Shown here in pieces: positions 1 through 64,000 of a stretch of DNA of 64,000 nucleotides. Origin of the DNA: an uncultured Lachnospiraceae bacterium. GTDB lineage: Bacteria > Bacillota > Clostridia > Lachnospirales > Lachnospiraceae. Numbering within the stretch: position 1 is the first letter of the stretch; every line of letters begins with the position of its first letter. A program made the position numbers and the translations under genes. The DNA is taken from positions 62,001-126,000 of the forward strand of contig CANQRU010000001.1 of the NCBI GenBank assembly GCA_947626395.1. Reading direction: 5' to 3'. The notes beneath the pieces are model-generated. The model saw only the letters and a list, made by a program, of their open reading frames with translations, had not been told where the DNA came from and searched no databases.

Positions 1-1718
1 GCTACGCGATGACCGTAAGCGTCCGGTCCCTGGCGCTGACCCTGCGCTTTTTCCTGGAGATCTATCTGTTTCTGCTGATCTGCACCATATGGCGGGTCTG
101 GCGGCTGGATCCTCTGGAACTTCTGCAGAGCACGCAGGTCGGGGAGAAGCCGCCGAAGGCGCAGCGCCTGACGGCATTGTTCGGCCTTCTGCTTCTGGGA
201 GGCGCTTACTATCTGGCGGTCACGATCAAGGAACCGCTGCAGGCGATCCTGGTCTTTGTGGCGGCGGTGCTGATGGTGATCGCGGCAACCTATATCCTGT
301 TTGTCGCCGGTTCGGTTACATTCTGCAGGCTGCTGCAGAAGAACAAGCGGTACTATTATAAGCCGAACCATTTCGTATCGGTGTCGTCCATGGTCTACCG
401 GATGAAGCGAAACGGGGCCGGGCTGGCTTCCATCTGCATCTTAAGCACCATGATCCTGGTCATGCTGTCCTGTACGGTGGCGCTCTATGTGGGGGATGAG
501 ACGTCAGTACAGGAGCGGTTTCCGCGGCATATCAACATGGATGTGGAGCTGAACGGAAGCGAGGGGTTTAGGCGGGAGTTTACGGACCAGCTGGAGGACG
601 CGATGACGGTGAATGCGGGGGCAGCTGCTTTAGCAGGAGCGGAGGATGAAACTGTAGCGGAGACGGGCGCCGGTGCGAAAGCATCCGTCGCAGGGCCGTC
701 CGGGACTGCTCAGAAAGGATCCGGGACCGCGGCTCCGGCTCGTCAGAACATCCGGACCTACCGCAAGGTGGAAATGTATGGTCTTCCTCTGGACGGCGGA
801 TATTCGATCGATATGGACCGCTGGGTCATGGGCACCGCGGATCCGACGGGGCGGGTGATCCAGTTCTTCTCACTGGAAGATTTCAACGAGCTGATGGGAA
901 CGGACGCGGACCTGGCGGCCGACGAGTGCCTGATCTACTGTTATGGAGAGAAATACGGCCGGGATACATTTTCGATCGCAGAGGGCGGAAGCTGGCGCGT
1001 GAAAGCGCAGCTGGATGATTTCTTTGAGAGCGGGTTTCGTTCCGAACTCAGCGCCATGTCTCTGATAGACGTGGTAGTAAAGGATCTGGACGCCGCTGCC
1101 GGCGCTTTCTGCGACCGGCCGGGCCGAAATGGTCATCCATGGGCGTATCCGGAGTGGATCTGTGAATACGACATCGACGGCGGAGACGACGAGGAGACCG
1201 CCAGGGCCGAGGCGGCGCGGGCCGGGGATACGATCGAGCAGATCCGTCTGGCGTCCGGCGCGAAGATCCGGGGCGCCGATATCAATCTGCGCGTCGTGGA
1301 GCGGCGATACAGCCTGATGATGGACGGCGGTCTGCTGTTTCTTGGAATGCTTCTAAGTATTGTGTTCGTCATCGCGTCGGTGCTGATCATTTACTATAAG
1401 CAGATATCTGAAGGTTACGAGGATCAGGCACGTTTCGGCATCATGCAGAGCGTAGGCATGACGAAGCGGGAAATCCGGAGAAGCATCAACTCCCAGATCC
1501 TGACGGTGTTCTTTTTGCCGCTTCTTTTTGCCGGGATCCATCTCATCTTCGCGTTCCCATTGCTTTGGCAGCTTCTGCGTCTGTTCGGAAGCGTGGATCT
1601 GCCGCTCTTCGTGCGGATGGCCCAGCTGTGTTTCCTGGTGTACGGCGTGTGCTATGCGGCGGTGTATAAGCTGACGGCGGGGGCGTATTACGGGATCGTC
1701 AGCGGAGCGGGCGAATAG
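1..1718 (+). CDS. BceB/FtsX-type ABC transporter permease, 5' end outside the window
   Basis: The reading frame is already open at the left edge (in-frame codons precede the first ATG at 9), so the N-terminus is missing. The visible part has hydrophobic segments near residues 10-30, 55-100 and 140-165, then a large hydrophilic region to about residue 430, then three more membrane segments (about 440-465, 495-525, 535-555). One large extracellular domain between membrane blocks is typical of BceB-type permeases, which work with an ABC ATPase in peptide-antibiotic sensing or detoxification. The motif in the penultimate loop (GIMQSVGMTKREIRRSI) is the usual FtsX-family coupling stretch. The extracellular domain contains an Ala/Gly/Glu-rich low-complexity stretch around residues 200-245. 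The ATPase and any two-component system would lie to the left. FtsX-family membership is seen; antibiotic resistance is only inference. Confidence 0.8.
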   Translation, partial: YAMTVSVRSLALTLRFFLEIYLFLLICTIWRVWRLDPLELLQSTQVGEKPPKAQRLTALFGLLLLGGAYYLAVTIKEPLQAILVFVAAVLMVIAATYILFVAGSVTFCRLLQKNKRYYYKPNHFVSVSSMVYRMKRNGAGLASICILSTMILVMLSCTVALYVGDETSVQERFPRHINMDVELNGSEGFRREFTDQLEDAMTVNAGAAALAGAEDETVAETGAGAKASVAGPSGTAQKGSGTAAPARQNIRTYRKVEMYGLPLDGGYSIDMDRWVMGTADPTGRVIQFFSLEDFNELMGTDADLAADECLIYCYGEKYGRDTFSIAEGGSWRVKAQLDDFFESGFRSELSAMSLIDVVVKDLDAAAGAFCDRPGRNGHPWAYPEWICEYDIDGGDDEETARAEAARAGDTIEQIRLASGAKIRGADINLRVVERRYSLMMDGGLLFLGMLLSIVFVIASVLIIYYKQISEGYEDQARFGIMQSVGMTKREIRRSINSQILTVFFLPLLFAGIHLIFAFPLLWQLLRLFGSVDLPLFVRMAQLCFLVYGVCYAAVYKLTAGAYYGIVSGAGE

Positions 1719-1812
1719 CGCCGGAATACGGCGGGCGAAGTTACTGTTCAGAGGTTAGCCTGAGTTAAAAACAGCGGCGGATGCGGCGGTGCCGATATTT
1801 GATAAGAGACGC

Positions 1813-1841
1813 TTGTAATTTCTTCCTTCTGTCGGTATAAT
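1813..1841 (+). promoter_or_regulatory. Sigma-A promoter of galE
   Basis: TTGTAA (1813-1818) and TATAAT (1836-1841) are separated by exactly 17 bp and lie 68 bp before the preferred galE start. The -10 is a perfect consensus. Confidence 0.75.
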
Positions 1842-1908
1842 AGACAGTGAAAATATGCGTAAGCCGCCCGGCGGGGCGGCGGTATACAATATGACAGGAG
1901 GTAGGGAT

Positions 1909-2928
1909 ATGGCAATTCTGGTAACGGGCGGCGCCGGTTATATCGGCAGTCATACCTGCATAGAACTTCTGAACGCGGGGTATGAGGTGGTTGTTTTAGA
2001 TAATCTGTGCAATTCCTGCAGAGAGTCGCTGAATCGGGTAGAGGAGATCACGGGGAAGAAGGTTATTTTCTATGAGGCGGATCTGCTGGATCAGGCGGCG
2101 GTGAAGAATGTATTTGACAATGAGCGGATCGAGGCGGTGATCCATTTCGCAGGATTAAAGGCGGTGGGCGAGTCCGTGTTCAAGCCGCTCGAGTATTATC
2201 ATAACAATATCACCGGCACGCTGATCCTGTGCGACGAGATGCGTAAGCACGGCGTGAAGAGCATCGTATTCAGTTCGTCGGCTACAGTTTACGGGGATCC
2301 GGCCTTCGTGCCGATCACCGAGGAATGCCCGAAGGGCGCGATCACGAATCCCTACGGCCGCACGAAGGGGATGCTGGAGCAGATCCTGACGGACCTGCAT
2401 ACGGCGGATCCGGAGTGGAAGGTGATGCTTCTGCGGTATTTCAATCCCATCGGCGCCCATGAATCCGGGCGGATCGGCGAGAATCCGCGGGGGATCCCGA
2501 ATAACCTGCTTCCGTACATCACCCAGGTGGCGGTGGGCAAGCTGGTGTGTCTGGGCGTGTTCGGCAATGATTACGATACGCCGGACGGCACCTGCATCCG
2601 CGATTACATCCATGTGGTGGATCTGGCGGACGGCCATGTGAAAGCCCTGCAGAAGATGGATAAAGAGGGCGGAGGCGTCTGGATTTATAACCTCGGAACC
2701 GGAACAGGTTACAGTGTACTGGATGTGATCAATGCCTTCGAGGAGGCCAACGACCTGAAGATCAATTATGTATTCAAGGCCAGAAGGCCCGGCGATGTGC
2801 CGGCCTGCTACGCGGATCCGTCGAAAGCGCAGAAGGAGCTGGGATGGACCGCCCGCCGCGGCATCAAGGAGATGTGCCGCGACGCCTGGAACTGGCAAAA
2901 GAACAACCCGGATGGGTACATTGAATAA
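1909..2928 (+). CDS. galE: UDP-glucose 4-epimerase
   Basis: Interconverts UDP-glucose and UDP-galactose (Leloir pathway, cell-envelope precursor supply) in the cytoplasm, using tightly bound NAD. The N-terminus carries the Rossmann dinucleotide motif GGAGYIGS, and the catalytic YxxxK pair is Y149/K153 (YGRTK). The C-terminal part has the epimerase signature around [15 protein letters not shown]. The start at 1909 is chosen because AGGAGG lies 10 bp upstream and the protein begins MAILVTGG as the family does; an in-frame ATG at 1855 would add 18 unrelated residues. At 339 residues it has the usual GalE length. It is a single gene with its own promoter. Confidence 0.96.
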
Positions 2929-2941
2929 GCAGTGCAAAACA

Positions 2942-3011
2942 GAACAAATGTTCGAAAAACCGCTTGCATTTTCCAGGCCTCTATGGTAAACTATGAACAG
3001 AACATACGTTT
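2942..3011 (+). promoter_or_regulatory. Promoter bracketed by two LexA-type SOS boxes
   Basis: A perfect GAAC-N4-GTTC dyad lies at 2942-2953 (GAACAAATGTTC), and a second box, GAACATACGTTT, at 3000-3011. Both fit the Gram-positive LexA/DinR consensus (CGAACRNRYGTTYC) closely. Between them lies a plausible promoter: TTGCAT (2964-2969), 17 bp, TAAACT (2987-2992). The second box covers the expected transcription start. The placement predicts repression of the radical-SAM repair operon until DNA damage. The boxes are seen; regulation by LexA is inferred from the consensus. Confidence 0.72.
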
Positions 3012-3029
3012 GCCATGGAGGCTGTTTTT

Positions 3030-4403
3030 ATGCTCATACAACAGAATATGGATCTGAAGGAGAAGCTCGCGATCCTGGCGGACGCCGCCAAGTACGACGT
3101 GGCCTGTACTTCCAGCGGCGTGGAGCGAAAGGGACGGCCCGGGCAGCTTGGCAGCGCGGTCTACGCCGGACTGTGCCACAGCTTTGCGGCGGACGGCCGG
3201 TGCATTTCCCTGCTGAAGATCCTGTATACGAACCAATGCGTCTACGACTGCAGGTACTGTATCAACCGCCGCTCCAACGACGTGCCGCGGGCGGCGTTCA
3301 CGCCGGATGAGGTATGCCGGCTGACGATGGAATTCTACCGGCGCAATTATATCGAGGGGCTGTTCTTAAGCTCGGGCGTGCTTAAGAGCCCGGATTATAC
3401 GATGGATTTGCTGTATCAGACGCTCTGGAAGCTGCGGTATGAGTGCGGGTTTAACGGATATATCCATGTCAAAGCGATTCCCGGCGCCGATCCGGTACTG
3501 ATCGAGCGGGTAGGGCTTCTGGCCGACAGGATGAGCGTGAATCTGGAGCTTCCCACGGCGGAAGGACTTAAGAAGCTGGCTCCTTCCAAGGACCGGAGCC
3601 GGATCCTGCTGCCCATGCGCCAGATCCAGAGAGGGATCGCGGCCCAGAGGCAGGGGATCGTACCGTATCATCGGGAAGAGCGGAATGTGCCTTACCGGTG
3701 GGGGCGGCAGTTTGTGCCTGCGGGGCAGAGTACGCAGATGATCGTGGGGGCGACGCCGGAGAATGATTATCAGATGATCTCGGCGGCGGAGGCGCTCTAT
3801 AAGAATTACGACCTGAAGCGGGTGTTCTATTCGGCTTTCGTGCGGGTCAATGACGACAGCCTGCTCCCGGCTCTGCCGGGCGGGCCGCCGCTTCTTCGGG
3901 AGCACAGGCTTTATCAGGCGGACTGGCTGCTGCGGTTTTACGGATTTACGTCCGGGGAGCTTCTTTCGGAATCCCAGCCGAATTTTAACGTGTTTCTGGA
4001 TCCCAAGTGCGACTGGGCCCTGCGGCATCTGGAGCTTTTCCCGGTAGAGGTAATGACTGCGGATTATTATACGCTTCTGCGGGTGCCGGGGATCGGCGTC
4101 CGGTCGGCGAAGCGGATCACGGCGGCAAGGCGGAGCGGGAGACTGGATTTTACGGACCTGAAGAAGATGGGCGTGGTGCTGAAGCGGGCGTTTTATTTCC
4201 TGACGTGCGGGGGGAAGATGATGTATCCGGTGCGGCTGGACCGGGATCACATCACGGCCCAGCTTCTGGGAGAGGAGAAGCGGCGTGCCTGGGATATCGG
4301 ACAGAAGGATTCTTACCGGCAGATGTCCATGTTTGACGATGGATTTCTGAACCCGGCGCCGACGGCGGAGGACTTAAGCGCCGCGGTGCTGGGACAGATG
4401 TGA
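3030..4403 (+). CDS. Radical SAM putative DNA modification/repair protein (TIGR03916-like)
   Basis: A radical S-adenosylmethionine enzyme with the cluster motif CxxxCxxC at C70, C74 and C77 (CVYDCRYC). A helix-hairpin-helix-like DNA-binding stretch sits near residues 349-363 (LLRVPGIGVRSAKRI). This combination and its neighbour match the family described as a radical SAM protein linked to uracil-DNA glycosylase-like proteins; the substrate is not known. The start at 3030 is preferred over 3015 because GGAGG (3017-3021) lies 8 bp upstream and overlaps the earlier ATG. The gene is followed 55 bp later by its usual partner, and the promoter carries LexA-type boxes, which supports a DNA-damage role. 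Family assignment is strong; the reaction is unknown. Confidence 0.85.
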   Translation: MLIQQNMDLKEKLAILADAAKYDVACTSSGVERKGRPGQLGSAVYAGLCHSFAADGRCISLLKILYTNQCVYDCRYCINRRSNDVPRAAFTPDEVCRLTMEFYRRNYIEGLFLSSGVLKSPDYTMDLLYQTLWKLRYECGFNGYIHVKAIPGADPVLIERVGLLADRMSVNLELPTAEGLKKLAPSKDRSRILLPMRQIQRGIAAQRQGIVPYHREERNVPYRWGRQFVPAGQSTQMIVGATPENDYQMISAAEALYKNYDLKRVFYSAFVRVNDDSLLPALPGGPPLLREHRLYQADWLLRFYGFTSGELLSESQPNFNVFLDPKCDWALRHLELFPVEVMTADYYTLLRVPGIGVRSAKRITAARRSGRLDFTDLKKMGVVLKRAFYFLTCGGKMMYPVRLDRDHITAQLLGEEKRRAWDIGQKDSYRQMSMFDDGFLNPAPTAEDLSAAVLGQM

Positions 4404-4458
4404 CAGATGAGACGGGCGGCAGGAAATGATGCGGGCGATCGGGAGGAGGCGGAACGCT

Positions 4459-5226
4459 GTGACGATATTTACCTGTGCGGATACATTTGAAGGTATTCTG
4501 TGCGGCGTCTACGATGCCTGGATGAGCAGGCTGGGACATGAGAACGTATGCCTGGAACTGGCCGATACGGGGAATCTGCGTCTTTTTGCCGAGTACCGGC
4601 AGGTGGAAGAAGATCCGAAGAAGGCTGCGAAAGTGATCGGGGCGATCCGGAAGAAGGCGGGGCAGGAGGTCTATGAGCGCGTGTACCGGGCGTCTCTGAG
4701 CTGTGAGGAACAGAAGGCGGACCGGATCTACCGGTTTCTGGTCTATGCTCTGCATATCGGGCCGGAGATCGTGAATATGCTTCAGATTCCTGCGGTCTAT
4801 GAACTGTTCCGGATGAACCGTTTCGTGGCGAATGAGGCGCTTCATATGATCGAGTTTATACGTTTTTCCAGGACGGACGGAGGGATCCTCTTCGGCGCGG
4901 TGGAACCGCGCAATGATGTGGTCGCGCTGATGGCGCCGCATTTCGCCGACAGGATGAACGCGGAGAACTGGATCATTTACGACGAGAGACGGCGCAGGGC
5001 GGTGATCCATCAGGCGATGGGGGAATGGATCGAGGCGGACCTGCCGGACGACAGCTTTCGGCAGAGGCTTATGGATTCCAGCGACCAGGAGGAGTTCGAG
5101 AATCTGTGGAAAACTTATCACAAGCATATCGCGATCAGGGAGAGAACGAATCCCCGGTGTCAGATGAGCCATCTTCCCCTGCGGTTCCGTCCGCATATGA
5201 CGGAGTTTCAGGATCGCCGTGCGTAG
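4459..5226 (+). CDS. Probable DNA metabolism protein, partner of the radical SAM repair enzyme (TIGR03915-like)
   Basis: Begins with the family's typical VTIFTCADTFEGILCGVYDAW-like N-terminus; 255 residues from the preferred GTG start at 4459, which has AGGAGG 9 bp upstream. An ATG at 4426 would add 11 residues without a good ribosome site. This family regularly sits next to the radical SAM protein and in some genomes is fused to a uracil-DNA glycosylase domain. No glycosylase fusion is present here: the protein ends after the DUF-like domain (the final part has FRPHMTEF). It is probably co-transcribed with the upstream gene under the LexA-type promoter. Its biochemical function is unknown. 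Confidence 0.8.
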   Translation: MTIFTCADTFEGILCGVYDAWMSRLGHENVCLELADTGNLRLFAEYRQVEEDPKKAAKVIGAIRKKAGQEVYERVYRASLSCEEQKADRIYRFLVYALHIGPEIVNMLQIPAVYELFRMNRFVANEALHMIEFIRFSRTDGGILFGAVEPRNDVVALMAPHFADRMNAENWIIYDERRRRAVIHQAMGEWIEADLPDDSFRQRLMDSSDQEEFENLWKTYHKHIAIRERTNPRCQMSHLPLRFRPHMTEFQDRRA

Positions 5227-5304
5227 CGGAGGCGGGACGCGGCGCTGATCCTGTCATATGAGTATCCGTACGGGAGGCGGAACTGAAATTACCTCTAAAT
5301 CATC

Positions 5305-5333
5305 TTGCCCGAGTTGTGCCGATGTGATATACT
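5305..5333 (+). promoter_or_regulatory. Promoter of the c-di-GMP/HPt operon
   Basis: TTGCCC (5305-5310) and TATACT (5328-5333) with a 17-bp spacer, 67 bp before the chosen start of the REC-HD-GYP-GGDEF gene. Confidence 0.6.
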
Positions 5334-5399
5334 GATACCAGTTATCCGCGCGTCTTTGGCAGAATGACGCAGACGCGGGAAAGGGAGAGAATCACAGGT

Positions 5400-7484
5400 A
5401 TGGCAGATAAACGCAAACAAAAGATACTGATCGCCGACGATTCGGAGATGAACCGTTCGATCCTGGCGGATATGCTGGGGGACGACTATGAGATCATTGA
5501 GGCGGAGAACGGCAGGGAAGCGGTTGCGATCCTTCAGAAGCAGGCGGCACAGATCGATCTGGTCCTTCTGGATATCGTGATGCCGGAGATGGACGGCTTC
5601 GGCGTTCTGAAGATGATGAATGATTTACGGTGGATCGAGAGTACTCCGGTTATCATGATTTCCGCGGAGAGCGCCCCGGCCAGGGTGCAGCAGGCGTACG
5701 AACTGGGAATCACGGATTTTATCAGCCGGCCTTTTGACGCGGTCGTCGTTCATCACCGCGTTGTGAATACGTTGCTTCTGTACACGAAGCAGAAGAGGCT
5801 GATGGGTATGGTGACGGATCAGGTGAAGGAGAAGGAGAAGCAGAGCGCCCTGATGATCGACATCCTGAGCCATATCGTGGAGTTCCGCAACGGAGAGAGC
5901 GGCCAGCATGTGCTGCATATCCGTACCCTGACGGAACTGTTGCTTAATCATATCAACCAGATGACGGACAAATACAATTTCAGCAAGTCGGATATCGCGC
6001 TGATCAGCACGGCCGCGGCGATCCACGATGTGGGCAAGATCTCCATACCCGGAGAGATCCTGAATAAGCCGGGCAGGCTGACGGATGAGGAATTCGCGAT
6101 CATGAAGACGCATTCCCAGGTGGGCGCGTCCATGCTGGAGGCGCTGCCGGTTCATCAGAACGAGCCGCTGGTGCGCCGGGCCTATGAGATCTGCCGGTGG
6201 CATCACGAGAGATACGACGGCCGCGGATATCCGGACGGCCTGAAGGGAGACGAGATCCCGATCGCCGCTCAGGTGGTGGCGCTGGCGGATGTCTATGACG
6301 CCCTCACCAGCGAACGTGTGTATAAGAAGGCGTTTTCTCATGAGAAAGCGGTGCAGATGATCTTAAACGGCGAGTGCGGCCAGTTTAATCCGCTTCTGAT
6401 GGACTGCCTGAGGGAGCTGGGAGACAATATCCAGACGGCTATGGCGAATAATGAGATCCGTGACTGGGATGATCCCAGCCTGCTCCGCAACCTGACAGAA
6501 GAACTGATGCAGCAGGTGGATATGTCGGCGTCTGACCGGACGCTGCAGCTTCTGGAGCATGAGCGCATGAAGTACCAGTTCTTTGCGGATATGTCCCAGG
6601 AAGTACAGTTTGAATATACGGTATCCCCGCCTTCCGTGACGATTTCGGAGTGGGGAGCGAGGCACCTGGGACTGGAGGAGATCATCCGGGATCCCCGCCA
6701 TAATGAGAAGGTCCTTGCGACCATGGGAGAGGAGAGCATGCAGAAGCTGGCGGGTCTTCTGGGCCGCAGTACGCCGGAGAAGCCAATCGTGGATTTTGAC
6801 TGCGTGATCCGGATCGGTGGAGTCGAGCGGTGGATGAAGATCATTGCCCGTGCCACCTGGTCCAAGGATGAACCGCCGGTCTATACAGGGGCTATCGGCA
6901 AGGCCACCGATATCCATGAGACCCGGCTGAAGATGGCCGCGCTGGAGGAGATGGCGGCCCATGACACGATGACCGGTCTTTATAACCACAAGTTCGCGAA
7001 GATCCGGATCCAGGACATGATGGCGAGAAAGCCGGAGAGCAATTTCGCCCTGGGAATCTTCGATGTGGATCATTTCAAGCAGGCCAACGACACCTATGGG
7101 CATATGTTCGGCGATCAGGTGCTGATCCATATGGCCAAGACATTGAAGCGCAATATGCGTGAAGGAACCGTGTCAGCCCGCGTCGGCGGCGACGAGTTCC
7201 TGCTGTTCTTCGAGTATCGGGAGCATGTGGATCTGGCTATTAACCGTATCTTTAACTCCCTGATCGGCAACTATGAGTCCTTCCCGATATCTGTCAGCAT
7301 GGGAGTGGCGAAGACGCAGATGCTGGGAACAGATTACGATACGCTGTTCCATGCGGCGGATCAGGCGCTGTACGCGGCCAAGAGAGGCGGCCGCGGCCAG
7401 TTCCGCTTCTATGACGGGGACAGCACCGATACTCTGTCCCTGATCTCGCCGATCGACGGAGATACCGGGAAGGCGGACAGATAA
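5400..7484 (+). CDS. REC-HD-GYP-GGDEF response regulator (c-di-GMP turnover)
   Basis: Three signalling domains in one cytoplasmic protein. A receiver domain has phospho-acceptor D58 (LVLLDIVMPEMDG). An HD-GYP phosphodiesterase domain has H209-D210 (IHDVGK) and H268-H269 through G276-Y277-P278 (HHERYDGRGYP). A PAS-like middle stretch is followed by a diguanylate cyclase domain with an intact G596-G597-D598-E599-F600. The catalytic motifs for both making and degrading cyclic di-GMP are present, so the net activity cannot be read from sequence. The start at 5400 (MADKRKQKILIADD) puts the receiver at the N-terminus; an ATG at 5364 is possible, since the purine-rich site at 5378-5387 is rather far from 5400. 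An HPt gene follows 40 bp downstream, suggesting a phosphorelay input. Confidence 0.9.
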   Translation: MADKRKQKILIADDSEMNRSILADMLGDDYEIIEAENGREAVAILQKQAAQIDLVLLDIVMPEMDGFGVLKMMNDLRWIESTPVIMISAESAPARVQQAYELGITDFISRPFDAVVVHHRVVNTLLLYTKQKRLMGMVTDQVKEKEKQSALMIDILSHIVEFRNGESGQHVLHIRTLTELLLNHINQMTDKYNFSKSDIALISTAAAIHDVGKISIPGEILNKPGRLTDEEFAIMKTHSQVGASMLEALPVHQNEPLVRRAYEICRWHHERYDGRGYPDGLKGDEIPIAAQVVALADVYDALTSERVYKKAFSHEKAVQMILNGECGQFNPLLMDCLRELGDNIQTAMANNEIRDWDDPSLLRNLTEELMQQVDMSASDRTLQLLEHERMKYQFFADMSQEVQFEYTVSPPSVTISEWGARHLGLEEIIRDPRHNEKVLATMGEESMQKLAGLLGRSTPEKPIVDFDCVIRIGGVERWMKIIARATWSKDEPPVYTGAIGKATDIHETRLKMAALEEMAAHDTMTGLYNHKFAKIRIQDMMARKPESNFALGIFDVDHFKQANDTYGHMFGDQVLIHMAKTLKRNMREGTVSARVGGDEFLLFFEYREHVDLAINRIFNSLIGNYESFPISVSMGVAKTQMLGTDYDTLFHAADQALYAAKRGGRGQFRFYDGDSTDTLSLISPIDGDTGKADR

Positions 7485-7524
7485 CTTTCTGATGAATAAT
7501 CTGAGTGAGAGGAGATAGAAGATC

Positions 7525-7881
7525 ATGACATTACAGGAATGCTATGCTGCGCTGGAGGGAGATTACGAGGGCGTGATGGGGCGTCTTCGCACCGAGAGAC
7601 TTGTTCAGAAGTTTGTACTGAAGTTTCTTGACGACGGAAGCTATGATCTGCTGACCCGTTCCATGGAGTCCGGAGATTATGACGAGGCGTTCCGGGCGGC
7701 CCACACGATCAAGGGCGTGGGACAGAATCTGAGCTTTAACAAGCTCTATGAGTCCAGCCATCTGCTGACGGAAGCGCTCCGCAGCAAAGACATTGAGGCG
7801 GCGGCCCCGCTGTATGAGCAGGTGAAGGCGGACTATGCCCAGACTGTGGACGCGATCCGCGCTTATCAGGCGTCGCTGTAA
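7525..7881 (+). CDS. HPt (histidine phosphotransfer) domain protein
   Basis: A 118-residue all-helical protein with the HPt signature AHTIKGVGQNL; the phospho-accepting histidine is H60. Such proteins shuttle phosphate between receiver domains and hybrid kinases. It sits 40 bp after the receiver-containing c-di-GMP gene and is likely co-transcribed, so it may load or drain that receiver. No kinase is adjacent. A good GAGAGGAGA ribosome site precedes the ATG. Domain identification is firm; the partner is inferred from position. Confidence 0.88.
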   Translation: MTLQECYAALEGDYEGVMGRLRTERLVQKFVLKFLDDGSYDLLTRSMESGDYDEAFRAAHTIKGVGQNLSFNKLYESSHLLTEALRSKDIEAAAPLYEQVKADYAQTVDAIRAYQASL

Positions 7882-7905
7882 GACGTTGACCGGAGGTCGG
7901 AACAG

Positions 7906-8586
7906 ATGAATCGAGACCAGATGACTATTCAGAATCTGTACGATACGACGAAGACCATGGCGGGGCCGTATCTTGAGAAGTATGTCCATCCGTGGGAGGT
8001 ACTGCCGCATATCGGCGAGATCGTGCTCGCTATCGGCGCCGGACTTTCTGAGGAGGAGTACGACCATCCTCAGGAGAACGTCTGGATCCATAAGACGGTC
8101 CGGGTCGCCGCGACCGCCACGATTAACGGACCGGCCATATTCGGCGCCGGAACGGAGATCCGGCCGGGGGCGTTTGTCCGGGGCAATGTGCTGGTGGGCG
8201 AGAACGCCGTGGTCGGCAATTCGACAGAACTTAAGAACGTGATCCTTTTTGACAACGTTCAGGTGCCGCATTATAACTATGTGGGCGATTCCATTCTGGG
8301 CTATAAGTCCCATATGGGCGCCGCATCCCTGACCTCGAATGTGAAGTCGGATAAGAAGCTGGTGAAGGTTCACGCATCCGACGGCGATATCGAGACCGGG
8401 CTTAAGAAGTTCGGCGCGATGATCGGCGACTATGTGGAAGTGGGCTGCGGTTCCGTGTTGAATCCGGGTACGGTGATCGGCCGCCATTCCAACATTTACC
8501 CGCTCTCCAGCGTGCGGGGCGGCGTGGACGCGAATTCCATTTATAAGAGAGACGGCGTGATCGTAGAGAAGGACGACAGGATGTAA
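7906..8586 (+). CDS. Left-handed beta-helix (hexapeptide-repeat) protein, UDP-GlcNAc pyrophosphorylase-related
   Basis: 226 residues with hexapeptide-type turns in the middle and C-terminal part (for example GPAIFGAGTEIRPGAFVRGN, VLVGENAVVGNSTEL and YVEVGCGSVLNPGTVIG), which form a left-handed beta-helix. The same fold makes the acyl/nucleotidyl sugar domain of GlmU, and small proteins of this type are commonly labelled UDP-N-acetylglucosamine pyrophosphorylase. No N-terminal nucleotidyltransferase loop is present, so pyrophosphorylase activity is doubtful; an acyltransferase or a sensing role fits equally. It starts 24 bp after the HPt gene with its own GGAGG and may be in the same transcript. 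Confidence 0.72.
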   Translation: MNRDQMTIQNLYDTTKTMAGPYLEKYVHPWEVLPHIGEIVLAIGAGLSEEEYDHPQENVWIHKTVRVAATATINGPAIFGAGTEIRPGAFVRGNVLVGENAVVGNSTELKNVILFDNVQVPHYNYVGDSILGYKSHMGAASLTSNVKSDKKLVKVHASDGDIETGLKKFGAMIGDYVEVGCGSVLNPGTVIGRHSNIYPLSSVRGGVDANSIYKRDGVIVEKDDRM

Positions 8587-8588
8587 TA

Positions 8589-8626
8589 CGAGCAGAGCGT
8601 CACTGGCGCCCTGCTCGCATGGAAAT
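8589..8626 (+). repeat. Dispersed hairpin repeat, copy A
   Basis: One unit of the window-wide repeat: stem arms CGAGCAG and CTGCTCG, an inner loop around GTCACTGG, and the constant tail GCATGGAAAT. It lies directly after the beta-helix gene. Confidence 0.75.
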
Positions 8627-8630
8627 GAAA

Positions 8631-8663
8631 ATCGCGGCCTCCAAATCAATGGAGAACCGCGAT
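8631..8663 (-). terminator. Terminator downstream of tRNA-Leu (minus strand)
   Basis: The arms ATCGCGG (8631-8637) and CCGCGAT (8657-8663), with an inner CTCC/GGAG stem, form a hairpin. On the minus strand it is followed by TTTTCATTT, as expected for termination of the tRNA transcript. Confidence 0.7.
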
Positions 8664-8678
8664 GCCCCTGCCAAGGAG

Positions 8679-8761
8679 TGCCGGCTGCGGGACTTGAACC
8701 CGCACGTAGTTGCCTACAACAGATTTTGAGTCTGCCTCGTCTGCCATTCCGACAAGCCGGC
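8679..8761 (-). tRNA. tRNA-Leu (anticodon CAA)
   Basis: The reverse complement folds as a class II tRNA of 83 nt. The acceptor stem GCCGGCT pairs with AGCCGGC followed by discriminator A. The anticodon arm has loop CTCAAAA, giving CAA (Leu, UUG codons). An extended variable arm and a GGTTCAAGTCC T-arm are visible. CCA is not encoded. A terminator lies at 8631-8663 on the same strand. Confidence 0.95.
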
Positions 8762-8867
8762 TCTGTGAGATATGCCGCGAACTGCCGCGGCCAGTTTATA
8801 CATCCCAAAGCGAATTCAGTTTATCACATCTTGCATGCTTTGGCAAGTAGTTTTCGTGCAGGAATGA

Positions 8868-8896
8868 TTGAAATTCACCGTACGATCTGGTAGAAT
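8868..8896 (+). promoter_or_regulatory. Promoter of upp
   Basis: TTGAAA (8868-8873) and TAGAAT (8891-8896) with a 17-bp spacer, 40 bp before the upp start. Confidence 0.75.
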
Positions 8897-8936
8897 GAGA
8901 ACGAATATAACCATACACCCGCAAAGGAGGACCTCT

Positions 8937-9566
8937 ATGGAAAATGTAATCATTCTTGACCACCCGCTGATCCAGCACAAGATCTCCATGCTTCGCGACA
9001 AGAACACCGGAACGAATGAGTTCCGCTCCCTGACCGAGGAGATCGCCATGCTGATGGGCTATGAAGCCCTGCGCGATCTTCCCGTGGAGGATGTGGAAGT
9101 GGAAACTCCGATTGAGAAATGCATGACACCCATGCTGGCCGGTAAGAAGCTGGCAGTCGTCCCGATCCTGCGGGCCGGCCTTGGCATGGTAAGCGGCATC
9201 CTTTCCCTGGTGCCCTCCGCCAAAGTAGGCCATATCGGCCTCTACCGCGACGAAGTGACCCATGAACCTCACGAGTATTTCTGCAAGCTGCCCAGTCCCA
9301 TCGAGCTGCGCACCATCGTCGTTACCGACCCGATGCTGGCTACCGGCGGTTCCGCCGTGGCGGCCGTGGATTTCATCAAGCAGCACGGCGGAAGGAACAT
9401 TAAGTTCATGTGCATCATCGCTGCGCCGGACGGACTGAAACGGCTCCACGCCGCCCATCCGGATATTCAGATCTATGTAGGTCATCTGGACCGCTGTCTG
9501 AACGATGCCGCGTATATCTGTCCAGGTCTGGGCGATGCGGGCGACAGGATCTTCGGTACGAAATGA
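8937..9566 (+). CDS. upp: Uracil phosphoribosyltransferase
   Basis: Converts uracil and PRPP to UMP (pyrimidine salvage) in the cytoplasm. The PRPP-binding signature [13 protein letters not shown] and the upstream conserved block [10 protein letters not shown] are present, and the C-terminus has the uracil-binding region [20 protein letters not shown]-like. The start at 8937 follows AAAGGAGG by 6 bp and gives 209 residues, the family length; the open frame upstream to 8868 overlaps the promoter. It is a single gene with its own promoter and a strong terminator at 9666-9704. Confidence 0.97.
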
Positions 9567-9584
9567 CCCATTGAGCATAATACA

Positions 9585-9660
9585 GGCAGGGCGTCACTGG
9601 CGTTCTGTCTGCATGGAAATACAAGCAGGGCGTCACCAGCGCCCTTCCTGCATGGAAATG
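9585..9660 (+). repeat. Dispersed hairpin repeat, tandem copies B1 and B2
   Basis: Two units in tandem, period 40 bp (9585-9620 and 9625-9660). Each has the core GGCGTCAC, a returning arm (GTTCTGTC or GCGCCC) and the tail TGCATGGAAAT. They lie between the upp stop codon and its terminator. Confidence 0.8.
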
Positions 9661-9665
9661 GATGG

Positions 9666-9704
9666 CTGTCCTGTGCGACGTTTCTTCCGCACAGGGCAGT
9701 TTTT
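9666..9704 (+). terminator. Rho-independent terminator of upp
   Basis: A 12-bp stem (CTGTCCTGTGCG with CGCACAGGGCAG, one wobble) is followed by TTTTTG. Confidence 0.88.
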
Positions 9705-9790
9705 GTATGCTGTGGACATACATTTCGCAAAAGTCAGATTCATTTCCTAAACGTCAGTCTCAGGCTATCGAGAAAGTCCGAAAAAAGTAA

Positions 9791-9796
9791 TATAAT
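9791..9796 (+). promoter_or_regulatory. -10 element upstream of the 1356-residue protein
   Basis: A perfect TATAAT lies 62 bp before the start codon. The -35 position 17 bp upstream (9768-9773) reads TCGAGA, a weak match, so an activator or other help may be needed. Confidence 0.5.
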
Positions 9797-9858
9797 GAAT
9801 AAAATAGCAGTCTGGCTGTGAATGACGCTGCCAGCTTCATCAAACGGAGGGAAAGCAT

Positions 9859-12800
9859 ATGCCACAGGAACAGAACAAAAAGCCGGGATTTATGTCTGAT
9901 GAAGATTTCCAGATCCTGGAGAGTCTCGGAGAGGCTGGCAGATTCTCTTACAACGCGCACAGGATAACCGGTACGGAACTGAACCGGGACCATCGGTACG
10001 GAGGAGTGGAAATGCTGGCCTGGGCCCAGGTACTGGCCGCAAATCCGCAGGTACATTACGCGGATCTGATGGATCTGAGTTCTGCGGACGTACCGGAGAG
10101 CGGAGTTTCCCAGGATAATCCGCAGGAGGCGCCGAACGCCCCCGGGGCGGAGGCTTCCGATACTTCCGAAATGCAGCAGAGGGCGGTTCTCGCGGAACAG
10201 CTGCGCGGCGCGTTCCATTCGGTAGTGGAAGCTCTGCGGGAGTACTGCGAACCGGAAGCCAGGACGGAGCACATGGCGGAGGTGCTCCATAACCTCATAA
10301 GCTGTGTGGGCAGGATGGATCTGAAAGAAGAGTTACTGTATGCGGCCGGCTCTGAGAGGAATCCGGCGCAGGAGAATGCGGAGCGCGTCCCGGCCGGAGA
10401 CGCGGAGCGGATCCTGCTGGCGCCTTCCAGCCATGACCGGATCAACGAGGTTTTAGCGAGCTTAAGCTATTTCGGCGGGATCAAGGCCTATCAGATGAGT
10501 CAGAATTTTAAGCCGGCACGGGGCGGGTTCCAGACTTTCCGGAACGGAAGCGTACCGGAGGCGTATCAGAATCCGCAGTCTGCATATCCGGAAGGGACGA
10601 ATCCGGAGGAGTACAGCGCCCATGCCGAACTGTACCGTTCTCTGGCGGCCATATCCAGCGGCCGGGAGATCGACGATTTCCGCAGGGCCATGCAGAATAT
10701 GCGGGCCCTGGACGTGCGGAACCAGGCGGACAGCGCGCTCAGGGATCAGGAGGCAGGCACGAAGGAACTAAGTGATATCGAAAGGTATCAGCTGATCGCC
10801 AGGGAATATCTGCAGGCTTATACGATGCGCCAGATCGCGCAGGGCGGAGCGGCTGCGGACCTGCCGTTTGCCGACGCGGGGAATAACGTGTGGACGACGC
10901 AGCTCAATTCCATCATGATGCTGATGGCTGAGAATCTGAAGAAGCAGGAGAACCGGCTGGCTATGCGTCCGGAGGACAGCGCCGTGCCGCCGGAAGAGGT
11001 GGGAAGCTATCTGTTCGCGTCCCCGGAAAGGAACCGCGAGCCGCTTACGCCGCGGCAGCTGGCGGCGCGCGCCGCGGCAGGGATTGACGATACCGTCCTG
11101 CGCGAGTGTTTCCAGGCGGCGGCTGCCCGGTCGCTCAATGACGATGTGCTGAAAGGCGCTATGAATCAGGCAATCTGGGACGACGTGGAGATGCGGGAGG
11201 ACCGGCGGCCGTATCTGGGAACGGAGGACGTCGGCGATCCCATCGAGCCGGAGAACAGCGTGAGCAATATCCAGTTTATGATGCTGCAGGATATGTCCTT
11301 TGAAGAGATGCTTCAGCAAACGTCTCCGGCGGAACGGAAAGCGGCCGGGGACTCCTTCCGGGCCCTGGTGGATGATTTTGCCAGCGCACGGGTTGTCCGG
11401 GAAGGAGAAGAACGCTCCGTTACCGGAGAGCTTTACGGAAATGTATACCGGACGGCGGCGGAGCGGATCCGGGCGTACCGGCTTCCGGCAGGTGACGCGC
11501 GCGACGCCCTCTACAGTTACGCCCACGCGGAGAAGATGTACGCCTTAAGCGCTTCGCTGCGCGATATAGAGGCGGCCCTGGACGGAAAGAACCAGGTGGG
11601 CGCCCTTCCCGGTTTCCTGGAAGGGTTCGGGGCAAATGAGAAGGATTTCAGCATGGACAGTTTCCGGGCGGGCTTAAGCGTGATGCGGCAGTTCGCGGCG
11701 GCTTCGGCGCAGGCGGTCGATCCGAAACTCATGCCGGAGTACCGCAATATTTCCGGCGATGAACTCCTGGTCCGTCAGGCGGCCGGCAAGCTTTTTGTGG
11801 AAACTTACGGGAACCTCTTTGCGGGCAGGAATGCCGGAGAGATCATGACCGGGATCGGCAGCCGGGAGGTGGCTGATCTGGAGCGGTTCATGGACACTGC
11901 CGCCGGTATGATCCGCAGTACGCTCGCGGATGGAAACGAGGCGGGGAAACAGAATCTGCAGAACTATCTGAACGGAGACGGCCCAAGTCCTGTGCAGAGC
12001 GCGGCCGTGGAGAGGGAACTGGGGTATCTGACATTATTCACGGAAGGCCTGGCGCGAACCGTGACGCAGCGCAGGGAGGGCGAAGTTCAGACGACGGTCG
12101 ACCGGACTGCTGTGGAGAGAGGACTGGAGGGAACTACCGGCTGGGAGCGCACGGAAAGGGACAGAAGGATCTACGGGGACGACGCTTCCCTGCAGAGTCT
12201 GAAAATCGCCGCGCCGCCTCAGATGGACGCGTCTCTGGAAGAACTGGCGTCCACGGTTCCCTGGGAGAGGCAGCTCTATGCGCTTCACCGGCTGGGAAAC
12301 AGCGCGGCGAAGCCGGAACTGATCGAGGCGGGCTCCGACACATTTGACCGCATGTTCGCGCGGTTTACCGGAGCGGATCCCGCGCTGGGAAGCGGAAACT
12401 TTGCCAACGCCAATCCGGTCTATGAAAAGCTGAAGATCAAGTCCCCCCTGGAACTGTTCTTTGTGGACGGGAAACCGATCCAGGAATATGTCGGGAACAA
12501 ATATCCGGATCTGAAGGGCCAGGATTTGGACAGAGCCCTGAAAGCAGAGATCGTGGCTGCGGCCGTCAGCGGCAGACACCATGTGGAAATGGTCAGGGTG
12601 CAGATGGGAGAGGACGGTGGTCTGCAGATCGGCGTCAGCGAGGTGAATCTGGATCTGAGTATCCTGGACAGGCAGGCCGGTTTCTTCCGGGGCAAGCCTT
12701 CGGCTATGGCCCAGAAGCTTCGCGCCGGAGACACGGAGCAGATCAAAGCGCAGCGCCAGGGAGTCATCCGCAGCCGGTTCGGCGATAAAGTGGCTTCCAT

Positions 12801-13929
12801 GCTGGCGCAGCAGCTGGTCAGGGATGAGTTAAAGACGTACGTTGAGCGGGAAGACGCGGCCTTTGGAGAGAATCTGGACGATTACACCTCCAATACGTAT
12901 CCGACCAGAGAGGATATCTACCGTGCCACGGAGAAAGCCCGGATCGGCGCTGCCAACCGGAAGGTCAGCGTCACGAGCGATATTAAACTATTCATGCTGT
13001 CCGAGGGTCTGAACCCGGATACGTTCATAGGCATGCCCGCGCAGGAGAAGCGGGAAGCGGGGGAGAGGTACGCCCGTTTTATGGAAGCCAACGCGTTGGG
13101 GAATGATTTGTCTTTGGAGGAAAGAAACGTAAGGCTCCGTAACCTTGGAAATATGTTCACCAGGGCTACGCTGCAGATGAAGCAATACGAGTTCCCCGTG
13201 ATAAATGGAGCAGACGAGGCTGCGCTTCGGGAAAATTACGGAAAGCTGGCGGCGTTTTCCAACTGGGGCATCGACCTTTCTCAGAATCAGGAGCATCTGC
13301 GTAAGGAACCGGCTTTTATGGCGGCATTTCTGGAAGCGGGCATGCCCGAGAATCCCATGGAGCGGGAGAAGGGCCTGCAGGCCGGTACTGTTTACGCCAG
13401 AGCCGTTCAGACCTATGTAAGCGGCCAGGTCAAGGATCCGGCAGATATGAGTCTCTCGGAACGTGCGTCGGCGGTGGGCCAGAAGCTCTTTCTGGAGACT
13501 TACGGAAGCATGTTCAGCGGGCGTACGATAGAGGAAGTGGAGCAGATGATGGATCAGAAGGATCTCATCGTTCTCCAGCAGTTCCAGAATTTTGTGACGC
13601 AGAAACTGTTTGACGCCTCGATCCAGCATCCGGAAGAGACCCGCAGAGTTTGTACCGCCTATCTGAGGGGCGAAGGTCCCTGTCCGATGGACGGAAAAGA
13701 GACTGAGAAAGACTTCCGCAATACGTATGGATTTGCCCAGGGCAGGGAGCCTCTCCTGTGCGAAAAGGCGAAGAATCCGAGGCGGGTGAGAAGCAGTTTT
13801 ATGCAGGAGCTGCAGGCTGAGGAGGCCCAGGCGGGCAGGGAGAGAACCAACGGTGTCCATCCGGAGGCCAGGAGAGAGGCTGTCGATCAGAGGAGCGGCG
13901 CCCAGAAGAAGGTGGGGCCGGCTCTGTGA
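9859..13929 (+). CDS. Large hypothetical protein with two copies of a ~270-residue module
   Basis: 1356 residues, not recognised. No signal peptide or membrane segment is visible; composition is rich in Ala, Glu, Arg and Gln and looks largely helical. An internal duplication is visible. One module runs at about residues 470-745 and contains FVETYGNLFAGR (V647) and YLNGDGPSPVQ; a second at about 1043-1310 contains FLETYGSMFSGR (L1212) and YLRGEGPCPMD. The matching points are offset by a constant 565-572 residues, so order and spacing are preserved. Between them lies a distinct domain (about 750-1040, with ELFFVDGKPIQEYVGNKYPDL). The start at 9859 has GGAGGG 7 bp upstream, and TATAAT occurs at 9791-9796. 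It stands alone between upp and a convergent operon, so context gives no function. Confidence 0.85.
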   Translation: MPQEQNKKPGFMSDEDFQILESLGEAGRFSYNAHRITGTELNRDHRYGGVEMLAWAQVLAANPQVHYADLMDLSSADVPESGVSQDNPQEAPNAPGAEASDTSEMQQRAVLAEQLRGAFHSVVEALREYCEPEARTEHMAEVLHNLISCVGRMDLKEELLYAAGSERNPAQENAERVPAGDAERILLAPSSHDRINEVLASLSYFGGIKAYQMSQNFKPARGGFQTFRNGSVPEAYQNPQSAYPEGTNPEEYSAHAELYRSLAAISSGREIDDFRRAMQNMRALDVRNQADSALRDQEAGTKELSDIERYQLIAREYLQAYTMRQIAQGGAAADLPFADAGNNVWTTQLNSIMMLMAENLKKQENRLAMRPEDSAVPPEEVGSYLFASPERNREPLTPRQLAARAAAGIDDTVLRECFQAAAARSLNDDVLKGAMNQAIWDDVEMREDRRPYLGTEDVGDPIEPENSVSNIQFMMLQDMSFEEMLQQTSPAERKAAGDSFRALVDDFASARVVREGEERSVTGELYGNVYRTAAERIRAYRLPAGDARDALYSYAHAEKMYALSASLRDIEAALDGKNQVGALPGFLEGFGANEKDFSMDSFRAGLSVMRQFAAASAQAVDPKLMPEYRNISGDELLVRQAAGKLFVETYGNLFAGRNAGEIMTGIGSREVADLERFMDTAAGMIRSTLADGNEAGKQNLQNYLNGDGPSPVQSAAVERELGYLTLFTEGLARTVTQRREGEVQTTVDRTAVERGLEGTTGWERTERDRRIYGDDASLQSLKIAAPPQMDASLEELASTVPWERQLYALHRLGNSAAKPELIEAGSDTFDRMFARFTGADPALGSGNFANANPVYEKLKIKSPLELFFVDGKPIQEYVGNKYPDLKGQDLDRALKAEIVAAAVSGRHHVEMVRVQMGEDGGLQIGVSEVNLDLSILDRQAGFFRGKPSAMAQKLRAGDTEQIKAQRQGVIRSRFGDKVASMLAQQLVRDELKTYVEREDAAFGENLDDYTSNTYPTREDIYRATEKARIGAANRKVSVTSDIKLFMLSEGLNPDTFIGMPAQEKREAGERYARFMEANALGNDLSLEERNVRLRNLGNMFTRATLQMKQYEFPVINGADEAALRENYGKLAAFSNWGIDLSQNQEHLRKEPAFMAAFLEAGMPENPMEREKGLQAGTVYARAVQTYVSGQVKDPADMSLSERASAVGQKLFLETYGSMFSGRTIEEVEQMMDQKDLIVLQQFQNFVTQKLFDASIQHPEETRRVCTAYLRGEGPCPMDGKETEKDFRNTYGFAQGREPLLCEKAKNPRRVRSSFMQELQAEEAQAGRERTNGVHPEARREAVDQRSGAQKKVGPAL

Positions 13930-13960
13930 AATCCAAAGCTGTATCTGTGCAGCCGCCACC

Positions 13961-16420
13961 TTATTTTGGCGGACGATTAAGGTTGGTGTAGGCGGAAAGC
14001 CTGCGCAGCAGCCGGCCGTGTTTGGATGAATTGATATATTGGAAGTATAGTGACTGCCGCAGGCGGATTGAGGTCTGCTGCAGTGACGGATTTGAGCCTG
14101 AGTTCGCGCTGAGCGTCGAACTTGGGCTCATGTTTTCATGCGAACAGAACGCCGGTGACGTTCTGCCTGTATTGGGTTCTGTCCTATCTGCAGAACTTGG
14201 TATCGCGGTAGGTTCGGCGTTAATTGTTGAGTTCGGTTCTTTCCCGGTTTCCGTATTGCTCTTTGTGTCTGCTTTTGCGTTTCCGCCGCCGTAGCGGAAA
14301 CGGTAATAGGCGAGGCAGAGCCGCGTCATGTCTGCCGCGTCGGCCGGATCTTTCAGAAGCGGCACGTAGTCAAGGAGCGGGCGGTTGCTGCCGGTATCCG
14401 GACAGAGACGCCGGATCAGCCACAGTACGTCTGCAAGTTCCATACCCAGCCTGCCTGCTTCATTCATTCGGCGGTACCGGTAGCGCCGGAAGAGAGGCTG
14501 GATGATCAGCAGAAGCAGCAGATAAACAGCCGGTATACCAATCCCGAAGAAAAGCCATGCAGTCAGATGGCTCGGTTTTTCCTCGGATTCAGATGGCTCG
14601 GCTATCGCAGGCGGAGGGGTGGAATCGGAACCGTTGGACGGAGACGCGGCGCCGATGAAGCGGTCCGCGTCGCTGTCTGTGGCGGCATCGATTTCCGGCA
14701 GTTCTTCCGCGACCAGCAGGTTCCAGCTGTATTCGTCCGCCGTTGCAACGGCGGCGGTCGGTTCAAATCGTACCCATCCGAAGCCGTCCAAATAAGCCTC
14801 GGGCCAGGTGTGGGCATACCGTCCGGGAATGTCGTAGCCATTTTCGGAAGGGACTCCGTAATCATAGCGGTAGCCTTCCACCAGCCGGGCGGGGATGCCG
14901 ATACTTCGCAGCATCATGACCATGGCCGAAGCGTAGTGGATACAGTAGCCCGCCTGTTTCTCGAAGAGAAAGGCGTCGATGAAATTGACGTAGTCCCGGT
15001 AGTCGACATCCTTTGTATAAGGGTACTGACGGAGATAGCGTTCGATGGCTTTGCATTTGTCATAGGCGTTTGCGCAGTCCTGCGTGATCTGCTCTGCAAG
15101 CTGTGCGACCCGCTCCGGCGTATCGCCCGTATCGAGCCAGGCGGTCAGATCCGGCTGGAAAATGGCCGCGGCCCGCGCTTCGTAGTCGTTCTTGGAAATG
15201 AGAGAAGACAGCGCGATGCCGAAGAGGCGGTAGGAGACCTCTTCCAGATGCTCATAGGCGGGGATGGGGGCGCTGCCGCCTGCGTCCTCAGCCCGCAGAA
15301 TTTCCACCAGATAGGGATTGGCATAGTCCAGATCCATAAATGTAAGATGATATCTGAGACCGCGCCCCTGGCTCCGCTGAAAAGCGAAACTTCCGTCATT
15401 GCCGGTCATGTTCTTGAGCGCGGAGTCGTCGATGCGGAGAAGCGCGCCGGGGCGGATCACGTCCGAGGTGCGCAGATACTGGTATGTGATCATTGTCGAT
15501 TCCGTTTCGGCGAAACATGCGGCCTTCTCCGGAGTGATCTGGTGCCGGTCGAGCGCGGCAAGAAAGGTCAGGTACCAGCTGACGAAAGGATTGCCGTCCG
15601 CAGGGTTTTCGATCCAGCGGCCGCCGTCGTAACCGGCGTATTCTTCGCCGGAGAGATACAGTACATGGCGCGTGCTTTGGTCGGATACGGACAGTTCGAC
15701 GCGGTTATCGTCGGAAAACCGTCCGCCGAACAGGTTCGAATCGCCGTAGCCGGCATTCCAGCGGTCGGAAATACTGCCGGAAGAAAAGCGGTATTCCATT
15801 TCCACGATCACATTCTGGGCCAGATCGGATAGGCGGTTCCCGATGCGGATGACGAAGCTCCAGTCGAAGGGGGCGTCGCCCGCCGGCAGCAGCAGGACGG
15901 CGGCTTCCAGAAGAATGAGAAATGGGATCAGCCGGAGACCGTGGTCATGACGAGGGCGGACAGGCGTACCGGCCAGCTCGGTCAGAATGCACAGGAGGCA
16001 TGCCCCGGCCAGATAGCCGGAGATCTCCGTTCCGGTCAGATGACATGCGGCCAGACCGAGGATCATCCCCGCGACGGCCGCCTGCCGCGGCCGGTCGTGA
16101 CTCTGGAGCCAGAGGCAGAGAGCATAGAGAAGGCAGCCTGCCGCGATCTCCGCGCTGATCTGCCAGCTGTGGAAATAGAGAACGGCCAGCAGGAGAACGC
16201 CCGGTATCAGGATCAGGGATAGTCTGGGCTGACCCGCGCAGACAGAGATGGTGTGGAGGATGCCGCACAGAAGGCAGAAGAGCAGGCAGACCTGCGGGTT
16301 CCACTGGGGCAGCAGCGCCGCGGCAAGTCCGATGACTGCAAATGCCATACAAAACGACGCGATGAACGTCAGAATGGCGGTTATGAAATTGTCGCGGGTT
16401 TCAGTTCCTGCGCGTTTCAT
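13961..16420 (-). CDS. Transglutaminase-like membrane protein (TgpA/DUF3488-type)
   Basis: 819 residues: about six N-terminal membrane segments (residues 13-200), an extracytoplasmic transglutaminase-like core, one further membrane helix near residue 620, and a cytoplasmic tail. The core has Cys493 (AGYCIHYASAM) and His537 (AHTWPEAYL) followed by GFGWVRFEPTA, the thiol-protease/transglutaminase pattern. It is the last gene of a MoxR-DUF58-transglutaminase operon, a widespread trio whose exact substrate is unsettled. The C-terminal ~100 residues are low complexity (Asn, Thr, Glu, Pro) and contain an in-frame copy of the window's hairpin repeat (14133-14173). AAGGGAGA lies upstream of the ATG. 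Activity is inferred from conserved Cys/His. Confidence 0.85.
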   Translation of the reverse strand: MKRAGTETRDNFITAILTFIASFCMAFAVIGLAAALLPQWNPQVCLLFCLLCGILHTISVCAGQPRLSLILIPGVLLLAVLYFHSWQISAEIAAGCLLYALCLWLQSHDRPRQAAVAGMILGLAACHLTGTEISGYLAGACLLCILTELAGTPVRPRHDHGLRLIPFLILLEAAVLLLPAGDAPFDWSFVIRIGNRLSDLAQNVIVEMEYRFSSGSISDRWNAGYGDSNLFGGRFSDDNRVELSVSDQSTRHVLYLSGEEYAGYDGGRWIENPADGNPFVSWYLTFLAALDRHQITPEKAACFAETESTMITYQYLRTSDVIRPGALLRIDDSALKNMTGNDGSFAFQRSQGRGLRYHLTFMDLDYANPYLVEILRAEDAGGSAPIPAYEHLEEVSYRLFGIALSSLISKNDYEARAAAIFQPDLTAWLDTGDTPERVAQLAEQITQDCANAYDKCKAIERYLRQYPYTKDVDYRDYVNFIDAFLFEKQAGYCIHYASAMVMMLRSIGIPARLVEGYRYDYGVPSENGYDIPGRYAHTWPEAYLDGFGWVRFEPTAAVATADEYSWNLLVAEELPEIDAATDSDADRFIGAASPSNGSDSTPPPAIAEPSESEEKPSHLTAWLFFGIGIPAVYLLLLLIIQPLFRRYRYRRMNEAGRLGMELADVLWLIRRLCPDTGSNRPLLDYVPLLKDPADAADMTRLCLAYYRFRYGGGNAKADTKSNTETGKEPNSTINAEPTAIPSSADRTEPNTGRTSPAFCSHENMSPSSTLSANSGSNPSLQQTSIRLRQSLYFQYINSSKHGRLLRRLSAYTNLNRPPK
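14133..14173 (-). repeat. Dispersed hairpin repeat, copy C (inside a coding sequence)
   Basis: Minus-strand copy with perfect arms CAGAACG/CGTTCTG around TCACCGG and the tail CGCATGAAAAC. It is read in frame near the C-terminus of the transglutaminase gene (NTGRTSPAFCSHEN). Confidence 0.75.
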
Positions 16421-16486
16421 GATTCTCCCTTATTGAGTACTGTCGCTGGTGTTATTCTGCAATTTCTGTCGGTCGGCAGCTATATT

Positions 16487-17614
16487 TCACATATGCCATA
16501 CAGTCAATGGATTTTCGTCCATATATTTTTCGTTTAGTATAAGAATGGTTCCGTCTTCGCCGGCTCCATGGGCGGACAGCCACGTTTTCCAGTCCGGCGC
16601 GGTGCTGCCGGAACCGTCGGGGCCGGAAAATCCGTCGGAACCGGAGAAAACGGCTGATTTGGAGAAACCGTCGGAGCCGGAGAGAAGATCCGGGATCTGT
16701 TCATAGAATTTCCGGAAGCTTTCGTAGGAATCGACGGCCATCTCCCGCATCTCTCCCTGCGGGTACCAGAAGACCACGGACTGGTTCTGCCTGCAGAAAT
16801 AGTCGGCGATGGAAACGGTCAGTTCCAGAAACTGGTCACGGCGGCGGATGTGGGACAGCGCATCGGAACCGGCGCTTGACGCGGAGACGTCAGAGCCGGA
16901 TCCCTGATCCATGGTTTCCGGCAGCAGCAGAACACGGATCTGCTCCATCTGCCGCGGCTCCGGACGTCGGACGAGAAGCGTCCCCGCACGGGCGGAATTC
17001 TTCCAGTGGATATGGCGCAGGCTGTCGCCTTTCTGGTATTCGCGGAGGTCGGATCCGAGCGTGGATTCCGGGGAAACACTGTGGATCTCCATGGCGCTTC
17101 GGATCTGTTCCATATCGAGAAGCGCGTCGGCCCGGTCGGTGATCTGGGGCCGAACCACCGCCCGCCAGGGCATGGGGATCCGTCCAGTGTAGGAAAACAG
17201 GCCGAAACAGTCCCGGATCACGAACTGTTTTGCGCCGGCCAGGTAAGCGCCTGCGAAGAGGCAGACCATTTCCGGGGCAAATTCCAGGCGTGCGCCGGGA
17301 TTCAGGGACCAGACCCGGCTGTCGTCGAAGTTTATGAAAGAGCAGAGGTCTTTCTCCATGATGAGCCGGAGACTTACGATGGGCAGCGGCCCCGTATTTT
17401 CCAGTACGATGGGAAATGAAAATCCTTCGCTCCGCGTGACCAGGTGTGCGGAAGAGCCCTGGTAAAAGCGCAGGGCCTTGCAGACGTAGAATAAGTAGGC
17501 GGCGGAGCCGGCTGGGATCAGCAGGAGCGTGTAAAAGGTAAGATAGGGAAGCAGACCGCCCTGAAAACTGACCCAGACCAGGGACAGTATAAGCAATATT
17601 AGATACAGAAGCAT
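16487..17614 (-). CDS. DUF58 domain protein
   Basis: 375 residues with two N-terminal hydrophobic helices (residues 1-20 and 25-45) and the DUF58 hallmark GDSLRHIHWKNSARAGTLLVR near the middle. DUF58 proteins have a von Willebrand-A-like fold and act with MoxR ATPases; the cargo here is unknown. It lies 87 bp downstream of moxR and 66 bp upstream of the transglutaminase gene on the same strand. AAAGGAG is 9 bp before the ATG. The segment around residues 325-355 is a degenerate Ser/Gly/Asp repeat (GSDGFSK, GSDGFSG), an unusual low-complexity insert. Confidence 0.87.
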   Translation of the reverse strand: MLLYLILLILSLVWVSFQGGLLPYLTFYTLLLIPAGSAAYLFYVCKALRFYQGSSAHLVTRSEGFSFPIVLENTGPLPIVSLRLIMEKDLCSFINFDDSRVWSLNPGARLEFAPEMVCLFAGAYLAGAKQFVIRDCFGLFSYTGRIPMPWRAVVRPQITDRADALLDMEQIRSAMEIHSVSPESTLGSDLREYQKGDSLRHIHWKNSARAGTLLVRRPEPRQMEQIRVLLLPETMDQGSGSDVSASSAGSDALSHIRRRDQFLELTVSIADYFCRQNQSVVFWYPQGEMREMAVDSYESFRKFYEQIPDLLSGSDGFSKSAVFSGSDGFSGPDGSGSTAPDWKTWLSAHGAGEDGTILILNEKYMDENPLTVWHM

Positions 17615-17701
17615 GTGGTGTCTCCTTTCCCGTTTCAGCGGTAAGGCGCGAGGAACGCAGGAAAACTGTGGAACCGCGAAGGCACCTCGGGAGTGCGGCC
17701 A

Positions 17702-18637
17702 TCAGGAAAGCCCCGGCACTTTCACCGCGGCAATGGCGCGGTCAGTCACCTGTGCGCCGGTGACTCTTGCCATGCGCGCTTCGGCGGTCAGCACGAGACG
17801 GTGGGGCAGAACGACCTTCGCCATCGCGATGACGTCCTCCGGGATCACGAAATCGCGCCCCTGCAGATACGCGCGTGCCTGGGCGGCCCGGATCAGCACC
17901 AGCACGGCTCTGGGACTCGCTCCATAGCGGGTCTCCGCCTGAACGCGGGTCTGGCGGATCAGCTCCGCAATGTAGCGGCGCAGTTCGTCGTGAACAGCCA
18001 CCCGGCAGACGCCGGCTTTCATTTCCAGAATCTCCGCCGCGGTAAGAACGGGAGAGAGCGGTTCGGACAGGGAACCGTCCAGAAAGCGTCCGGTCATCTC
18101 CAGGGTATCCTGTTCGGACGGATAGCCTACGGACAGCTTCATCATGAAACGGTCCAGCTGGGCCTCCGGCAGCGGATAGGTTCCGACGGCGTCCATCGGA
18201 TTCTCCGTAGCGATGACCATAAACGGTTCCTCAAGCGGAATCGTCGTGCCGTCGATGGTCACGGAGTGCTCTTCCATGGCCTCCAGAAGGCTGGCCTGGG
18301 TCTTGGGAGAGGTGCGGTTGATCTCGTCGGCCAGGACGATCTGATGAACGACGGCTCCGGGCATCAGTTCGAAGGTTCCCGTGTTCGGATGGTATAGATT
18401 CATTCCGGTCACGTCCGACGGCAGTGTATCCGGCGTGAACTGGATCCGGGCGAAGCTGAGATCCAGAGAATCGGCCAGGGCTTTGGCAAGCGTGGTCTTG
18501 CCCACGCCCGGGACATCTTCCAGAAGAACGTGGCCGCCGGCCAGCAGGGCGGTGATCAGATGATCGATGACATCGTCCTTGCCGATGATATGGCGGCGGA
18601 TATTCATTTGCAGTTCCTGCAGCTTCGGATGGCTCAT
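17702..18637 (-). CDS. MoxR-family AAA+ ATPase
   Basis: 311 residues. The Walker A motif lies near residues 40-48 (EDVPGVGKTT), Walker B near 105 (VLADEINRTSP), and sensor 1 follows (MVIATENPMD). MoxR ATPases are chaperone-like factors for the activation of partner proteins, usually with a DUF58 protein. The start at 18637 is chosen because GGGAGG stands just upstream and the protein begins MSHPKLQELQ; the frame stays open for 82 more codons to 18883, but that stretch overlaps the divergent promoter and is not family-like. First gene of the MoxR/DUF58/transglutaminase operon. Confidence 0.92.
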   Translation of the reverse strand: MSHPKLQELQMNIRRHIIGKDDVIDHLITALLAGGHVLLEDVPGVGKTTLAKALADSLDLSFARIQFTPDTLPSDVTGMNLYHPNTGTFELMPGAVVHQIVLADEINRTSPKTQASLLEAMEEHSVTIDGTTIPLEEPFMVIATENPMDAVGTYPLPEAQLDRFMMKLSVGYPSEQDTLEMTGRFLDGSLSEPLSPVLTAAEILEMKAGVCRVAVHDELRRYIAELIRQTRVQAETRYGASPRAVLVLIRAAQARAYLQGRDFVIPEDVIAMAKVVLPHRLVLTAEARMARVTGAQVTDRAIAAVKVPGLS

Positions 18638-18746
18638 GCCGGTACCTCCCGTGTGGATTTCTGAATCTATTTTACTACAGAAATACCGGAAATGGAATAG
18701 AGGAAAAGCAAATGGAACATCCGAAAGGGGCCGGTGCCATTTTCCG

Positions 18747-18775
18747 TTGAAAAATAGCTGTTTCTGGTGTATGAT
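18747..18775 (+). promoter_or_regulatory. Promoter of the zinc-finger membrane protein gene
   Basis: TTGAAA (18747-18752) and TATGAT (18770-18775) with a 17-bp spacer. Confidence 0.7.
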
Positions 18776-18842
18776 AGATAAAAGACGAGAGATGATTTTA
18801 TAACAGCAGTAAAGCAAAACCGTGCGGAAAGGAGTGGGCCTG

Positions 18843-19190
18843 ATGACGTGCAGGGAGGCGGAGTCCCTTGTTATTCCGTTCATTCATTATGAACTGGACG
18901 ATGAAACGGCGGAAGAGTTTCTGGAGCATATCGACGGCTGCGCCGACTGCCGGGAGGAGCTGGAGATCTATTATACGGTGGAAGAAGGCATCCGGCAGCT
19001 GGACGACGAGATCGGCACCAGCAATATCAAAGGCGAGATGGAAGCGGATCTGAGGGAGAGCCGGCAGCGGCTGTACAGCATCCGTATTTTCAATGGGATC
19101 CGGTACGCGGCGGATACGCTGGCGGTGCTTGGGGTGGCGGCCATGCTGATCCTGCAGCTGCGGCTGTGGTGGCAGGGCGGGATATTCTGA
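18843..19190 (+). CDS. Anti-sigma-factor-like zf-HC2 membrane protein
   Basis: 115 residues. The N-terminus has a zinc-binding pattern typical of ZAS/zf-HC2 anti-sigma factors (Cys3, then H-x3-C-x2-C in HIDGCADC), followed by a helical stretch and one C-terminal membrane helix (about residues 88-108). Anti-sigma factors of this kind hold an ECF sigma factor at the membrane, but no sigma factor gene is adjacent, so a regulatory partner elsewhere or another role is possible. The start at 18843 follows AAAGGAG by 9 bp; an upstream in-frame start at 18822 overlaps the ribosome site. polA follows 116 bp downstream. Confidence 0.7.
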   Translation: MTCREAESLVIPFIHYELDDETAEEFLEHIDGCADCREELEIYYTVEEGIRQLDDEIGTSNIKGEMEADLRESRQRLYSIRIFNGIRYAADTLAVLGVAAMLILQLRLWWQGGIF

Positions 19191-19306
19191 GAAGGGCGGC
19201 TGTCAACGGCTGAAAGCGCGGCCGGCGCAGAGCAGACCGGCAGGAAAGAAGAGCCGGCACGAAGGCGGAGCAGTGCCGGTCGGAGAAAAAAGAAGGAGAT
19301 ATAAAT

Positions 19307-22051
19307 ATGGCGGGAAAACTGGTACTGATCGACGGACACAGCCTACTGTTCCGGGCATTTTACGGAATTCCGACACTGACTAATTCTGAGGGACTTCACA
19401 CCAACGCGGTGTACGGGTTCCTCAATATTATGTTTAAGATCTTAGAAGAGGAGAGGGCGGATCACCTGGCGGTGGCATTCGACCTGGCGGAACCGACGTT
19501 CAGGCATAAGATGTTTACCGCCTACAAGGGAACCCGCAGCGCGGCGCCGGAGGAGTTCCACGAGCAGGTGCCCCTGATGAAGGAGATCCTTCACGCAATG
19601 GGCATTCCGGTGATGACGCTTGCCGGTTACGAGGCAGACGACATTCTGGGAACGCTGGCGAAGAAGAACGCGGCGGCCGGCGTGGAGGTGTCTATCGTAT
19701 CCGGCGACCGGGATCTGCTACAGCTGGCGGACGAGCATATCAAGATCCGGATTCCCCGGACGAGCCGCGGCGGCACGGAGATCCACGACTATTACCCGGC
19801 GGACGTGAAGGAGAAATATCTGGTGTCGCCCACGGAATTCATCGATGTGAAGGCGCTGATGGGGGATCAGTCGGACAATATCCCCGGCGTTCCGTCCATC
19901 GGGGAGAAGACGGCCACGGCGATCATTGCCCAGTACGGAAGTATTGAAAATGCGTTCGCCCATGTGGATGAGATCAAGCCGCCGAGGGCGCAGAAGGCGC
20001 TTCGGGAGAATTACGATCAGGCGGTGCTCAGCAAGGAGCTGGCGACGATCTGCACCGACTGTCCGATCGCGTATTCCTATGAGGATATGGAGATCGGCGA
20101 TCTGTATACGCAGGAAGCGTACCAGTATATGAAACGCCTGGAATTCAAGTCGATCCTGGCCCGGTTCGACGCTGCCAAAATGCAGACGCCGGGGGCGAAG
20201 GCGGAGGAGAAATTCGCGGCGGTGCGGGATTTCGCGGAGGCGGAGAAGGTGCTGGCGAGGGCGGAAGCTGCGTGCGGGAAGAGTATGGCGGCAAGCGGAA
20301 GGGCGGATGTGCCGGATGCAGAGGATGCGGATACGGCAGGTGGCGCAGACCGCCCTCGTCTGGGCATCCAGCTCCTGATCGATGGCGACCAGGTGACCGG
20401 TCTGGCACTCTGCTTCGGCGAGGAAGATAGTTATGTGATCGTGGCGGAAGGCTTTCTGACCGGCGAATATCTGGCAGGTAAGGCGGCAGAATTAATTCTG
20501 AATTCGGAGTGCGCGGCGACTATCGATCTGAAGAGTCAGCTTCCGTATCTGACGGGCATCGATTACGACAGCCCGGCCATGGATGCCGGCGTCGCCGGAT
20601 ACCTTCTGAATCCGCTTAAGGACACTTATGAATATGACGATCTTGCCAGGGACTATCTCGGCATGACCGTGCCGTCCAGGGCAGATCTGCTGGGAAAACA
20701 GTCTGTGGCTGCGGCGCTGGCGGAAGCTTTGGATGCCGCGTCCTGCGGCAAAGCCGAGACCTGCGCCTGCTACATGGCCTACATCGCCTGGAAATCCGCG
20801 CCGGTACTCCGTCAGAAGCTGGAAGAAACCGGCATGTGGAACTTATTTACAGACATTGAGATGCCTCTGATCTACAGCCTCCATCATATGGAGCAGGCCG
20901 GCGTGCGGGTGGAGAAGGAAGCCCTTAAAAAATACGGCGACGACCTGAAGGTGCAGATCGACAAGCTGGAGAATGAAATCTACGACAAGGCCGGCGAGCG
21001 CTTCAACATCAATTCGCCGAAGCAGCTGGGCGAGATCTTATTTGAGAAAATGAAACTGCCCCACGGCAAGAAGACGAAGACCGGCTATTCCACGGCAGCG
21101 GATGTGCTGGAGAAGCTGGCGGAGGACTATCCGGTGGTGCAGATGATCCTGGATTACCGGCAGCTGACCAAGTTGAATTCCACTTACGCGGAAGGCTTGG
21201 CGGCATTTATCCGGGAGGACGGGCGCATACACGGCAAATTCAACCAGACGATCACGGCCACCGGGCGCATCAGCAGCACGGAACCGAACCTGCAGAACAT
21301 CCCGGTGCGGATGGAACTGGGGAGGCAGATCCGCAAGGTATTTGTGCCGGAGGACGGCTGTGTGTTCGTGGACGCGGACTATTCCCAGATCGAACTGCGT
21401 ATCCTGGCCCATATGTCGGGGGATGAGAGGCTGATCGCCGCCTACGGCGAGGCCCAGGATATCCACGCGATCACCGCGTCTCAGGTGTTCCATGTTCCTC
21501 TTGACGAGGTGACGCCGCTTCAGCGCCGCAACGCCAAGGCGGTGAATTTCGGGATCGTCTACGGGATCAGCGCCTTCGGCTTAAGCGAAGGCTTAAGTAT
21601 CAGCCAGAAGGAAGCGAAGGTCTATATCGAAAACTATTTCGAGACCTATCCGGGCGTAAAGGCATTTCTGGATAAGCAGGTGGCCGACGGAAAGGAGCAC
21701 GGCTATGTGACGACGCTCTACGGCCGGCGGCGTCCGATCCCGGAGCTGAAGGACGCCAATTTCATGCGGCGGCAGTTCGGCGAGCGTGTGGCTATGAATT
21801 CGCCGATCCAGGGCACAGCGGCGGACGTGATGAAGATCGCGATGATCGCGGTGGATAAGGAACTGCGGGCCCGCGGCATGAAGTCCCGGATCGTGCTGCA
21901 GGTCCACGACGAACTGTTAGTGGAGGCGGCCAGGGATGAGGCCGATGCAGTAACGGAGATCCTGGAGACGAAGATGAAGGGCGCGGCGCAGCTCAGAGTC
22001 TCGCTGGAGGTGGAAGCCCACGCGGGAGAGACTTGGTTCGACGCGAAGTGA
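19307..22051 (+). CDS. polA: DNA polymerase I
   Basis: 914 residues. The N-terminal 5'-3' exonuclease domain (1-290) begins MAGKLVLIDGHSLLFRAF and has the acidic blocks GYEADDILG and GDRDLLQL. The polymerase domain (about 520-914) shows motif A (VDADYSQIELR), motif B (RRNAKAVNFGIVYG) and motif C (VHDELLVEA). The middle 3'-5' exonuclease-like domain lacks the DxE metal-binding motif (the equivalent strand reads IQLLIDGDQVTG), so proofreading is predicted absent, as in many Firmicutes. A linker near 290-335 is Ala/Asp-rich. AAGGAGA precedes the ATG. Functions in Okazaki fragment maturation and excision repair. Confidence 0.97.
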   Translation: MAGKLVLIDGHSLLFRAFYGIPTLTNSEGLHTNAVYGFLNIMFKILEEERADHLAVAFDLAEPTFRHKMFTAYKGTRSAAPEEFHEQVPLMKEILHAMGIPVMTLAGYEADDILGTLAKKNAAAGVEVSIVSGDRDLLQLADEHIKIRIPRTSRGGTEIHDYYPADVKEKYLVSPTEFIDVKALMGDQSDNIPGVPSIGEKTATAIIAQYGSIENAFAHVDEIKPPRAQKALRENYDQAVLSKELATICTDCPIAYSYEDMEIGDLYTQEAYQYMKRLEFKSILARFDAAKMQTPGAKAEEKFAAVRDFAEAEKVLARAEAACGKSMAASGRADVPDAEDADTAGGADRPRLGIQLLIDGDQVTGLALCFGEEDSYVIVAEGFLTGEYLAGKAAELILNSECAATIDLKSQLPYLTGIDYDSPAMDAGVAGYLLNPLKDTYEYDDLARDYLGMTVPSRADLLGKQSVAAALAEALDAASCGKAETCACYMAYIAWKSAPVLRQKLEETGMWNLFTDIEMPLIYSLHHMEQAGVRVEKEALKKYGDDLKVQIDKLENEIYDKAGERFNINSPKQLGEILFEKMKLPHGKKTKTGYSTAADVLEKLAEDYPVVQMILDYRQLTKLNSTYAEGLAAFIREDGRIHGKFNQTITATGRISSTEPNLQNIPVRMELGRQIRKVFVPEDGCVFVDADYSQIELRILAHMSGDERLIAAYGEAQDIHAITASQVFHVPLDEVTPLQRRNAKAVNFGIVYGISAFGLSEGLSISQKEAKVYIENYFETYPGVKAFLDKQVADGKEHGYVTTLYGRRRPIPELKDANFMRRQFGERVAMNSPIQGTAADVMKIAMIAVDKELRARGMKSRIVLQVHDELLVEAARDEADAVTEILETKMKGAAQLRVSLEVEAHAGETWFDAK

Positions 22052-22109
22052 CCGTATATTAATTATGAGAGAAAATGTGGAGAAGAAATTGCAGGGGAGG
22101 GAGAGATCA

Positions 22110-23408
22110 ATGAACCTGAAAACGCAGTTGGAATCCGTCATGCGGCAGTCTGTGGAGAACTGCGAGGCCGCCGGCGTGAATCTTCTGGTAGAGAAGGACG
22201 GCGAAGAGATCTGTTACTGTGAGGCCGGGATGGCCGATGTGGAAAGGCAGAGGCCCATGCGCCGGAACACGATCCTGCGGCTCTATTCTCAGACGAAACC
22301 CATCACGGCGGCTGCGGTAATGATCCTGATGGAGAGAGGGATCATTGATCTCTGCCAGCCGGTATCTGATTTCCTGCCGGCGTACGGGCAGCTGAAGGTG
22401 TGGGAGAACGGAAGCCTGCGGCCGGCGCAGACGCCGCTGCGTATATTCGATCTTCTGAAAATGACTTCGGGCCTGCTGTATCCGGATATGCAGACAGATG
22501 CCGGGCGGCATTCGATGGCGGTCTTTCTGGAAATGGACCGGCGGCTCTTCACGGACCGTGCGATGACCACGCGGGAGGTGGCGGACGCGCTGGCCGGTTG
22601 CGGGCTGGCCTTTGATCCGGGCAGTTCCTGGCAGTACGGCACCTCGGCGGATGTCCTGGGAGCGGTAGTGGAGGCGGCTTCCGGCATGTCCTTTGCCGCA
22701 TTTCTTAAGAAGGAGCTGTTCGAACCGCTCGGAATGACGGACACGGCGTTCTGGGTGCCTGCCGATAAGCAGGACAGGCTGGCGTCGGTCTACGAGACGG
22801 TGACGGGGGCGGACGGATCGCACAGTCTGCGGCTTTATACGGGGAATCATCTGGCGATCCGGAACGATATGAAGGAGGAACCGGCGTTCGCGTCGGGCGG
22901 CGCGGGGCTGGCTTCCACGCTGGACGATTATATGAAATTCGCGCGGATGCTGATGAACGGAGGCGCGGTGCGCGGCGCGGGAAGCGCTGGGGCGGCGCCA
23001 GGTGGGAAGGTTCCGGGGAGGCTGCAGCAGGACAGCGCGGCTTCTATACGGCAGGACAGCGCGGCGCCGGATGGTCCGGCAGCTGCAGGCGCCAGGATCC
23101 TTCGCCCCGCGACGGTTCGCTACATGACCACCGGCCAGCTGACGGACATCCAGCAGCAGGGCTTCGACCGCTGGCAGAATCTGGAAGGCTTCAGCTATGG
23201 CAGTCTGATGCGCGTCTGTAAGAATCCGTCGAAGGCAGCGTATCCGGCCGGGCAGGGCGAGTACGGCTGGGACGGCTGGCTGGGCGCATATTTCGCCAAT
23301 TTCCCGGAGGAGAGGCTGACGATCCTGATGGGAATGCAGAAGCGGGACGCGGGGACATTTACATTGACAAGGAAACTGCGGAATATCATTCTGACGTCGC
23401 TGTCGTGA
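22110..23408 (+). CDS. Serine hydrolase, beta-lactamase/class C-like
   Basis: 432 residues with the SxxK catalytic motif in LYSQTKPITAAAV and a second conserved block WQYGTSADVLGAVVEAASG. The family includes esterases, D-aminopeptidases and class C beta-lactamase relatives; substrate cannot be told. No signal peptide is visible from the preferred start (22110, GGGAGGGAGAG 9 bp upstream), so it is probably cytoplasmic. Residues about 290-335 are a Gly/Ala/Pro/Gln-rich insertion (AGSAGAAPGG, QQDSAAS, RQDSAAP) containing a small direct repeat and unlike the rest of the domain. It starts 58 bp after polA. Confidence 0.82.
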   Translation: MNLKTQLESVMRQSVENCEAAGVNLLVEKDGEEICYCEAGMADVERQRPMRRNTILRLYSQTKPITAAAVMILMERGIIDLCQPVSDFLPAYGQLKVWENGSLRPAQTPLRIFDLLKMTSGLLYPDMQTDAGRHSMAVFLEMDRRLFTDRAMTTREVADALAGCGLAFDPGSSWQYGTSADVLGAVVEAASGMSFAAFLKKELFEPLGMTDTAFWVPADKQDRLASVYETVTGADGSHSLRLYTGNHLAIRNDMKEEPAFASGGAGLASTLDDYMKFARMLMNGGAVRGAGSAGAAPGGKVPGRLQQDSAASIRQDSAAPDGPAAAGARILRPATVRYMTTGQLTDIQQQGFDRWQNLEGFSYGSLMRVCKNPSKAAYPAGQGEYGWDGWLGAYFANFPEERLTILMGMQKRDAGTFTLTRKLRNIILTSLS

Positions 23409-23623
23409 CGGTGTCATGTTCAGTGAAGAAGGAAGGATGATCGCAGGTTTGGCGGCGGCCGGCGGTCGAGTATGGAAGCTGCAGACTGCAAACGGAATTC
23501 AGACCGTATGCCTGCAGGCTGCATTGTGAACGGAGAGGCGATTAAGTCAAAATAATGTGAAACGTGCGGAAGTATTTTCTTGGGCGGAGAGACTCTGCCG
23601 TATAGAAGCAGGAGAAGGAAACG

Positions 23624-24367
23624 ATGAATCAGAATTATAAACTGCTCATTTCCTATGACGGGACCCGGTATCACGGCTGGGAGGCCAAGCCGGATGCGGA
23701 GATGACGGTTGAAGGGAAAATGGAGACCGTGCTTGAGCGGATGGCCGGCCATCCGGTGAAGCTGACCGGCGCGGGGCGGACGGACGCCGGCGTCCACGCC
23801 AGAGGCATGGCGGCGAATATGTTTCTGGACGTGGAGATGAGCGAGGAGGAGATCCGCGGCTATCTGAACCGGTATCTGCCGGAGGACATCAGTGTGCTGG
23901 AAGTGAAGAAGGCCTCGGAGCGCTTCCACGCCCGCTATAACGCCGCCGGGAAGACTTATCGTTACACCTGTTACTGCGGCCCGGTGAAACCGGTATTTGA
24001 CCGCAAATATGTGTGTGTGCTGGAGCAGGAGCCGGATATGGAGAAGATGAAGAGGGCGGCGGCTTATCTGACGGGGGAGCATGATTTCGCCAGCTTCTGC
24101 GGGAATCCGAAGATGAAGAAATCTACCGTGCGCACCGTTACGTCCATCGAGATTGCGCGGAACGGGCCGTATTTCTATTTCACATATCAGGGCGACGGAT
24201 TTCTGAACCATATGGTGCGTATCCTTACCGGGACGTTATTGGAGGTTGGTTATGGGATGCGCACACCGGAGAGTATGACGAAGCTTCTGGAGGCGAAGAA
24301 TCGGGCGGAGGCCGGGTATTTAATGCCCGCCAGGGGATTGTGTCTGATGGAGGTTTATTATTCCTGA
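23624..24367 (+). CDS. truA: tRNA pseudouridine(38-40) synthase
   Basis: 247 residues. The catalytic aspartate D54 lies in GAGRTDAGVHARG, the TruA signature, and RYNAAGKTYRY and FLNHMVRILTG complete the conserved blocks. Modifies uridines 38-40 in the anticodon arm of tRNAs. Length is normal. The ATG is preceded by GGAGAAGGAAAC. About 215 bp separate it from the serine hydrolase; nothing clear is seen in that gap. Confidence 0.95.
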   Translation: MNQNYKLLISYDGTRYHGWEAKPDAEMTVEGKMETVLERMAGHPVKLTGAGRTDAGVHARGMAANMFLDVEMSEEEIRGYLNRYLPEDISVLEVKKASERFHARYNAAGKTYRYTCYCGPVKPVFDRKYVCVLEQEPDMEKMKRAAAYLTGEHDFASFCGNPKMKKSTVRTVTSIEIARNGPYFYFTYQGDGFLNHMVRILTGTLLEVGYGMRTPESMTKLLEAKNRAEAGYLMPARGLCLMEVYYS

Positions 24368-24418
24368 GCGGCTGAGCGCAGCAGCGGGAGGCGGTTGAAA
24401 ATACAGGATGACAAATAT

Positions 24419-24495
24419 GGGTAAGGAGTCACTGACGCCTTTGCCCGCACGGAAATGCAAACAGAGTGTCGGTGGCGTTCTGCCTGCAAGGAAAT
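24419..24495 (+). repeat. Dispersed hairpin repeat, tandem copies D1 and D2
   Basis: Two diverged units, period about 39 bp. D1 has GAGTCACTGACG and tail CGCACGGAAATG; D2 has GTGTCGGTGGCG and tail TGCAAGGAAATC. They lie between truA and the GH31 gene. Confidence 0.7.
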
Positions 24496-24541
24496 CAAAA
24501 CGAGCAGGCAGTGTCTGGTTTGGAAAGGAAGGCAGTCTAAT

Positions 24542-27160
24542 ATGTTATACGCTGTGAAACCGCCGTCGCCCAGGATCACGCGTATCCGGCGTGAGGGCGG
24601 CAGGCTGATCCTGGAGTCGGAGCTTTTTCTGACGGTTCTGGAGCCGAAGACGCCGGGAATCGTCCGGGTGACGGTCACACGGGAGAAGGAGCTTTCGGAT
24701 GCGCCGCGGCCGGGGATACTTCCGATGCCCGCGTATGACGGCGACATGCGGATGGAGGAGCAGGGAGATGGCGTCCGGCATCGTGGCAGCGCATCGGAGG
24801 CTGAGCAGGCAGAGTCCCTGTCGTCTGCGGACTGGATATACGAGGAGACTCCGGACGAGGTCATCCTGACGACCGGCAGGACGGTTCTGCGGATCTCACG
24901 AGAAAACGCTTCCTTCTCGTGGTACGATGAAACCGGCCGTCTGCTTCTTGCTGAGGCGGAGAAGGACAGCAAGGTTCTTGAAAAATTCCCGGTTTACCGG
25001 ATGGTCGCGGCCCGAACCGGGCGCGTGAAAACTTCCGACGGTGAGAAGGAGATCATCCGGGAGGCAGAACGGGTCGAGGATGGTTTCAGCTACCATGCGA
25101 CCCTGAATATCCGTTTTCAGGATGGTGAAGCGATATACGGCTTCGGACAGCATGAGGAAGGCTGCGGGAATCTTCGGGGCAGGACGCTTTATCTCCATCA
25201 GGCGAACCGGAAGATCGTCGTTCCGATGATGGTTTCGAGTCTTGGCTATGGGATCCTGATGGATACATACAGCCCGCTGATTTTCAGCGACGGCGGATCC
25301 TATTCGCATGAATGGAAGGCTGCCGGAGGCGGATCCTATCCGTGTGCGGAGGATACAGCCGGGGATGGAAAGCCTGTATTGCGTCAAAATACAGAAAACG
25401 ATCCCGATGGAGCTTCTATGCTTCTTTCTGCCGACGAGACCGCTGCATTCCCGGCATACATCTACTCCGAGGTAGTGCCGGAGCTGGATTTCTATTTTAT
25501 AAACGGCGGCACCATGGAAGGCGTCGTTCGGGGTTACCGATACCTCACCGGCGGCGCGGCGATGCTGCCGAAATGGGCGTTCGGCTACATTCAGTCCCAG
25601 GAGCGGTACGAGACTCAGGAGGAGATCGAGCGTGTGGCCGCCGAGTATCGGAAAAGAAAAATCGGGCTGGACTGCATCGTTCTCGACTGGTGTTCCTGGG
25701 AGGATGGAAAATGGGGCCAGAAGACCTTCGACGCGAAGCGTTTCCCGGATCCGGCCGGCATGGTGGAGCGGCTTCACGGGCAGCATACGCATTTTATGAT
25801 CTCCGTCTGGGCCAACAGCGATCCGGGCTGCGGCAATCACGAGGAATTCAAGGCGGCAGGACTGTTCCTGCCGGGGCAGAACATTTACAACGCCCTGTCC
25901 GCGGCCGGCCGGGAAATGTACTGGAAGCAGATGAACGAGGGACTGTTTCGGTATGGGATCGACGCGTGGTGGTGCGACAACAGCGAGCCAGTCACGCCGG
26001 AGTGGAACCATGTGGAGCGTCCGGCGGTGCCGAGGGCCTATGACGAGTACGTAAGAACCGTCTCGGATCATCTTCCTGCAGAGCAGATGAACGCGTTCGG
26101 GCTTTACCACGCGCAGGGGGTCTATGAAGGTCAGCGGAAAACCACTGACCGGAAGCGTGTCTGCAACCTGACACGCAGCGCCTACACCGGTTCCCAGAGA
26201 TACGGCACGATCCTCTGGTCGGGGGATATTGCCGCGACGTGGGACACGCTGACGCGGCAGATCGCGGCGGGCCTGAATTTCTGCGCTTCCGGCTTTCCGT
26301 ACTGGACCACCGATATCGGCGCGTTCTTTGTCAAATGCGGACTCAACTGGTACTGGCGCGGCGATTTCGAGAATACGGTCAGTGATTACGGCTACCGGGA
26401 GCTGTTTACGCGATGGTACCAGTGGGGCGCGTTCCTGCCGGTCTTCCGCGGCCACGGAACCGACTGCCGCAGGGAACTCTGGCTGTATGAGAATACGGAG
26501 GACGTGAACTTCTATGACGCGATCCTTAAGGCCAACCGGACGCGCTACCGGCTTATGCCGTATATTTATTCCGTCGCGGGAAACTGCTGGCTGAATGGCG
26601 GACTGATGATGGAGCCGCTGGCCTTTGGATGGAGCAAGGATCCGGTCGCGCTGGAAGTAAAGGATCAGTACATGTTCGGGCCGTCGCTCATGGTCTGCCC
26701 GGTGCATGAGCCGATGTATTATCTGCCGCGGTCGCAGCGGATCGCAAAGGAGCGGTCCCGCCGGGTCTATCTGCCTGAGACGCCGGGCGGATGGTATGAT
26801 TATGAGACCGGGGAGCGTCTGGAGGGCGGCCGGTGGATCACTGCGTCCGCGCCGATCGACCGGATCCCGGTATTCGTAAAGGCCGGCGCGGTGATTCCGG
26901 AAGCAGATTTTGCGCTGTCCACGGAGGAGCAGAGCGGAGAGATCCGTGTGACAATATATCCCGGCGCGGATGGAAAGTTCTGCCTCTATGAGGACGACGG
27001 CGACGGCTATAGATATGAAAACGGCGAATACCGCCTGACCAGGCTTCGCTGGAATGACGGAAGCAGAGAGCTTAGCGCGGAGATCGTTCATGATTATGAG
27101 GGCGGGAAGCAGAGATACGGCATGAAAGAACAGATATTGGCTGATCGTGAAATGTATTAG
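24542..27160 (+). CDS. Glycoside hydrolase family 31 (alpha-glucosidase/alpha-xylosidase type)
   Basis: 872 residues, cytoplasmic (no signal peptide). The (beta/alpha)8 domain has the nucleophile D479 in DAWWCDNSEP and the likely acid/base D562 in WSGDIAATW, followed by FPYWTTDIGAFF. N-terminal beta-sandwich and C-terminal beta domains (VTIYPGADGKFCLYEDDGDGY) complete the GH31 layout. GH31 enzymes release alpha-glucose or alpha-xylose; substrate specificity is not readable with certainty. The start at 24542 has AAAGGAAGG upstream; the frame is open 29 codons earlier but crosses the hairpin repeats. Confidence 0.9.
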   Translation: MLYAVKPPSPRITRIRREGGRLILESELFLTVLEPKTPGIVRVTVTREKELSDAPRPGILPMPAYDGDMRMEEQGDGVRHRGSASEAEQAESLSSADWIYEETPDEVILTTGRTVLRISRENASFSWYDETGRLLLAEAEKDSKVLEKFPVYRMVAARTGRVKTSDGEKEIIREAERVEDGFSYHATLNIRFQDGEAIYGFGQHEEGCGNLRGRTLYLHQANRKIVVPMMVSSLGYGILMDTYSPLIFSDGGSYSHEWKAAGGGSYPCAEDTAGDGKPVLRQNTENDPDGASMLLSADETAAFPAYIYSEVVPELDFYFINGGTMEGVVRGYRYLTGGAAMLPKWAFGYIQSQERYETQEEIERVAAEYRKRKIGLDCIVLDWCSWEDGKWGQKTFDAKRFPDPAGMVERLHGQHTHFMISVWANSDPGCGNHEEFKAAGLFLPGQNIYNALSAAGREMYWKQMNEGLFRYGIDAWWCDNSEPVTPEWNHVERPAVPRAYDEYVRTVSDHLPAEQMNAFGLYHAQGVYEGQRKTTDRKRVCNLTRSAYTGSQRYGTILWSGDIAATWDTLTRQIAAGLNFCASGFPYWTTDIGAFFVKCGLNWYWRGDFENTVSDYGYRELFTRWYQWGAFLPVFRGHGTDCRRELWLYENTEDVNFYDAILKANRTRYRLMPYIYSVAGNCWLNGGLMMEPLAFGWSKDPVALEVKDQYMFGPSLMVCPVHEPMYYLPRSQRIAKERSRRVYLPETPGGWYDYETGERLEGGRWITASAPIDRIPVFVKAGAVIPEADFALSTEEQSGEIRVTIYPGADGKFCLYEDDGDGYRYENGEYRLTRLRWNDGSRELSAEIVHDYEGGKQRYGMKEQILADREMY

Positions 27161-27319
27161 TTATTGCTGATTGAAAAGGAGAGAAGAACAGAGCGGTAAA
27201 CAGCAGGCCGAGAAGAAGAACAGATCGGCTGCCCGAATCGGATTCATGGGAACCTGCGCAGGCGGCCGTTTCTCTGTATAATCGATATGAAACCCGTCAT
27301 CTTCAAGGAGGTCGTCTAT

Positions 27320-27718
27320 ATGGAAGAAAATCTTACTCAGATAAAGCAGGATACGATGATGTTCTTTGACGGGCATCGGGAAGTTTTCCCAATCTACGAA
27401 GCGTTTGAAAACAGGCTTCTTCACCGTTATCCGCAGACGAAAATGAAAGTCCAGAAGACGCAGATCACCTTTTCAAACCGGCATGTTTTTGCCTGTGTCT
27501 CTTTTATGCGCCCCAAAAAGAAATCCGAACTTCCCGCGTCCTATTTTGTACTTACTCTGGGATTATCCTATCCGCTGGGATCGGAGCGGGTGGCCGTAAA
27601 GACGGAGCCGTATCCCGGGCGATGGACGACGCACATCGTTATTTCTGCCGTATCCGATCTTGATCAGGAATTATTTGACTGGATTAGGCAGGCGTATGAG
27701 TTTGCAGAATGGAAATGA
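27320..27718 (+). CDS. DUF5655 domain protein
   Basis: 132 residues. Resembles the DUF5655 family: an N-terminal helix pair (MFFDGHREVFPIYEAFENRLL), then strands with VQKTQITFSNRHVFACVSFMRPKKK and a C-terminal LFDWIRQAYEFA helix. Function is unknown; relatives occur as small single-domain proteins in Clostridia. The start at 27320 follows AAGGAGG by 9 bp; the earlier ATG at 27287 lies before the ribosome site. Confidence 0.72.
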   Translation: MEENLTQIKQDTMMFFDGHREVFPIYEAFENRLLHRYPQTKMKVQKTQITFSNRHVFACVSFMRPKKKSELPASYFVLTLGLSYPLGSERVAVKTEPYPGRWTTHIVISAVSDLDQELFDWIRQAYEFAEWK

Positions 27719-27900
27719 AACCGTAACTCCAGGTTTGTGCCGTTCTGAGCTTTTTGACGGGATTTTGTCGGGATTCAACTGTCGGGTTATACGAAATCAA
27801 CCTTCCGGTTACAGTATTCCCCGTTTGGTTTGTGTTCAAATGATACGTTTCGGCTTAAGATTGAGATACAACAAAAGAACATAGCAAAGGAGGATTTCAC

Positions 27901-28413
27901 ATGCTCGACACACTTGATGAACGCATCGCATTCTACCGCAAAAAATGCGGACTTACGCAGGAGGAACTGGCGGAGAAATGTTCCGTCACGCCGCAGGCAG
28001 TTTCAAAATGGGAAAATGCAATAACGTCGCCGGACATCTCGCTCCTGCCGCGGCTGTCGGAAGTTTTCGGCGTCAGCTGCGACGAGCTTCTGGGCGCGCG
28101 GAAGCCCGAGACCGTCGCGGTCGCGCAAAACGAGTTTGATCCGTCGCGCGCGGTACTCAAGATACGCGTTGTTACGGATGAAGCCAGGGTGAACTTAAAT
28201 CTGCCGCTTGAGATCGTAAAGCTCCTTCTGGCAAGCGGAGCCATCGAAGCTATCGATCTTGTCGAAGACGAGTCGCTTAAGGGCGCGAAAAGCGCGCTCG
28301 AAAACATCGATCTCGACCGTGTGATCGCGCTCGCGAACGCCGGCGTCATGGGGAAGCTGGTTGAGATCGAAGTGGACGAAGAAAATACGAAAGTGGAGAT
28401 CTGGGTGGAATGA
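27901..28413 (+). CDS. XRE-family regulator with LiaX/YvlB-like C-terminal segment
   Basis: 170 residues. The helix-turn-helix (about 5-60) is of the Cro/CI type (LTQEELAEKCSVTPQAVSKWEN). The C-terminal part (about 80-170) has alternating strands with LPLEIVKLLLASGA and ends in VEIEVDEENTKVEIWVE. This resembles the SHOCT-like N-terminal segment of LiaX/YvlB proteins, but the match is by eye only. AAAGGAGG lies 7 bp upstream. It overlaps the next gene by ATGA and is probably translationally coupled to it. Codon choice (many CTC, GCG, CGC) differs from neighbours, hinting at transfer. Confidence 0.78.
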   Translation: MLDTLDERIAFYRKKCGLTQEELAEKCSVTPQAVSKWENAITSPDISLLPRLSEVFGVSCDELLGARKPETVAVAQNEFDPSRAVLKIRVVTDEARVNLNLPLEIVKLLLASGAIEAIDLVEDESLKGAKSALENIDLDRVIALANAGVMGKLVEIEVDEENTKVEIWVE

Positions 28414-28649
28414 CGGTCAGGATCCGCGCGGAGGGCGTGCGTCTGCTGCTCATAATTCCGCGCTTTCTTCTGCCGATCGGACTGCGCGCCGCCGTCCGCT
28501 TCGGAGGCGAAGAGATGAGCGGCAGTCAGAAAGCGCTCCTGCTTGCGCTCTCGAAAGCGGTGCGCAAAATGCACTGGCGCCGCTACCGGGGCCTTGAGCT
28601 CGTCCGCGTCAGCGTATCAGACGGCACGGAGGTCGTCATAAAATTGTAG
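28410..28649 (+). CDS. Small hypothetical protein coupled to the XRE regulator
   Basis: 79 residues beginning inside the regulator's stop codon (ATGA). It has a short hydrophobic stretch (LLLIIPRFLLPIGL), basic residues, and ends SVSDGTEVVIKL. That end resembles the C-terminal strand pattern of the upstream regulator, so the two may be one split functional unit. Not recognised as a known family. The ATGA overlap supports it as a real gene; a strong terminator follows at 28689. Confidence 0.62.
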   Translation: MTVRIRAEGVRLLLIIPRFLLPIGLRAAVRFGGEEMSGSQKALLLALSKAVRKMHWRRYRGLELVRVSVSDGTEVVIKL

Positions 28650-28688
28650 AAATAAATTGCTGAGTGCGTATAAGGCAGTACAAAATGC

Positions 28689-28737
28689 AGAAAGCGGCAT
28701 GGTTCCGAAAACAGGGACTGCGCCGCTTTCTTATTTC
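28689..28737 (+). terminator. Terminator after the XRE/small protein pair
   Basis: Perfect 10-bp arms AGAAAGCGGC (28689-28698) and GCCGCTTTCT (28722-28731), followed by TATTTCTG. Confidence 0.82.
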
Positions 28738-28786
28738 TGTACGAGCAGGTGTTAATAGATATATAAAATGTTAGATTATGGGATGA

Positions 28787-28891
28787 GAATTAACGATTTA
28801 GATTAACACAATCGTTAATTCTTGCATTTTACAGTTAATTCTTATAGAATTACAGTTAATTCTTGACTTTCTTGCCGAGATGTGATAAATT
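28787..28891 (+). promoter_or_regulatory. Promoter with phased operator repeats upstream of the AlbA_2 gene
   Basis: TTGACT (28863-28868) and TAAATT (28886-28891) have a 17-bp spacer. Three direct copies of GTTAATTCTT start at 28814, 28834 and 28855, that is 20-21 bp apart (two helical turns), and the last runs into the -35. An inverted copy upstream forms a perfect 11-bp inverted repeat, GAATTAACGAT (28787-28797) with ATCGTTAATTC (28811-28821). This is the pattern of a cooperative repressor operator. Confidence 0.7.
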
Positions 28892-28921
28892 ATTCTCGGT
28901 GTATTCGAGGAGGTATTGTTT

Positions 28922-30346
28922 ATGCAAACGGAAGCTCTTAAAAAATTAGTATTAGATATAAATGAATTGCAAACTGAAACGCAAACAGTTGAACTGAAAG
29001 CCGCGGCACAGGGCTGCCCTACAAGACTGTTCGATACGCTTTCTTCTTTTTCCAATCAAGATGAAGGCGGTATTATTATTTTTGGCGTTGACGAGACAGA
29101 CAAATATGCAATTAAAGGCGTGTATGATGCACATGATCTTCAAAAGAAGATAACAGAGCAATGCAAACAAATGGAACCTTCTGTCCGCGCTCTGTTTACA
29201 GTTTGTGATATTGATGGGAAGACGGTAGTTTCGGCAGAAATCCCCGGTGCTGATATTTCTGAACGACCAGTATTCTACAAAGGTGTCGGGAGAATCAAAG
29301 GGTCTTATGTTCGCGTCGGCGAATCTGATGAGCCGATGAGCGAATATGAGATTTACAGCTACGAAGCGTTTCGCAAGAGGATCCGTGACGATATTCGTAC
29401 AGTTGATAACGCTAAATTCACAATGATAAATGAAAAACGTATGGCAGATTATATGTCGGCTGTAAAAAACGAGAGAAGGAATCTTGCCGATAATGTCACG
29501 GAGAATGAAATTTTGGAGCTTATGGGAATCACCAATGACGGAGTTCCTACGCTTGGGGGCTTAATGACTTTTTCAAAATATCCGCAGGCATACTTTCCGC
29601 AGCTTTGTATTACCGCCGTTTCTCTTCCCGGAACGGAACAGGGAACTGTAGGCAATGACGGAGAGCGATTTATAGATAATAAACGTATCACCGGCGCAAT
29701 CCCGGATATGCTTGAAGAGGCGGTTGAATTTGTCCGTAAAAACAGCCGGACAAAAACGATTATCGATGATAACGGGTACCGTGCGGACAAGCCGGAGTAT
29801 CCGATTAAAGCTGTGCGTGAAGCGATATTAAACGCTTTGGTACACCGCGATTATAGCGTTCATACCGAAAATGTGCCGATTCGCATTGAGATGTACCGTG
29901 ACCGTATGGAAATTATCAATAGCGGAGGTTTGTACGGTCAAATTTCTGTTGACGCGCTCGGCAAAGTGCGTCCCGAAACAAGAAATGCCGCTCTTGCAAA
30001 TATGCTCGAGCTTTTAAAGGTAACCGAAAATAGGTATTCGGGTATACCTACTATGCTAAGAGAATTTGCAAACGCTGGACTCCCTGCGCCGACGTTTTCG
30101 GCCGTCCACGGCGAATTCAGGGTCGTAATGAAAAATGGCCTGTTCGCTGAAACGATGCCTGTTCCCGATTCTCTTGTAGAATTCTGCTCTACTCCCCGGA
30201 CAAGAAGTGAGATTGTCTCGTTTGTCGGCAAGTCAAAGAATTATGTGATGTCGCAAATAGTCAACCCGCTTGTAGAAAACGGAAAACTCAAGATGACAAT
30301 ACCGAACAAACCGAAAAGTCCAAATCAGAAGTTCGTTAAGGCGTAA
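28922..30346 (+). CDS. AlbA_2/Schlafen-type DNA-binding ATPase-like protein
   Basis: 474 residues. The N-terminal AlbA_2 domain (about 10-130) has the typical TVELKAAAQG and GGIIIFGVDE blocks. A C-terminal GHKL-type ATP-binding region (about 260-400) has AVREAILNALVHRDYS and RIEMYRDRMEIINSGG, and a wHTH-like tail follows. Such proteins are usually labelled ATP-binding or RecG-related DNA-binding proteins; roles in regulation or defence are suspected. The ATG at 28922 is preferred over the TTG at 28916 because GAGGAGG sits 8 bp upstream. The gene is clearly AT-richer than its neighbours, suggesting acquisition. It stands alone behind a multi-operator promoter. Confidence 0.82.
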   Translation: MQTEALKKLVLDINELQTETQTVELKAAAQGCPTRLFDTLSSFSNQDEGGIIIFGVDETDKYAIKGVYDAHDLQKKITEQCKQMEPSVRALFTVCDIDGKTVVSAEIPGADISERPVFYKGVGRIKGSYVRVGESDEPMSEYEIYSYEAFRKRIRDDIRTVDNAKFTMINEKRMADYMSAVKNERRNLADNVTENEILELMGITNDGVPTLGGLMTFSKYPQAYFPQLCITAVSLPGTEQGTVGNDGERFIDNKRITGAIPDMLEEAVEFVRKNSRTKTIIDDNGYRADKPEYPIKAVREAILNALVHRDYSVHTENVPIRIEMYRDRMEIINSGGLYGQISVDALGKVRPETRNAALANMLELLKVTENRYSGIPTMLREFANAGLPAPTFSAVHGEFRVVMKNGLFAETMPVPDSLVEFCSTPRTRSEIVSFVGKSKNYVMSQIVNPLVENGKLKMTIPNKPKSPNQKFVKA

Positions 30347-30446
30347 ATTCAGAGGATATTTTGACGATTCTGAAGGCAAAAAAAGATGAGCCGCCTGCGC
30401 CGCAGCAGATCTGACGCGATTTCTGTCAGAAAATGTAAATGGGGGA

Positions 30447-30475
30447 TTGATTAATTCCGGGAAGTCCACTATAAT
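30447..30475 (+). promoter_or_regulatory. Promoter of the NCS2 permease gene
   Basis: TTGATT (30447-30452) and a perfect TATAAT (30470-30475) with a 17-bp spacer, 50 bp before the start. No purine riboswitch is visible in between. Confidence 0.75.
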
Positions 30476-30525
30476 ATGCCTTGTTTCTTTTTAACCCCCA
30501 ATAAAAAGACAAGGAGAATCGAACA

Positions 30526-31944
30526 ATGGAAAACAAAAACGGACTTTCTGAGGAGGCATTTCAGTTTGAGGGCAGGATGCCTCTGTCCCAGGCGATCCCG
30601 CTGGGCCTGCAGCACGTGCTGGCCATGTTTGTGGGAAACCTGACGCCCCTTCTGGTGATCACCGGCGCCTGCGGACTGGCGGGCAACGCGGAATTCGCGG
30701 ATCTGCGGGTGGCGCTTCTGCAGAACGCCATGCTGGTGGCCGGTATCGTGACCCTGATCCAGCTGTTCTCGATCGGGCCCATCGGCGGCAAGGTGCCGAT
30801 CATCATGGGTACCAGCTCCGGGTTCATCGGAGTGTTCAGCGGCGTGGCGGCTACCATGGGCAGCGGCATCCTGACCTACGGCGCGATGATGGGCGCGTCC
30901 CTGCTGGGCGGTCTCTTTGAAGGCGTGCTGGGCTTCTTCTTAAAGCCTCTGCGCAAGTTCTTCCCGCCGGTCGTCACAGGCACCGTGGTGCTGTCCATCG
31001 GACTTTCGCTGATCTCCGTCGGAATCAATTCCTTCGGCGGCGGCAATACGGCCAAGGACTTCGGCTCCATGGAGAACCTCCTGCTGGCGACCTTCGTGCT
31101 GGTGGTGATCCTGGTCGTGAAGCACTGCACGAAAGGCTTCTTAAGCTCCTCGGCGATCCTGGTAGGCATCGTGGCCGGTTATATTGCTGCGGTGATCATG
31201 GGCCTGGTTCTTCCGCACACCGCGATCGACGCGGAAGGCGTTGAGTACACCAAGTCCTGGGTCCTGAACTGGAGCCAGGTAGGCACCTCGGCCTGGATCG
31301 AGATCCCGAAGCTTATGCCGGTGAAGCTGGTCTTCGACCTGCGGGCGATTCTCCCTGTTATGATCATGTTCATCGTGACGGCGGTGGAGACGGTCGGCGA
31401 TATCTCCGGCGTGATCGTCGGCGGTATGGACCGTGAGGCGACGGACGACGAGCTGGCCGGCGGCGTGATCTGCGACGGTATCGGTTCCTCCATCGCGGCC
31501 CTGTTCGGCGTACTGCCGAATACCTCCTTCAGCCAGAACGTGGGTCTGGTAGCCATGACCAAGGTAGTCAACCGCGGCGCTCTGGCCTGCGGCGCCATTT
31601 TCCTGGTTCTGTGCGGCCTCGTTCCGAAGCTGGGCGCGATCATTTCCATCATGCCCCAGTCGGTGCTGGGCGGCGCGGCCGTGATGATGTTCTCCTCCAT
31701 CGTACTCAGCGGTATCCAGCTGATCACGAGGAAGCCCCTGACGGCCAGAAGCCTGTCCATCGTGGCGGTGGCGCTGGGCGTCGGCTACGGCATGGGCGCC
31801 AATACGGGCATCCTGGCCCATACGCCCCAGTACGTCCAGCTGATCTTCGGCGGCTCCGGCATCGTGCCGGCGGCCATGGTGGCGATCGTTCTGAACATCC
31901 TTCTTCCGAAGACAAAGGAAGATCTGGAGCAGGAAGAGGCGTAA
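30526..31944 (+). CDS. NCS2-family xanthine/uracil permease
   Basis: 472 residues with about 12-14 membrane segments. Family blocks include PLGLQHVLAMFVGN near the N-terminus, GTSSGFIG, and the NCS2 signature region GLVPKLGAIISIMPQSVLGGAAVMMF. NCS2 proteins are proton symporters for xanthine, uric acid or uracil. A purine is suggested by the molybdenum hydroxylase and MocA genes nearby, but this is inference. AAGGAGA lies upstream of the ATG. Single gene with its own promoter; a hairpin terminator lies at 32026-32071. Confidence 0.9.
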   Translation: MENKNGLSEEAFQFEGRMPLSQAIPLGLQHVLAMFVGNLTPLLVITGACGLAGNAEFADLRVALLQNAMLVAGIVTLIQLFSIGPIGGKVPIIMGTSSGFIGVFSGVAATMGSGILTYGAMMGASLLGGLFEGVLGFFLKPLRKFFPPVVTGTVVLSIGLSLISVGINSFGGGNTAKDFGSMENLLLATFVLVVILVVKHCTKGFLSSSAILVGIVAGYIAAVIMGLVLPHTAIDAEGVEYTKSWVLNWSQVGTSAWIEIPKLMPVKLVFDLRAILPVMIMFIVTAVETVGDISGVIVGGMDREATDDELAGGVICDGIGSSIAALFGVLPNTSFSQNVGLVAMTKVVNRGALACGAIFLVLCGLVPKLGAIISIMPQSVLGGAAVMMFSSIVLSGIQLITRKPLTARSLSIVAVALGVGYGMGANTGILAHTPQYVQLIFGGSGIVPAAMVAIVLNILLPKTKEDLEQEEA

Positions 31945-32025
31945 AGAGGCGCGGAGAGAGCGCGGCGCGAGCGGCGAGTGTTCGTTTAGGAGTACAGAAA
32001 AAGTAAGATAAATACAAAGAAAATG

Positions 32026-32071
32026 AAGGCGTGCTGCGGCACCGGGGATTCCGGGCGGGCACGCCTTTTAT
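32026..32071 (+). terminator. Terminator between the convergent permease and mocA-like genes
   Basis: AAGGCGTGC and GCACGCCTT arms are separated by a GC-rich loop and followed by TTATTT. It overlaps the 3' end of the minus-strand gene and may serve both transcripts. Confidence 0.75.
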
Positions 32072-33228
32072 TTCCACATTTCTTCCAGAAGGGTCAGATC
32101 CTCCGGCGTATCGATGTCTTTCAGTTCCATCGCAGAGGCGGCCTCGATCAGTCGAACCTGCTGCGGGAAGGATTTTGCCACACAGGCGCCGCCTTTGTCC
32201 TGCGGAAGATCTTTAAGCGCCGGGAAATGTTCTTTCGGGAAAATGATCGGATTGCCCGGCGTGCCTTCGTGCGCGAGGCGGTAAATGAACTGCGGTTTCG
32301 CCAGAAAAGCGCGGGCCATCCGCTCGATGGTTTCACGAGACAGCAGGGGCTGGTCGCAGGCGCAGAACATACAGCCGTCGGGGAGACGACCGTCAGAAAT
32401 GTCGGAGGCGTCGCCGGGCGATATGCAGCTGGCGGTAAGGCAATCGCCAGGAATGTCGGGGGCGTCGCCGGGCAGTATGCAGTTGATGGAAGAGCCGTTG
32501 ACAGCATGAAAATCAACATCCGTACGTTGGCTGCCGCAGACTGCTTCCACCCCCAGACGGACGGTATCGCTCCGGTACGGGAGTGAATGCAGAACCGTCT
32601 GGATCCCCATTTCTTCGCACAGCTTAGCGATCTCCGGGTGCCTGGTCACGACGACGCGGCGGGAGAACAGAGGCGAGTCGGTGGCTTTCAGAATCCGGCA
32701 GATCAACGGTTCTCCATGAAATGGAGCCAGAAGCTTGTTACCGCCAAAGCGCTGCCCCAGGCCGGAGGCCATGAGAACGCAGGCGAGCTGAGGCTGCGCG
32801 GGCTCTGGCGCATCTGATGGAAGGTCAGAACACTGGCTGTCAGCTTCCGCATCAGTCTGTGGTGAGAGGAGTCGGCGGTCTGCCTCCTGCGTCTCTTCAC
32901 AAAATACTTTACGATAGATTTCCAGATTCGCCTGATAGCAGGCGTCCCGGTAGGTCTTATATTTTTCAACAAAATCCTGCGCCCCGGCAGTGAGCCGGCT
33001 TCCGCCGCCTCCTTTTCCGCCGATGGTCCGCTCGGTCAGCGGAAATCCCAGCGTTTCCTCCGCGTGTCTTAACAGATGCAGGGCCTTGGTGTAGGCCATC
33101 TGCATTTCCTGGGCGGCGGCGCGCAGCGAGCCGGTGCGCTCGATGCCTTCCAGCAGACGGCATGGGCCTTCGCCGAAGAATTTGTCTCCGTTATCGTCTT
33201 TCAGAAAAACGCGGGTTGTCGGGTACAT
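32068..33228 (-). CDS. ModE-like HTH / MocA-type molybdenum cofactor cytidylyltransferase fusion
   Basis: 386 residues. Residues 1-110 are a ModE/LysR-type winged helix (GSLRAAAQEMQMAYTKALHLL, then FPLTERTIGGKGGGGSRLT). Residues about 170-386 are a MobA-like NTP transferase with ACVLMASGLGQRFGGNKLL (nucleotide loop) and CACDQPLL. MocA attaches CMP to molybdopterin for xanthine dehydrogenase-type enzymes, one of which lies at 44.9 kb. Directly before CACDQP is an insertion built from a 54-nt DNA repeat (protein SPGDASDIS and LPGDAPDIP). AAAGGAG lies 7 bp before the ATG. Cytidylyl versus guanylyl transfer is inferred from context. Confidence 0.83.
   Translation of the reverse strand: MYPTTRVFLKDDNGDKFFGEGPCRLLEGIERTGSLRAAAQEMQMAYTKALHLLRHAEETLGFPLTERTIGGKGGGGSRLTAGAQDFVEKYKTYRDACYQANLEIYRKVFCEETQEADRRLLSPQTDAEADSQCSDLPSDAPEPAQPQLACVLMASGLGQRFGGNKLLAPFHGEPLICRILKATDSPLFSRRVVVTRHPEIAKLCEEMGIQTVLHSLPYRSDTVRLGVEAVCGSQRTDVDFHAVNGSSINCILPGDAPDIPGDCLTASCISPGDASDISDGRLPDGCMFCACDQPLLSRETIERMARAFLAKPQFIYRLAHEGTPGNPIIFPKEHFPALKDLPQDKGGACVAKSFPQQVRLIEAASAMELKDIDTPEDLTLLEEMWK
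32398..32482. repeat. 54-nt direct repeat inside the mocA-like gene
   Basis: Two 31-bp near-identical segments (32398-32428 and 32452-32482) sharing GGCGTCGCCGGGC and TATGCAG, offset by 54 nt (18 codons), so the reading frame is kept. Confidence 0.75.
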
Positions 33229-33277
33229 GGCAGACTCCTTTGTACTGTATGTGTCTGAATGATAGTTTCATTTCATT

Positions 33278-33306
33278 ATCATAACAGATTTGGAAGGAAC
33301 CGGCAA
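33278..33306 (-). promoter_or_regulatory. Promoter of the mocA-like gene
   Basis: On the minus strand, TTGCCG (33301-33306) and TATGAT (33278-33283) with a 17-bp spacer, 50 bp before the start. Confidence 0.65.
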
Positions 33307-33376
33307 GAAGAGAAGGCCGGTTTTCGTTATTCTTAACAGATTGTCAGAATCCAGTCAGAGACCATTCATTCTTCCC

Positions 33377-33385
33377 TGCTAGAAT
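33377..33385 (+). promoter_or_regulatory. Extended -10 promoter of the CitMHS gene
   Basis: TGC-TAGAAT (33377-33385) is an extended -10 without a recognisable -35. Such promoters often need an activator; the response regulator at 34972 is a candidate. ATTGTCAGAATC and CCAGTCAGAGAC upstream share GTCAGA and could be binding sites. Confidence 0.45.
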
Positions 33386-33427
33386 CAATAGTATCACAAA
33401 TATTTTCCATTAAGAGGAGGAAGGAAA

Positions 33428-34726
33428 ATGGCTGCATTTATTGGTTTCGCTATGATCATCCTGATCGTGGTCCTGCTGCTGAAAGGCAAAATGTCCCCCA
33501 TCGTGGTGCTGGCAGTCGTTCCCACCGTCGCGGCGCTGCTTCTCGGCTTCGGACCGCAGGAAATCGGAGGGTTCATTAAAGACGGCATCGGAACCACCAC
33601 AAGCAACGGTATCCTGTTCATTTTCTCGGTGATCTATTTCGGCGTGATGTCCGACACCGGTATGTTTGACGTGATCGTGAATTTCCTGGTCAAGCTGGCC
33701 GGCAACAACGTTATCGCGGTTACCGTGGCTACGGCGATCATCGCAACGATCGCCCATTTGGACGGAACGACAGCTACCACTGTCCTGATCACCATCCCGG
33801 CGCTGTACCCGGTCTACAAATCCATGAAGATCGACGGAAGGATCCTTTTGTGTCTGACCGGCGCCTGCATGGGCGTTATGAACCTGCTTCCCTGGGGCGG
33901 CCCCGTGGCCCGCGCGGCTACGGTTCTGCAGATGGACGCCAATGAGCTGTGGCACATCCTGATCCCGATTCAGATCGTCGGCCTTGTCTTCAACATCGTC
34001 GTTGCCGTTCTCCTGGGCATGCTGGCAATTAAACAGGGCGCCGGCGCAGGCAAGGGCGTGACTGTTGAAGTTGACGCGAAAGCGCAGGAAGAAGAAAACG
34101 CGCTGCGCCGTCCGAAGCTGCTGATCTTCAACCTGATCCTGACGATCGCGCTGATCGCCGCTCTGTCCACCGACTATATTACCAGCTATGTGGTGTTCCT
34201 GCTGGCTCTGGGCGTGGCGCTGGCTGTCAACTATCCGGATCAGAAGCTTCAGGATAAGCTGATCAAGAAGCATGCCCCCGCGGCTTTGATCATTTCCGGA
34301 ACCCTCTTCGCTGCCGGCGCTATGGTCGGTATTCTGGACGGGACGGGCATGCTGACCGCGATGGCCAACGCGATCATGGGGATTATTCCCGCATTCCTTG
34401 GGAAATTCATTCATGTCATCTTCGGTATCCTGGCGCTGCCGCTGGGCCTGTGCGTAGGAACCGACGCTTATTTCTACGGCGTTATGCCTCTGGTCATGGA
34501 GGTAGGAGAAACCTACGGAGTAGCCGCCTTAAGCACCGGCATCACGATGGTAATCGGCAAGAACTTGGCCCTGATGGTCAGCCCGCTGGTACCGGCGACG
34601 TTCCTGGCTACCGGCCTTGCCAATATCGAACTGAAAGATCATATGAAATTCAGTATCCCGATTTACTGGGCCATCAGCATTTGCATGGTCATCATCGGAA
34701 TTGTCATCGGAATTGTTCCGATCTGA
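33428..34726 (+). CDS. CitMHS-family (citrate-metal) transporter
   Basis: 432 residues, about 11-12 membrane segments, starting AAFIGFAMIILIVVLLL. Blocks such as TIAHLDGTTATTVLITIPALYP and GVMNLLPWGGPVARA are typical of CitMHS, which move citrate complexed with Mg2+ or Ca2+ by proton symport. Substrate is inferred from family. AGGAGGAAGG precedes the ATG. A two-component system follows 245 bp downstream and probably senses the substrate. Confidence 0.85.
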   Translation: MAAFIGFAMIILIVVLLLKGKMSPIVVLAVVPTVAALLLGFGPQEIGGFIKDGIGTTTSNGILFIFSVIYFGVMSDTGMFDVIVNFLVKLAGNNVIAVTVATAIIATIAHLDGTTATTVLITIPALYPVYKSMKIDGRILLCLTGACMGVMNLLPWGGPVARAATVLQMDANELWHILIPIQIVGLVFNIVVAVLLGMLAIKQGAGAGKGVTVEVDAKAQEEENALRRPKLLIFNLILTIALIAALSTDYITSYVVFLLALGVALAVNYPDQKLQDKLIKKHAPAALIISGTLFAAGAMVGILDGTGMLTAMANAIMGIIPAFLGKFIHVIFGILALPLGLCVGTDAYFYGVMPLVMEVGETYGVAALSTGITMVIGKNLALMVSPLVPATFLATGLANIELKDHMKFSIPIYWAISICMVIIGIVIGIVPI

Positions 34727-34764
34727 GGCGGACATTTTGCATAATATCTGCTGCTATACCTATA

Positions 34765-34803
34765 GGTGCGGGAGGGAGTCGTTAAGAGACTCCTTTCCGT
34801 ACC
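34765..34803 (+). terminator. Hairpin after the CitMHS gene
   Basis: A 16-bp stem with a few G-T wobbles (34765-34780 with 34788-34803, 7-nt loop) stands 38 bp after the stop. A T-run is lacking, so it may terminate weakly or stabilise the transcript end. Confidence 0.55.
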
Positions 34804-34825
34804 GCTCCATTTGTATGCTCCCGCC

Positions 34826-34854
34826 TTGTCCGGCAGGTTAAAATATGGTAAAAT
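34826..34854 (+). promoter_or_regulatory. Promoter of the two-component system
   Basis: TTGTCC (34826-34831) and TAAAAT (34849-34854) with a 17-bp spacer. The predicted transcript starts at about 34861, at the foot of the first leader hairpin. Confidence 0.65.
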
Positions 34855-34865
34855 AACGAGGAAAG

Positions 34866-34930
34866 CGCCGATGACGCTTGCGTCAATCGGCGTTTGACGA
34901 GTATCGCCATCGAGACGTAAGTCGAGATGG
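34866..34930 (+). other. Two-hairpin leader element of the response regulator gene
   Basis: Hairpin 1 (34866-34892) pairs CGCCGAT with ATCGGCG and GACG with CGTC around a CTTG loop, with one bulged A. Hairpin 2 (34907-34930) pairs CCATC with GATGG and GAC with GTC; tandem G-A mismatches lie between the two helices and a GTAA (GNRA) tetraloop closes it. The element is flanked by 11-bp direct repeats ATGGTAAAATA (34845-34855 and 34927-34937). It may be a structured 5' leader or a small inserted palindromic element. Confidence 0.6.
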
Positions 34931-34971
34931 TAAAATACTATAGTACCGTTCTCAGAAAGAGGCAAATTCCT

Positions 34972-35667
34972 ATGGCGAATGAGAAAATTCTGGTTGTTGA
35001 CGATGAACTGCCGATCCGCATGGCGCTTAAGACCGCCTTTGTCCGGGAAGGAATGCAGGTGGTCGAGGCCGGCTGCGGCAGAGACGCTCTTCGGCTTTTG
35101 CATTCGCAGAGCTTTGATCTGATCGTTCTGGATATCATGATGCAGGATATCGACGGCTACACAATCCTGCAGTCCCTGCGATCAGACGGCATTCTGACGC
35201 CAGTCCTGATGCTCAGCGGCAGGCAGGAGGAGATGGATCAGGTGCTTGGCCTAGGACTGGGCGCCGACGATTACCTGACAAAGCCGTTCCATTTATCTGT
35301 GCTGATCCAGAAGGTAAAGGCTCTGATCCGGCGCAGTTCCATCTACAACCAGTCGCGGCAGAATGTGATTGCCGTCGGCCCCTTCCGCTTTGATACCATG
35401 CGGCTGGAATGCTATAAAGATGACCGGCTCTTAAACTTTACGGCCCGGGAACTGGCGCTGTTTCGGTTCCTTTTGGAGCATCCGGGGCAGGTATTTACTA
35501 AGGAGCAGCTGTATCAGCAGGTCTGGAATGAGAACCTGGTCGACGATAATACCATCATGGTCTACATGAAACGGCTGCGTGAAAAGATCGAAGACGATCC
35601 CAAAAATCCCAGATATATCACTACCATCAGAGGAATCGGGTATTTATTCTATGGTCAAAAACAGTAA
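34972..35667 (+). CDS. OmpR-family response regulator
   Basis: 231 residues: a receiver domain with phospho-acceptor D54 (LIVLDIMMQDIDG), acidic pair D10-D11 and the conserved LTKPFH, then a winged-helix DNA-binding domain (about 130-228, ending YITTIRGIGYLF). The start at 34972 (MANEKILVVDD) has AGAGG about 10 bp upstream; the earlier ATG at 34927 lies in the leader hairpin. The stop overlaps the kinase start by 17 bp. The target is probably the adjacent CitMHS gene, by position only. Confidence 0.92.
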   Translation: MANEKILVVDDELPIRMALKTAFVREGMQVVEAGCGRDALRLLHSQSFDLIVLDIMMQDIDGYTILQSLRSDGILTPVLMLSGRQEEMDQVLGLGLGADDYLTKPFHLSVLIQKVKALIRRSSIYNQSRQNVIAVGPFRFDTMRLECYKDDRLLNFTARELALFRFLLEHPGQVFTKEQLYQQVWNENLVDDNTIMVYMKRLREKIEDDPKNPRYITTIRGIGYLFYGQKQ

Positions 35668-37819
35668 ACTGTCATCATTTAAGGAAATGCTGCGCGAGCG
35701 CCGCATTCAGATCATCAGCGGCGCTGGATTTCTTCTTGCGTCGCTGTTCATCATTTATCTGAGCTTCGCGACTTACGCCAATTACCGCCGGGAGCTGATC
35801 CGCTCGGAACAGGAAGAACTTCTGACTATGGCTGAGACCGTAGGGAAGAGTCTTGTCAACTATGTGGAGCAGGAGCTAAACAGTCTGGATCTGTATTTTG
35901 CAGCGCTGGAGATGGACATGGAGAATGACCGGGGATTTATCTGGCAGGCTGCCGAGGCATATCTGGAACAAAAAAACGGGCTTTACGACGCAGTGGTCTG
36001 TTATGCGGAAGACGGGAGCCGGCTTTATCAAAAAGGCGAGATCCATTTTGACGATGCGCAGGTCTTAGGTTCAGACGCAGCCGATCATACCGTTATCTGC
36101 GGCAAGCAGTTCTGCGACGGCGGCTGGTATGAAATGTTTCTGGCCCGCACCTGCCGTTTACGCGGCTCCGCCTGCACATTTATTTACGCCATGAACCTGG
36201 ACACTCTTTACTCCTACACCGTACAGCCGGTGCGCATCGGCGAGGGCGGCTACTCGGTTGTCAAGGACCGGGATCTCGCCATCATTATGCACCATGCCGC
36301 TAATCAGATCGGCATGGACGCCATTTACGACCGGGAAGAACGTTATCCTCAGCTGGATCTGACAGATCTGACCCGCTGGATCGAACTGCAGCGGACGCAG
36401 GAAGAAGGCTACGACATCATCAATTCCTACGTCTGGGACGATCCGAATCCGACTCCGGCTTTCCAGCGGCGCATTGTCGCCTATACCACGATCCATCTGC
36501 CCGGCGAAGACTGGATCGTCAATTCCACGCTGCCGTTCGAGGAATTGAACCAGCCGCTGAACAGCATGATCGTGCGTCTGCTCGTCATGAGCAGTCTGTT
36601 TCTTCTGCTTCTGGGTATATTCGTGTATATTACGACTCTGATCCGGCTGCGGGCCGAGAACCAGAAGAAAGAGATCGCCTACCTGAAAGAGATCAACGAA
36701 GGCATGGAACTGGTGCGGCGCAAGGAGGAAGAACTGCAGCACTATCAGCGGGTGCAGAGTATCGGTCAGATGAGCAGCCACATCGCCCACGAATTCAACA
36801 ATTATCTGACGCCGGTTATGGTATACGGTGAACTTCTGTCCGAAGACGAGACGCTGAGCGAAGAGGATCACGAACTGGTGAAAGGAATTTTGAATTCTGC
36901 CGGACAGGCTGCCGGTCTGTCGCGGAGACTGCTGGATTTCAGCCGTCAGGACTCCGGTAGCACACTCGGTACCCAGTGCCTGACAGAAGAAGTCCGGTCG
37001 GCGCTGGAGGTTATTCGGAGACTTGTGCCGGAAACGATCACATTTACATCAGAGATCGCAGACAAGCCTCTTTACATCCGCGGACGTGCCCAGATGGCGG
37101 AGCATCTGCTGATGAATCTGTGCAATAATGCGTTTCACGCTATGGAAAATGGCGGAACGCTGACGGTTCGGCTTGAGGAGGCGCACGGGTCCGCCGGCAT
37201 TCCGGAGGGCGACTGGGCTCTTCTTTCCGTTGCCGACACCGGATGCGGTATCAGCCGGGACGCGATGGACAAGATTTTCGAGCCCTTTTACACGACGAAG
37301 CGCAGCGGCAAAGGAACCGGGCTCGGCCTCTCCGTCGTTCAGAATACGGTGACCGCTCTCGGCGGCCATATCCGTGTGGAGAGTACGGAAGGATGCGGCA
37401 CGACCTTCTATCTGTATTTTCCGGAGACAGAACCGGAAGACAAGGCGGCCCGCCCGCTTGTCCGCCCCTCTGACCGCATTGTGGTCGTTGATGACGATCC
37501 GGAAGTTCTGAAAGCTGTCGGAGCGCTGCTTAAGGGTCTCCGCTGCAAAACCGAATGCTATAGCCACCCGGCCGCCGTCCTGTCCAAACTGCAGAGCCAG
37601 AAAGATTACTGCGACGTGCTGATCACCGACTATGCCATGCCCACGATGAACGGCCTGGAGCTGGCAGAGATCGTCCGCAAGCTGAATCCGTCCATCCGTC
37701 TGATCCTGATCAGCGGAATGGAGGATAAACGCTTTGAGTGGTATCTGAAAAATGAATTCATCGATGCGTTTATCCTGAAAAGCGAGCTGGCGGAGACGCT
37801 GACGAAGATTCTGAAATGA
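35651..37819 (+). CDS. Hybrid sensor histidine kinase with C-terminal receiver
   Basis: 722 residues. A membrane helix (about 17-42), an extracytoplasmic sensor domain of ~260 residues, and a second helix (about 305-330) are followed by a coiled coil, a dimerisation domain with phospho-histidine H380 (HIAHEFNNYL), an ATPase domain (MNLCNNAFHAM, DTGCGIS, GTGLGLS), and a receiver domain with D660 (LITDYAMP). The sensor resembles Cache-type ligand domains by position and size, not by a clear motif. Start at 35651 inside the response regulator gene. The extra receiver suggests a phosphorelay or autoregulation. Confidence 0.9.
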   Translation: MVKNSKLSSFKEMLRERRIQIISGAGFLLASLFIIYLSFATYANYRRELIRSEQEELLTMAETVGKSLVNYVEQELNSLDLYFAALEMDMENDRGFIWQAAEAYLEQKNGLYDAVVCYAEDGSRLYQKGEIHFDDAQVLGSDAADHTVICGKQFCDGGWYEMFLARTCRLRGSACTFIYAMNLDTLYSYTVQPVRIGEGGYSVVKDRDLAIIMHHAANQIGMDAIYDREERYPQLDLTDLTRWIELQRTQEEGYDIINSYVWDDPNPTPAFQRRIVAYTTIHLPGEDWIVNSTLPFEELNQPLNSMIVRLLVMSSLFLLLLGIFVYITTLIRLRAENQKKEIAYLKEINEGMELVRRKEEELQHYQRVQSIGQMSSHIAHEFNNYLTPVMVYGELLSEDETLSEEDHELVKGILNSAGQAAGLSRRLLDFSRQDSGSTLGTQCLTEEVRSALEVIRRLVPETITFTSEIADKPLYIRGRAQMAEHLLMNLCNNAFHAMENGGTLTVRLEEAHGSAGIPEGDWALLSVADTGCGISRDAMDKIFEPFYTTKRSGKGTGLGLSVVQNTVTALGGHIRVESTEGCGTTFYLYFPETEPEDKAARPLVRPSDRIVVVDDDPEVLKAVGALLKGLRCKTECYSHPAAVLSKLQSQKDYCDVLITDYAMPTMNGLELAEIVRKLNPSIRLILISGMEDKRFEWYLKNEFIDAFILKSELAETLTKILK

Positions 37820-37894
37820 GGCGGCGTCATCAAATTCCATGGAAAACCGTCATGCCGGGAGTGTGATGATAGGATCTTGATGCACACCACACTT

Positions 37895-39280
37895 TTAGTT
37901 CGACTTTCGTCCCATCCTGACTCTTAGCAGGAGAAGCGCAAAGGCCGCGCCGCAGGCTTCTCCAACCGGCAGGGCGCTGGCCAGGCCATTTTCCCCCGCA
38001 ATACGGTCCAGAAGGAACATAAACGGGATGTAGAAGACCAGCTCCCTGACCACGGCGTGCAGCAGGGTTCCGAAGCCGTCGCCCATGGCCTGCATGCAGT
38101 AGGACGTATGATAGTTGAGGAACTGGAACGGAGACGCCACGCAGCGGATCCGGATAAAGATAACGGCGAAGCCGATTGTGACAAGCGCCGCTTCCACGTC
38201 CCCGGCGGAAGTGCTTAAGAAGATCCGCACCAGTGGAGCCGCAAACGCCTGAAACAGCGCCAGGCTCAGCAGGGAGATTCCCAGACCATAGATCCGGGCC
38301 GTATTGATCGTGCTTTTCATCCGCTCCCGGTTGCCGGAGGAGAAGTTGTAGGCCACGATCGGAAGCATTCCCTGGCAGATGCCGATGTTGATGGCGTTGG
38401 GCAGGCGCTCTACCTTCATGACGATCCCCACCGCCGCCAGGGCCAGATCCCCGTGAACCGCCATCAGGGCGTTCAGGAAAATGTTGGCCACGTCGAACAG
38501 GCCCGTCAGGATCGCCGACGGCACGCCGACCGTAAAGACTCCCTTCACATCCGCCTGTTTCACGCCCCGGATGTCGGCAAAGCGGATACTTAAGGCAGAC
38601 GTCTTCGACACTTTATTCAGCATATACAGCATGTAGATGCAGGAAGCGATATTGGAGATCAGCGTCGCCAGCGCGGCGCCGAGTACCTTCAAGCCGTCGG
38701 GAAGCAGTACGAACATGAACAGCGGATCCAGCACCATATTCAGGATCCCGCCGCCGGACAGACCGATGCTGGCCTGTCTGGAATATCCCACATTTCTCAG
38801 AAGATGGGCGCCCATCATGGAAAGGATCGTGGGGAGACTGCCGGCCACCACTACCAGCCACACGTACTGTTTCGCGTAACCCATGGTGGATTCCGATGCG
38901 CCCAGAAGCTTCAGGATAGGCGTCATGAACAGCCCAATCAGCAGGGAATATGCCGCTGCAATGGCGATCGTGGCGTAGAAGCTGAACGCGCTGACCTTCT
39001 TCGCGTCCGCGTCCCTGCCGCTCCCGATCATCCTGGCTACCTGACTTCCGCCTCCGATGCCGAACAGATTGGAGAAGGCGATGGTCATCATGAACAGCGT
39101 GAATGCCACCGTCACCGCCGCCACCATGTAGGAATTGCCGGTGCGGCCGATGAAAAATGTATCAACCATATTGTAGATCAGATTGATCAGCTGGCTGATG
39201 ATCGTCGGTATGGCCATGGCCGCGATGGCCTTTGGCACCGGCATTGTTTCAAAAAGTTCTTTCTTGTCGTCTGTTTTCAT
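37895..39280 (-). CDS. MATE-family efflux transporter
   Basis: 461 residues with 12 predicted membrane segments in two similar halves, beginning PVPKAIAAMAIPTIISQLINLIYNMVDTFFIG, which is the common MATE start. MATE proteins export drugs or metabolites with Na+ or H+. The start at 39280 is used because AGAGGTGA lies 8 bp upstream; an earlier ATG at 39304 has no ribosome site. Single gene with its own promoter (39304-39332). Confidence 0.92.
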   Translation of the reverse strand: MKTDDKKELFETMPVPKAIAAMAIPTIISQLINLIYNMVDTFFIGRTGNSYMVAAVTVAFTLFMMTIAFSNLFGIGGGSQVARMIGSGRDADAKKVSAFSFYATIAIAAAYSLLIGLFMTPILKLLGASESTMGYAKQYVWLVVVAGSLPTILSMMGAHLLRNVGYSRQASIGLSGGGILNMVLDPLFMFVLLPDGLKVLGAALATLISNIASCIYMLYMLNKVSKTSALSIRFADIRGVKQADVKGVFTVGVPSAILTGLFDVANIFLNALMAVHGDLALAAVGIVMKVERLPNAINIGICQGMLPIVAYNFSSGNRERMKSTINTARIYGLGISLLSLALFQAFAAPLVRIFLSTSAGDVEAALVTIGFAVIFIRIRCVASPFQFLNYHTSYCMQAMGDGFGTLLHAVVRELVFYIPFMFLLDRIAGENGLASALPVGEACGAAFALLLLRVRMGRKSN

Positions 39281-39303
39281 AAGAATCACCTCTGTCTCAC
39301 ACA

Positions 39304-39332
39304 ACTATACTTTTTTGAAACGGTTCTGTCAA
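39304..39332 (-). promoter_or_regulatory. Promoter of the MATE gene
   Basis: On the minus strand, a perfect TTGACA (39327-39332) and TATAGT (39304-39309) with a 17-bp spacer. Confidence 0.78.
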
Positions 39333-39474
39333 TTCTCGGCGGGAATTTTTTGGTATTTTAAACAGATTGCCGGAGACCGGACATTCGTCAGATTCTGATC
39401 AGAAGAGTAGAAAATAGCCCATGGTTCGTTTTGGCGCAGCCTGTTTTGGTCCTGTCTGTTTTCAACAGAAACGC

Positions 39475-39503
39475 TTGATTACAGTGCAGGGAAAGGATAT
39501 AAT
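39475..39503 (+). promoter_or_regulatory. Promoter of the MNT/HEPN pair
   Basis: TTGATT (39475-39480) and TATAAT (39498-39503) with a 17-bp spacer, 38 bp before the nucleotidyltransferase start. Confidence 0.75.
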
Positions 39504-39541
39504 AGAAATGAAATTTCTGTCAGTATGGAGAGGGATATGAT

Positions 39542-39859
39542 ATGGAGTCGATGGAAAAGAAGCCAAATAAAACATATAATATTCCCGGCAGGGTTTGGGA
39601 AGATATTTCCTTCTATTCGCGAAAAAATGGAATCCGCAAAGTCATTTTGTTTGGTTCCCGTGCGAGGGGGACGCATACGGAGAGAAGCGATATTGACATT
39701 GCGGTGAGCGGCGGCGACTTTAAGACGTTCTATTGGGATATAAAGGAACAGGTTCATTCGCTCCTGACGTTTGACGTGGTCGATCTTAATTCGGGCATTT
39801 CTGATGAACTGAAAAGGGAAATTGAAAGGGATGGTGTAACGCTTTATGAAGAAGCTTGA
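39542..39859 (+). CDS. Minimal nucleotidyltransferase (MntA-like antitoxin)
   Basis: 105 residues with the polymerase-beta-type motif G38-S39-R-A-R-G followed by S49-D50-I51-D52 (GSRARGTHTERSDID). Such MNT proteins pair with HEPN proteins; in characterised cases the MNT adds AMP to the HEPN toxin and silences it. The gene overlaps the HEPN gene by 14 bp and has its own promoter. Composition is AT-richer than the flanks. Activity is inferred from motif and pairing. Confidence 0.85.
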   Translation: MESMEKKPNKTYNIPGRVWEDISFYSRKNGIRKVILFGSRARGTHTERSDIDIAVSGGDFKTFYWDIKEQVHSLLTFDVVDLNSGISDELKREIERDGVTLYEEA

Positions 39860-40253
39860 TAATTTTTCCAGATGTCTGAGCGTGCTGCAGCATGCAGATT
39901 TCGCCGCTGCGGACAATGATGAAATCTACAGAACCGGCGTGATCGGACAGTTTAACCTGACCTTTGAACTTGCCTGGAAAGCATTGCAGGCAGTTCTGAG
40001 AATGCACGGCGCAGTGGGGGCAGAGACCGGTTCTCCCAGAGAGATCCTGCAGCTTGGCTATAAACTGGGTTTTCTGGATGACTCCGCCGTATGGCTTGCC
40101 ATGCTGAAACAGCGCAATAGTTTGGCTCATATTTACGACGAAAATAATGCGGACGAAATGATCCTGCTTATTCGCGACAGCTTTATACCTGCGTTTCTTG
40201 TATTGGAGAAGACGCTGCGGGATAAGTTCGAGGAAGCTGAAGGGAATTTCTGA
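39846..40253 (+). CDS. HI0074-type HEPN protein (toxin-like partner)
   Basis: 135 helical residues of the nucleotidyltransferase-substrate-binding (HI0074) family, a HEPN subgroup. The HEPN RNase motif R-x4-H is R90 to H95 (RNSLAH). The block FNLTFELAWKALQ is typical of the family. Overlaps the MNT gene by 14 bp, implying coupled translation. Together they form a probable type VII-like toxin-antitoxin pair; some HI0074 proteins have no shown RNase activity. Confidence 0.82.
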   Translation: MKKLDNFSRCLSVLQHADFAAADNDEIYRTGVIGQFNLTFELAWKALQAVLRMHGAVGAETGSPREILQLGYKLGFLDDSAVWLAMLKQRNSLAHIYDENNADEMILLIRDSFIPAFLVLEKTLRDKFEEAEGNF

Positions 40254-40297
40254 TCTGCGATATACAGCTTCCGGAAATGAGAAAACCGCGGCAGAAT

Positions 40298-41308
40298 TCA
40301 GCCGCGCGGCAGCAGGATGAGGCTGCGTCGGCCGTTCTCTTCGATGGCACGGAGTCGGATGAGACCGTAGACTTCTGAAAGGGCAGCTTCCATATCGGGG
40401 AGACTGTCCGTGTCGGGATGCAGAATGGTGGTGCAGACGCCGTCCTTCAGAAGTACCAGGCGGCTGCAGTATTCCAGAGCAAGCTGCGGGTCGTGAAGTG
40501 TGACAAGGGCGGCTTTGCCGGAGAACGCAGTTCGTCTATCAGGGCTGTCTTCGGACAAGGTGCTGCCATCAGAGCAGGACATATCCTGTCCGCGTATGAT
40601 CTCCGTCAGCAGCTCCATGATCCGGTGCCGGTGCGGGAAATCCAGGGAGCTTTCCGGTTCGTCCAGAAGAAGCAGGGAAGCGTCCTCCACGATCGTGCGG
40701 GCCAGGATGCAGAGCTGCTTCTGGCCCTCGCTGAGCGTCTGGTAGTCCTGTTCGGCGTAAGATTCCATGCCCACGGCGCGAAGCGCCCCGCGGGCTTTTT
40801 CTTTTTGTGCGCGGGACGGCTGCTCCAGCAGGCCGAGTACCGGATTAAAGCCCATCAGAACCACGTCGGTCACCGGCATGGAGATTCCGATGCCGCTGCG
40901 CTGGGGAATGTAGCTGATCTGTCTCGCCAGCTGGCGGGAAGTCATCTGCTCCAGCGGCTGGCCATTTAAGAGGCAGGAGCCGGTAAATGGCAGCTGGCGG
41001 CAGAGCGCTCGCAGAAGCGTCGTTTTGCCGCAGCCGTTGGGTCCCAGAAGGCCGGTGATCTCGCCCTGTTTCGCACAGAAGGAGACGTCCTTCAGGATCG
41101 TAGAGCGGCCGTAGCCGGCGCTTAGGGAGGATACCCGGAGGCAGATGGGAGATTCAGCGGGTTCGGTTGATTCAGCTATTTCAGCTGCCAAGGTGTTATG
41201 GCTGGAAACGGAGCCCTGTATTGAACGAAGATCCGTCCGGCGTTGTGAAGACGATGTCTGCCGGAATACGGTGTTTATTGAGGAATTCCTGTGTATGTTA
41301 TTCGACAT
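40298..41308 (-). CDS. FecE/BtuD-type ABC transporter ATPase
   Basis: 336 residues: Walker A GPNGCGKTT, signature LSEGQKQLCILAR, Walker B LLLLDEPESSLD. It is the ATPase of an importer for iron-siderophore, haem, cobalamin or molybdate-type substrates. The start at 41308 follows GGAGG by 8 bp and overlaps the permease stop. The first ~55 residues (Ser/Asn/Arg/Thr-rich) precede the usual N-terminus and are not part of the fold. Another insertion near residues 245-265 (CSDGSTLSEDSPDRRTAF) sits before the switch region. Confidence 0.88.
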   Translation of the reverse strand: MSNNIHRNSSINTVFRQTSSSQRRTDLRSIQGSVSSHNTLAAEIAESTEPAESPICLRVSSLSAGYGRSTILKDVSFCAKQGEITGLLGPNGCGKTTLLRALCRQLPFTGSCLLNGQPLEQMTSRQLARQISYIPQRSGIGISMPVTDVVLMGFNPVLGLLEQPSRAQKEKARGALRAVGMESYAEQDYQTLSEGQKQLCILARTIVEDASLLLLDEPESSLDFPHRHRIMELLTEIIRGQDMSCSDGSTLSEDSPDRRTAFSGKAALVTLHDPQLALEYCSRLVLLKDGVCTTILHPDTDSLPDMEAALSEVYGLIRLRAIEENGRRSLILLPRG

Positions 41309-42461
41309 GTCTGCCGCCTCCATTTCCGCTCATGATCAGGTACAGTAAAAACGGCGCGCCCAGAAGCGATGTGAAAATGCTCACCGGCAGCTCAGACGCG
41401 GCAACAGTACGGGCCAGAATGTCGGCCACGGTCAGCAGAATGCCACCAAGAAGGCCGCTTAAAGTTAATGTGTGCAGCCGGTTATCGCGCGTCAGAAGCC
41501 GGGCGATGTGCGGGGCCAGCAGGCCGATGAAGCTGATGACGCCAGTGACGCTGATCACGGAGGCGACTACCAGGGTGGCCAGCAGCAGGACCAGCAGGCG
41601 CATCCGCCCGACGGGCACGCCAAGCATCCGGGCTTCCGCTTCATCTACCGACAGAAGAATGATCTGGCGGTGGAGCAGGAAGAGACCGATCAAGCCGATG
41701 ACGCATACGGCGCAGTAAAATGGGATCCGGCTCAGCGTGATCGCGTTTAAGCTGCCCATGATCCAGTATTCGATGGAGGCCAGCTGGCGCTCCGGGTCGG
41801 CGGTTAATTTCAGAACCATGAGAACGGTCTGGGCCAGAGAATGGACCGCGATGCCGGCCAGGACGATGCTGCCGCTGCCGGCGGCAGAAGCCAGCCCAAG
41901 GGCAATTCCTACAGCCAGCAGGCCGCCCGCGAAGGCGGAGAGCGTGACCGCAGCGGCCGACGCCGGAAGAAACAGGATCGCGAAAGCGGCACCGGCGCTG
42001 GCGCCGGAGGAAACGCCGATCATATCCGGCGCGGCCAGAGGATTGCGGAACACGGTCTGGAACACGAAGCCGGCCGCGCCCAGGGCAAAACCGCCAAGGA
42101 CGGCCATAAGTGTCCGGGGGATCCGAAGCGTTAAGAGAACCTGAAGCTGCATGGCGTCACCTGCGAGGATTTTCCCCAGAGAGAGCGGATATTTTCCGGC
42201 CAGCAGGGAGATGACGCAGGCGGTGAGAAGCAGAAGAGCAGAGAGATACGTAGCGAGGCTGAGATGATCATAGCTACGCCGTATCGTGTATCCCAGGCTG
42301 TGTTGCGCAGATTCACAGGACGCTGAATCAGAGCCGCCGGATACCGGAGCATGCAATGCGGCAGAATCAGGCCGGTCTATCTGCGAATGCGGAAGACTGT
42401 CCTGATTCTGTGCTGCGGGGTGCGTATTCTGTTTGGCGTTTTGCCTCTGTTTTGTACGCAT
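41298..42461 (-). CDS. FecCD-family ABC transporter permease
   Basis: 387 residues. After a polar N-terminal extension of ~65 residues (many Gln, Asn, Ser, His), about 9-10 membrane segments follow with the FecCD blocks LRIPRTLMAVLGGFALGAAGFVFQ, NPLAAPDMIGVSSGA and GLLAPHIARLLT. Transports metal-chelate or oxyanion-type substrates delivered by a lipoprotein. Lies between the binding protein and ATPase genes; overlaps the ATPase gene by 11 bp. The long extension resembles that of the ATPase in style. Confidence 0.88.
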   Translation of the reverse strand: MRTKQRQNAKQNTHPAAQNQDSLPHSQIDRPDSAALHAPVSGGSDSASCESAQHSLGYTIRRSYDHLSLATYLSALLLLTACVISLLAGKYPLSLGKILAGDAMQLQVLLTLRIPRTLMAVLGGFALGAAGFVFQTVFRNPLAAPDMIGVSSGASAGAAFAILFLPASAAAVTLSAFAGGLLAVGIALGLASAAGSGSIVLAGIAVHSLAQTVLMVLKLTADPERQLASIEYWIMGSLNAITLSRIPFYCAVCVIGLIGLFLLHRQIILLSVDEAEARMLGVPVGRMRLLVLLLATLVVASVISVTGVISFIGLLAPHIARLLTRDNRLHTLTLSGLLGGILLTVADILARTVAASELPVSIFTSLLGAPFLLYLIMSGNGGGRHVE

Positions 42462-42598
42462 ATCGGATCCTCTGGTTTCTCTGATTTTTGATGTTTTGAA
42501 TCTTCTCTTTATTATCGCTGCTTCAAGAATTTCAGGATAATCTGCCTGAAGCTGTATTTCGAAAGCAGTTCATTTTCGAATTTTGCCGTAAGCGGCGG

Positions 42599-43861
42599 TT
42601 ATTCCGCCGCGCTGTACAGATTCTCCATATCCGGCGTGAATCCATAGAACGTTTCATAATACTCTGTCGCGGCTTGTTTCCAGTTATCTGCCGGATAGTT
42701 ATCCGGGTGAATGACGCTGGCCAGCCACATGCTTCCCAGGATACTGCTGGGGACAGGGCTGTCCCAGGATTCGATGGCATTGGGGAACTGGTATACATTT
42801 CCGCTTGCGACGGCTTTCAGGCCTTTCAGATTCTCGTCTTCCAGGACCGAGTCCACAGTGTACTCCGCGTCGGCGGCTAGGATGATGTAGTCCGGATCCC
42901 ACGCCAGAAGCTGCTCATAGGAAATGTCCGCCCAGTAATCGTCGGTGATTTCTGCGGCCGCGTTCGCGCCGGCGGCCTGCTCGATCAGGCTGTTCTGGTA
43001 CATGGCCGGACCGGCCACAGCCAGAAGGGAACTGTTGCTGGCAAGGTACACCGTAGGAGCGGACGCCGCGTCGATGCCGGACAATGCTTCTGTTAAAGGA
43101 TCCAGCTTCTTATCATGGAAAGCCAGAAGCTCATTGGCGCGGTCAGTCGTATTCGTGGCGGTTCCCAGAATAGTCACAGCCTCTTCCAGAAGAGCCTTGT
43201 CCTCCGGGTTCACGGCGATGACGGTCATGTCCAGCTCCTCCAGCGAAGGAATGACGTCCTTCAGCTTGGCCGGAAGCACGATCAGATCCGGTTCGAGAGC
43301 GGCGCAGCCTTCCAGATCGAATTCTTTGGCGGTGCCGACGCTGGGCAGATCGATGACCTCGGGGGCGCTTAGATGATAAATGCTGCGGCTTTTCGCCTTG
43401 GCCTCGATGCCGACCAGCTTGTCCTTAAGTCCCAGCGCGATCAGCAGACTGGTGGAAATGTAGTAGCCGCTGACCAGAGTTTCCGGTTCTTCCGCGATGA
43501 CAACCTCACGGCCTATCTGATCTATGACGGTTACGGGATAGGTTACCGCGGCTGCCGGGGCTTCGTCAGAAAGATTTCCGGCAGAGTTTTCCGCCGCCGC
43601 GTTGGCCGGAGCGGTGGTTTCGGCTTCCTTTTCTTCTGCTTTGTCCGATGATTCAGACGCAGAATCCGCTTCGGCAGTTTCTGCTTTGGTGATTTCCGCT
43701 GCGGAAGTTTCGGCTCCCGTAGTTTCCGCGGCAGTTGTCTCCGCAGCAGCAGTCTCCGCAGCCGTTGTTGCAGCGGAAGTGGAAGTCTGGTTCCCCGCAT
43801 CGCCGCAGCCGGCCAGAAGGATCATGGCTGCTGACAGTACAATTGCAAGTGTTCGTCTCAT
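42599..43861 (-). CDS. ABC transporter substrate-binding lipoprotein (FecB/BtuF-type)
   Basis: 420 residues. A lipoprotein signal peptide ends in LLAGC (Cys19). A linker of ~75 residues made of Ala/Glu/Thr repeats (AAAETTAAETTGAETSAAEITKAE in part) follows, then a two-lobed binding domain beginning VIDQIGREVVIAEEPETLVSGYY. First gene of the importer operon; AGGAG lies upstream and a perfect promoter at 43904-43932. Ligand not readable. Confidence 0.88.
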   Translation of the reverse strand: MRRTLAIVLSAAMILLAGCGDAGNQTSTSAATTAAETAAAETTAAETTGAETSAAEITKAETAEADSASESSDKAEEKEAETTAPANAAAENSAGNLSDEAPAAAVTYPVTVIDQIGREVVIAEEPETLVSGYYISTSLLIALGLKDKLVGIEAKAKSRSIYHLSAPEVIDLPSVGTAKEFDLEGCAALEPDLIVLPAKLKDVIPSLEELDMTVIAVNPEDKALLEEAVTILGTATNTTDRANELLAFHDKKLDPLTEALSGIDAASAPTVYLASNSSLLAVAGPAMYQNSLIEQAAGANAAAEITDDYWADISYEQLLAWDPDYIILAADAEYTVDSVLEDENLKGLKAVASGNVYQFPNAIESWDSPVPSSILGSMWLASVIHPDNYPADNWKQAATEYYETFYGFTPDMENLYSAAE

Positions 43862-43903
43862 AAGTAAATCTCCTAATCGTTATAGTTTCAGAACAACAAC
43901 GAT

Positions 43904-43932
43904 ATTCTAGCAGTCAGACGGTGATCTGTCAA
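43904..43932 (-). promoter_or_regulatory. Promoter of the FecCD-type importer operon
   Basis: On the minus strand, TTGACA (43927-43932) and TAGAAT (43904-43909) with a 17-bp spacer. No clear Fur or ModE box is seen nearby. Confidence 0.78.
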
Positions 43933-44156
43933 TAAGAATAGAACATGCAGCTTTATTTGGAAGAATTTATCTGCCCCAATCTGTAAGGAAATGGCAGATG
44001 GAATGCAGAGACTCTTTCGAGGCGGAGATATGTTCTGAAATGCGGCTTCTGGTTATGAGCGTGCAGCGTGCGACGGTACAGTATAAATAAAAAGGGGTTG
44101 TTTTTATGTGCCTCTTCATTTATGATAGGATAAGAACAGAAAGGCGGGACAGACAG

Positions 44157-44597
44157 ATGAAAGAATATTATTTCTTCGGCTGGGCAACGGCGGACGCTCC
44201 GGCGGTCACGAATACCTATCCAGGGATCGCGACTCCGAGGGATCTTTATGACGCGCTTACGGACGTCTGGTGCGCGGAGACATGCTCGCCGCGGATGCGC
44301 GATAACTGGAGCTAGGCGAACCGGACGCTGGGGCAGTGCTCGATCACGGCCTTTCTCGCGCAGGATATCTTTGGCGGGAAGGTCTACGGCGTTCCGCTGC
44401 CGAACGGACGGTTCCATTGCTATAATGAGGCCGGGGGCCGCGTGTTCGACCTGACAAGCGAGCAGTTCGGGGATGCGGATCTGTCCTATGAGAATAACCC
44501 GGAGCAGTTCCGCGAGGTGCATTTCGCGGATCCGGATAAAAAAATGCGGTACGAATATCTGAAGCGGATGCTGCTGGAGCGGCAGCGGGGGCGGTAG
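44157..44597 (+). pseudogene. YunG-like gene interrupted by one in-frame amber codon
   Basis: The frame opening at 44157 (MKEYYFFGWATADAP) stops at TAG 44313-44315. The same frame then continues without a shift as ANRTLGQCSITAFLAQDIFGG to a second TAG at 44595, 146 codons in all. The part after the stop keeps the YunG-family blocks GQCSITAFLAQDIFGG, HCYNEAGGRVFDLTSEQFG and KRMLLERQRG. Relatives have Glu-Asn-like residues at this point (recalled, not checked), so a GAG to TAG change is the simplest explanation. AAGGCGGG precedes the ATG. Function of the family is unknown. Confidence 0.7.
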
Positions 44598-44696
44598 AAT
44601 AGTGCGGGGCGTGCCGGATATCGAAGAGTGAATCGGCGGCAGAGTAGTGGAAGTGTCAGGCGCAGACAGTGGTGCGCGAAGTGCGCGTTGCAGTGT

Positions 44697-44775
44697 ATTT
44701 CCATGCGAACGAAGCGCCAGTGACGCCTTGTTCGTATTTTCATGCAAGCAAGGCACCAGTGACGTCTTGCCTGTA
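44697..44775 (-). repeat. Dispersed hairpin repeat, tandem copies E1 and E2
   Basis: Two minus-strand units (44697-44736 and 44737-44775), period about 39-40 bp. Both carry CGTCACTGG, returning arms GTTCG and GCTTG, and tails GCATGGAAAT and GCATGAAAAT. They lie between the YunG-like pseudogene and the molybdenum hydroxylase genes. Confidence 0.78.
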
Positions 44776-44887
44776 TTGCAGGCAACGCATGGATGCAGCA
44801 TCGATGTATGATAGATAGAAAAAATATGGACAATAATGGGTGGTGTACAACAGGAGTGTATGCGGGCAGGATCAAAAGGAGACGTGG

Positions 44888-45772
44888 ATGATTTCAATTA
44901 AGGAATATAGAAAAGCAGAGAGTCTGGAGGAAGCCTGGGAGCTGAATCAGAAGAGGACCAACCGGATCATCGGCGGTATGATGTGGCTGAAAATGAGCCG
45001 CGGCCGGGTGCAGACGGCTATCGATCTGTCAGGGCTGGGACTGGATACCATCGAAGAGCGGGACGACGCCTTCGTTATCGGCAGTATGGTCACGCTGCGG
45101 CAGCTGGAGACGCACCCGGGCCTGGATGCGTATACGGACGGGGCCGTGAAGGAGGCGCTTCGGCATATCGTGGGCATCCAGTTCCGGAATGGAGCTACCG
45201 TGGGCGGGAGTCTGTTCGGGCGGTACGGATTCTCGGACGTGCTGACCCTGTTCATGACGCTGGATGCGGAAGTGGAACTCTATAAAGGCGGCGTGATCCC
45301 GGTTTCTGTTTTCGCGGAAATGTCCTACGACCGGGATGTGCTGGTGCGCGTGATCGTAAAGAAAAAGCCGGAGAAATACTATTACCAGTCGATCCGAAAT
45401 ACGGATACCGATTTCCCGGCGCTGACCTGCGGGGCGGCGCTTGAGGCCGACGGCAGCCTGCGGCTTTGCTTCGGGGCGCGGCCGCAGAAGGCGATGGTGC
45501 TTTTGAACCGGGACGGTATGCTGGATGGGCTGTGCGCGGGAGAGAATTCTGCCGGGCGCACGGGGAGCGGCACCGTCGAAGCCGGATCGGAGAGCCTTAC
45601 CAGCGCCGGACTGGAAGACGCCGCTATGAAACGCATCGAGGCGATCGGCGTTTACGCGGCGGAGAACATTCCCACCGGCTCGAACATGCGCGGCAGCGCC
45701 GCGTACCGAAGCCACCTGGTGAGGACGTTGGCGTCGCGGGCGGCAGAGCATTTTCTGACGGAGGCACTATGA
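44888..45772 (+). CDS. FAD-binding subunit of a xanthine dehydrogenase-family enzyme
   Basis: 294 residues. The FAD-binding domain (1-180) has IIGGMMWLKMSRGRVQ and IVGIQFRNGATVGGSLFG, followed by the CO-dehydrogenase flavoprotein C-terminal domain. It passes electrons from the 2Fe-2S clusters of the next gene product to NAD or another acceptor. The start at 44888 follows AAAGGAG by 6 bp. Its stop overlaps the next start (ATGA). Residues about 225-250 are a Gly/Ser/Thr/Ala-rich insertion. Confidence 0.85.
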   Translation: MISIKEYRKAESLEEAWELNQKRTNRIIGGMMWLKMSRGRVQTAIDLSGLGLDTIEERDDAFVIGSMVTLRQLETHPGLDAYTDGAVKEALRHIVGIQFRNGATVGGSLFGRYGFSDVLTLFMTLDAEVELYKGGVIPVSVFAEMSYDRDVLVRVIVKKKPEKYYYQSIRNTDTDFPALTCGAALEADGSLRLCFGARPQKAMVLLNRDGMLDGLCAGENSAGRTGSGTVEAGSESLTSAGLEDAAMKRIEAIGVYAAENIPTGSNMRGSAAYRSHLVRTLASRAAEHFLTEAL

Positions 45773-48768
45773 AAATACAGTTTACATTAAACGGCAAAAA
45801 ATACGAGCAGGAGATCCGTCCGGACCTGCTTCTCATCGATCTGGTACGCTCCCTGGGCTGTTACAGCGTGAAACGTGGCTGCGAGACGTCCAACTGCGGC
45901 CTCTGTACCGTCTGGCTGGACGGCCAGCCGGCGTTGTCGTGCTCGGTCCTTGCGGCGAGAGCGGACGGCCATGAAGTCACGACGCTGGAGGGCCTGCAGG
46001 AGGAAGCCGCTGAGTTCGGCGCGTTTATCGCGGATCAGGGGGCGGAGCAGTGCGGCTTCTGCAATCCGGGATTTATGATGAACGCGCTGGCGCTTTTCCG
46101 GGACAATGAAGACCCGTCCGAGCAGGAGATCCGGGAGTACTTGGCGGGAAATCTCTGCCGCTGCTCCGGCTACGAGGGACAGCTGCGGGGGATGATGAAT
46201 TTCCTGGAGTGGCGGAAAGCGCGCGGGAAAGCGGAACCGGAAGGTGACGCGGCAGTCGACACGCCCCCTCAGACCCATCACGAGAAGGAGACCGCCCAGC
46301 CCCTGCGCACGGTCAATAAAACCGTCCGCAAAAAGGACGCTATGCAGCTTCTCACCGGCCAGCCGGTCTACACCGACGACCTGGCGCCGGAGGACTGCCT
46401 GATCGTCAAGGTTCTGCGTTCGCCCCACGCCAACGCGCTGATCGGGCGCATCGACACGGCTAACGCCATGAAGGTGCCGGGGGTGGAGGTCATTTACACA
46501 TGGGAGGACATTCCGGCGGACGCGAAACGCTTCACCTGCGCCGGTCAGACCTACCCGGAAGCCAGTCCCCACGACCGGCTGCTGCTGGACCGCCATGTGC
46601 GTTATGTGGGCGATCCGGTGGCCATCGTGGCCGGTGAGACAGAGAAAGCTGTGGACCGGGCGCTGGCCCTGATCAAAGTGACGTATCAGGTGCTTACGCC
46701 GGTTCTTGATTACCATACCGCCCTCGACAATCCGGTGCTGGTGCATCCGGAGGACAACTGGGAGAGCCTGTGCCCGGTGGGGGCGGATAACCGGAGAAAT
46801 CTGTGCGCCCACGACGAGAGCCGTGGCGGCGACATTGATAAAGTGCTGTCCGAGTGTGACATTGTTCTGGACCGGACCTATCACACGAAGGCGGCCCAGC
46901 AGACCATGATGGAGACGTTCCGGGCTTTCTGTACGATCGACGCCTACGGGCGGCTCCATGTGACCAGTTCGACCCAGATCGTGTTCCATTGCCGCCGCAT
47001 CGTGGCCGCCGCGTTGGGAATTCCCCAGTCGAAGGTCCGGGTGACTAAGCCCAGGATCGGCGGCGGGTTCGGCGCCAAACAGACCGTGGTCGCGGAAATA
47101 TTTCCGGCCTTCGTCACATGGAAGACGAAGAAGCCCAGCAAAATGATCTACACCCGCGAGGAGTGCATGACCGCCTCCACGCCCCGCCACGAGATGGAAA
47201 TGCACGTGCGCCTGGGCGCGATGAAGGACGGCCGCATCCGCGGCATCGATCTGTATACCATTTCCAATACCGGCGCTTACGGCGATCACGGCCCGACGAC
47301 CGTGGGCCTGTCCGGCCACAAATCCATTCCGCTTTACGGAAAGGCGGAGGCATTCCGGTTCGTCAGCGATGTGGTCTACACCAATATCATGGCGGCCGGC
47401 GCGTACCGCGGCTACGGCGCGACCCAAGGGCTTTTCGCGGTGGAGTCGGCGGTCAATGAGCTGGCGGCGGAGCTTCATATGGATCCGTTCGCGCTGCGGG
47501 AGATGAACATTGTCAGGGAAGGCGACGTGATGCCGGCCTATTACGGCGAGCCCAACACCAGCTGCGCCCTGGACAAATGTCTGGCCCGTGTGAAAAAAAT
47601 GAGCGGCTGGGCGGAGAAATTCCCGGTCCGGCGCCTGCCAGACGGCAAGATCCGCGCCATGGGCATGGGCATGGCCATGCAGGGCTCCTGCATTTCCGGT
47701 ATGGATGTGGGAAGCGCCACATTGAAGGTCAATGAAGAGGGCTACTACACGCTGACCATCGGCGCCGCCGACATGGGGACCGGGTGCGACACGATCCTGG
47801 CCCAGATCGCGGCCCAGGTGCTGGAGTGCCCGGTGGACGCCATCACGGTGTTCGGTGCGGACACGGACGCTTCGCCCTACGATTCCGGCTCCTATGCGTC
47901 CAGCACCACATTTGTCACCGGCAAAGCGGTGGAGAAATGCGCCCAGGATCTGCGGGAGCGGATCTGCAAGCTGGGGGCGAAGCTGCTGGGATGTGAGAAG
48001 GAGCAGGTGGAGTTTGACGGGGGGAAGGTGTATGTGCTTGAGGAAGAGGGGGCGGCAAATGCTGCCGGGACGAAAAATGTGTGCGCTGCAATGTCTGTGA
48101 ATGATGCGGGAGCAGCGTATGACGCAGATGTGGCAGTTGTGTGCGGTGCATCTGAACAAGAGAAAAAAGAAGAATGTTTAGAAGACGGCGCAGCGGAAGT
48201 GTCAAAAGTTCAGGATGAAAGGCGAGCCGTTGAGAATCAGTTGCGTTCCGTTTCCCTGCAGGATATCGTCATCGCCTCTATGTGCGGCAACGACATTGCG
48301 CTGGAGACCACTTATACCCACAGTTCCATGGTCTCGCCGCCTCCCTACATGGTAGGCGCGGCCGAGATCGAAGTGGATCCGCAGACCGGCCATGTGGAAG
48401 TGGTAGATTTCTACGCCGCCGTGGACTGCGGCACGCCGATCAATCCGAACCTGGCCCGCGTCCAGGCGGAGGGCGGCATCGTCCAGGGCATCGGCATGGC
48501 GCTGTCCGAGGACATTTCCTATAGTGCTGATGGACGTGTCCATGAGAATTCGCTGATGCAGTATAAGATTCCGGCCAGAACTGATTTCGGGCATATCCAC
48601 GTGGCGTTCGAGAACAGCTACGAGGACGGCGGCCCGTTCGGCGCCAAATCCATCGGCGAGATCGTGATCAACACGCCGCTGCCGTCCATCGCGGACGCGG
48701 TCTATCAGGCCACCGGGAAGCGCTTCTATGAACTGCCGATCCTGCCGGGGCAGGTGGCGGAAGAGTAA
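45769..48768 (+). CDS. Molybdenum hydroxylase: fused 2Fe-2S and Mo-binding subunits (xanthine dehydrogenase family)
   Basis: 999 residues. Residues 1-155 are the two-cluster iron-sulfur subunit: ferredoxin-type C38-x4-C43-x2-C46-x11-C58 and C95-x2-C98 with C130-x-C132. The rest is the molybdopterin-binding subunit with GGGFGAKQ, AYRGYGATQG and EIGEIVIN-like blocks. Together with the FAD subunit it would oxidise xanthine or a similar heterocycle; the fusion order Fe-S/Mo leaves FAD separate. Near residues 755-825 (48.03-48.24 kb) a low-complexity insert (Ala/Val/Glu/Cys) interrupts the domain. GGAGG lies upstream of the overlapping ATG. No XdhC-type maturation factor is adjacent. Confidence 0.87.
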   Translation: MKIQFTLNGKKYEQEIRPDLLLIDLVRSLGCYSVKRGCETSNCGLCTVWLDGQPALSCSVLAARADGHEVTTLEGLQEEAAEFGAFIADQGAEQCGFCNPGFMMNALALFRDNEDPSEQEIREYLAGNLCRCSGYEGQLRGMMNFLEWRKARGKAEPEGDAAVDTPPQTHHEKETAQPLRTVNKTVRKKDAMQLLTGQPVYTDDLAPEDCLIVKVLRSPHANALIGRIDTANAMKVPGVEVIYTWEDIPADAKRFTCAGQTYPEASPHDRLLLDRHVRYVGDPVAIVAGETEKAVDRALALIKVTYQVLTPVLDYHTALDNPVLVHPEDNWESLCPVGADNRRNLCAHDESRGGDIDKVLSECDIVLDRTYHTKAAQQTMMETFRAFCTIDAYGRLHVTSSTQIVFHCRRIVAAALGIPQSKVRVTKPRIGGGFGAKQTVVAEIFPAFVTWKTKKPSKMIYTREECMTASTPRHEMEMHVRLGAMKDGRIRGIDLYTISNTGAYGDHGPTTVGLSGHKSIPLYGKAEAFRFVSDVVYTNIMAAGAYRGYGATQGLFAVESAVNELAAELHMDPFALREMNIVREGDVMPAYYGEPNTSCALDKCLARVKKMSGWAEKFPVRRLPDGKIRAMGMGMAMQGSCISGMDVGSATLKVNEEGYYTLTIGAADMGTGCDTILAQIAAQVLECPVDAITVFGADTDASPYDSGSYASSTTFVTGKAVEKCAQDLRERICKLGAKLLGCEKEQVEFDGGKVYVLEEEGAANAAGTKNVCAAMSVNDAGAAYDADVAVVCGASEQEKKEECLEDGAAEVSKVQDERRAVENQLRSVSLQDIVIASMCGNDIALETTYTHSSMVSPPPYMVGAAEIEVDPQTGHVEVVDFYAAVDCGTPINPNLARVQAEGGIVQGIGMALSEDISYSADGRVHENSLMQYKIPARTDFGHIHVAFENSYEDGGPFGAKSIGEIVINTPLPSIADAVYQATGKRFYELPILPGQVAEE

Positions 48769-48980
48769 GCAAGCCGGATGAACGTGGAAATGAAGAGAGT
48801 CCGCAGAATAGCAGTTTAGTTAGAGAAGTCCTTTGTGTATGATAGGGATTACCATTTAATACGATGGAGTATAAGATGTAATTTATGAAATTTCACTGGT
48901 CTATCGGCTGGTGTCAGATAGTGAAACCAAAAGACAAAAGCAGCGACATTACAACAAACAAAAATCATGGAGGTACGAAA

Positions 48981-49964
48981 ATGGCAAACGACAGACGACC
49001 CGACGACATGACAAGAATCACCACCCCGGAGCTTGCGGAAGCATTTATCAGCAAGCAGGTGAAGGCCCTTCAGGAGCAGATCGGCGATAAGAAGGTTCTT
49101 CTGGCCCTTTCCGGCGGCGTGGACTCCTCGGTAGTGGCGGCGCTCCTGATCCGCGCCGTCGGCCGGCAGCTGGTTTGCGTGCATGTGAACCACGGCCTTC
49201 TGCGCAAGGGCGAGCCGGAGCAGGTGATCGAAGTGTTCCGCAACCAAATGAACGCGAACCTGATCTATGTGGACGCCACTGACCGTTTCTTGGACAAGCT
49301 GGCCGGCATCTCCGAGCCGGAGCAGAAGCGCAAGATCATCGGCGGCGAGTTCATCGAGGTGTTCGCCGAGGAAGCCAGGAAGCTGGACGGGATCGAATTC
49401 CTGGCGCAGGGAACCATCTGGCCGGACATTCTGGAGAGCGAGAAAGGCATCAAGGCCCACCACAACGCCGGCGGTCTGCCGGAGGATATGCAGTTTGAAC
49501 TGGTGGAGCCGGTGAAGATCCTGTTCAAGGACGAGGTCCGCGTGGTCGGAAAGCAGTTGGGCCTGCCGGACAACATGGTCTTCCGTCAGCCGTTCCCCGG
49601 CCCCGGCCTGGGCGTGCGCTGCCCCGGTGCGATCACCCGCGACCGTCTGGAAGCGGTCCGCGAGTCCGACGCGATCCTGCGGGAAGAATTCGCAAAGCAC
49701 GGCCTGGAAGGCAAGGTGTGGCAGTATTTCACCGTCGTGCCGGAGTTCAAATCCACCGGCATCAAGGACGGCAAGCGGGCGTTTGAGTGGGCGGTCATCA
49801 TCCGCGCGGTCAACACGACGGATGCGATGACGGCGACGGTGGAGAACATCCCGTTCGACCTGATGTGCCGCCTGGTGGAGCGGATCACCCACGAGGTGCC
49901 GGGCGTGAACCGGGTACTTTACGACTTTACGCCGAAGCCGACGGGGACGATTGAGTTCGAATAG
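48981..49964 (+). CDS. guaA: GMP synthase, ATP-pyrophosphatase/dimerisation part only
   Basis: 327 residues with P-loop LALSGGVDSSVVAALL, then the GuaA-specific blocks QGTIWPDILES, PFPGPGLGVRCPG and the C-terminal HEVPGVNRVLYDFTPKPTGTIEFE-like end. It converts XMP to GMP with ATP and ammonia. The usual N-terminal glutamine amidotransferase domain (~190 residues) is absent: the start at 48981 (GGAGG 8 bp upstream) opens directly into the ATPase domain. A separate glutaminase subunit must exist, or free ammonia is used. Terminator at 49975. A weak promoter (TATGAT 48838-48843) and a hairpin-forming leader (TTTCA/TGAAA and CTATC/GATAG near 48890-48927) precede it. Confidence 0.93.
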   Translation: MANDRRPDDMTRITTPELAEAFISKQVKALQEQIGDKKVLLALSGGVDSSVVAALLIRAVGRQLVCVHVNHGLLRKGEPEQVIEVFRNQMNANLIYVDATDRFLDKLAGISEPEQKRKIIGGEFIEVFAEEARKLDGIEFLAQGTIWPDILESEKGIKAHHNAGGLPEDMQFELVEPVKILFKDEVRVVGKQLGLPDNMVFRQPFPGPGLGVRCPGAITRDRLEAVRESDAILREEFAKHGLEGKVWQYFTVVPEFKSTGIKDGKRAFEWAVIIRAVNTTDAMTATVENIPFDLMCRLVERITHEVPGVNRVLYDFTPKPTGTIEFE

Positions 49965-49974
49965 TAGAATTTTT

Positions 49975-50012
49975 GGCCGGGAATCCAGTATTTAAGCGGA
50001 TTTCCGGCCTTT
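49975..50012 (+). terminator. Terminator of guaA
   Basis: GGCCGGGAATCC (49975-49986) pairs with GGATTTCCGGCC (49998-50009) with one wobble, followed by a short T-run. Confidence 0.82.
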
Positions 50013-50025
50013 CCGTATGACCCCG

Positions 50026-50045
50026 TGACACTAATATGACACTAA
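50026..50045. repeat. TGACACTAA direct repeat (possible integrase arm sites)
   Basis: TGACACTAA occurs at 50026-50034 and 50037-50045, 11 bp apart, between the guaA terminator and the recombinase side. Short direct repeats of this kind next to a tyrosine recombinase are candidates for arm-type binding sites; this is inference. Confidence 0.4.
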
Positions 50046-50076
50046 GAAATCAAGTCGCTACTCTCATTACCTACCC

Positions 50077-50105
50077 TTGCAATCAGCGCAAAGCTGTGAT
50101 AGAAT
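50077..50105 (+). promoter_or_regulatory. Promoter of the small membrane peptide mRNA
   Basis: TTGCAA (50077-50082) and TAGAAT (50100-50105) with a 17-bp spacer. The predicted start near 50112 is just before the motif GGTGTCACCGA. Confidence 0.7.
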
Positions 50106-50111
50106 ACCTAT

Positions 50112-50215
50112 GGGTGTCACCGAGATGGTGGACGGCTGGCCCTCTTCGGAGGGACTGTGACCCTCCGTTTACATAGAAACCCGCAAGGGAATCGAAGGAA
50201 GGGAGGGCTGAAGCT
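50112..50215 (+). promoter_or_regulatory. Structured leader of the small peptide mRNA
   Basis: CCCTC-TTCG-GAGGG (50140-50153) and the alternative CGGAGGG/CCCTCCG (50147-50153 with 50161-50167) are mutually exclusive. The free CCCTCC can also pair with the ribosome site GGGAGGG (50201-50207). The leader opens with GGTGTCACCGA and GACGGCTGGCCC, a motif shared with the opposing RNA. Confidence 0.55.
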
Positions 50216-50320
50216 ATGTTGACGATTGAAGGCCTTTTGGCAGTGCTCAGCTTCGGACTGGCCTGCTTTAGCGTCGGATACGCCATCGGACGCAAAGATA
50301 ATGAGAAGACGCAGAAATAG
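50216..50320 (+). CDS. 34-residue hydrophobic peptide, type I toxin-like
   Basis: MLTIEGLLAVLSFGLACF begins a single membrane helix (about residues 4-25), followed by a charged tail (GRKDNEKTQK). Size, one membrane helix and charged C-terminus resemble type I toxins of Firmicutes (holin-like, Fst/TxpA class) without clear identity. GGGAGGG lies 8 bp upstream. The gene is flanked by two convergent promoters and ends inside a perfect bidirectional terminator. It sits between guaA and the recombinase gene. Confidence 0.65.
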   Translation: MLTIEGLLAVLSFGLACFSVGYAIGRKDNEKTQK

Positions 50321-50400
50321 CCGCCCCGACCCGGAAAGTTGAGCGGCTATTTCAGTTACTAATTTTCTTGGGCCAGCCGTCTATCGGTGGCACCTTTTCT
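50313..50400 (-). ncRNA. Putative convergent antisense RNA of the small peptide locus
   Basis: A promoter on the minus strand (TTGAAA 50430-50435, 17 bp, TATAGT 50407-50412) would start an RNA near 50400 that runs toward the peptide gene and ends at the shared terminator, about 88 nt. It opens with GGTGCCACCGA and GACGGCTGGCCC, nearly the same motif as the peptide mRNA leader. No ORF is visible in it. Confidence 0.55.
50315..50352. terminator. Bidirectional terminator shared by the two convergent RNAs
   Basis: Perfect 10-bp inverted repeat AAATAGCCGC (50315-50324) and GCGGCTATTT (50343-50352); the arms themselves give T-rich ends in both directions. It overlaps the peptide's stop codon. Confidence 0.82.
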
Positions 50401-50406
50401 ATCTTT

Positions 50407-50435
50407 ACTATATCACATATCCCTGGCTGTTTCAA
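50407..50435 (-). promoter_or_regulatory. Promoter of the antisense RNA
   Basis: TTGAAA (50430-50435) and TATAGT (50407-50412) on the minus strand, 17-bp spacer. The -35 overlaps the recombinase stop codon. Confidence 0.7.
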
Positions 50436-51595
50436 GCCTCATTTTCCACAGAATCAGGTTTGCGTTCCAGCGACTGCATGGCTGCTGTTTCTTCCGGCGT
50501 TTCCCTTCCTGCGCTGGGGCGCCTCAGCTCGTTCAACGCCACAGCGAGCGCCGCATCCTTGTCGGGGTACAGATGGGCATAGGTATCAAGAGTGGTCTTT
50601 ACCGACTCGTGGCCGAGCCGTTCCGATATCTGTACGATGTTGAATCCCATCTCGATCAGCAGGCTTGCGTGGCTATGCCGGAGGTCATGCACCCTGATCG
50701 GATCCAGGCCCGCACGTTCGGCGCCGGCCTTCAGCTCCTTATCAAGGCTTGACTTTGTAAAATAGAAGATCCTGTCCCCTGGCTGGATGCCGTATATCTT
50801 GGATATATATTCGTGGATCTCATCATACAGGAAATCCGGGATGGACAGCGTCCGTATGCTCCGCGGTGTCTTCGGCTCCAGGATCAGCTCCACTCCCTTC
50901 ACTTTTGCAAAGTTTTTGGTTATGGACAGCTTTTTGCTCGCAAGCAGATCGGCCGGCGTGAGGGCCAGGAGCTCCCCTTCGCGGATGCCGGTATAAAATA
51001 GGATGTCGAAAGCGAGCCGTAGCGCTGACTTCCGGATCTGGCCGGAGAAACGCTCATATTCTTCCCTCGTCCAGATCTTCATCTTGTCGGCGTGGCTTCT
51101 TCCCATGCTGCCGGCCACCCGGCAGGGATTGACTGGAAGAGAGTAGTGAAGCACCGCATAGTTTAAGATGGCCGATAACTGATTGTTGACCGTTTTAATA
51201 TACGTCTGTGAATATGGCTTTCCATTCTCATCACGATACGATATGATCTCGTTTTGCCATTTGCGGATCTTTATGGTATCAATATCGCAAGTACGGAGTT
51301 TGGAGAAGTACGGAAGGACCTTTGTGTCGATAATATGCTTCTTGGTCTCCATGGTCGTCGGCTTCAGCCGGTTCTCCATATCTTTCATGTAGTTCTCCAC
51401 CAGGTTTGAGAACAGAATGTCGCAGCCGTTTTTCTGCAGATCGAGATAAATATCCTCATAGTCCTTGGCGGCGCGCTTTGTCTCAAATCCTCTTTTACAT
51501 ATCTGCCGTTTGGTTCCGGTCCAATCTGTTATATAGAATTTTGCTCGCCATCGGATGGTTTTCCCGTCCTTTAAGGTGTATTTGTATGCTGGCAT
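50432..51595 (-). CDS. Tyrosine recombinase/integrase
   Basis: 387 residues. The N-terminal arm-binding domain (KYTLKDGKTIRWRAKFYI), a core-binding SAM-like domain, and the catalytic domain with Arg (YTGIREGELL), HxxR (HDLRHSHASLL), and LGHESVKTTLDTYAH with the nucleophile Tyr are all intact. Acts in integration and excision of an element. It sits near the guaA 3' end, a known insertion target for islands. The start at 51595 is used because the upstream gene's TGA is 1 bp before it, with GAGG further upstream. Confidence 0.92.
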   Translation of the reverse strand: MPAYKYTLKDGKTIRWRAKFYITDWTGTKRQICKRGFETKRAAKDYEDIYLDLQKNGCDILFSNLVENYMKDMENRLKPTTMETKKHIIDTKVLPYFSKLRTCDIDTIKIRKWQNEIISYRDENGKPYSQTYIKTVNNQLSAILNYAVLHYSLPVNPCRVAGSMGRSHADKMKIWTREEYERFSGQIRKSALRLAFDILFYTGIREGELLALTPADLLASKKLSITKNFAKVKGVELILEPKTPRSIRTLSIPDFLYDEIHEYISKIYGIQPGDRIFYFTKSSLDKELKAGAERAGLDPIRVHDLRHSHASLLIEMGFNIVQISERLGHESVKTTLDTYAHLYPDKDAALAVALNELRRPSAGRETPEETAAMQSLERKPDSVENEA

Positions 51596-51596
51596 G

Positions 51597-52247
51597 TCAA
51601 ATATCCTCTGATGAATTGATAATACGAGCAAGTATCTCGTAAATGTATTCCGGCTCCTTAGTTTCTAACGGATACTGCTGTTCTCCAAACTGAAATGCAA
51701 TGCCATTTTGATATGGGGTAACAGCCGATAAAGCCGAGAGCTTCTTATCAAATGCTCCCTTATTCCCTGAAAATACCACTCTTTTATTGGTGACGGAGAG
51801 GATCCCCGGGGTCCTTTCCTGCACATCTCCCCTGATCGGCGCTGCTTTCTGCGCCCCTACCCTTACGGACATCCCTTTTGCAATCCTTATGCTGGTTCCA
51901 CGACTTCCGCCGGCGTAACCAACTACCACATTTTTGGTCTTTACGAAAGTGGCAGGTCCGCAATAATGACAGATCTCGCCGTTGCTGAGCATGAGATTCG
52001 AGGATACGATTACAGGAAGCTCCTCTGAGTCGTCCAGCTCCCTGGGTCTGTTTCCCCAGATTCGCTCACCCTTGATCGCAGCTATCAGATATCGAATCGT
52101 ATCGATGATCCATCCTATGAAGAATAATCCCATTGTGCATAGGTATAGAATCCCCATGCCAGTTTTCTTTTCCCTGAACTTATGAATTCCTGCCCATCCA
52201 AATAGGAAGCAGATCAAAAAATCTGTCCATGCCGCAGTCCATTTCAT
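51597..52247 (-). CDS. TM2-domain membrane protein with a PH/GRAM-like C-terminal domain
   Basis: 216 residues. Two membrane helices near the N-terminus (WTDFLICFLFGWAGIHKF and LCTMGLFFIGWIIDTIRYL) match the TM2 domain. A short CHYCG knuckle follows, then a beta-rich domain with GILSVTNKRVVFSG, typical of bacterial PH/GRAM-like domains. Stop and recombinase start are separated by 1 bp, so the two are translated together. Function unknown; similar proteins are common in mobile elements. Confidence 0.7.
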   Translation of the reverse strand: MKWTAAWTDFLICFLFGWAGIHKFREKKTGMGILYLCTMGLFFIGWIIDTIRYLIAAIKGERIWGNRPRELDDSEELPVIVSSNLMLSNGEICHYCGPATFVKTKNVVVGYAGGSRGTSIRIAKGMSVRVGAQKAAPIRGDVQERTPGILSVTNKRVVFSGNKGAFDKKLSALSAVTPYQNGIAFQFGEQQYPLETKEPEYIYEILARIINSSEDI

Positions 52248-52307
52248 GATTTTCTTCCTCCTGCAATATTTTGCTTTATCTCGTCCCCCGGTACCACGCG
52301 AGGGATA

Positions 52308-52673
52308 TTATTTTGCCTGCTTCAGGGATGCGTCCGCTGCAACGGACTCCTCCTGATAACGCTTCAAATAACCCTTCAGTTCTCCGCGGAACTCAATCTG
52401 GGCTTCCGGCGGGAGCTGGTGGATGAGTGAAAGCCACTCAGCATCCTCTTTCGGGATGTCGAGAGAGGGATTTGCTCTCCCAGTAAGCAAATAGTATGAA
52501 CTCATATTAAGAAATTCGGAAATGGGGATTATGTATTCGGCGGGTATTGACCGCCCTAATTTCAACCAGTTGTTGACAGTAGAGGTTGAAACACCTATAG
52601 AAGCGGCGAGCCCTTTCTGTGTAGTCCCTTTTCCGGTTTTCAATGCTTCAACAATCCGCTCGTTGACAGTCAT
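52308..52673 (-). CDS. XRE-family (CI-like) repressor
   Basis: 121 residues from the preferred start at 52673 (GGAGA upstream). Helix-turn-helix [21 protein letters not shown] (in part); the C-terminal region is helical and Glu-rich. Two 16-bp operator-like palindromes lie directly upstream over its promoter, so it probably represses itself. The longer open frame to 52799 covers the operators and is unlikely. Likely the control gene of the element carrying the recombinase. Confidence 0.82.
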   Translation of the reverse strand: MTVNERIVEALKTGKGTTQKGLAASIGVSTSTVNNWLKLGRSIPAEYIIPISEFLNMSSYYLLTGRANPSLDIPKEDAEWLSLIHQLPPEAQIEFRGELKGYLKRYQEESVAADASLKQAK

Positions 52674-52688
52674 AAAAAATCTCCAAAA

Positions 52689-52757
52689 ATCCCCGAATAG
52701 GTATTGACATATCCCTAAACAGGGATTATTATAAAAGCACATAACAACAAGTTGCAA
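52689..52757 (-). promoter_or_regulatory. Repressor promoter with two operators
   Basis: The palindrome ATCCCT-N4-AGGGAT lies at 52711-52726, with a degenerate copy at 52689-52704; the centres are 22 bp apart. On the minus strand, TATAAT (52728-52733) and TTGCAA (52752-52757, 18-bp spacer) form the promoter; the operators lie at and after the start site. Confidence 0.68.
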
Positions 52758-52918
52758 TAACCCAGGCCAGCCGGCGGCAACCGGAAAAGGCGGGAACACA
52801 AAACAGGCGTCGGAGGATGCATAGCTGCGAACCCATACACCCGCCCCGTCGTTTTGCCAGAATATAACTCTTCATTATTATTCTAACACATTATTGCAAC
52901 TTTTCAAAGTAAAAAAAG

Positions 52919-53131
52919 GTTCCCTTTGAAGACCGCTTAGGCATGCTGGTCGATGTTGAATATACCAGCCGGAAAAACAACCGCCTCAAACGGCTGATCC
53001 GGCGGGCGGAGTTTGAGCAGCCCGGGGCCAGTATTGCGGCTATAGATTACCACTCAGGGAGGAAGCTTAACAGGGAACTGATCAGCCGCCTCGCGTCCTG
53101 TGAGTACATCGCGGAAAACCGAAACATTTTC
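52919..53131 (+). pseudogene. Internal fragment of an IS21-family istB ATPase gene
   Basis: The frame VPFEDRLGMLVDVEY through DYHSGRKLNRELISRLASCEYI to ENRNIF matches the N-terminal third of IstB-type helper ATPases. Homology begins abruptly at 52919 and ends at 53131, just before where the Walker A motif would follow. Both ends are missing, with no inverted repeats, so it is a remnant. It marks the left border of the AT-rich restriction-modification segment. Confidence 0.72.
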
Positions 53132-53178
53132 ACGGTTTTATTAATTCAAAATGTTATTTTTTATACATGACAAAATTA

Positions 53179-53225
53179 TTGACAAACTCATACATAAGTT
53201 ATATGATATATACAAGCCATATAAC
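53179..53225 (+). promoter_or_regulatory. Promoter and inverted repeat of the type I RM operon
   Basis: A perfect TTGACA (53179-53184) and TATGAT (53202-53207) with a 17-bp spacer. An 8-bp inverted repeat GTTATATG (53198-53205) / CATATAAC (53218-53225) covers the -10 and start region, an operator-like layout. Confidence 0.7.
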
Positions 53226-53273
53226 GTACCTGGCAAATCAACACCATTTATATGTAACAGACGAGGTGTCCAG

Positions 53274-53864
53274 ATGAAATTAGGAGATTCGGCTTCAGTA
53301 CGAAGCGGATTGGTGCTTTCGCGCAAGCTGGCGAGAGAACCGTCCGGAATACGCTATCCATTGCTAAATTTGCGTTCTATTCAGCCCGATGGGCATATTG
53401 ACCTGGAACAGCTGGATTTTTACGATGCGGCCGAACGTCTTTCGCCGGAGTATCTGGCCCAGATTGGAGATGTTATTGTCCGGCTGAGTTCGCCGTATAC
53501 GGCGGTTCTGATTGACAGCGATACCGCGGGGGCTGTTGTATCTTCGAATTTTGTTATTATAAGATGCGATAGCAGAGAGATTCTGCCGGAATATCTTTTC
53601 TGGCTGCTTAACAGGCCTGAAGTGAAGAAAGAGATTTATGAGAATACCGGCAGCAATATGCTCGGGGCGATCAAAGCAAAGTATTTTACTGAATTTGAGA
53701 TGATTCCGCTGTCGATTGCCGATCAAAGACAGATTGCCGGCATGAATCTTCTGGCGAAGAGAGAAGCGGCATTGCTCCGGCAGCTGGCAGATAAGAAGGA
53801 ACGTTATTATGAACTTCTGGTTCAGGATATATACAGAAAGAAAAGTGAGGTAAATAGAGGATGA
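53274..53864 (+). CDS. Half-size HsdS-like specificity protein
   Basis: 196 residues: one target-recognition-like domain (LGDSASVRSGLVLSRK, QIGDVIVRLSSPYTAVLI, SSNFVIIRC, LFWLLNRPEVKKEIYE) and one C-terminal coiled coil (REAALLRQLADKKERYYELLVQ). A complete HsdS has two of each. The start at 53274 has GAGGTG upstream. Its stop overlaps the hsdM start (ATGA). It could work as a dimer, be a regulator, or be a spare recognition half. Confidence 0.72.
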   Translation: MKLGDSASVRSGLVLSRKLAREPSGIRYPLLNLRSIQPDGHIDLEQLDFYDAAERLSPEYLAQIGDVIVRLSSPYTAVLIDSDTAGAVVSSNFVIIRCDSREILPEYLFWLLNRPEVKKEIYENTGSNMLGAIKAKYFTEFEMIPLSIADQRQIAGMNLLAKREAALLRQLADKKERYYELLVQDIYRKKSEVNRG

Positions 53865-55399
53865 CTACGAGAAATGATATTCAGCGTACACTGTGGAAAG
53901 CCTGTGACAGTTTCCGGGGGAAGATTGACAGTTCCCGATACAAAGACTACATCTTGTCGATGTTATTTGTGAAATACTTAAGCGATATTACGAAGGAAAA
54001 GCGGGCTCATTACTGGGAGCAGTACGAGGGCGATGCGCAGCGTGTGGAGCGAGCCATGGGCAGAGAACGCTTCGCGATTGACGAGACATCAAGTTTTGAT
54101 TTCCTGTATGAGCAGAGGAATGATACCGAGATCGGCCAGAAAATCAATGTGGCATTATCTCATATTGAGGAGCACAACAGCGGGAAACTCCGTAATGTTT
54201 TCCGGGCGATCGATTTTAATTCACAGGTGGATTTTGGAGATGTGAAAGAGAAGAATACGACGCTGCGCAATCTGCTTGAGGATTTTCATGATCTGGATCT
54301 GCGGCCCAGCCAGCTGGATTCGGCTGATATTATTGGGGACGCTTACGAGTATATGATCGCCAATTTTGCTTCGGATGCCGGCAAGAAAGGCGGAGAGTTC
54401 TTCACTCCGAGTCCGGTATCTGAATTGATCGCGGCTTTGGTGAAACCCAGAGAGAATGATCGTATTTATGATCCTACATGCGGGAGCGGCGGCCTGCTCC
54501 TGAAGGCGTATAAGAAAGTGCCGGGCGGGAAGGCGGCTGTCTACGGACAGGAGCTGAACGCTCAGACCTGGGCGCTTTGTACCATGAATATGTTTCTTCA
54601 CGGCGTAGACGACGCGCGTATATGGCAGGGGGATACCCTTTCCAACCCGCAGAATATCGAGGATGATAAGCTGATGAAATTCCAGGTGGTGGTTGCGAAT
54701 CCGCCGTTTAGCCTTGATAAATGGGACAGCGGTTTTCTATCGGAGGCGAATCTCGATAACAAGGAGAAAAAGCAGGAAAAGATGGAAGCGACCCTGGACA
54801 GATGGAAGCGATTTGAATGGGGTGTTCCGCCGTCTTCCAAAGGAGACTATGCGTTTGTGCTGCATATGCTCCATAGCCTGGACGCCGAGAATGGCCGGAT
54901 GGCGGTAGTACTCCCGCACGGCGTATTGTTCCGCGGTGCCAGTGAAGGGAAGATACGAAGAAAATTGATCGAGATGAATCTTCTGGATGCCGTGATCGGC
55001 TTGCCCTCGAATCTCTTCTATGGTACGGGGATTCCGGCCTGCATTCTTTTATTCAAGAAGAACCGAACAAGGGATGACGTCCTTTTTATCGATGCGTCAG
55101 GAGAAGGTAATTATGAAAAAGGCAAGAATCAGAATATTCTGCGCGCCAGCGATATTATGCGGATTGTCAGTACTTATGAAGAGAGAGAGGCAAAGGTTGA
55201 CAAATACAGTTACCGTGCTTCCCGTGAGGAGATCAGCAGGAATGACTATAATCTGAACATTCCGCGGTATGTGGACACGTTCGAGGAAGAAGAACCGGTG
55301 GATATCGACGAAGTGAGGCAGAATATCGCTGCTATAGAGGCGGAACTGGCGCAGGTGCAGGCACGGATAGATAAATATCTGGAGGAACTGGGCTTATGA
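53861..55399 (+). CDS. hsdM: Type I restriction-modification methyltransferase subunit
   Basis: 512 residues. The N-terminal HsdM helical domain (CDSFRGKIDSSRYKDYIL), SAM-binding motif I D204-PTCGSGG, and adenine-methylation motif IV N280-P-P-F mark an N6-adenine methyltransferase. It forms the modification complex with HsdS and, with HsdR, the restriction complex. ATGA overlaps on both sides (53861 and 55396-55399) give a tightly coupled operon. Confidence 0.95.
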   Translation: MTTRNDIQRTLWKACDSFRGKIDSSRYKDYILSMLFVKYLSDITKEKRAHYWEQYEGDAQRVERAMGRERFAIDETSSFDFLYEQRNDTEIGQKINVALSHIEEHNSGKLRNVFRAIDFNSQVDFGDVKEKNTTLRNLLEDFHDLDLRPSQLDSADIIGDAYEYMIANFASDAGKKGGEFFTPSPVSELIAALVKPRENDRIYDPTCGSGGLLLKAYKKVPGGKAAVYGQELNAQTWALCTMNMFLHGVDDARIWQGDTLSNPQNIEDDKLMKFQVVVANPPFSLDKWDSGFLSEANLDNKEKKQEKMEATLDRWKRFEWGVPPSSKGDYAFVLHMLHSLDAENGRMAVVLPHGVLFRGASEGKIRRKLIEMNLLDAVIGLPSNLFYGTGIPACILLFKKNRTRDDVLFIDASGEGNYEKGKNQNILRASDIMRIVSTYEEREAKVDKYSYRASREEISRNDYNLNIPRYVDTFEEEEPVDIDEVRQNIAAIEAELAQVQARIDKYLEELGL

Positions 55400-56403
55400 G
55401 CAATGATCTGGCTAAAACCGGGAAAATACTGATTTATCAGAATGAAAAAGGCGATACCAAGATAGATGTTTTTTTTGATGGTGAGACGGTCTGGATGCCT
55501 CAGCGAGTTATGGCAGAACTGTATCAGGTCGATGTCCGGACGATCAACGAGCATATCATTAATATTTATGAAGAAGGAGAACTGGAGGAAAATCGAACTA
55601 TCCGGAATTTCCGGATAGTTCAAGCGGAAGGGAAACGTCAGGTGAGCCGGGAGATTCGGCACTATAATTTAGACATGATTCTCGCTGTCGGTTATCGCGT
55701 TCGCAGCAATGTAGGCATTCATTTTCGCCGGTGGGCGACGAATGTTCTGACGGAGTACATGAAAAAGGGATTTGTGCTTAATGATGAACGTCTGAAGAAT
55801 CCGAAGGAATTTGGCGCGGACTATTTTGACGAATTGTTGGAGCGAATCCGTGATATCCGCGCCAGTGAGAAAAGGGTTTACCGGAAGGTAAAGGAAATAT
55901 TTGCGCTGTCTGTCGATTATGACAGTCAGAGTAATGCTGCGCAGATGTTTTTCAAGTCGGTACAGAATAAGCTGGAATATGCGGCGACCGGTCATACGGC
56001 CCCGGAGATCATCGCAGCCCGCGCGGATGCTTCTGTGGACAATATGGGTCTCACTTCATTTAAAGGCGCGAAAGTCCGAAAAGATGATGTGACGATTGCG
56101 AAGAACTATATGACAAAGGAAGAAATCAGTACCCTGAATTTGATCGTTAATATGTATCTGGATTATGCGGAACTGCAGGCTAAACAGCACCATGTTATGC
56201 ATATGTCTGACTGGGAGGACAAGCTAAACCAGTTCCTGAAGTTTAATGGCCGGGAAGTTCTGCAGAATTTCGGAACGGTAAAGAGGGAAGTAGCGGAGGC
56301 CCTGGCTATAGCGGAATATGAGAAATACGACGCGCACCGCCGCAGTGTGGAAACGGCAGATCTGGATGGATTGACAGAAGAAGTTAAGCGGCTGAAGGGA
56401 TAG
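55396..56403 (+). CDS. RhuM-family protein within the RM operon
   Basis: 335 residues of the virulence protein RhuM family: WMPQRVMAELYQVDVRTINEHI (HTH-like), VGYRVRSNVGIHFRRWATNVLTEYMKKGFVLND, and a C-terminal region with YLDYAELQAKQ. RhuM proteins occur beside type I RM genes in many bacteria, but their role there is unsettled. Overlaps hsdM by ATGA and precedes hsdS by 4 bp. Confidence 0.87.
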   Translation: MSNDLAKTGKILIYQNEKGDTKIDVFFDGETVWMPQRVMAELYQVDVRTINEHIINIYEEGELEENRTIRNFRIVQAEGKRQVSREIRHYNLDMILAVGYRVRSNVGIHFRRWATNVLTEYMKKGFVLNDERLKNPKEFGADYFDELLERIRDIRASEKRVYRKVKEIFALSVDYDSQSNAAQMFFKSVQNKLEYAATGHTAPEIIAARADASVDNMGLTSFKGAKVRKDDVTIAKNYMTKEEISTLNLIVNMYLDYAELQAKQHHVMHMSDWEDKLNQFLKFNGREVLQNFGTVKREVAEALAIAEYEKYDAHRRSVETADLDGLTEEVKRLKG

Positions 56404-56407
56404 AATT

Positions 56408-57673
56408 ATGAACGATAAAATCAGAGAGAGAATCGAGAAGATCCGGCGCGGCGAGGTACCGGAAGGGTATAGGAAAAGGCTAAATTGGATTATTCCAAAT
56501 GAATGGGAACTGATGTCTGGAAGTGATTTATTTTCGTTCATTCGAAATGGTTTTGTAGGAACAGTTACACCTTTTTATACGGACATCGGAATTCCTTATC
56601 TTCAGGGAATGAACATCAAAGATGGCAATATTGTTAAGGAGAAGATGTTTTATGTTACAGAAGAATTTCATAGAGCGCATCCAAATTCACAGCTTAAGTA
56701 TGGCGATGTAGTTGTGGTGCAGTCTGGTGCGGTTGGAGAATGCGCAGTTATCGGCAAGGATTTTGAACAGGGGAATTGTCATGCTTTGATAATCATGACG
56801 CCGAAAGAATATGTAAATTCATTTTGGTTTGCTGCGGTTCTTAATTCTCCGTTACGGCGGCATCTTCTTGCAGGAATCATAACAGGAAATACAATTCAGC
56901 ATATTCTGGCCAGCGATATGAAAAGAATATCAGTTCCGACTCCGTCTTATGCTGAGCAGAATTATATTGCCAAGGTACTTGCCGCTCAGGATAGATTATT
57001 ATTGCTTCAACGGCAAAGAATAGATCAAATTAAGAAGTTGAAGGAAGCATATTTAGATAAATTGTTTCCCAAAGCCGGGAGTAATGTACCAGAGATTCGT
57101 TTTGCTGGTTTTACTGATCCTTGGGAACAGCGTAAGCTGGGAAAAATTACTCAAATAACAATGGGGCAATCTCCCGATGGCGCAACATATAGTGACACGC
57201 CGTCCGATTACATTCTTGTTCAAGGAAATGCAGATTTGAAAGACGGGTGGGTTTTTCCTCGTGTTTGGACTACTCAAAAGACAAAAACAGCAGACGCAGG
57301 AGACCTTATTATGAGCGTTCGTGCGCCAGCCGGTGCTATGGGGAAAACCGCCTATAATGTAGTGTTAGGTAGAGGCGTAGCAGGAATTAAGGGCAACGAA
57401 TTTATATATCAAACGCTCGTGAAAATGGACGGAGACGGCTATTGGAAAAGACTTGCTGCCGGTTCGACTTTTGAATCAATAAATTCTGATGTGATTTCGT
57501 GTGCAGAAATATCTATACCACAAAATGTAGATGAGCAGAATTTAATTGGTGCATATTTCAAGAGCCTCGACACCCTTATCACCCTTCACCAACGCAAACT
57601 GGACGAGATGAAAAAACTGAAAAAGGGCCTGATGCAGCTTTTGCTGACCGGAATCGTGAGAGTAGGCGAATAA
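56408..57673 (+). CDS. hsdS: Type I restriction-modification specificity subunit, two TRDs
   Basis: 421 residues: short N-terminal segment (RERIEKIRRGEVPEGY), TRD1 (about 30-170), central coiled coil (LLLLQRQRIDQIKKLKEAYL), TRD2 (about 225-375, beginning WEQRKLGKITQITMGQSP), and C-terminal coiled coil (LDEMKKLKKGLMQLLLTG). It sets the bipartite DNA target for HsdM and HsdR. The TRD-coding parts are clearly AT-richer than the coiled-coil parts, the mosaic usual for exchanged TRDs. Target sequence cannot be read. Confidence 0.93.
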   Translation: MNDKIRERIEKIRRGEVPEGYRKRLNWIIPNEWELMSGSDLFSFIRNGFVGTVTPFYTDIGIPYLQGMNIKDGNIVKEKMFYVTEEFHRAHPNSQLKYGDVVVVQSGAVGECAVIGKDFEQGNCHALIIMTPKEYVNSFWFAAVLNSPLRRHLLAGIITGNTIQHILASDMKRISVPTPSYAEQNYIAKVLAAQDRLLLLQRQRIDQIKKLKEAYLDKLFPKAGSNVPEIRFAGFTDPWEQRKLGKITQITMGQSPDGATYSDTPSDYILVQGNADLKDGWVFPRVWTTQKTKTADAGDLIMSVRAPAGAMGKTAYNVVLGRGVAGIKGNEFIYQTLVKMDGDGYWKRLAAGSTFESINSDVISCAEISIPQNVDEQNLIGAYFKSLDTLITLHQRKLDEMKKLKKGLMQLLLTGIVRVGE

Positions 57674-57755
57674 ACAATCTACAGGAATACATAAGAACAT
57701 TTTATAACAAACCTGAAAGAAAAATAACGGAGGATAAGTACGGAGGAGAAAAGTT

Positions 57756-60700
57756 ATGAATAAAGATATGTATCTGGAACGTAATGCCAGTCAGGAACCG
57801 GCCATTAAGCTTTTGCAGGCGATGGGCTATATCTATATATCGCCGGAGGATTGTGAGAAACAGCGCGGGAGCCGGTATCATGTGTTATTGAAGGATATTC
57901 TGCGGGGGCAGCTTCGGCGGCTGAACCGATATATTTATGCCGGTGCTGAAAATGAGTTCTCTCTCGCCAATATTGAGAGGGCGATGGAAGACCTGGATGA
58001 GCCACTGACGGATGGCCTTGTGCGCGCCAGCGAGAAGATTTATGACGCGCTCCTGTTGGGCAAAAGCTATCCGGAAGCCGTCGGCGACGGAAAGATGCTC
58101 AGTTTTAATTTAAAATATATTGACTGGGAACATCCGGAGAATAATCTGTTTCATGTGACGGAAGAATTTGCGGTGGACAGCCGGGATAAGCTGCATAATG
58201 CACGGCCGGACCTGGTGCTGTTTATCAATGGGATTCCGTTTGCGGTGATCGAATGCAAGGCGCCGCAGATTCCTGTCGACCAGGCGATTGAGCAGATGAT
58301 CCGCAACCAGCAGATGGAATATATTCCGCAGCTTTTTAAGTTTGCCCAGATCGTTCTGGCTGCGAATAAGAACTCGGTCAGGTATGCGACGGCCGGAACG
58401 CGAAAAAAATATTGGAGCATCTGGAAAGAGCAGGATAACGGCTGGCTGCAGGGCAAGCTGGCTTTATTGGTTACGGATCGCATGCCTTCCGAGCAGGACA
58501 GAGATATGATTTCCCTGTTAAGCCCGGAGCGAGTCTACGAACTGATCCGGTATTTTATTCTGTTTGATGCGAATGTGAAAAAGATCTGCCGTTATCAGCA
58601 GTATTTCGCGGTGAAGGAAATTATAAAAACCGTTTCGGAGACAGATGATAAAGGCAACCGTCAGAGCGGCGTAGTCTGGCATACGCAGGGAAGCGGAAAA
58701 AGCCTGACGATGGTTATGCTGGCCAAATATATTCTGATGGAACTGTCTTCCTGCCATCCCAGGGTTGTGATCGTCACGGACCGGAAGGAACTGGACGTGC
58801 AGATTGCAGCCACATTTGCCCATACGCGGCTGAGGCCGGCCCGGGCAACCAGCGGACGTCATCTTGTAGAACTGTTAAACAGCGAAAAAGCAGATGTGAT
58901 CACCAGCATTATCAATAAATTCAGCGCCGCGGAAAACCGGGACACAAAGAATTACTCCCGAAATATATTTGTGCTGGTGGATGAAGGACATCGTTCCAAT
59001 AATGGCCTTATGTCAGTTAAGATGCGCAGCGTATTTCCGAACGCCTGCTATATCGGTTTTACCGGTACACCTCTGATGAAGCAGGAGAAGAATACCATGG
59101 CCAGGTTCGGTAAGCTGATCCATAAGTATACGATTCTGGACGGAGTGGAAGACGGCGCGATCGTTCCGCTGATCTATGAGGGACGCTTTGTGGAACAGAA
59201 AGTGGACGAAGAGAATATCGATCTGTGGTTCCGTCAGACGACCAGACGCCTGACGGATGCGCAGAAGGAAGATCTTCGGAGAAAATGGAGCAGCATTCGC
59301 CGACTGACATCGACCGATGCCCGTATTAAACGAATTGCGCTCGATATCAACGAGCATTTTGTTGATGGGTATAAAAACACGGGATTTAAGGCGATGCTTG
59401 CGACGAACTACAAGCGAGATGCCGTACGGTATCTGGATTGTTTCGAGCAGTTTGGGGATTTGACCTGCGCGGTCGTTATATCAGCGCCTGACGTGCGAGA
59501 GGGCGTGGATGATATGGACGAAGGCGTTGACGATATGGTCGTTGCCTACTGGAACAGAATGATGAGACAGTACGGCTCTGCCGATCGCTATGAAGAAGCC
59601 ATGAAGAACAAATTCTGCGATGGTGAGATCGATATTCTGATTGTGTGCAGCAAGCTTTTGACCGGATTTGACGCTCCGCTTTGCCAGGTTCTGTATATCG
59701 ATAAGGAATTGAAGGAGCACGGCCTTCTTCAGGCGATCGCGCGTACGAACCGGTTGTGCGAGGGGAAGGATTACGGTCTGATCGTAGACTACCGCGGATT
59801 GATTCAGAATCTGGATATTGCCATGGATATGTATAGCGGCGCCGGGCTGGAGAAATTCGACAGCAGTGATCTTAAGGGAGTTGTTGTGGATGTAATGACG
59901 GCTGTGGGGGATCTTCGAAGTTCCTATACTCAGTTGACGGAAGTGTTTGAGCCGGTAGAGGATACAGAAGATTCGGAAGCGGTTGAGGTTCTGCTGGCGG
60001 ATGATAAAACGCGGGAAGATTTTTATAACAGACTTTGTGCTTATGGGCGTGCGTTAAGTCTTGTGATGAACGCGGAACAGGCGTATAACGCAATTCCCCG
60101 GGATGAGAGAGATAAGTATCAGAATACATTTATTTATTTCGAAAAGGTCCGCCGGAGCGTGAAGATTCGGTATTGTGATGCGATTGATAATAAAGAGTAT
60201 GAACCGCAGATGCAGAATCTGCTGGATACGCATTTGTCCGTCGCCGGGTTGAAACAGATTGCCGGACCTATCGATATTCTGAACAAAGAGGATTTTGAAA
60301 AGGAACTGGATGAACTTGGTTCGCTTCGGGCGAAGGCGGATGCCATAACGAGCCGAATGACGAAAAGCATCAGCGCGAAGCGCGACGAGAATCCGGCGTA
60401 TTACGACAGTTTCTCGAAGCGTATTAAAGAAGCTCTGGAACTCTATAAGGAGAAGGTGATTTCAGAAGCGGAATATCTTGCGAAGATGAGATCGATCATG
60501 GAAGATTACCGTGCGGGAAGAAGTACGGTAAGTTATCCTGACAGAATCAAGGGAAATGCTCATGCGCAGGCTTTTTACGGTGTTTTGACTGCGGTGTTCG
60601 ACGGAGAAGACAACGAGATCCTTACGCCTGATTTTCTGGCAGAAGTGGCGGAGGAGATTACGAAAATCGTCGCGTCTCACAGTCAGGTGGATTGGACGAA

Positions 60701-60845
60701 TAATACTGCGATACACGACAGGATTGCTCAGGATATCGATGATCTTTTCTATGCGTATAAGAAAAAACTTGGCTTGGAATTGTCGTTTGACCTGATCGAT
60801 AAAGTCATAGATAATGTTAAGACAGTTGCTTTCCGGAGGTTCTGA
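57756..60845 (+). CDS. hsdR: Type I restriction endonuclease/translocase subunit
   Basis: 1029 residues. The N-terminal nuclease domain has D152 (ARPDLVLFINGIPF) and E166-x-K168 (IECK), the PD-(D/E)xK core. The superfamily 2 translocase has Walker A G312-S-G-K315-S316 and D409-E-G-H412 (motif II), then FTGTPL (motif III), and the helical C-terminal region contacts HsdM. It cuts DNA lacking modification after ATP-driven translocation. It starts 82 bp after hsdS, with GGAGGA upstream. Intact by sequence. Confidence 0.95.
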   Translation: MNKDMYLERNASQEPAIKLLQAMGYIYISPEDCEKQRGSRYHVLLKDILRGQLRRLNRYIYAGAENEFSLANIERAMEDLDEPLTDGLVRASEKIYDALLLGKSYPEAVGDGKMLSFNLKYIDWEHPENNLFHVTEEFAVDSRDKLHNARPDLVLFINGIPFAVIECKAPQIPVDQAIEQMIRNQQMEYIPQLFKFAQIVLAANKNSVRYATAGTRKKYWSIWKEQDNGWLQGKLALLVTDRMPSEQDRDMISLLSPERVYELIRYFILFDANVKKICRYQQYFAVKEIIKTVSETDDKGNRQSGVVWHTQGSGKSLTMVMLAKYILMELSSCHPRVVIVTDRKELDVQIAATFAHTRLRPARATSGRHLVELLNSEKADVITSIINKFSAAENRDTKNYSRNIFVLVDEGHRSNNGLMSVKMRSVFPNACYIGFTGTPLMKQEKNTMARFGKLIHKYTILDGVEDGAIVPLIYEGRFVEQKVDEENIDLWFRQTTRRLTDAQKEDLRRKWSSIRRLTSTDARIKRIALDINEHFVDGYKNTGFKAMLATNYKRDAVRYLDCFEQFGDLTCAVVISAPDVREGVDDMDEGVDDMVVAYWNRMMRQYGSADRYEEAMKNKFCDGEIDILIVCSKLLTGFDAPLCQVLYIDKELKEHGLLQAIARTNRLCEGKDYGLIVDYRGLIQNLDIAMDMYSGAGLEKFDSSDLKGVVVDVMTAVGDLRSSYTQLTEVFEPVEDTEDSEAVEVLLADDKTREDFYNRLCAYGRALSLVMNAEQAYNAIPRDERDKYQNTFIYFEKVRRSVKIRYCDAIDNKEYEPQMQNLLDTHLSVAGLKQIAGPIDILNKEDFEKELDELGSLRAKADAITSRMTKSISAKRDENPAYYDSFSKRIKEALELYKEKVISEAEYLAKMRSIMEDYRAGRSTVSYPDRIKGNAHAQAFYGVLTAVFDGEDNEILTPDFLAEVAEEITKIVASHSQVDWTNNTAIHDRIAQDIDDLFYAYKKKLGLELSFDLIDKVIDNVKTVAFRRF

Positions 60846-60849
60846 GTAT

Positions 60850-61599
60850 ATGGGAGATACTGCGGTAAGAACAGTCGTTTCTGACGGGGACACAATCGTA
60901 TACTGTTTTGAGCGGAAACCGGTAAAGAATCTAAACTTGAGAATACGCAGGGACGGAAGCGTTATGGTGTCTGCAGGCACGGACGTTCCGGATGGTGAAA
61001 TCGACGCCTTTGTACGCAAAAAATCAATCTATATCCGGAAATCAATCAGAAAGTTTGAGGAACTGGTTCAGTATCAGCCGCAGGCGAAACAATATGTCAG
61101 CGGTGAAACGTTCTATATACAGGGGAGGGGAGTGCGTCTTAAGGTTCTGCAGGCTGAGAAAGAGTCAGTTATGTCGGACGGCGTATACATTACTCTTACT
61201 GTAAAAGACCCTGGAAATATGGATAGGAAGCGGCGGATGATGAATCGGTTTCTCGATCAGCAGTGCGAAGATGCCTTTGGCGGGATAATTGCAAGGATGT
61301 ATCCGATATTTAGAAAATACGGCGTAGCGTATCCTACTTTGCGAATTCGGGATATGGATACGCGCTGGGGCTCCTGCTTAAGCAAAAAGGGGATTATTAC
61401 GCTTAATAAGCGTCTGCTTGAAGTGCCCGGAAATTGCATTGAGTATGTAATCATGCATGAATATTGTCATTTCCTTTATCCGAATCACTCAAAGGCTTTT
61501 TATGATTTTCTCACTGTACAGATGCCGGATTGGAAGGAAAGAAAGAGAGTTTTGGAGAAGGAAATCACATCTGCACATGGCGCGGTTTCGCGGTATTGA
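60850..61599 (+). CDS. YgjP-like (DUF45) metallopeptidase
   Basis: 249 residues with the zinc motif H203-E204-x2-H207 (HEYCH) and probable third ligand H214 (PNHSKAF), plus the family blocks RDMDTRWGSCLSKKG and LNKRLLEVP. Members of this M48/WSS-related family commonly follow hsdR genes. Their substrate is unknown. GGAGG lies within the end of hsdR, 9 bp before the ATG, and the terminator at 61631 closes the operon. Confidence 0.85.
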   Translation: MGDTAVRTVVSDGDTIVYCFERKPVKNLNLRIRRDGSVMVSAGTDVPDGEIDAFVRKKSIYIRKSIRKFEELVQYQPQAKQYVSGETFYIQGRGVRLKVLQAEKESVMSDGVYITLTVKDPGNMDRKRRMMNRFLDQQCEDAFGGIIARMYPIFRKYGVAYPTLRIRDMDTRWGSCLSKKGIITLNKRLLEVPGNCIEYVIMHEYCHFLYPNHSKAFYDFLTVQMPDWKERKRVLEKEITSAHGAVSRY

Positions 61600-61630
61600 T
61601 TATCGGTGATTATTATGACATTTTTCGGAG

Positions 61631-61676
61631 AAATGCGGGAGCGCATTGAGGCAGTACACGCTTCCCGCATTTTTCA
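61631..61676 (+). terminator. Terminator of the type I RM operon
   Basis: AAATGCGGGA-GCG pairs with CGC-TTCCCGCATTT (one bulge), followed by TTCATTTT. Confidence 0.82.
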
Positions 61677-61762
61677 TTTTAGCAATTTATGGGAAATAGT
61701 TCACAAGATTTGGATGGACAGGGACGCGAAAATATGTTTAAATGGAACTAATTATAAATACG

Positions 61763-61776
61763 CGCAAACGATCACA
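61763..61776. promoter_or_regulatory. Possible catabolite response element before xylB
   Basis: CGCAAACGATCACA matches the cre consensus TGWAANCGNTNWCA at all but two positions, 22 bp before the xylulokinase start. Catabolite control of a pentose gene would fit, but a single site is weak evidence. Confidence 0.35.
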
Positions 61777-61798
61777 ACGCGATAATAAGGAGGATATT

Positions 61799-63274
61799 AT
61801 GCTGTATATCGGTATCGATCTGGGAACATCGGCTGTCAAGCTGCTTTTAATGGATCAGGCAGGCAGGATCTGCAATATTGTGTCAAAGGAGTATCCGCTT
61901 TACTTCCCCCATCCGGGCTGGTCGGAGCAGAATCCGTACGACTGGTATGACCGTACGGTCGAGGGGATCCGGGAACTGACGGCGGACTGCGACAAATCCG
62001 CCATTGCGGGCATCAGCTTCGGCGGCCAGATGCACGGCCTGGTAGTGCTGGACGAGAAGGATCAGGTGATCCGGCCGGCGATCCTCTGGAACGACGGGAG
62101 GACGGAGAAGGAGACGGATTATCTGAATGAGGTGGTCGGTAAGAAAGAACTGTCCCGGTATACGGCCAATATCGCGTTTGCCGGATTTACCGCACCCAAG
62201 ATCCTGTGGCTTAAGACCAATGAGCCGGAGAATTTTACGAAGATCTCCAAGATCATGCTTCCAAAGGACTATCTGGCGTACCGCCTGAGCGGAACTTTCT
62301 GTACCGATTATTCGGATGCGTCCGGAATGCTTCTTCTGGATGTGGAGCACAGATGCTGGTCCCAGGAAATGCTTGATATCTGCGGAATCCATGAATCCCA
62401 GCTTCCGAAGCTGTTTGAGAGCTATGAGGTGGTGGGCGGCATAAAGCCGGAAGTGGCCGCGCAGCTGGGACTTCCGGAGACGGTGAAGATCATTGCCGGC
62501 GCCGGCGACAATGCGGCGGCGGCTGTGGGAACCGGAACCGTCGGAGACGGCAAATGCAATATTTCGCTGGGAACGTCGGGGACCATTTTCATTTCCAGCA
62601 AGTCTTTCCGCGTCGACGACAATAACGCGCTGCATTCCTTTGCCCATGCGGACGGCAATTACCATCTGATGGGCTGTATGCTCAGCGCGGCGTCCTGTAA
62701 TAAGTGGTGGATGGACGAGATCCTAATGACCACGGATTACGCGCGGGAGCAGGAGAAGATTAAGAAGCTGGGCGAGAATCCGGTGTTCTATCTTCCGTAT
62801 CTGATGGGCGAGCGCTCGCCTCACAACGATCCCCGGGCGAGGGCTACATTTACCGGAATGACCATGGACACGACGAGGGAGGATATGACCCAGGCGGTTC
62901 TGGAAGGCGTGGCGTTCGGTCTGCGGGATTCGCTGGAAGTGGCCAGGTCGCTGGGTATCCGGATCGACCGGACCAAGATCTGCGGCGGCGGCGCTAAGAG
63001 CCCGCTCTGGAAGACGATCATTGCCAATGTGATGAATCTGAAGGTAGACGTGATCGAGAGCGAGGAAGGGCCCGGCTACGGCGGCGCGATCCTGGCGGCA
63101 GTGGGCTGCGGCGAGTATGAGAGCGTGGAAGCGGCCGCGGAGAAGTTGGTGAAGGTGATCGATACGGTGGAGCCGGATCCGGAACTGGCCGCGAAGTACG
63201 AGAAGCAGTATCAGAAGTTCAGGAAAATATATCCGGCGCTTAAGGACGTATTCGCAATGCTGACGGAGGCCTGA
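61799..63274 (+). CDS. xylB: Xylulokinase (FGGY carbohydrate kinase)
   Basis: 491 residues. The N-terminus has the ATPase phosphate-1 motif IGIDLGTSAVKLLL, and the middle has GQMHGLVVLD; the C-terminal domain has ICGGGAKSPLWKTI. The overall pattern and GQMHG match xylulokinase, which phosphorylates D-xylulose to xylulose 5-phosphate for the pentose phosphate pathway. AAGGAGG lies 7 bp upstream of the ATG at 61799; the open frame upstream covers a cre-like site and is not conserved. The next gene starts 1 bp after its stop. Confidence 0.93.
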   Translation: MLYIGIDLGTSAVKLLLMDQAGRICNIVSKEYPLYFPHPGWSEQNPYDWYDRTVEGIRELTADCDKSAIAGISFGGQMHGLVVLDEKDQVIRPAILWNDGRTEKETDYLNEVVGKKELSRYTANIAFAGFTAPKILWLKTNEPENFTKISKIMLPKDYLAYRLSGTFCTDYSDASGMLLLDVEHRCWSQEMLDICGIHESQLPKLFESYEVVGGIKPEVAAQLGLPETVKIIAGAGDNAAAAVGTGTVGDGKCNISLGTSGTIFISSKSFRVDDNNALHSFAHADGNYHLMGCMLSAASCNKWWMDEILMTTDYAREQEKIKKLGENPVFYLPYLMGERSPHNDPRARATFTGMTMDTTREDMTQAVLEGVAFGLRDSLEVARSLGIRIDRTKICGGGAKSPLWKTIIANVMNLKVDVIESEEGPGYGGAILAAVGCGEYESVEAAAEKLVKVIDTVEPDPELAAKYEKQYQKFRKIYPALKDVFAMLTEA

Positions 63275-63275
63275 G

Positions 63276-64000
63276 ATGGAATCATTTGTAACGGCTCCGA
63301 GAGATCCGGAGAAGAAGCGGAGCGGATTTTATATCATGCGGAAGAAAGAGATCGCGGCCGCGCCCCAGCCTGACGGCAGAGGGATCCAGTTTTTGTATAT
63401 GGACGGGGAGCGGCTGATCACCTGCGCCCGCATCGTGGGAAATGTTACGGATGAGAAGCTCATCGATATGCTGAAGACTACGGAAGGTTTCCGGACGCTC
63501 GTGCATTCGATCGGGGTCAGCGCAGAGATCACAGGGGGTGCCGCGCCTGTCCTGCAGTTTGTCCTGCAGATGTATGGAAAGACGGATCCGCTGGTATCCG
63601 GCACGCAGATCCGGATACCGTTGACCGCGGACGGAATGGAGCAGATCATTCGCCTGGACGACTGCGAATGGTCCGGGGACGACAATGTGGTCGGCCAGAT
63701 CCGGTTTGAATTTCCGACTGCCGGCGTGACCGCGTCGGTGTCCGTGAAGCTTTACCTGCGGGACGGCTTTGAGGCGCCGGAGGAAGAGCCGGAGGAGGAT
63801 GCCGATTTAAGTTCGCCCTTCTATGCGGAGATGCTGGAACGATCGCTTATGCAGGCCGGAAATATTTCCGGGATCAGGCGGGCGATCGGGAAGGCCAGGC
63901 GGGGAGAGGACGTTACGATCGCCTTCATCGGCGGATCCATCACTCAGGGGGCGGGAGCGGTACCGATCAATACGGGCTGCTATGCCTATAAGACATTTGA
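63276..64000 (+). CDS. SGNH/GDSL-type hydrolase, 3' end outside the window
   Basis: The frame opens at 63276, 1 bp after the xylB stop, and stays open to the window end (241 codons seen). Residues 1-170 form a beta-rich N-terminal domain. From about residue 218 the SGNH block I begins, VTIAFIGGSITQGAGA, with the catalytic serine in GGSIT. Such two-domain proteins include acetyl-xylan and sugar esterases, which fits coupling to a xylulokinase. The remaining blocks (including the DxxH motif) lie outside the window. Confidence 0.82.
   Translation, partial: MESFVTAPRDPEKKRSGFYIMRKKEIAAAPQPDGRGIQFLYMDGERLITCARIVGNVTDEKLIDMLKTTEGFRTLVHSIGVSAEITGGAAPVLQFVLQMYGKTDPLVSGTQIRIPLTADGMEQIIRLDDCEWSGDDNVVGQIRFEFPTAGVTASVSVKLYLRDGFEAPEEEPEEDADLSSPFYAEMLERSLMQAGNISGIRRAIGKARRGEDVTIAFIGGSITQGAGAVPINTGCYAYKTF

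Follow-up and report, generated by a model that had tools for sequence, protein, structure and literature searches.

The locus described here is, in our judgement, a likely type I toxin-antitoxin module with a par-like layout, in which matched self-complementary 5' hairpins would stand in for the direct repeats of par. It lies in a window of 64,000 nucleotides from an uncultured Lachnospiraceae bacterium (the window being the whole stretch of DNA that was analysed), and its predicted features are collected in Table 1. A preliminary description had put the locus forward as a new type I class; the type I-like character has held up, and in place of a class standing alone we find one member of a widespread superfamily. 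Comparison of the sequences suggests that probable RNA-controlled toxin switches of this kind form a large family that has drawn little notice.

Table 1. Predicted features of the locus, in coordinates of the window
Feature	Position	Strand	Remarks
Promoter of toxin mRNA	50077..50105	+	-35 TTGCAA, 17-bp spacer, TG, -10 TAGAAT; kept in relatives; predicted
Sense arm1 GGTGTCACC, opening element of toxin mRNA	50113..50121	+	matched to antisense arm1 across loci
GGTGG, counterpart of GGTAG between the arms in relatives' toxin mRNAs	50127..50131	+	
Sense arm2 GGCTGGCCC	50134..50142	+	complementary to arm1; in the window predicted to pair with the Shine-Dalgarno region
Leader hairpin P2, GGAGGG / CCCTCC, loop ACTGTGA	50148..50166	+	
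Conserved TACATAGAAA and leader hairpin P3 (CCC GCAA GGG)	50170..50193	+	compensatory pairs
Shine-Dalgarno GGGAGGG	50201..50207	+	predicted masked in full-length mRNA
Predicted toxin, 34-residue one-helix membrane peptide	50216..50320	+	stop included
Bidirectional terminator, common 3' end of both RNAs	50314..50353	.	11-bp perfect stem
Predicted antisense (antitoxin) RNA	50308..50401	-	5' hairpin, A/U-rich linker, terminator
Antisense arm1 GGTGCCACC	50386..50394	-	
Antisense arm2 GGCTGGCCC	50370..50378	-	pairs with antisense arm1
Promoter of antisense RNA	50407..50435	-	-35 TTGAAA, 17-bp spacer, TG, -10 TATAGT; kept in relatives; predicted

In the mechanism that we favour, the plus-strand RNA would be transcribed as the mRNA of a toxic one-helix membrane peptide, and the full-length mRNA would probably be shut because its leader is predicted to mask the Shine-Dalgarno (SD) site. 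The minus-strand RNA, about 90 nt long, would be the antitoxin and would begin with a hairpin of arm1 and arm2, continue as a single-stranded linker and end in the terminator that it shares with the mRNA. The fully complementary terminator hairpins would probably make the first contact. Because the 5' elements of the two RNAs copy one self-complementary sequence, arm1 in either RNA is complementary to arm2 in the other RNA, and a second contact at the 5' ends, through whichever of these arm-to-arm pairings is used, would fix the partnership of antitoxin and mRNA and commit the pair to silencing and decay.

The facing promoters lie where the preliminary description had placed them and score 9/12 on the plus strand and 10/12 on the minus strand. 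Taken alone they are not decisive, since 2.6 kb of sequence held four promoter-like sites against 1.6 expected by shuffling. The shared bidirectional terminator that had been described as 10 bp long is present and perfect, with arms (50314-50324 and 50343-50353) of 11 bp. Also borne out were an open reading frame (ORF) for a 34-residue peptide with a single hydrophobic stretch (mean Kyte-Doolittle 1.97 over 19 residues) and two predicted RNAs opening with nearly the same motif in inverted orientation. This element, arm1 GGTGNCACC followed by arm2 GGCTGGCCC, forms inverted repeats in the DNA about 230-260 nt apart: GACGGCTGGCCC is a perfect 12-nt repeat (50131-50142 / 50370-50381) and GGTGTCACCGA an 11-nt repeat of 91% (50113-50123 / 50384-50394). 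By hand calculation, about 0.004 perfect 12-nt inverted pairs are expected by chance in a stretch of about 360 bp.

Conservation, as judged from the sequences of relatives, places this layout beyond chance. We parsed 126 loci with consensus-built patterns, which left out degenerate copies; 103 were distinct and 102 were used, 101 of them for promoters and spacing. (A second set, used for arm identity, comprised 124 parsed loci, or 81 after removal of those more than 93% alike.) The two arm1 copies lie at a median distance of 284 nt (5-95%, 261-329), and a promoter score of at least 9/12 was reached at 75 sense and 86 antisense sites, with both reaching it in 66 loci. Spacers of 17 bp were found in 56 of these 75 sense and 70 of these 86 antisense promoters, and mean scores were 9.09 and 9.38, where shuffled upstream sequence gave 7.21 and 7.27. 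In nine loci examined, the distance from the end of the -10 element to arm1 is 12-14 nt on the antisense side and 6-9 nt on the sense side, which would place the start of each RNA at the element or slightly ahead of it. Promoters, spacing and terminator are thus kept in relatives, as is the inverted motif, on whose presence in homologous loci the preliminary description had staked its proposal of a par-like, probable type I layout. As in type I systems, the predicted antisense RNA is by its sequence complementary to the toxin mRNA and has its own conserved minus-strand promoter and a terminator.

The comparison of loci showed that the arms of the two RNAs match within a locus. Between sense and antisense RNAs, identity in the own locus was 0.909 for arm1 and 0.897 for arm2, against 0.806 and 0.840 after swapping (0/2000 for each; 78 of 81 loci, after removal of those with gaps in an arm, the window not being among the 78). 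Since relatedness could by itself cause arm identity within loci, we arranged the 102 loci into 51 sister pairs, grouped by the rest of the sequence. Over the nine positions of arm1, changes in both RNAs numbered 33 against 10.1 expected by permutation (0/10000), or 12.0 when blocked by divergence (0/10000), and 24 of the 33 were the same change in both. Native identity was better than sister-swapped identity in 15 pairs and worse in two for arm1 (p 0.0003), and better in 12 and worse in one for arm2 (p 0.0015). In the 8 nt that precede arm1, sequence identity was 38%, and the sister pairs gave no sense/antisense matching in the 10 nt that follow arm2. On the upstream side the boundary is not strict, since the 14 nt before arm1 showed a slight excess (20 better, nine worse, p 0.029).

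The matching extends to divergent loci, for which 225 rows of a covariance model of the antisense RNA gave 177 non-overlapping matches, of which 121 were used. The leader-match test took in 79 of the 121; in 24 of these 79, an unusual antisense arm1 had a match of at least 8/9 in its own leader region, against 2.7% in swaps. Thus GGCAGACC occurs in both RNAs of one locus (L295) and GGAGTGCCGAT in both RNAs of another (L294), and L267, from another family of the phylum, has ACAGGCTG and ACGGTTAGCC in both. Three loci similar to L267 (L269, L272 and L358) gave no arm match between their RNAs. Among co-resident modules (74 modules in 26 genomes) the leader on average fits its own antitoxin better than that of the neighbour (0.758 vs 0.721, 0/10000). 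This test says nothing on several arrays whose copies have an arm1 in common, and two genomes (G538 and G846) go the opposite way.

The antisense hairpin and terminator are shown by covariation. The 5' hairpin comprises nine arm1:arm2 pairs and is followed by the A/U-rich linker and the terminator. Over 80 loci, the 20 pairs of this structure were formed in 94.0% of cells against 90.9% after shuffling, with 71 double-change cells against 24.9 (0/500). Sliding the structure by one to three columns lowered pairing to at most 51.9%, a comparison in which the native version is favoured by its origin in the consensus. Among 84 distinct model matches (50 further loci), 169 double-change cells were found against 44.0 expected, affecting all 20 pairs, in an alignment that was fitted to the model and contains some weak opposite-strand matches.

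The toxin mRNA is more intricate. The predicted transcript (50112-50356) folds better than its shuffles (z -2.75); P2 is paired in 83.2% of cells against 80.8% shuffled (0/500), and P3 shows compensatory pairs (C-G 27 / U-A 26 at one position, C-G 29 / U-A 18 / A-U 4 at another). Between the arms, 93 of 102 loci carry GGTAG, which can pair with arm1 in 98.5% of cells (3/500 shuffles). The leader consensus fold picked an arm1:arm2 hairpin instead of this GGTAG:arm1 pairing; arm1:arm2 can pair in 94.5% of cells, a value equalled by 63/500 shuffles, and its native energy is worse than the swapped one (4983 of 5000 permutations at least as good). Several leaders carry an insertion, mostly in the P2 loop, of a repeated hairpin some 50 nt long that ends like GACCGAAGTGAAACGGAGA (L025, L033, L050, L051, L108, L118, L148 and L170, with related inserts in L067 and L081).

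The predicted probability that the SD is unpaired was 0.01 in the window and averaged 0.14 over the 22 loci folded out of 82, without a shuffled control for this figure. Arm2 does the masking in only five of the 22, the window included (mean share 0.20, window 0.64), so elsewhere other parts of the leader would have to mask the SD. Pairing of sense arm2 with the SD region was stronger in native than in swapped combinations (-16.7 vs -15.8 kcal/mol, 0/5000). It was not significant in the sister control (10 pairs better, 12 worse, p 0.11), nor was that of the SD with antisense arm2 (native worse in 17 pairs, better in eight). On the alignment, whose SD columns are poorly aligned, arm2 and SD paired in 75.8% of cells, with 98/500 shuffles as high. 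In the window, antisense arm1 pairing with sense arm2 could free the SD and not block it.

Because arm2 masks the SD in so few of the folded loci, our confidence in the type I explanation is slightly lowered and that in another reading slightly raised, namely that the shared element is a site for one factor serving both genes, such as an RNA-binding protein, a nuclease or a DNA-binding regulator acting just downstream of both starts, and not an element for pairing. Several results are consistent with such a factor: the identity contrasts are stronger than any pairing contrast, the middle of the antisense element is GATAGA in 96 of 102 loci, and outside the arms identity falls to 38% in the 8 nt upstream, with no matching seen downstream. 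A common trans-acting factor would not easily allow the arms to drift between loci as they do, even between modules of one genome, and the arms covary as an RNA hairpin; we consider this reading rather unlikely.

A type I module of the kind that we favour does not depend on a particular palindrome. The shared element is quasi-palindromic because arm1 pairs with arm2, and its inverted copies are for that reason complementary arm to arm, so that arm1 of either RNA could pair with arm2 of its partner. Since the element is itself a hairpin, a par-like 5' contact needs no further palindrome, and by analogy the layout could do the job of par's direct repeats. No specific RNA-RNA contact is proven by our comparisons, in which the sister-swap tests of single contacts are weak. 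Sister-swap energies gave p values of 0.011 for antisense arm1 with sense arm2, 0.013 for arm1 with arm1 and 0.016 for the antisense hairpin, against 0.12 for sense arm1 with antisense arm2 and 0.29 for the sense hairpin. None of the corresponding pair counts reached 0.05 (p 0.054-0.50, the lowest being that of sense arm1 with antisense arm2). When the two full RNAs were folded as a dimer, the terminators alone paired, in a program that cannot model pseudoknots or joint 5' and 3' contacts.

The preliminary description had proposed a more specific contact, in which both 5' ends pair with each other through the GGTG-N-CACC of arm1. Its starting point was sound, in that the arm1 copies of the window are perfect four-pair palindromes around a central base, and arm1 x arm1 pairing with G-U allowed was slightly higher in native than in swapped loci (0.899 vs 0.889, 6/2000, 78 loci), in line with the sister-swap energy above. 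The generality did not stand: of 102 loci, perfect palindromes of this type are found in sense arm1 of 11, antisense arm1 of nine and both in only six. The commonest form of arm1, GGTGCTACC (42 sense, 29 antisense), is palindromic only if G-U pairs are allowed, and sister-swap pairs gave p 0.16. Pairing through the palindrome would also leave unexplained the matching of arm2 and that of position 4, since U6 accepts both G and A there, and we regard this contact as improbable.

The window peptide is short (<60 residues) and hydrophobic, with a membrane helix predicted from hydropathy, as expected of type I toxins. Searches of Pfam and NCBIfam with it gave no match at E<=1, and Hol_Tox (PF16935) in particular was not matched at that threshold, its gathering score not being reached. 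Homologues forming one coherent set were found in 50 of 250 sampled genomes of the same family, its own included (E<=0.01). In named genomes, a pattern for the antisense 5' end matched at least 116 stretches, mostly titled Lachnospiraceae or its genera among the matches listed; these loci were picked by the antisense motif. The same pattern matched 14 stretches in viral contigs, and a search of plasmid and phage collections gave no plasmid match and one weak phage place. One set of loci contained 141 distinct antisense sites, 92 of which have a window-type peptide upstream (E<1e-3). Upstream of the remaining 49, a sense-like motif was found at 23 and a short ORF with a preceding SD, in most though not all cases hydrophobic, at 22. 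Twelve of the 49 show neither in the 420 nt of upstream sequence available; these antisense RNAs (L084, L089, L125, L128, L130, L133, L135, L136, L137, L154, L182 and L197) are candidate orphan antitoxins or remnants.

That different peptides sit on one RNA scaffold was shown by the distant loci. The covariance model, R1, scores the antisense RNA of the window at 86.5 bits (the window being among the sequences from which it was built) and at E<=0.001 finds the antisense RNA in 107 of 391 genomes of the class and 36 of 398 in a phylum-wide sample, the own genome included in each. Searching the 121 usable distant loci for SD-preceded ORFs of 17-50 codons gave one just upstream of the terminator in 79. 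The peptides range from 20 to 40 residues; 76 of the 79 have a 15-residue stretch at Kyte-Doolittle >=1.8 and 68 end in lysine. Of 10 representative scaffold peptides, two exceed the Hol_Tox cut-off of 23.3 (37.1 and 27.6 bits), and a further peptide from outside these 10 narrowly misses it with 23.1 bits. Predicted peptides of 20-23 residues, such as MGEYILYLTIILLLVLIIRK, were seen on the scaffold in L248, L303, L306, L317, L320 and L328. Antisense RNAs can also stand in tandem, with five in 1.6 kb in L301 and a distance of about 335 nt in L339 and L357. Clusters of two to seven antisense RNAs or peptide copies, which may include incomplete modules, were noted in L301, L253, L339, L357, L285, L038 and L039. 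In its own genome, the window locus is accompanied by five further weak model matches (E 0.001-0.08), in which a rough finder recognised no element.

Since the toxicity of the peptide is a prediction and the scaffold is not tied to one peptide, one may ask whether the peptide is instead a small membrane regulator, with the minus-strand RNA as a tuning antisense RNA; the 12 antisense sites with neither sense motif nor ORF would suit this. A hydrophobic core with a charged tail, a convergent antisense RNA, an SD that is predicted to be masked, arrays of several copies and the occurrence of Hol_Tox peptides on this scaffold together fit type I toxins best, and we doubt that a regulator is the answer. 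Finally, recombination of the inverted copies with each other, by gene conversion or by inversion, could keep the arms alike with no regulatory role, the copies being inverted repeats about 230-260 nt apart. We hold this to be very improbable, because the central portions remain different (GGTAG in 93 sense elements and one antisense element, GATAGA in no sense element of the 102 loci) while both flanking arms match, and because the arms covary as pairs.

If the locus is a type I module, the matching of the arms may have a meaning of its own, which we put forward tentatively as a possible identity code. One RNA scaffold would be used over the Bacillota with many unrelated one-helix toxins, and each antitoxin and its mRNA would start with the same quasi-palindromic, co-drifting hairpin, which would set who silences whom and let several modules share a genome; recognition would then come from sameness of the hairpins and not from antisense overlap alone. 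The matched 5' hairpins thus offer a testable answer to how similar co-resident modules might stay apart. On a practical matter, the discovery of type I modules usually proceeds toxin by toxin, since the peptides are too short to serve as search queries. In the present family it is the RNA that stays constant, and a covariance model built on the antitoxin can therefore pick up candidate modules whatever the peptide, down to 20 residues; type I studies could thereby be extended to Lachnospiraceae and related bacteria.

In the window, the locus sits between an ORF at 48885-49964, which from its sequence we take to be guaA, and a tyrosine integrase (50432-51631, minus strand, PF00589). The region beyond the locus (50432-55399) has this integrase, a TM2 protein and an HTH protein, all on the minus strand, and then what appear by eye to be type I restriction-modification genes. 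A search for an att repeat of the integrase element gave none up to the contig end, apart from a 12-nt repeat. A piece related to the integrase of the window was found in only nine fetched loci, and by this test a tie of the module to mobile elements is not general. In a locus of the same genus (L034, G114:C83), a truncated peptide region lies close to sequence like that found downstream of guaA (GGGAATCCAGTATTTAAGCGG) and could be a relic at the same position.

Among known systems, par (Fst/RNA I-RNA II) of the Enterococcus plasmid pAD1 is a convergent-RNA type I module with a shared terminator, a kind that is already known. In the excerpted account of PMC7472228, par has convergent promoters, a shared bidirectional terminator and a 33-residue toxin; its SD is masked by an intramolecular stem-loop, through its direct repeats DRa and DRb the RNAs are complementary across the SD and the start codon, and a second contact region lies beside the terminator. 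The window shares the convergent promoters and the bidirectional terminator, and differs in that its 5' elements are inverted copies of one hairpin and not direct repeats like DRa/DRb. None of five direct-repeat families in 49950-50450 joins the antisense RNA with the leader. Membership in Fst/Ldr, with its PXXXG motif, was rejected, the window peptide having no proline and none of the database matches sought above. Hol_Tox peptides stand on the same RNA scaffold in relatives, and the MLTIEGL-type peptide of the window differs from them by ending in KTQK and not in a lysine run.

In bsrG/SR4 and bsrE/SR5 of Bacillus subtilis, as in txpA/RatA, the two RNAs overlap at the 3' end. According to the portion of PMC6562991 consulted, the antitoxins of the first two contact the toxin mRNA via stem-loops, the terminator loop included, which resembles our model; compared by description only, they differ in using complementary stem-loops and not a shared 5' hairpin. 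CD2517.1-RCd8 and related modules of Clostridioides difficile, several of them in prophages, likewise consist of convergent small membrane toxins with antisense RNAs, and differ by toxins of 47-53 residues and a long complementary region, with no shared 5' element described in the excerpts of PMC6563280 and PMC7699646. SprF1 of Staphylococcus aureus, as outlined in the abridged text of PMC8158120, exerts its antitoxin function through the 3' end, whereas a purine-rich 5' end binds ribosomes. SprG1/SprF1 is thus a precedent for a separate job of the antitoxin 5' domain, and differs, compared by description only, in that the conserved element here is a hairpin and not a purine-rich tract. One scaffold peptide weakly matches NCBIfam PepG1 (16.8 bits, cut-off 70).

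Against Rfam, the window matched with one tRNA alone; a lax search of 49950-50500 gave at best 14.5 bits (cut-off 96.5), and five relatives at best 24.2 (cut-off 90). In the open literature searched, for the most part titles and opening lines of abstracts and with T1TAdb outside its scope, the matches listed described neither a shared inverted 5' element nor this peptide family, and those on type I systems made no mention of Lachnospiraceae. Set beside par and the other systems, what was found neither in Rfam nor in that literature, and is to this extent apparently new, is the matched hairpin element, an RNA scaffold common to several peptide types and a class-wide spread.
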